DNA from: Oehlia diaphana
Lineage: Eukaryota; Glomeromycota; Glomeromycetes; Glomerales; Glomeraceae
Assembly (NCBI GenBank): GCA_003833135.1
Contig: QZLH01000019.1
Location: 102,575 to 125,940, forward strand
DNA length: 23,366 nt
Reading direction: 5' to 3'
Part shown: positions 1 to 23,366 of the stretch, piece by piece
Layout: the number at the start of each line of letters is the position of its first letter
How positions within the stretch are numbered: position 1 is the stretch's first letter
Position numbers and translations under genes: made by a program
Notes under the pieces: generated by a model
Seen by the model: only the letters and a program-made list of their open reading frames with translations
Database searches by the model: none
Told to the model about the DNA's origin: nothing

Positions 1-26
1 TTTTTTACCTTTTTTTTTTTATTTTT

Positions 27-74
<48 letters not shown>

Positions 75-128
75 CATATTTTTTTTTCATATTCTAAAAA
101 TTTTTTTTTTTTCTTTTTTCTTTCTTTC
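1..128. repeat. Poly-T / T-rich tract
   Basis: Nearly uninterrupted T with a few C and A positions, ending in CTTTCTTTCC-like pyrimidine sequence. It is a low-complexity tract and no coding content is visible. Length is likely to be unreliable in assemblies. Confidence 0.9.
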
Positions 129-699
129 CTTTTTTCTCTTTCTCATGTAACCAAATATATATAAATATATATATAATAATAATTTATTTACGTTTACGTT
201 ATTATACGTTGTGTTATAAAACGTTGTTATTATGCCTATCTTATTATATCTTATTGTATCTTATTGTATTTACAAATTTACAAATTTTAATATCTTTTTG
301 ATTCCATGCATGGAATTTAATTACTAAAATTCGTAGACTTTTTTTTATATGGTGTAACAAAGAAAAAAAGAAATATTCAATTAATTCTATAAATAACTTT
401 TTTTTTTTTTTTAATTAGAATCTAAGAAGAAGAAATTTCTTTAAATGTACTAAAATAATTATTTAACTTTTTTTTTTTTTTGTGAATGGGAAATTCCTTG
501 TTGTACGAGTTTTTTTATTAATTAGAATTATAAACATAACAATCACTTAAAACCTAACAACTAAAACATTTAAGTAACTAAAACTTTACACACACACACG
601 TCTAATATAATACAAAAAAAATTTTATGGGATATAATAAAAAAAAAAACAAACAATAATAATAATCATATATAATCATATCACATATAACTTTCAAATT

Positions 700-771
700 G
701 ACAAAAAAAAAAAAAAAAAAATTTTTTAAAAAAAAAAAAAAAAAAAAAGGGGAAAAAATTTTTTTCTCCAC

Positions 772-811
<40 letters not shown>

Positions 812-830
812 AAAAAAAAAAACAAATAAA

Positions 831-866
<36 letters not shown>

Positions 867-914
867 TTAAAAAAAAAAAAATGAAATAAGGGGTATAAAT
901 TTTTTTCTCCACCT
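700..914. repeat. A-tract region with internal direct duplication
   Basis: Long A runs are interrupted by two copies of a block consisting of AATTTTTT, an A run, then GGGG and TTTTTTTCTCCACC. The copies are at about 720-772 and 861-914. They differ by a few bases (GGGGAAAAAA versus GGGGTATAAA before the T run). The spacing suggests a duplication of about 140 bp whose intervening A-tract has expanded. Confidence 0.7.
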
Positions 915-1236
915 GTAAAGTAGATCAAATAATAAAAGCAAGGCAAATCCTTTGGACAAACAACCGAAAAATAAAAACTGACACATTTTCAATCAACACA
1001 TGACCTAATAAAGAAAAAATTCAAGTTTATTATCAGGTTTATTTTCTTTCTATTACAAAAAAATATCAGCGCACAAGCCAATAACAAAAAAAAAAAACTA
1101 GTTTTATTCCCGAATAATCCTCCATAAGCTTTTATTAAAAAATTATCAATGAAATAATTAATTTTTTTATTTTTTAAAAAGACGTATTAATATTTAATAA
1201 TAAAATACAGTACAATACATTATATATATATATAAA

Positions 1237-1309
1237 GTATACAAAGTGTACAAAGTATATAAAGTATATAAAGTATATTAAGTATATAAAGTATATAAAG
1301 TATATAATT
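1237..1309. repeat. Short tandem repeat, unit AAAGTATAT
   Basis: Roughly seven to eight imperfect copies of a 9-10 bp unit (AAAGTATAT, AAGTATATT, AAAGTGTAC). This is a simple minisatellite without coding potential. Confidence 0.8.
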
Positions 1310-3044
1310 ATTTAAATTATTATTTAACATTATTAATCATCTTTATACCGCTTAAATTGATTTTCCTCCTTAAATAAAAAAAAAAATACGTCACTATTGC
1401 GAAAACATTCATTTGAAACTCCCTACAAATTACATACGTCATAAGATTTTTTAATAAAAGATATTTTGCATATTTTGCATATCAATCATAAGTTTACATA
1501 TGAACCGTATTGAATTAATGATTACCTTTACATCATGAAATTTATCGGAAAATACTTCCCCTTGATTTTCTTGATTTTCCTAAAAAAAAAAGATCGGAAC
1601 AGGTGAAACAGGTGATTATAGAAAATTCTTTAAAAATTCTTTTTATTTAACCTAATTGAATGAATGATTCCAAGATTCTTTTAAATTAAAATTTCATTTG
1701 TAAAATGTAACGTGTTTTTTGTATCTATTACAAAATTGGAATATGTGAGGAAAAAAAAAAAAAGTTCTAAAAAAGAATAAATTATTATTTAACCGCAAAA
1801 ATAATTCCGGAAGATTAAAACCAAATAAAAGAAAAACTATGATTTCATTAAAAAGGTATTCCGTCCCACCCGTCCCGTTCAATTCCGCGTGAAACAAATT
1901 ATTTCAAAATATTTATCAATACAATAAATATAGGTTTTGTTCGTACTACTGTCGATCTAAACCATTTCGAAATATTTATTTGAAAAAAAAAAAAATATTC
2001 TTTTTCTTTTTTTTTATCTTTTTTAAGAAAATTTGAAAGTAAAAATAATGTTTGTTAAAAATAAAAATTAATCGGAAAAAGATATTTAGGAAATTGATTA
2101 ATGATGTATGATTACAAATTGTTTATTTTGACAGAGTGAACAAAGTGACAGGTGTTTCAATTCTGAAACATATAAAAAGTCAATGGTATTAAAAGTGTTT
2201 TAAAAGTAATAGTATTAAAGTCTAATTAAGTATAATATATTATTGAAAGTTAACTTAGATTTTTATTACTAGTTAAATCTAATAGTTAATTTAGTAAACT
2301 GAGTTTCAAAATTTTAAAGTCTCAAAATAGTTTAAATGGTTCGATAAAAAGTATAATTATAGTCTCGTCTCGATTGTCTCATGTTGTTTCACACACGCGT
2401 CATTAAGAAGAATAGAATTTCTTTTCTTAATCAAGAAATTGTTTCAAGCGCGTTTCCCTTAAATAAAAGAAAAAAATATTTGTATTATAATAAATAAAAT
2501 AATAAATAATAAATAATAATAAATAAAATGAATATCAATTTATATTGGGGTACGACTAAAAAGGATTTAACAAACAATTATTATTATTTATGTGTGTATC
2601 CGATCACGATTATTTTATCAACAGGAATAAATCCATTCGAGAGAATGTTAAATCATTCTTGAAGAGTATTTAGGTATTTGGAAGGTCGAAATTATAAAAA
2701 TATGCCAAGCATTTTTAATAATCGTCCGATTTTATCCGATTATTTATCCTAAAATTAAAATTATGAAAAATTGATATTTTTTTTAGGTTTAGAATTACGA
2801 TAATAATAGTAAAAAGAATAGTTTATCATGTCACAAATTCCTGGTTATGACCTTGTGTCGAATTGGGGTTGATCCGATTTAAATATATCATTCCTTTTTT
2901 ATTCAATTTTATGAAATTTTTATGTTGGTGTGATGTGTATATATTTGGTGTACAAAATGTACAAAACTTGCGGATCTTTTGGATCATATCAGAATTTGGA
3001 ATTTATTATTAAAGAAGGTATTGTCTTATCTTAGAATTTTATCA

Positions 3045-3090
3045 TATTTTTTTTTATTTTTTTTTTTTCCGTTGTATGTTATTTTCGTTG

Positions 3091-3183
<93 letters not shown>

Positions 3184-3205
3184 TTTTTATTTTTCTTTTT
3201 TCTTT
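3045..3205. repeat. Poly-T tract
   Basis: About 150 bp of nearly pure T with a few C and G interruptions. The poly-Phe and poly-Lys frames on the two strands are artefacts of this tract. Confidence 0.9.
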
Positions 3206-4279
3206 AAAATTTTCTTTAAACAAAGAAATAACAATAACATAATCATCCATTCAATAATAATAAATAATAAATATTTTTAATGAATTTTATCTCATTAGTT
3301 TTTTTTTTTTTTATCCTGAAATATCAACCTGTTAATTTCTTGAAATACTTTTCATTAAAATCTTCAAAAAAGGAAAGAAAGTTATTTATATAAAATATAT
3401 ATATGTATATATTTTCGATATATTATCGATATATCGATAATTATAATATGATTCGGAATTAAATTATTTGACACATTATTATTACACAATCATCAACCGG
3501 TAAATCACATGGTTTCCTATTTTTTTTTTTCTTGATTTTTTTCTTGTTTAGATACAGGATTTTTATTCATCAAAACAAAACCCTTAAAGAAGAGAGAATG
3601 TTGTTTAGTAAAAAAAAAAATAAGCATGACCAGTTCTTAACCCGATTATGGTATCGAGTTTATCTATATTCAATTTTTTCATTTAAAAAAAATTATTCTA
3701 GTTTATGATCTAGTTTATCTTTAAACTTGGCAAAGTTCATTTAAAACTGTAAACAGGTATTTATTAAAAATCCATAATTTTATTTTTTCTCATGAATTTT
3801 TAGCCGAATAAATGCTTAATAATAATAATAAGTAATTTAATTAAAACTTTTATGTGTTTTTCTTAAAAAAAAAAAAAAAAAAGTGATTAGATTAAAATTA
3901 GTCAAAATGATGATATATAAATTAATGATGTAATAATAAAACCCCGCGAAATTATAATGTTTTTATTTTGATTACGCGAGATTGAAATTTTTTAAATGAA
4001 ATTTTTTTTTTTTATTTTGATAACGTGAGAAAATATTAACTATTATTATAATTACTATAATTATATATATATATATATATATTTTTACCTTGTCCGCAGC
4101 ACAATTTAAAAATATTCTCTTTTAAAGATTCATCATACAATTTGTTAAAAAAAGAAAAAGTGTAACGATTGTATGACATTAAACAATTAATATATTAAAA
4201 AAACGAATTATCGGATATTAAGAAAAATCCCAATACCCCATAATTCGATAATTTGGACTTCAAAACGGTTCAAAACGGT

Positions 4280-4500
4280 TGTAATATAATTAATGTCTGA
4301 TAATGTCGATAATATTTGCCAAATAATATAAGTAATGTCAGTAATATCGATAATATTGACAAGTAATGCATTTGTAATATTGATACAAGTAAAATATAAG
4401 TATTGTCAGTTAAAAATTGGTAATATCACCGCCACAAGTAATATCACCGCAAGTAATACCGACGCAATTAATATCACTACAAATAATACCGCCGCAAAGT
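4280..4500. repeat. Degenerate minisatellite of GTAATATCACCGCAA-type units
   Basis: Repeated units of roughly 12-18 bp: GTAATATCGATAATATTG-like at the left and AATATCACCGCAA or AATACCGACGCAA at the right. They produce an open plus-strand frame (4335-4700) rich in N, T, I and S (NITASNTDAINITTNNT). That composition follows directly from the repeat, so I regard the frame as a by-product and not a gene. Confidence 0.6.
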
Positions 4501-5945
4501 ACTATTATCAATTAATATCAATTATATCACAAATACACTTGTTTTCTTTTTTTTACAAATTTTACATCCATCTAATTATAAAATATACATTAATATTACA
4601 AGTTCGAATTAAAGAATGTAATATTTCAACCGTATTGTTGTTATTATTGTTACAAAAAATCCAGGCTGACTTGTCGGTGATCTTCCAAAAATGTTGTTGA
4701 AAAAAATTTCCATTTTCGAATTAACGATACATTTTACTTTTGTAGGGAAAAAAAAATTTCCACATTTCATATGTATTAATAAGGAGACTAATTTTATTCG
4801 TTAAAATAGATGATAACCGTTGTACGAACGAGCATAATGAAATGGGCAATTAGGAAATTCCTATAGCAAAAAGGTCGGTAGAAATCTTGAAAGGTTCGGC
4901 CGTAAAAAGGAATCAAGAAAAGAATTGAATCAAAAAGGCTAAATTAAATGATTACTGGTATTACAACTTTATGAATCACTTATTTAGTAATGATACACTA
5001 AAAAGAGGTTTTTTTTTTCTTGATCATCGTAATTTACAAAAATTATATTGATTAATCGCATGATAAAATTATTCGGTAAAAACCGAAAAAATTTTTTTTT
5101 TTTGGAAAATGTTAAAAAATTGCTTGTGGCTAAAAGTTTGAAGTCGGATGATCGATTAATGATTTCCCGTCGCTTTCAATTGTTCTATAACTTTTTAATT
5201 AATTTATTTAATTTCATTCTATAATAAGATTCATAAGATTCGAAAATTCTTTTGAACATGTTATTACATAATTATTTGGGTTATCAAATGTTAAAGTTAA
5301 TAATTTACACGATCCGCAAAAGGACCCAACACCATTTCTGTACGGTCTTGGCAATATTCGAATGATTGATTTATCCGGATAAATGTTATTTTTCGGATAA
5401 TTTCTTATATTGGATTAATTGATAATCCCGATAAATAAAATTAGCACTATAATGGGATAATGTTTGATATTAAATCATATGACATTCTTTACTTTCTTTT
5501 TCTATGGGAAAAAGATGTAAAAATCCTAAAAATAATTCTTAAAAATTCAATTATTATTCGTTATCATTAATTATATTTAATTTACCATGTTTATTCTTAT
5601 AATGTTTAAATTCCTTACTAAAATATTAAATAATTCGCGTTAATACGATTATAATGAAAAGGTAAATTCTAGTGATGGTCTTAAAAATAAAAGGAAATTG
5701 CCAAGAATCCTATATAAACTGAGTTTCTTTTTTCATTTTAATATAATTCCTTTTTATAATTTTTTAATAATTCATATATAATTCCGAATGAATTTCCAAA
5801 AATAGTCGTCGAATCAATTTAAAAGGTGAAAATGCCAAGAAACTTTATAGTAACTTATTAGCTCAAAGACAATTTTTTTCTTAGTATTTGTATTAAAAAT
5901 TGAAAAAAAAAGGAGCTCATAAAAAAAATTTATCCATTGTTAATA

Positions 5946-6015
5946 TTAAAGTTCTTTTGGAGTTCTTGGCAGTTTTGTAGGCTCGGCTCGACCATCTTTG
6001 GCAATATAACCGCAT
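5946..6015 (-). CDS. Possible orphan terminal exon, product unknown
   Basis: On the minus strand a good acceptor (pyrimidine-rich TCTCTTTGTTATGTAG, ending at 6016) is followed by 70 nt in phase 2. This reads CGYIAKDGRAEPTKLPRTPK, then EL and a TAA stop at 5948-5946. The complexity and composition look protein-like compared with the surrounding low-complexity AT sequence. I could not find a convincing upstream exon with a matching donor before the duplicated region at 6490. It may be the last exon of a gene with a distant upstream exon, a relic exon, or chance. The family is not recognised. Confidence 0.27.
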
Positions 6016-6489
6016 CTACATAACAAAGAGATATTGTATTAAAAATTAATTGTGATATAAAAAAAACAATTTCTTTTTGTGATTGATTTGATTCTTCTAC
6101 TTTTAGATGATATTAAAATTTCTTTAATCCGAAATGGGTCGGAGATATTGAAAATAAACTAAATGAACTGATTGGTTAAAATATTCAGACTCTGAGAATG
6201 TATTTCCTTATTCCCTTTGATAGACGTTCACAATCTCGACAAATCATAATCTCGAAAATTTAAATCCCGATATTATCTCAAACATTTATTTTTATTCTTT
6301 TTTTTTTTAAGATGCAATAGATTTTTATTGAGAATTAAAAAAAATAATACTATGTTATTATAATATATACCTAGATTAAATATGTTGCTTGCATAAAATT
6401 AATATAAATTTACTGAAATATTAAAATTACATAAATGTTAAGTTACGGTATATTACCCTCGCGAAGTAGAGTTGCGGTTGTATTATTAG
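6016..6489. other. Intergenic, nothing recognised
   Basis: AT-rich sequence. The stretch at 6209-6280 contains several TCTCGA/AATCTCG words, but no gene, RNA or clear repeat unit was found. Confidence 0.5.
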
Positions 6490-7334
6490 AAATACAACAA
6501 TATAGCGTGTTGCAACGGTTAATTCCTTCTAATCATATTTAGTGCATCATTATAACACGACAATACAACGTGTTGTGACATTCGCAGATTTCAAAAATAA
6601 ATACAACCGTGTTGGACATTGCGCAATAAATGCAACCGCAACGTTATCTGATGATTTATAGTAGAAAATAAATTTTACGTAAACATAAAAACTTCCTTGG
6701 CCTGCAGAGAACATTACAATAAAACAAAGATAAAACAAATAATAAATAAATAAAAAACCTGAATAAAATAAAAATCCAAATAAAAGAAAAAAAAAGATAA
6801 AATAAAAATGAAAATTGGAAGTCTGGGCGATGGACTTGAGGTGACGAATCTGTAAGTCTCTTCTTATTACTGGACCACTACGATGAAGCGCAATTACCGG
6901 ACGATGGGGATCTCGATTATTTCGACCGATTCATAAATTATGCTCTACCGACTGCAGTTGGTTGCATAAACTAGAATAAAATAAAATAAAATAAAAAATT
7001 CTAAAAAATAAGATAATAACCATAATTAAATATACGATAATAATAAAATCTACTCTATTAACCAATGATCTAAAACTCAACCAATAGAATAAAGTAATTT
7101 TGCAATGATAACGTCTATATGTCCATGGAAAACCCCCATGGAAACGCAAAGTGTTTACTATTGTATCATTCACCTGCTAGCTATCAACGAAAGCGAATTC
7201 ATAAAATGGTGATGATGGAGGCTTGCCGATTAGTAAGGTTGGTACATCTCAAGGAGCATTACTTCATCTTCGACTTTGTCCTCGTTTATTGACGTGATGT
7301 CAATTTACGTTTAAGTTTTGTATCAATACCCCGT
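6490..7334. repeat. Tandem duplication, left copy
   Basis: This copy begins AAATACAACAATATAGC and ends GTATCAATACCCCGT, exactly as the right copy at 7343-8158 does, with only a few bases between them. Shared landmarks in the same order are GGTTAATTCCTTCTAATCAT, CAATACAACGTGTTGTGACA, ATGAAAATTGGAAG, TTACCGGACGATGGGGAT and GACTGCAGTTGGTTGCATAA. The copies differ by many substitutions and small indels, so the duplication is not recent. No terminal inverted repeats or target-site duplication were recognised. Confidence 0.9.
6840..6974 (+). pseudogene. Short conserved open frame, left duplicate copy
   Basis: This 44-codon open stretch follows an in-frame TGA and ends in TAG. It includes LLLDHYDEAQLPDDGDLDYF and NYALPTAVGCIN. 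The same frame is open in the right copy, and the two 9-bp length differences between the copies keep the frame. No start codon, splice acceptor or family was identified. A GTAAGT at the beginning of the frame could instead be a donor for the overlapping MKIGSLGDGLEVTNL reading. Best described as a possible coding remnant. Confidence 0.3.
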
Positions 7335-7342
7335 ATAATTAT

Positions 7343-8158
7343 AAATACAACAATATAGCATTGCAGCGCGGGTTGCAACGGTTAATTCCTTCTAATCATA
7401 TTTGGTGCATCATTAGATTACGACAATACAACGTGTTGTGACATTGCGCAGATTTCAAAAATAAATACAACCGCAACGCTATCTGATGATCTATAGTAGA
7501 AAATAAAATTTAAAACTTCCCTGGCCTGCAGTGAACATTACAATAAAACAAAGATAAACAAATAATAAAAACCCCAATAAAATAAAAAATCCAAATAAAA
7601 GAAATAAAAAAGATAAAATAAAAATGAAAATTGGAAGCCTGGGCGATGGACTGGAGGTGACGAATCTGTAAGTCTCTTGACTCTCTTCTTATTACTGGAC
7701 CACTACGATGAAGCGCAATTACCGGACGATGGGGATCCCGATAATTTCGACCGATTCATAAATTACGCGAGAGATGCTTTACCGACTGCAGTTGGTTGCA
7801 TAAACTAGAATAAAATAAAATAAAATAAAAAATTCTAAAAAATAAGATAATAAACCATAATTAATTTTATAATAATAATAAATCTACTACTCTATTAACC
7901 AATGATCTAAAACTCAACCAATAGAATAAAGTAATTATAAATTAAAGCCAATATAAAATTGCAGTCTATATATTCATGGAAACGCAAAGTATTTACTATT
8001 GTTATCATTCATCTGCTGGGCAAGCGAATTGATAGTGATGGTGGAGGCTTGTCGATCGGTAAGGTTGGTACATCGTCAAGAAGCATTATTTCATCATCTT
8101 TGTCCTCGTTCATTGACGTGATGTCAATTTACGTTTAAGTTTTGTATCAATACCCCGT
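7343..8158. repeat. Tandem duplication, right copy
   Basis: Direct repeat of 6490-7334, slightly shorter through several deletions, for example in the AAAACCCCCATGGAAACGC part of the left copy. It carries two extra 9-bp segments inside a shared open frame. The boundary words are the same in both copies, indicating one tandem duplication and not two independent insertions. Confidence 0.9.
7617..7808 (+). pseudogene. Short conserved open frame, right duplicate copy
   Basis: This is the counterpart of the frame in the left copy and is open for 63 codons before TAG. It contains TGGDESVSLLTLFLLL, then DHYDEAQLPDDGDPDNF, then NYARDALPTAVGCIN. Compared with the left copy it gains three codons after SVSL and three codons (ARD region) before ALPTAVG. 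The upstream TGA of the left copy is GGA here. There is no ATG in this frame, so it is either an internal exon or a relic. The product is unknown. Confidence 0.3.
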
Positions 8159-8679
8159 TGTCACTCCCATTCTACAGTATGTGAATAATGTGGTAGTCTG
8201 AGAAGTCTTTTGAGATGGTCAAACTTAATTTGGCTTTTATTGTGAATTAAGTGAAATCGTGCGAAGATATTAGTTATACATTATTTAACATGCGACAGAG
8301 CTTCCGAATTGATAGTAACATAAATAAAAAAGATGAAAATTTGTCTCATAGCCTTTTTCTAAATTCTGATATAAATTATAAGAGTTACAGTTTCTTCATG
8401 CAGGTAACAATATGGCATTTGAATTGATAATATATGTCTAGCCTTCTTTGTTTTAGTCTGTTACCGATAGGAAGTTGGTTGTAAAGTAATTTGACTATGA
8501 AGGCTCATAAATTGGGTTTCTTTAATAATATACATTTGAAGTAGTGGAATTGTTTTAGTACAGCTCACGACACAGTCGTCACATCCCACTTGAAACCCAT
8601 TTTATGATTAACAAAGCTTTCTAGGTTTACTTTTAGACGGTGACCATTCCCATATATCCTATGTTATTTTCTACTGAGG
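8159..8679. other. Intergenic, nothing recognised
   Basis: Mixed-composition sequence, less AT-extreme than its surroundings, with stop codons in all frames. No recognised protein, RNA or repeat was found. Confidence 0.5.
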
Positions 8680-9000
8680 CAGTGTTGTACATGGGACAAA
8701 ATTTTAATGTCCTGGACATGTCCCAGATTTGTCCTATCCAATGTCCCATCCAAGAAATAAAATAATTAAAATTTTCAAACAATCATAACTCCATCAATAT
8801 TAACGCTAGAGAGATGAAATAACTACCATTCGATTCATCTCGTCAAGATAATTCTAATGAGATATAATTCATTAAATTTGAATCAATTATTATGGAAATA
8901 CCAATTTAAACATCACGACTTTTTTAATGTCTCAATGTCCCGGATGTTGCTAAAATTCTTGGACATGTTCCAGACGTGTCCCGTTCCAATGACAACACTG
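8680..9000. mobile_element. hAT-like miniature inverted-repeat element
   Basis: The terminal inverted repeats start CAGTGTTGT and end ACAACACTG. Extended similarity includes the motif GGACATGTCC near the left end and GGACATGTTCCAGACGTGTCC near the right end. The flanks are TACTGAGG (8672-8679) and TATTGAGG (9001-9008), an 8-bp target-site duplication with one mismatch. A CAGTG terminus and 8-bp duplication are typical of the hAT superfamily (established knowledge). At 321 bp without a transposase frame it is non-autonomous. Confidence 0.75.
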
Positions 9001-9059
9001 TATTGAGGTATTATTATAAATAGGTAGGAACGAATTTAAAATCACAGTTTCTATGGTTA

Positions 9060-9240
9060 AGGACATTATCGTAACGCTTGGCTAAACTATCTACAACTTT
9101 ATTCTATAAATCTCCATTATAACCTTTGACTTTATGTAAAAATGTTGCGACAGCAAATTTTTAAAACTAATTTTATAAAGTAATAAACTTTTAACCATTT
9201 GTAGCTGGGTGAAGAATTAAGCCACTTTCCTATTGATTTG
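9060..9240 (-). pseudogene. Decayed RNase H-like fragment (retrotransposon relic)
   Basis: Reading the minus strand near 9135-9065 gives KVKGYNGDL, a stop, then NKVVDSLAKRYDN. This resembles the end of RNase H domains of non-LTR retrotransposons (KVK-H-G---N---D-LAK). The usual histidine is replaced by tyrosine and an in-frame stop is present. Upstream minus-strand sequence (up to about 9470) is interrupted by stops and frameshifts and may be the rest of the domain. The assignment rests on one motif. Confidence 0.4.
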
Positions 9241-10117
9241 TATAGCACAATGACACATTATTATTATGTTCAAATATTTAATCACTATTATTAATAAACT
9301 GTCTATATTTATATGTACAGTAAGCGTTCAAACTTTTTTTAAAAAATACAATAAGTCTACAATGAACAGAATACAGAATAGATAAACTACCAAAAACAAC
9401 TATATGAAACAGGAACAGTGTTAAGAAACAAATATTATTATCTATATGAATACTATCAGGCATAGAATGATAGTTAGTATGAAATAAAATTTGATTAGAT
9501 ACAAGATAAAAGGAAGTTAATATTCTTAAATAATGGTCTTCGAAATTTTATTTTTAGTTAATCAAAATAAAATTAGCATAATTAGTCACGTGACTTTAAC
9601 TGCGATTTTCTCAAAAACACATCCTTTCTTTTTGAGTTAACACTCTTATACCGTTGGCCACTGCATACAGTACCCAAAAATAGTACCCTCCATGATTAAG
9701 AACCGGGTATTATTCACGCACCTATAGTGATTGATCTGATCGTTGTTAAATACCCGGTACTAAAGAAGATCTTAAATCGGCATTTATGTGATGCAACTTA
9801 ACTATTAATATTATTGGATTTGTAATATCTTTACTATGTAGAATACTACTGGAATACTATAAGAACTAAATAAGGCCCCATATATTTCCTTTTTCATATT
9901 GCTTTAAAGTTTTTTCTTCGCTTTTTCATTTTTCTTCTTCTTTTGCCTTTTCTTTTACCTCTTCATTTATTTTTAATTTAGAATATTCATTTAAAACAAT
10001 GCATGTAATATTACTTAATGAGAAAAAAACTAATGATAAATACTGTTTCTCAATTTGATTAGTCATATATTTCAGTAAGAAGGCTAAAAGGATTGAACTA
10101 ATAAAATTAAATCAGTT
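9241..10117. other. Intergenic, possible retrotransposon remains
   Basis: No intact frame. The words ACCGGGTATT (about 9703-9712) and AATACCCGGT (about 9750-9759) form a short inverted pair. The stretch 9900-9970 would read as Lys/Glu-rich protein on the minus strand but is broken by stops. Nothing further can be supported. Confidence 0.4.
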
Positions 10118-10123
10118 TTTATT
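10118..10123 (-). terminator. Possible polyadenylation signal AATAAA
   Basis: A minus-strand AATAAA lies about 110 nt after the 3'UTR acceptor of the microexon gene. In such AT-rich sequence the motif is common by chance, so position is the only support. Confidence 0.3.
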
Positions 10124-10230
10124 AAAATATAAAAAATATTGAAATTTAATATTGAAATTAATTATAACAATTGCTTGGTAATTAATTATGGTGATTACTC
10201 AGTAACTTATGAGTGATAATAAGATCATAG

Positions 10231-10378
10231 CCTATTTTTATTATTTATAACAAATAAATCAATAATCAAATTTTAAATACAGTAATTATAATAATGATGA
10301 ATGATACTTACAGATTATTTAAAGCAAAAAAAAATCAATCATCAATAAGATGTCGTAATCAACTTTCGGATCAACAGC
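10231..10378 (-). other. Terminal exon with probable 3'UTR intron
   Basis: After the stop codon at 10373-10371 the transcript reads on for 59 nt to a donor at 10311 (GTAAGTATCATTCATCATT), identical in type to those of the microexon array. An acceptor AAAATAG ends at 10232, defining a likely 80-nt intron outside the coding region. The next segment (from 10231 down) runs to a possible AATAAA signal at 10123-10118. Confidence 0.5.
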
Positions 10379-11377
10379 CTAATTATTTTTTAATCGATCA
10401 ATAATCAAAATTTTCAAAAAAAAAATCAATAATTATAATAATGATAAATGATACTTACAAACTATTTATTATTAATCATCAATAAATAATATGTTAATAT
10501 TATCAAAAAGATAAATATTTAGTTGCTATAACAATGACAAATGATACTTACTTGCAACTATTTATTTAAAATAAAAATAAAAAGCGAAAATTAATAATTT
10601 TTTTTTCAAACATAATTAATTATATTAATAATAATGATGATTGATACTTACGGCCTATTTATTGACATAAAAAATGAAATTAACAGTTAATATCTCCCCG
10701 AAAAAAAACATAAAATAAAATAAAATAAATATCAATTATAATAATGATGAATGATACTTACAGGCTATTTATTATTTAAACAAAAAAAAAAATCAAAAAT
10801 CAATAAATAGTATATTAATATTTTCAAAAATATTTAATTGTAATAATAAAGACAAATGATACTTACTAATAAACCCCACTATTTATTATTAAATGAATAA
10901 AAAACGAAAATTAACAATTAACATTTTTTTTCCAAAAAATAATGGTTATAATAATGATAAATGATACGTACCACCTATTTATTATTAAAATAAAATAAGA
11001 AAAACGAAAATTAACAATATTTTTTTTTTTTTCAAAAATAATAATGATGAATATTAATTATAATAATACTTACACCAACCTATTTATTATTTAAATAAAT
11101 AAATAAAAAAATGAAAATTAACGATCAACAAAAATAATATTATAAATATAATGATGACGAATGATACTTACAGCCTATTTTTATTAATTAAAATAAATAT
11201 AAATAAATAAATAAAACGAAAATTAAATGGTTAATATTTTTTTCAATGAACAATAAATTAATAATAATAGTAATGATAGTTACATCCATCTATTTATTAA
11301 AATAAACCAAACCGAAAATTAAGTTAATATTTTTTTTTACAAAACAATAATGAATATTGATTTGTTGTAAGATTTAC
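10312..11377 (-). repeat. Array of homologous intron-microexon cassettes
   Basis: Ten coding-region introns and one further donor at 10311 share a common 5' part, consensus GTAAGTATCATTYATCATT followed by ATTATAATT. Most also share a 3' part consisting of GTTAATTTTCG, a T-rich stretch and TTAATAATAAATAG. The repeat period is about 85-115 bp. The microexon is the only variable segment between an acceptor and the next donor. The pattern points to tandem duplication of an intron plus tiny exon, followed by divergence of the coding triplets. Confidence 0.85.
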
Positions 11378-11498
11378 CAGGATGGACGACAGCCGGAGTA
11401 ACGTCAGATTTAGAGGCAGGTTCAAGTGGTGCTGCTAAAGTGACGGCAACAAAAGCAACAAAAATAGTTAATAATAGAAGGAAAATATTGAATCTCAT
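10371..11498 (-). CDS. Small secreted Cys-rich protein encoded by serial microexons
   Basis: Eleven coding exons on the minus strand: 11378-11498, 11284-11289, 11172-11174, 11074-11079, 10972-10974, 10867-10878, 10762-10764, 10652-10654, 10552-10557, 10459-10461 and 10371-10378 (ending in TGA). The coding length is 174 nt, giving 57 residues. Exon 1 starts MRFNIFLLLLTIFVAFVAV, a clear signal peptide with likely cleavage near Ala22-Ala23, followed by a short Pro/Ser/Val linker. The nine microexons plus the last exon encode DGCCWCVGFITCLAICC, with cysteines at 43, 44, 46, 52, 56 and 57. All introns are in phase 1 and 80-109 nt long. They begin GTAAGT or a variant (GTAAAT, GTAACT, GTACGT) and end AATAG or ATTAG. 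The open frame, all-multiple-of-three exons and Cys-rich product support the model. The family is not recognised. The tail is somewhat like CYSTM-type cysteine-rich hydrophobic modules, but that is only a resemblance. Export as a signal or effector peptide is inference. Confidence 0.8.
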
Positions 11499-11565
11499 TT
11501 TGATTTTTTAGTTAATTCTTTTTGGTCTTTGTTATTAATTTTATCAAATCTTGATTTTATACTGT

Positions 11566-11573
11566 ATTTATAA
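11566..11573 (-). promoter_or_regulatory. Probable TATA box of the microexon gene
   Basis: TATAAATA on the minus strand lies 67 bp before the ATG at 11498. This would place the start of transcription roughly 30-40 bp upstream of the ATG. It sits in AT-rich sequence, so this is a positional call only. Confidence 0.4.
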
Positions 11574-11677
11574 GAAATTAAAAATATTCGGGGTCAAGAT
11601 TTTGAGACAGACTCATGATATTTCAACTACAGTATCCTTCCTTAATAGCTCTCATAATGATAAATATTGATAAAAAA

Positions 11678-11866
11678 TCGACTCATTTATCCATTTGGAG
11701 TTTCATTCGAACTGACATAATTAAAAAGGATTATGTCTCCGAATGATCACAAATTCGACTACTAACAATCCCGAATGTCATAATCTGGAATTAAAAAGAT
11801 AATGTCTCCGAATGATCACAAATTCGACTCATTCATTCATTTGGAGTTTCATTCGAACTGATAATC
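11678..11866. repeat. Imperfect direct repeat upstream of the microexon gene
   Basis: Two interleaved repeats are visible. CATTTGGAGTTTCATTCGAA occurs at about 11692-11711 and again at about 11838-11857. ATGTCTCCGAATGATCACAA, preceded by ATTAAAAAG, occurs at about 11733-11752 and 11802-11821. The arrangement indicates a duplicated block of roughly 70-140 bp. It lies 180-370 bp upstream of the ATG of the secreted-protein gene, so it could contain promoter elements. No known site was identified. Confidence 0.75.
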
Positions 11867-11931
11867 CAAAATGACTCTAATATATATTGATGTGGCTTAG
11901 ATCATGCAAAAACCGTTAACATACATAAATT

Positions 11932-11960
11932 ACCGCGATGATACCGCGACGATACCGCGT
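11932..11960. repeat. Short tandem repeat TACCGCGATGA
   Basis: Three consecutive copies of an 11-bp unit TACCGCG followed by ATGA, ACGA or TG. It is small and locally GC-rich against the AT-rich background. Confidence 0.7.
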
Positions 11961-12109
11961 GTCTTAGGTTAAATCATCTCATATCAAATGATTTTTGTAG
12001 ATAAAAGTTCGATTTGCTCAAAATCATGTAACCGCGTGAAAAAAATTATTCAGTGCACGTCCCATAGTTAGTATCAGCTCGTCTTAATAAATTCCGAAAA
12101 TTCTTTCTT

Positions 12110-12720
12110 TACCCCATAAAGTAGAGCTGGTATGAATGAAAAATTCTTACTCGTAAAGTTAATAAAGCATGGATAAATTCTTCTACTTCTTCCGCTGATT
12201 CTTTGCGAAAGGGTCACCAAACCCTTTAGAGCTATATAATTTTTATTAAGAAGCTCTCTTTCACATATTTTAAAAGCTCGCCAGTACCGTCTATACAGAG
12301 TTACACCAATTTATTATGATCGCTATGAATTTTTTCTTCATCCCAATTTCCATTTTCCACTCTCAGCATATACAATTTCTTCCCATTTATTGCACGAATC
12401 ATAAGATCCGGTTTATCTCCCCTTGATCCTTTTTGTTGTTGAACTTTCCGATTTTGCTAGCTATACTCTGCCATTCAGCTCTTGTAACCTCAATTTCATA
12501 GTCTACGGGAAAACGGTACATAGCAGTATCTATCTATTAAACGAGCTATAATTTCTACAAGAGAATTTTTAGAGCCATTAGAAACCCTACAAAATACATT
12601 TAACTTTATCTCTTGTAAAAGTACGTCAGTAATTCCTTTTGCTACACGTTCTTTTTCATGTTCTTCTTCAACCCATTGGTTATGTGATATCGTTTCTGAT
12701 GACGATATGACGATAGCACA
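12110..12720 (-). pseudogene. Decayed coding fragment of unknown dispersed family
   Basis: Minus-strand segments read as normal protein but shift frame repeatedly. Recognisable pieces in order are SHNQWVEEEHEKERVAKGIT, DVLLQEIKLN, SNGSKNSLVEIIARLIDRY, YEIEVTRAEWQSIASKIGKF, PDLMIRAINGKKLYMLRVEN and ESAEEVEEFIHALLTLRV. Frameshifts or stops separate them, so no intact product is expected. The layout suggests a relic of a multi-copy gene family. I cannot name it. Confidence 0.5.
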
Positions 12721-13003
12721 AATTTGTGTAGCCGATAAATTTTAATATGAAATCAGCGCATACGTGGAACTTTTGATCAACTCTCTTTTCTCCCTACCCT
12801 ATAAAAAAATTTTATCCGTTATTTTGGTAAAAACTACGTAAAAATGAGCCTTCCACGGATCCATTCACAGAAAATGTAAATAATTCCGTGATATAAGGTT
12901 ATTAATTCCGGAAATATGAGCCTTTTACGGAAAAAAATGGAATATAAAAAACGATCGACTTTTTTTTTTACAAAATTATAAAAAGCAGTTAGTAAATCAG
13001 ATA
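12721..13003. other. Intergenic with two related short segments
   Basis: ATGAGCCTTCCACGGA (about 12844-12859) and ATGAGCCTTTTACGGA (about 12915-12930) are two related copies about 70 bp apart, each within sequence containing TTCCGT or TTCCGG words. This is probably a small repeat. No gene is supported. Confidence 0.4.
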
Positions 13004-13557
13004 CAGTCAATGCTCGTTATAGTGAAGCTCGTTATAGTAAATTTGGCTTATAGTGAACTTTTTTTATTCCCCGTATTCCCCGGTTCATTTACTAATAGAT
13101 CTTATTCGTTATATTGAATATCACGTGAAATCATTTCACTTTATTACTGATAATTACAATGAAATTATTTATATAAGAAATTAAATTTACAAGATCGTAT
13201 TATGAAATGCCAATAGAACTATTATCAGATAAAGAAATTATAAGTATAATAATTCTAAATCCTGAAAATGATAATACAGAAAAGAATGAAAAATTAGAAA
13301 TAATACTATTATTATTAATAAAGAAGTTTGAGGAATTTAAAAAATAATTCATTGGTTTAAAATCTACTAAATATACACAGAATTGGAAATTCTTAAGGTT
13401 TTAAAATCAAAAATTAACAAAATACTTTTGTTAAAAGAAACTTTTTTTTTGTATTAATATAAAGTTCACTATAAAGAAATCTTTCATTTTTGTGAATATT
13501 CATTATAGTGAACAAAAATGGTTGAAACTGAGTGTTCACTATAACAAACTTTAACTG
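13004..13557 (+). mobile_element. Deleted pogo/Tigger-like Tc1-mariner element
   Basis: The left end starts CAGTCAATGCTCG followed by TTATAGTGAA. The right end, read in reverse, starts CAGTTAAAGTTTG followed by TTATAGTGAA. TA dinucleotides (13002-13003 and 13558-13559) flank both ends as a target duplication. Each end contains further copies of the TATAGTGAA word. CAGT termini and TA duplication fit pogo/Tigger-type elements. At 554 bp, with only a short frame inside, it is non-autonomous. Confidence 0.75.
13207..13347 (+). pseudogene. Possible C-terminal remnant of Tigger-type transposase
   Basis: This 46-codon frame inside the element begins MPIELLSDKEIISIIILN, is then rich in D, N and E, and ends in IKKFEEFKK and TAA. 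Tigger/DDE transposases commonly end with an acidic linker after a segment like LTDEEI, which this resembles. The catalytic domain is absent. The ATG is probably internal to the original protein, because the frame is open a little upstream to a TAA at 13174. Confidence 0.45.
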
Positions 13558-14159
13558 TAATATATGCTTTATTTAAGAAATAAAATATTGACAGAGTAAT
13601 TCATATATAAAAAATAATATTAGCAAATTATATTACCATTTTATAATATAATAAAAAATTCCTAACTACTCATTAGGAAAGAATTCAGATAAGAATATGA
13701 TCTTTATTATCAGGTGTCTTTTTAAAGTAGGAAAAAATCCTATTTTCTGTTTGCATAGACTTCTTTTTAAAATAAATTTGATAGAAGAAATCTTTATGAT
13801 TAATTGGCTTTAACTTTTTTACTTACTTTTTTTTCAAGATCAAAAAATTTTCTTAACTTTAGTAGAAATCTTAATTGCAAAAATTATATTCTTATTTTCT
13901 GCATTATGGTAGTAAAAATTAAAGTTTACAATATCATATCTGCACTGATATTTATTTACTAAAATAAACTTTATAGTAAGTTGCTTAGTCTACTTGCATG
14001 TAAATATAACTTTGATACATATATATTTTAATTTTTTAAAAAAAATTGGTTAAACTTCTATATATTCTATATATTTTATATTTTACTAAAAAAAAAAAAA
14101 AATAAGGAGATAAAAAGAAATGATTAGTTTTAATATAAAGTTTATAAATATGATATCTT
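13558..14159. other. Intergenic, nothing recognised
   Basis: AT-rich sequence with stops in all frames. No gene, RNA or transposon end was found. Confidence 0.5.
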
Positions 14160-14625
14160 TAGAGTTTTAAACAGGTTGACCAAATTCAGGTAACCTGACA
14201 GGTTGACCTGAATTTATCAGGTCAGGTTTAGCAATTTCAATTTTGTAATCTAAAACTACAATTTTATATAAGTAAGTTATAGTATCATAATTCACTTTTT
14301 ATATTGATTTATATATAAAAATGTGAATTGCAGTATGAGAATTCACATTTTTTTTATTGATTTTATATAAAAAAATTAGTTGCAGTGTTGCGATTCACAT
14401 TTTTATATGATTTTAATATAAAAAAGTGGATTGCAATATTTCAAAAAAAAATGTTTTGCACTATTTTTTTTTGATATTTTAATAAAAATCCTGATTTTTT
14501 CAGGTTTCAGTTCAAGTCAGGTTAAACAAATAACCTTATATAACCTGACCTGATCTGACCCGAAAAAAAATTTTAGGTCAAGTTTATCAATTAACCTGAC
14601 TTGACCTAATCTATTTAGAACTCTA
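14160..14625. mobile_element. hAT-like miniature element with internal foldbacks
   Basis: The termini TAGAGTTTTAAA and TTTAGAACTCTA are inverted copies with one mismatch. GATATCTT flanks both sides (14152-14159 and 14626-14633), a perfect 8-bp target duplication as expected for hAT elements. The subterminal regions repeat the words AGGTTGACC, AGGTCAGGTT and AACCTGACC in opposite orientations on the two sides. The centre holds three related segments containing TTCACATTTTT and ATATAAAAA. No transposase frame is present in these 466 bp. Confidence 0.8.
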
Positions 14626-14633
14626 GATATCTT

Positions 14634-15100
14634 TATATCTTTTTATATGAAAATCTATCTTGTAAAATGTAAAGTTACTTTAATATCTAGCAATCTTAAA
14701 ATTATAAAATAAATTCTTAATCTTTCATAACATATACTTTGTTATCAATATTAACTTATAGAAAAGATTTTATATTATATGTAGACCTTCTTTTATATTT
14801 TTATGTGCATTTTAAAAAAAAATAAGAATGGAAGTGAATATATTTTTTTTACTTATATATATAATAAGAAATTTACCTGTAGTATAAACCTATCTGAAGA
14901 TTTATTTATTTTATAATAAAAGTATATACAGTATATTGTAATTCAGTAAAAAAATCTTTTACTATTCTGAATTGATGTTAGATTTGAATTTTTCATATTA
15001 AATATACTATTTAATTATAGCAATTATGATAAGTAATACTAATAATAAATTTAATAGGATTCTGAATATCTCTAAAACAGGTTATAAGTCATACTTTTGG
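14634..15100. other. Intergenic, nothing recognised
   Basis: AT-rich sequence without coding or repeat signals that I could identify. Confidence 0.5.
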
Positions 15101-15285
15101 CAAATTGACCCATTTTTTAAGAACTCAAAAAATCATTTTTTGTAATTATCTTGAACTTTTTTTAAATTGTAGAGCTAAATGAGAGCTACAAAATAAAAAA
15201 ATGTTCATCAAATTTGAATTACTAGATGCTGAGATATTTACAAAAAATGATTTTTAAGTTTTAGCAAAAAGGGTATTTTTGTCCT
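15100..15285. repeat. Foldback repeat
   Basis: AAAAATCATTTTTTGTAA on the left (about 15129-15146) is matched by TTACAAAAAATGATTTTT on the right (about 15238-15256) in inverted orientation. The similarity extends weakly outward to ACCCATTTTTT on the left and AAAAAGGGTA on the right. The intervening 90 bp would form a loop. This may be a degenerate miniature element. No target duplication was identified. Confidence 0.55.
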
Positions 15286-15897
15286 ATGCTTAATTATATG
15301 GAATAATAAGAAGAAAAATATAATAGTAATTCAGAAAAATTTAGTATTAATAATATAAATCAAGTAATAATGTATCAAAGCAAAATAGTAAAATACTTGT
15401 TTGATAAAAAAAAATAATACCAATATAAAAGAAATTCAAGATCAATAGCAATCACATCCTAGTAATAATTCATTAAATAAAAAAAATCTCTACAAATATA
15501 TTATTTGAAAAAATATATAATTTGCTTTTTTATTTAAAAGAGAATATAATAATAATTTGGTATTATTAGTTGTATTATTAATCAGAAATTGGCAGAAGAA
15601 GTTAATAAAATATAAGAGTATATTTTCAAAATTTGAGAAATATTCTTTAGAAATATTCCAAGTGTATTAATACAGAAATTCATCAATAAGAAAGTAAAAA
15701 TAGTTTATTTTATTAAAGAGAAGTTTTTATTATTTCCAAAGGTCTCTTTTTGATATAATTACATGAAGTGTTTATTAAAAATTCCACTAGTAACATGTTA
15801 GAATAAGTTAATTCTGCTATCATAATCTACATTTTTTGTTATATAAAATATATAGCAAAAAAACTCTCTAAACTGATAATTACTACTCTTGGACTAG
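15286..15897. other. Intergenic, nothing recognised
   Basis: AT-rich sequence with stops in all frames. No feature is supported. Confidence 0.5.
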
Positions 15898-16056
15898 TTA
15901 GTCTGTTTCTGTCTTCTTATTACCAGGATACTTTTTTCTCACATGCCTTACTTTATTTACTATAATGCCAATCTTCTTTTTTGATGCCATATAATCAGAA
16001 TCATTTGATATCATCTTTTCAGCTTTTTCAAGTTCCTCAAATGAAAGGATAAAGGG
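15898..16056 (-). pseudogene. Coding fragment of unknown protein
   Basis: The minus strand reads FEELEKAEKMISNDSDYMAS, then KKKIGIIVNKVRHVRKKYPG and NKKTETD before TAA. The composition, Lys/Glu pattern and intact terminal stop resemble real protein sequence. There is no ATG or clear acceptor at the upstream end, where the frame runs into AT-rich sequence near 16070. It is probably the tail of a dispersed gene family or a transposon-associated frame. The family was not recognised. Confidence 0.45.
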
Positions 16057-16204
16057 AAGATAAAAGAAATATATTATATTACAGTTTAATCTATCAGCGC
16101 ATTATTGGGTAAAGTTTCTTGTTTATCAAAACAAGCTCAATAACTTAAGTATTTCTGAAACAATATTTTTTTAAAAAAACTACTATATGTTTAAATAAGT
16201 TGAC

Positions 16205-16210
16205 TTTATT
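16205..16210 (-). terminator. Possible polyadenylation signal AATAAA of the peptidase gene
   Basis: AATAAA on the minus strand lies about 82 nt after the TAA at 16292, a normal distance for a 3'UTR signal. Support is positional only. Confidence 0.45.
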
Positions 16211-16291
16211 AATTATAATTACAAATAATAATCAATATATTGCATTCCTTAAAGACTACGTTTAAAAACTAATAAACTAAGGTCCGATGAC

Positions 16292-18487
16292 TTAAGTAGA
16301 TTTAACAGCAGCTACTTCATGTAAATAAGTACCAAGCAGTTTAATTCCTTGAATATAATTAGATCGATCAAGTTTTTCATTTGTCGAATGAGCGCCCTAT
16401 GGAATTAAAAAAAGTGGTTAATATAATTAATCAATAACCAAGGATATAAATAATTCTTACGTCGTCTCCTCTACCCATTGGAAGCAAAAGAACATTCTTA
16501 TTTAGCGCGTCTTGGAAAGTAAGAGTAACAGGAATGGAACCTCCTTCACGTGTCAGATCAGGTTTGCACTTAAAAACTTTTTCTACAGCTTTAGCTGCTG
16601 CGACTGTGAAAAAATCATTCATTATATTAATAATACTTACTTACACTCATGTTTTTCTTCTAAAAGATAAATATTAAACAAACCAAAATTCCAGTGATTT
16701 GGACTTGAAACCCATGCTTTGGCACCATGTAAACTTTCTATATTAAGTTTATTCTTACTGCCCAGTTTAGCAAATTCTTCTTTTAAATATTTATCAACAC
16801 AAGCTGTAACTTTATCAGGGTCCATGTTTGGAACTGAACGAATTGAGAATTTGCCAGAAACTTTACAAGGTAATACAGTTTTAGCTCCGGGTGCAGAAAA
16901 TGCTCCTTCAATGCCGTGTATAGATAGTGACGGATAGCGCCAACTAATGTAACAGAAAATTAGTTAATTAATGACAATCATTTCCGTTCATTAGTATTAG
17001 CAGAAGTAATTACCGGGCTTGTAAAGTTTGAGTTTCGTTATCGAATAGATTAGTTTGAGATTCGATAGCAGAATGAAGTTCTTGTAGTTTGAACTCAATT
17101 GACTTATAAGTTTCCTTTTCCTCATCTAAAATATTAATACTGTTAATATTTTAATAAACAAGTAACAAAATAATGATTTCTTACCTGTTAATTCCGCTAC
17201 GTCGTCATTGATTCCAGGAATCAATATTTTTCCATCCGAAGTAACTAATTTACTGAATAAAATAATCAGATCCGTCATAGGCTCATAAACAGTACCACCA
17301 AAAACTCCAGAATGAAGGTCTCGCCCTGGACCAGAAACTGTGACTTTAAAATAAGAAATGCCCTTAAAAAAAGAATATATGAATGATGAGTAGGATATCC
17401 TTTTCATTATTACAACTATCAGCACAAATTATATTAACTACATACACGTAAACCGTAAGTCAAACATGGTTTTGTGACACCCAACCAATAATTATCCGAG
17501 ATGCAAACTGCATCTACGCCTTTAAAATATCTACTAGCCTCTCGTAGAATTAAATCATCTAATCCTTCGGATCCATTCTCCTCCATTCCTTAAATTAATA
17601 AACAAATAATTTTAATGTTTTATAGTAAATTTAAAGGATATTAATTAATTTTGATTACCTTCAAAACAGATCTTTAAGTTTACTGGAAATTCAATTCCAG
17701 CTTTTTGATGTGCTTCAATTGCATTAAGCCAACCAATAATTGGACCTTTGTCATCTGAGGATCCACGACCTACTAAACGACCAGTAGAATCTTCAGTTAG
17801 CTTCCAAGGATCTGAGCGCCAGCCATCTTCAATTAGAGCCTTGAAGCAGAATATTAATTATCACAAATTTATTACGTAAAACGATTTCATAATTTTTATT
17901 TAGAAAGAAAAAGATTCCCTACCGGTTGAACATCATAGTGTCCATATACCAAGATAGTTTTTTTATTAGGATCATTGCCATAAGTACCCAACAAGATAGG
18001 TGGCAATTTCAAAGTTTTACCATCTAGCACATGAGTGCCTGGTTCAGCAACTTCATAGCTATCCGTAAAAAAAAATAATTGACATCAAATATTATAAAGA
18101 TAAGACAAAATCGCGAAATTTTCACACCTAATATTAAGTTGCTTGAACAACCCGATGAGCCAATCGCCCATCCGGTAAACGTCTTCACGATGATCTGCAT
18201 CAGCACTCACACTAAATTGATAGTATTATCGTTCAGTTCATCCAAGAAAATTATTTATGCATATTTAATTATATTAAACATTAAAACAGCATCCAAATTT
18301 TATTTGAAAATAAGAGCTAAAATTAGACTATAAGGTTCTTCTCGCGCAATTATTATTTATAACCAAATTCTGAAATATTATCAATGTACCTCGGAATAGC
18401 TACTGCTTCTCTTAACCTAGTAACGTAATGATCCTGGTTTTGGTCAACGTAACTGAAAAAACGTTCCAACGTTTCCGTGTTTGCCAT
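16292..18487 (-). CDS. M20 metallopeptidase, cytosolic dipeptidase CNDP2/Dug1 type
   Basis: Ten exons: 18390-18487, 18128-18211, 17923-18058, 17659-17839, 17446-17588, 17185-17362, 17014-17125, 16684-16943, 16461-16603 and 16292-16396. The coding length is 1440 nt, giving 479 residues, which matches the usual length of about 475-481 for this family. Zinc ligands and catalytic residues expected for the family are visible. They are GHYDVQP (about 100-106), [10 protein letters not shown] (130-139), [12 protein letters not shown] (164-175), CISDNYWLG, the dimer-domain histidine in [13 protein letters not shown] (231) and the C-terminal GAHSTNE (His448). Other family signatures are [16 protein letters not shown] and [14 protein letters not shown]. 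These enzymes hydrolyse dipeptides such as Cys-Gly in the cytosol. The yeast form Dug1 also works in glutathione breakdown. There is no signal peptide. The start is the ATG in CAAAATGGC. The introns are 59-178 nt long. One donor (GTTTGT after exon 8) is unusual. Confidence 0.96.
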
Positions 18488-18812
18488 TTTGCAGTTTTAA
18501 ATTTAAGTGAGTCCAAAAGAAACAAAAAAAAAAAAAAAGAGTTCATTTACTGTCCAAAATAGTTAGATTTAACGCTGCGCCAAGATAAGATCAATAAACG
18601 TTACACAGAACATTATTTCTATTTCTATTTCTTTTTAAATAAATGACTATCTAATGAAAAGTCCGAGAGATGTTTTTTATATTTAAATTAAAGCTCAAAG
18701 ATTAAGACTATTTTACATAATAAATTATTAACATGTAATGTTCGAAAATAAAAAATTAAAAATAATAAGATTATGAGTGACTATAAATAAGTAAATAAAA
18801 TAATTAAATTTG
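18488..18812. other. Spacer between the two housekeeping genes
   Basis: This interval of 325 bp holds the 5' region of the peptidase gene and the 3' end of the inhibitor-2 gene, which lie head-to-tail on the minus strand. There is an A run at 18523-18538. No clear TATA box or other regulatory site was identified. Confidence 0.5.
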
Positions 18813-19569
18813 CTATGTTTCCATGGGAACACCATTGTTTGACGATGAATTATCGTAGTCTTTATTATCGATTTCGTTCTCTTCATTCAAGGCAGCCGCA
18901 TTACCATTTTCTTCTTCGTCTACATCCTCATCTACTAATTTATGTCCCAATCGAAGTGCTTCCTTCATATTATAATGCTTTGCTCTGAGTTCAGCAAATT
19001 TTTTACGTTTAATTTTAGCTAACAACAACAAATTAGAGTCATTAATAAAAATCGTGGGTGTATTTAACTTTAAAATAAACGATGTCGACTTACTCTCTTC
19101 ATCCTCTTCGGAATTTTCAGATTCCCAGTCGTCCTTAATTGAGTCAGGAAAATGAGCCGCTGATGGAGAAACTGAACCTATAGGGGAAACACTACTAGAG
19201 CCTTGGTTACTATTATTAGAACTCAAAGCTAAACCAGGGATCTCTACAAATAATCAAATTATGAGTAATTTAGAAAAAAATTAAGAATCTATTAACAACT
19301 TACTTTCAAGATCAGTCATAATCTCATCTGTTTCTTGGTTGTAATGAATGTAAGGCGTTTTAGGCTCTGTAACTTTCATTGTAGAATTCTTCTGCGCTTC
19401 GGTTAATTGAATATTATCCTCGTCCCATTTTAATCTATAGTGAAACAACCGTTATAATTTACGATAGTTTGGCTACTACATTTTAGTCAAAAAGCGCTTA
19501 CTTTGGTGTTTTCGTTTGAAAATTTATAGATGGTTTCTTAAGAATACCTTTAGGTTTATCAGTGGACAT
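18813..19569 (-). CDS. Protein phosphatase inhibitor 2 (IPP-2/Glc8 family)
   Basis: Four exons: 19502-19569, 19304-19434, 19094-19243 and 18813-19018. The coding length is 555 nt, giving 184 residues, close to the roughly 200 of animal inhibitor-2. The three conserved PP1-contact regions are present in order. KGILKK is at residues 7-12, KLKWDEDNI at about 23-31 and the [20 protein letters not shown] helix at about 120-139. EPKTPY (about 46-51) contains the threonine that GSK3-type kinases phosphorylate in other members. A Ser-rich stretch (SPIGSVSPS) and an acidic run (SENSEEDEE) follow, and the C-terminus is acidic and Asn-rich. In known systems the protein binds and regulates the PP1 catalytic subunit in nucleus and cytosol. 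All introns are GT-AG, of 67, 60 and 75 nt. The last lacks a stop and is a multiple of three. Confidence 0.94.
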
Positions 19570-19651
19570 TTTTGCGAATTGATCAAAGATCTTGAAAAAA
19601 AGGGGCTATTTATCATTCACCGCTCAAAATGTGGCTTAGCCATTGATGACG

Positions 19652-19656
19652 CCAAT
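19652..19656 (+). promoter_or_regulatory. CCAAT motif upstream of inhibitor-2
   Basis: GCCAATCA lies 83 bp before the ATG of the inhibitor-2 gene, in a stretch (19630-19720) that is noticeably less AT-rich than its surroundings. CCAAT works in either orientation. Binding by the HAP/NF-Y complex is inference from motif and position. Confidence 0.3.
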
Positions 19657-20518
19657 CATCCCATATCTCGCATAACTAATTTGCGCATTTAAAGTTAAGT
19701 TTTGCCCGCTTTGGCCCTATTCAAAAAATGTCAGTGTTTTATATTCCGCGAAACATTTTTGCATTATTATTATTAAATATTTAAAATTTTCTTATCTCTA
19801 TAATAATGGCAATCGTTTATTATAGAACAGAAGTGATTTATGTTAAAATATTGCATTTTAAAAGTATTTCACAATATTATTGCTTTAAATTTTATCAATT
19901 TTAAAATTGCTTGAAAATAGTAATTTTAATTTAAATAGTGAATAATATTCAATTAGATATAAATGCTTTTTCAATCGACTGATAATATAGATGATTTAGC
20001 TGAGTTTATAAATAACTGGAAATTTTCGTTTAATTAATTCAGCCTTATATAGATAGCCGGGAAATTACTAATTTTAGTTTAAAATAGTTGAATAGTTTAA
20101 TATTTAATGAGTGACACTTCAGGAGATTACCTATTTATTTTATGAGAAGGGGGTTTTTTTCCAAAGGAAAAAAAACCTTATTATTCCCAACTCTCCATGA
20201 AATAAATAATACAAATACTAGTAATAATTTATATTTTTAAATATAGAAACAATAATTTTATATAAAGGTATTGCAATATATTTTTTATTTACTGTATTAT
20301 AAAATCTTTAAAAAATATATTTTATGCATATTTTTACTTACTTTATGACTTTATTTATAAGACAAAAAATTTAAAATATTAATTTTAACTTTTATGTATA
20401 TACAGTATATTATTATATATTTATGTATAAATTTTAAATTCTTTAAATATAATATACAGTATTTAATTTGTGGTTTTTATTTTTATTTTTATTAATTGGT
20501 ATCAATTAAAAAATAATG
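19657..20518. other. Intergenic, upstream of inhibitor-2
   Basis: After the gene-proximal 100 bp the sequence becomes strongly AT-rich with stops in all frames. Only the hairpin at 20152-20177 stands out. Confidence 0.5.
20152..20177. repeat. Compact inverted repeat (hairpin)
   Basis: GG-T7-CC, a 3-base AAA loop, then GG-A8-CC. It is an almost perfect short hairpin in the AT-rich intergenic sequence, of unknown role. Confidence 0.75.
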
Positions 20519-20609
20519 GTGTAGTTAGCCAAAAAATTCATGTTGATTTTAAGTATTTTATTAGTTTAACATTTACTATTTTTGGCTGAGTATTTTTGGC
20601 TAAATACAC
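20519..20609. mobile_element. Very short foldback element
   Basis: GTGTAGTTAGCCAAAAA at the left is matched by TTTTTGGCTAAATACAC at the right (16 of 17 positions as inverted copies), enclosing about 55 bp. An extra TTTTTGGCTGAG copy sits just inside the right end. It shares the GTGTAGTTAG terminus with the larger neighbouring element. No clear target duplication was found. Confidence 0.55.
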
Positions 20610-20621
20610 TTTTTTTAAATA

Positions 20622-21488
20622 ATAGTGTAGTTAGCGAAATATCCAAATAGCAGTTATTGCTTATGTAAATTTCTAATTCACTTTATTATGGTCAACAATA
20701 TCTTCTTCCAATATATAATTCATTTCAGTTGTAAAGTTTTAAAATCAATCTAAACTTGTTTAATTGGCTAAATTAATGATTTCAAATCTATAATTTTGGC
20801 TAAAATTTTCTTAATTCTGGCCTAAAATTGGTTAAAGTTGAAAATTTTGGATAAATGTAACATCGTATTTATATAAAATAATCTTTAAACTAAATATGGA
20901 ATATATAACTTCTTATCAGTCTTTAAATGTTTATTGAAATATTTTTTCAAATGCTTTTTGTTTTTTGAGTTGAATTTTAACTAAAAATTAGTATATTAAA
21001 AATAAAAAATAATGCATAAAATTTGAAATTTATCAAAAAATAGTGAATAATATAAGACTTTAAATTAAAACAAAAAATATTTTTGTCATTATATGTATAA
21101 TAAAAAAATAAAAATAAAAATACATGTATATATATTTTCAAATACAATTTAAATTTCTTAAAAAAATTTTCCTTTTTTATTTTATTTGTAATTTTGTATA
21201 ATTGTATTGTAAAATTTTAATTATTCTCATAGTTTTAATAGTTAAATAAACTATTAATTAATTTAAATCACAATTATATATTAAAAAAATTTCTTTTTTA
21301 CAATTAAATTACTAAAAATCTAATATTGAAATATGATTGGACAGAAATAAATGAATTTTAAAAATAATATATTGTCCAAAAATAGGTATAGTAATATTAT
21401 ATATTTGTTTTCTATAATAAATAAAATTTTGTTATTATTTCATATTGGCTGCTATTTGCCATTTAGATATTTTGACTAACTACACTAT
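20622..21488. mobile_element. Inverted-repeat element with ATAGTGTAGTTAG ends
   Basis: The left end ATAGTGTAGTTAG is followed by AAATATCCAAATAGCAG. The right end in reverse reads ATAGTGTAGTTAG followed by AAAATATCTAAATGGCAAAT and AGCAG, an inverted match of about 35-40 bp with a few differences. The interior (867 bp total) is AT-rich with repeated TTTTGGCTAAA words near 20760-20850 and no transposase frame. It appears to be a non-autonomous DNA element of unassigned superfamily. Confidence 0.6.
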
Positions 21489-22083
21489 CATCAGGAGTTA
21501 TATTCCATATAGATTTATGTGAAAAATATATATAAAATCTACGTATACTATTCTATGTAGTTTTAAGGACCTGATTTTATGTGTAAAATATATTTATATA
21601 GAATTATATAATTTTTTTATTTAATATTCAATAAATTTTATTGTATGTATATTTTATATAATTATTATTTAATATTAGTATAAATTTGTAAATTGTAAAT
21701 TTATTGTAAATAAGTTTTATTTTTAAATATTACACAACAATAATATATGATTTTCTTATTGTTATTAAATGAAATTCTAATAATTTGAATATAATATCAC
21801 CTAATATTTCCAAATCACAAAAATTCTTAAATAAAATACTGATACCATAGAGTTAGTTGTACGTATACTATAATATCCAGTTGGCTGTTGATGCAGTATC
21901 ATTATGGTGATGTCTTATTTTATTGAGCAATATATCATTTTGTTAGTAGAATTTTTCCTAGTAGAAGTGCAAGCAGATTGATTATATTACCTACAAAAAT
22001 AAAGAAATGAATCATTAAAAAATATTTCTCCAACAAATAAACAAATACGAAATTCTCCACCTAATTTATGCTTACCTACCCTT
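21489..22083. other. Intergenic, nothing recognised
   Basis: AT-rich sequence. The right end (from about 21980) may belong to the exon-like repeat array that follows. No gene is supported in the rest. Confidence 0.4.
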
Positions 22084-22400
22084 TGATAAGTCCAGTTTAT
22101 TAATCTTGGCATTTCTATAGAAAAAAAGAAGGATGTTTCTCAAACCAAAAAAAAAGAAATTCTACTAATATATACTTATACCATATCTTCCATTAAATTC
22201 TCAATTCTAGTATGTTAAACTTGTTAAACTCAGTATTTCTACAAAAAAAATCTATACTCTCTTAAACAAAAAATAAAAAAATTTCCACATTTACTTTACT
22301 CACTTGCTTCATTAATTTCAAGTTCAGTTTGTTAAACTCATCACCTATTTTTATACATTTATATATATCTGTTAAGTAATTTCAAATCCAATTTGTCAAA
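22084..22400 (-). repeat. Repeated exon-like units encoding FNKLxLKL-type peptides
   Basis: Four related minus-strand segments occur at about 22378-22400, 22313-22336, 22196-22228 and 22084-22104. They read FDKLDLKL, DEFNKLNLKLMKQ, EFNKFNILELRI and INKLDLSK. Three lie just after pyrimidine-rich acceptors of the form TTTTTTTGTAG or TTTTTTCTATAG, and several are followed by donor-like GTGAGT, GTATAAGT or GTAGGT. The intron-like spacers also resemble each other (TTTAAGAGAGTATAG versus TTTGAGAAACATCC). Stops in the third unit (after ELRI) suggest decay or wrong exon limits. No first exon or start was found. Confidence 0.4.
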
Positions 22401-22582
22401 TGCTATTATTCCTACAAAAAAAGAAACATTAAAATATTTTTTATATTTTTTTCAAAATGAATAAAATAATCATACACATCTATCTTCTTATTCATTAAAG
22501 AAAGTCCAATGTCCTAAGTGAATATATATATATATTTTATTAAGAATTTTTTATCTGGTAACCTATAAGAAAAAAAAATTCA

Positions 22583-23021
22583 GTAAGAATTAAACAAAAC
22601 TCCAAATCACTGAATACAACTTTAGCAAAAGATATTGCAGAAGATCAGGTACAAAAAATCATAGAAGAACAATGTTACAAAAAAGGACAGATAGCTAAAA
22701 CAGAATGTCCTGAAGTTATACCAGGTACTGTACAATTACAACAAGCTTGTTAAATTCAAATCAAATACCATTAAGTATGAGACTATGGAGTTGAAACATC
22801 AAGTACATAGGTGGAGCAAGCACAAAACCAACTGAAATACCCTTTGGAAGTAAAGAAATAAAAGATAAAGAAGATTATTTATAAGGGAAGATAGTAAGCA
22901 TGAATATGATTGGAGTTTACATTTACTAAAACCAATATTAATAAAAAGGAAAAAGAATAAAAATGTATTAAATGTATTGATAAAAATGCAAGGGAAAATA
23001 TATACTTTTCCACCAAAATGA
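22583..23021 (+). pseudogene. Broken coding fragment of unknown family
   Basis: There are two plus-strand open pieces. From 22583 to 22753 the frame reads VRIKQNSKSLNTTLAKDIAE, then DQVQKIIEEQCYKKGQIAK and TECPEVIPGTVQLQQAC before TAA. From 22887 to 23021 it reads EDSKHEYDWSLHLLKPILIK, then a Lys/Asn-rich stretch and IKMQGKIYTFPPK before TGA. The 130 bp between them is interrupted, though QKIKDKEDYL-like sequence is visible in another frame. The composition is clearly protein-like. The family is unrecognised and no start codon is convincing. Confidence 0.45.
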
Positions 23022-23366
23022 ATTTCTTCAATTTGGTCACATATCAATATTGAATAGTTGATATTTATACAGGATAGTAATCTTTTTTTTTTAATAAAGT
23101 ATTTTTTTTTTGATAAAATGTTAAAATTTTCGTATTTGATAGTGTGTAATAGTAATTAAAATGGAGAAAGTTCATATATTCTTTACTAAAAATGGTTAAT
23201 TTTTTAAAATGATTTTGTAATAATTTTAACATATTACAAAAATATATTTAATACATCAAAATGTTTTTGTTATACTTTTGTCATTATTTTGTAATTATAT
23301 TGTATCTAGGTCTATAAAAATAACTCAAAATAATATCACAATAATTTTTTAATGTTTTTGCTATTA
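23022..23366. other. Intergenic, nothing recognised
   Basis: AT-rich sequence with a T-run at 23084-23110. No gene or repeat unit was identified up to the window end. Confidence 0.5.

What the first reader, a model, noticed from the sequence alone, without database searches (positions are those of the whole stretch)
10371..11498. Secreted Cys-rich peptide whose mature part is assembled from nine consecutive microexons
Exon 1 (121 nt) encodes a textbook signal peptide. On the same strand nine tiny segments follow, each between an AATAG-type acceptor and a GTAAGT-type donor: 6, 3, 6, 3, 12, 3, 3, 6 and 3 nt. Joining them to exon 1 and the final exon gives DGCCWCVGFITCLAICC and a TGA, so an unpredicted frame stays open and ends cleanly in Cys-Cys. 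Serial microexon genes for secreted proteins are known in schistosomes (MEGs) and aphids (bicycle genes). I do not know of a described fungal system of this kind, so novelty is inference. Standard gene prediction would find only the first exon.
Basis: partly seen in the sequence, partly recalled or inferred. Interest (0 to 1): 0.95.

Follow-up and report, generated by a model that had tools for sequence, protein, structure and literature searches.

The report
Fungal genes built from codon-sized exons
In a root-symbiotic (Rhizophagus-type) fungus, a gene predicted to make a small secreted cysteine-rich peptide has nine 3-12-letter segments between strong splice sites that would likely be spliced together in order, and the same genome holds at least 30 kinase-like loci with rows of three-letter segments whose order avoids stop codons, so these too are likely translated exons.

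Summary
On the minus strand, exon 1 (11498-11378), nine segments of 6, 3, 6, 3, 12, 3, 3, 6 and 3 nt and a last exon (10378-10371) join into one open frame ending DGCCWCVGFITCLAICC*; introns are 80-109 nt. A hand-joined window protein is 97% identical to R. irregularis. The genome holds one relative (C316) with a similar exon 1 and array. It also holds a far larger class: rows of 3-nt segments, many just upstream of kinase exons. In 22 loci TAG-N3-GTAAGT occurs 519 times sense, 0 antisense. All 30 best-scoring kinase loci carry such segments. Read in phase 1 and genomic order, 41 loci of this class give 1 stop in 649 codons; shuffled order gives 24.8 (minimum 12 of 5000). So there the segments are very likely joined in order and translated; for the window gene the same is inferred. 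No RNA was available. A public R. irregularis protein fits exon 1 spliced to the first microexon, then read through its donor. I found no description of this in fungi in the open papers searched. The peptide's role is unknown; secreted symbiosis peptide is my guess.

The parts
11378..11498 (-). exon 1: ATG, hydrophobic signal-peptide-like start (MRFNIFLLLLTIFVAFVAVTLA), then APLEPASKSDVTPAVVHP; ends in phase 1
   Evidence: homologous protein in R. irregularis (P0001); similar exon 1 on C316. Signal peptide judged by eye, no predictor run
11284..11289 (-). microexon 1 ATGGAT (6 nt)
   Evidence: the public R. irregularis protein P0001 ends as if this acceptor were used
11172..11174 (-). microexon 2 GCT (3 nt)
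11074..11079 (-). microexon 3 GTTGGT (6 nt)
10972..10974 (-). microexon 4 GTG (3 nt), donor GTACGT
10867..10878 (-). microexon 5 TGGGGTTTATTA (12 nt)
10762..10764 (-). microexon 6 CCT (3 nt)
10652..10654 (-). microexon 7 GCC (3 nt)
10552..10557 (-). microexon 8 TTGCAA (6 nt)
10459..10461 (-). microexon 9 TTT (3 nt)
10371..10378 (-). coding part of the last exon GCTGTTGA, ending in Cys-Cys-stop
10379..11377 (-). ten introns of 80-109 nt between these exons, alike at donor (mostly GTAAGTAT), a branch-like TTAAC in several, and acceptor (mostly AATAAATAG), diverged in between
10306..10320 (-). degenerate further unit past the stop: AAATAA|TCT|GTAAGT, acceptor AG lost, donor kept
   Evidence: sequence
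10221..10236 (-). further AATAG|GCTATGATCTT site past the stop, a possible old or alternative last exon
   Evidence: sequence; not tested

Best explanation
This locus holds an array of nine 3-12-nt segments between strong splice sites behind a signal-peptide-like exon, and it is likely a serial microexon gene whose introns would be removed one after another to build a predicted secreted peptide with a six-cysteine tail. Shown by sequence: the segments, their sites, equal phase (each starts at codon position 2), lengths in multiples of three, one open frame, one relative in the genome, and a genome-wide class of kinase-like loci with rows of 3-nt segments whose order avoids stops. Inferred mechanism: introns of about 90 nt are each recognised across the intron. 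The donor GTAAGTAT can pair over eight bases with this genome's U1 RNA start (ATACTTAC), which would make up for exons too short to help. Since two splice complexes are unlikely to fit on three bases at once, neighbouring introns would leave in turn. Inferred evolution: the unit 'intron plus codon-sized exon' duplicates in tandem, and because the units are phase-1 and multiples of three, they can be gained, lost or skipped without breaking the frame. Inferred role: a fast-changing secreted peptide, perhaps acting at the plant interface.
For: Window array exact. Relative on C316 with similar exon 1 (16 identical columns over its 25 residues), the same donor/acceptor/branch layout, its first ten microexons all multiples of 3 (6, 9, 3, 3, 3, 9, 3, 3, 3, 3; one of them with acceptor ATCAG, placed by hand), and a read-out RDCEVKCCWVGGYCVCC with the next segment, also six Cys in 17. 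AATAGNNNGTAAGTATC occurs 8 times genome-wide (reversed control 1), all in these two loci. Context: TATAGNNNGTAAGTTAT 720 times genome-wide against 5 for the reversed control; in 22 loci sense TAG-Nk-GTAAGT k=3: 519, k=1: 13, k=6: 14, k=4: 0, antisense k=3: 0. Phase-1 stops: 1 of 537 against a shuffle mean of 20.8, min 9 of 1000; softer parse 2 of 546 against 20.1, min 8 of 2000; 21 further loci 0 of 139 against 5.2, 8 of 5000 shuffles as low; pooled 1 of 649 against 24.8, min 12 of 5000. The string TTTAG|A|GTAAG, a 1-nt exon, occurs in 24 of 30 kinase loci; in L025 it moves phase 1 to the kinase's phase 2. All 512 skip subsets of the window microexons stay free of premature stops. The public R. 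irregularis protein P0001 fits exon 1 joined to microexon 1. Donors of nine ordinary introns of one window gene, read by eye: 0 of 9 GTAAGT.
Against: No RNA, long-read or peptide data could be consulted; splicing of this locus is inferred. P0001 reads through the donor of microexon 1 to a stop, and two public kinase models inspected (P0123, P0124, of 8 fetched) bridge the array in other ways. The window array alone is too short for the stop test. The Cys count at the joins is order-dependent in the window (6 against 3.6 expected, p 0.005, post hoc) but not in C316 (6 against 5.5, p 0.49). The 3' end of the C316 gene does not close cleanly: segments of 5, 3, 9 and 20 nt with an uncertain stop. 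The genome search tool found only the query's own exon 1 each time, so family size rests on the intron pattern. In the 21-locus replicate the wrong phase 2 was also low (8 against 13.8, 70 of 5000). The shuffle test cannot judge phase 0, whose stops do not depend on order (5 of 586).
Confidence: 0.78

Rival explanations
1. The array is a non-coding intronic satellite removed as one ~1-kb intron: exon 1 joins the last exon and the product ends VVHPGCC, or the locus is a dead gene.
For: Tandem duplication alone would give similar spacing and similar segment lengths. Public kinase models P0123 and P0124 do not contain the array read-out. No transcript seen.
Against: In the kinase-type class the order of segments avoids stops in phase 1, and a 1-nt exon restores the kinase frame; a satellite would do neither. 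In the window, splice sites stay strong while intron middles diverge, and the one unit past the stop has lost its acceptor.
Confidence: 0.12
2. Only the first junction is used and the product is the short peptide ...HPDGCNYHYYYY, as in the public R. irregularis protein; the rest of the array is 3' untranslated or decaying.
For: P0001 / RhiirC2_781697 has exactly this form.
Against: It needs the donor of microexon 1 (GTAACT, not the perfect GTAAGT) to be ignored; the tail NYHYYYY is translated intron. It leaves eight further matched acceptor/donor pairs and the common frame unexplained.
Confidence: 0.06
3. The array is mainly a switchboard: microexons are skipped in varying sets, giving many in-frame peptide forms from one gene.
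For: All 512 skip subsets keep the frame without a premature stop. Very small exons are often skipped in other organisms (general knowledge).
Against: Seven of nine donors are GTAAGTAT, a perfect U1 match, which favours steady inclusion. In kinase arrays skipping could create stops, and order is kept, which points to full inclusion there.
Confidence: 0.2

Closest known systems
Schistosome micro-exon genes (MEGs)
   Same: Signal-peptide-like first exon followed by a run of very small in-frame exons; product placed at the host interface (MEG features recalled; only search listings seen).
   Different: Fungus; five of nine exons here are just 3 nt; tandem alike introns; no sequence relation found (2 hits, one R. 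irregularis, one JGI hypothetical protein). The kinase arrays are not small-secreted-protein genes.
Aphid bicycle genes (PMC9168663, passages read)
   Same: Many small internal exons almost all starting at codon position 2, as here; missed by ordinary homology search; putative effectors.
   Different: Bicycle genes average about 17 exons; the 'megacycle' gene has over 100 microexons for about 2000 aa, so roughly 60 nt each (my division), not 3. Two CYC motifs (recalled) are absent here.
SP7-like effectors of Rhizophagus (PMC11333574, passages read)
   Same: Secreted effectors of the same fungi with a repeated, modular make-up and a shared gene structure.
   Different: Their units are peptide repeats, not codon-sized exons; the window peptide has no such repeats.
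Single ultra-small exons: Fusarium CYP621A (PMC12940212, outline and abstract), plant APC11/VPS55 (PMC8831610, passages), Trichoderma Xlr2 (PMC11121469, passages)
   Same: Very small exons (1 nt in Fusarium CYP621A, plant APC11 and VPS55) spliced precisely; annotation often misses them; GTRAGT donors around the plant VPS55 1-nt exon; introns beside plant microexons removed consecutively.
   Different: The cases I saw are single exons or a close pair (5 and 12 nt in rice); here 9 in a row, and in the kinase gene L025 about 78 three-nt exons plus a 1-nt exon in a row.

Membership tests
Schistosome MEG | coding region largely made of serial short in-frame exons | tested here: met
   nine of nine multiples of 3, one phase; but exon 1 still codes 40 of 57 residues
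Schistosome MEG | signal peptide | tested here: inconclusive
   hydrophobic start by eye; no signal-peptide predictor available
Schistosome MEG | sequence relation to a MEG family | tested here: not met
   2 hits at E<=1: one R. irregularis (P0001), one JGI hypothetical protein (P0002)
Schistosome MEG | spliced transcripts with the microexons | not testable with these tools
   no RNA data
Aphid bicycle genes | internal exons small and starting at codon position 2 | tested here: met
   all microexons follow a 1-base carry
Aphid bicycle genes | CYC motifs (recalled) | tested here: not met
   peptide has no CYC
SP7-like effectors | imperfect peptide repeats | tested here: not met
   17-aa tail without repeats, by eye
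Kinase-like family with 3-nt exon arrays (this genome) | GTAAGTTAT-type intron and kinase exon | tested here: not met
   window gene has GTAAGTATC-type introns and no kinase match: same architecture, different gene and intron family

The most novel reading that the evidence does not exclude
Rhizophagus-type fungi have codon-per-exon genes: strings of up to about 80 consecutive 3-nt exons, each framed by its own ~95-bp repeated intron with a strong U1 site, often closed by a 1-nt exon that resets the frame. They build the region before the catalytic domain of dozens of kinases and the cysteine tail of small secreted peptides. This is a way to evolve protein sequence one residue at a time by duplicating and deleting exon units, and it is invisible to present annotation.
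Probability: 0.65. Interest if true: 0.96.

Novelty: new variant of a known kind. Interest (0 to 1): 0.92.

Why it matters
If RNA confirms it, a spliceosome routinely joins dozens of 3-nt exons, and even 1-nt exons, in one transcript. That would test how exons too short for exon recognition are found, and whether neighbouring introns leave in a fixed order. It would also mean that whole protein segments of widespread plant symbionts, in kinases and possibly in secreted peptides, are missing from current gene models. It gives a clear evolutionary model: codon-sized exon units that duplicate in tandem.

Tried and rejected
Chance: rejected by shuffles and reversed controls. Neutral satellite: rejected for the kinase-type class by the order-shuffle stop test, less directly for the window gene. 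Other frames: phase 2 of those arrays gives 85 stops of 537, 89 of 546 and 8 of 139; phase 0 gives 5 of 586, 5 of 605 and 0 of 160 in the same calls, counts that do not depend on order, so the shuffle cannot exclude phase 0; what speaks against it is the frame of the flanking exons in L025. Stops in the phase-1 tests: one in L040 beside over-long gaps, one more in L035 in the softer parse. Antisense strand: no k=3 segments, but 10 at k=12 and 7 at k=16, not looked into.

Led nowhere: exon-1 protein searches of the genome found only themselves. An R. irregularis kinase model (P0127) carries an odd Met/Gly/Asn-rich stretch before the kinase; a search of this genome with it was empty, so I could not tell whether it is read from microexons. 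Pfam: nothing above cut-off for the peptide (8xMP at E 0.78), kinase for L025. The genome-contig scan gave 5 single matches in unrelated bacteria, taken as chance; the viral-contig scan gave none. A pattern search for arrays with GTATGT donors did not complete. No structure prediction: by its description the tool takes sequences read from the DNA, and a spliced protein is not one; I did not send it. Not done because capped at 0: metagenome contigs, which might hold the contig of P0002.

Literature: searches (open-licence PMC papers only; two searches listed only 15 of 714 and 12 of 149 papers). 'microexons' with 'rhizophagus irregularis': 0 papers.

Full report
WHAT IS THERE. Exon 1 starts with ATG and a hydrophobic stretch. 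Nine segments follow between AATAG acceptors and donors that are GTAAGTAT in seven cases, GTAACT and GTACGT in the others; their lengths are 6, 3, 6, 3, 12, 3, 3, 6 and 3 nt. A last exon gives Cys-Cys-stop. Joined, they give 174 nt without an internal stop: MRFNIFLLLLTIFVAFVAVTLAAPLEPASKSDVTPAVVHPDGCCWCVGFITCLAICC. The introns are 80-109 nt. AATAG-N0-15-GTAAGT occurs 7 times in the window, all here; shuffles give 0.33. Past the stop lies one more unit whose acceptor has lost its G (AAATAA|TCT|GTAAGT), as expected if only the units before the stop are kept.

WHOSE GENOME. The window lies in a 108.8-Mb assembly of 1672 contigs. A carnosinase-like protein joined by hand from exons at 16.3-18.5 kb is 97% identical to R. 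irregularis DAOM 197198 and 86% to Funneliformis mosseae, so this is R. irregularis or a close Rhizophagus. Exon 1 found two relatives among 5.8 billion proteins. One is RhiirC2_781697 of R. irregularis, MKFNIFLLLLTIFVAFVAVTLAAPLEPASKSDVTPAVHPDGCNYHYYYY. Its end equals, by hand translation, the window's exon 1 joined to microexon 1 and read on through the donor to the first stop (DGC, then NYHYYYY). I saw the protein, not its DNA; it suggests that a public gene model uses the first acceptor and then fails at the 6-nt exon. The other is a JGI hypothetical protein that appears to read on into intron 1.

A RELATIVE. A genome-wide pattern for two units in a row (15 hits) gave five hits here and five at C316:83824-84623; the other five are single places elsewhere. 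The C316 locus starts MNFNIFLLFLIIFSATALAIPLVEE, then carries microexons GCGATT, GTGAAGTTA, AAT, GCT, GCT, GGGTTGGTG, GTT, ATT, GTG, TCT, all multiples of three and in phase 1, reading RDCEVKCCWVGGYCVCC with the next segment. Both tails have six Cys in 17 residues and share CCW. The 3' end of C316 is unclear (segments of 5, 3, 9, 20 nt). AATAGNNNGTAAGTATC occurs 8 times in the genome, four in each of these two loci.

THE LARGER CLASS. The looser pattern gave 191 hits against 25 for the reversed control. Of the hundred or so places listed, most fall in clusters with another repeated intron (GTAAGTTATTTATTTAATTC...AACTAAC...TAG). TATAGNNNGTAAGTTAT occurs 720 times against 5. I fetched 20 such loci, chosen from the listed places. 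With the two secreted-type loci (113,189 bases in all) they hold 519 sense TAG-N3-GTAAGT, 13 with 1 nt, 14 with 6 nt, 2 each with 2, 5, 9, 10 and 12 nt, 1 with 7, 0 with 4, and 0 antisense with 3 nt. By eye, 13 of the 20 run into the start of a kinase exon within the stretch held. A search with that exon scored 150 of 1822 candidates; the 30 best were cut out, nine of which overlap loci. All 30 carry strict 3-nt segments upstream on the kinase strand (2 to 14 each), and 24 of 30 carry the exact string TTTAG|A|GTAAG, a 1-nt exon (a notebook line says 23, which is wrong). In L025 the chain from the acidic N-terminal exon to the kinase has about 78 three-nt exons plus the 1-nt exon and reads ALNDWWIGIDYRDD...KKRTIAFEYGKSGN in frame with the kinase (two units adjusted by hand). 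By eye, the F before EYGKSGN falls on the F of an ordinary kinase of this genome (NFKNWTSGN). Only the L025 model was checked with Pfam (kinase). Two loci (L035, L038) read out hydrophobic, membrane-like stretches.

ARE THE SEGMENTS TRANSLATED? If they are joined in order in phase 1, a stop arises only where a segment ending in T meets one starting AA, AG or GA. A parser that knows nothing of frames gave 586 three-nt segments in 49 runs from the 20 loci: 1 stop in 537 codons, against 20.8 when order is shuffled within runs (min 9 of 1000); phase 2 had 85 against 74.7. A softer parse: 2 of 546 against 20.1 (min 8 of 2000). The 21 other kinase loci: 0 of 139 against 5.2, with 8 of 5000 shuffles as low; in that smaller set phase 2 was also below its shuffle mean (8 against 13.8; 70 of 5000 as low), so this replicate is weaker than the first. 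Pooled over 41 loci: 1 of 649 against 24.8 (min 12 of 5000). Junction counts T|AA, T|AG, T|GA were 0, 1, 0 against 6.9, 9.6, 4.2. I take this as strong evidence that these arrays are spliced in order and translated. For the window gene this is inference by analogy, plus its own frame, lengths and relative.

HOW IT LIKELY WORKS. The genome's best U1 RNA gene begins ATACTTACCTG, so GTAAGTAT can pair over eight bases. Of nine ordinary introns in the window's carnosinase-like gene, none has GTAAGT (read by eye). Strong donors and short introns suggest recognition across each intron; neighbouring introns would then leave in turn. In plants, introns beside microexons are likely removed consecutively, and the 1-nt exon of VPS55 carries GTRAGT donors (PMC8831610, passages). 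Units that are all phase 1 and multiples of three can be added, lost or skipped freely: all 512 subsets of the nine window microexons are free of premature stops. Within each locus aligned introns are on average 66% identical, between loci 63%, in very AT-rich sequence, with conserved ends and often a TTAAC branch-like site.

AGAINST AND OPEN. No RNA. The Cys count at joins is order-dependent in the window (6 against 3.6, p 0.005, post hoc) but not in C316 (6 against 5.5, p 0.49), although 60% of random orders of the C316 microexons would contain a stop and the real order does not. Public kinase models P0123 and P0124 lack the array read-out. Secretion is judged by eye; function is a guess.

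COMPARISON. It works like MEGs and bicycle genes (serial small in-phase exons) but is not a member by sequence. The 1-nt exons I found in print are single cases (PMC12940212, abstract; PMC8831610, passages); a 2024 abstract says functional microexons had not been described in filamentous fungi (PMC11121469). I found no paper on Rhizophagus microexons in the searches, which cover open-licence papers only.

Noticed in passing
L024-L043 and L044-L073 (e.g. C268:96500-106499, L025): Kinase-like loci with rows of 3-nt exons, mostly with a 1-nt exon just before the kinase exon; nearly stop-free when read in order in phase 1.
   Followed up: yes
L035 (C170:3500-10500) and L038 (C324:22000-27000): Microexon chains that read out strongly hydrophobic, membrane-helix-like stretches (e.g. 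NWAVVACVVGLITIVTVCLVGIVGQYK); kinase exons lie further along the same strand of both contigs (C170:2825, C324:15502).
   Followed up: partly
public R. irregularis proteins P0123, P0124: Annotated kinases jump from ...KESK to FGKSGN with a few odd residues, as if gene predictors bridged the array with a made-up small exon or read-through.
   Followed up: partly
P0127 (R. irregularis, partial kinase): Odd Met/Gly/Asn-rich stretch before the kinase that could be microexons read in another frame; no match in this genome.
   Followed up: partly
window about 6450-7310 and 7345-8160: Two long, similar direct copies of a stretch, seen by eye (e.g. 'ttggaagtctgggcgatggactt...' and 'ttggaagcctgggcgatggactg...').
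   Followed up: no
window about 18487-16285 (-) and 19570-18813 (-): Ordinary genes: a carnosinase/Cys-Gly dipeptidase-like M20 peptidase, and a gene that looks like a protein phosphatase inhibitor 2 (by eye).
   Followed up: partly
window about 14170-14600: Repeated AGGTCAGGTT/AACCTGACC-like words, of unknown origin (by eye).
   Followed up: no
antisense strand of the 22 loci: TAG-Nk-GTAAGT occurs 10 times at k=12 and 7 times at k=16 on the antisense strand, unexplained.
   Followed up: no
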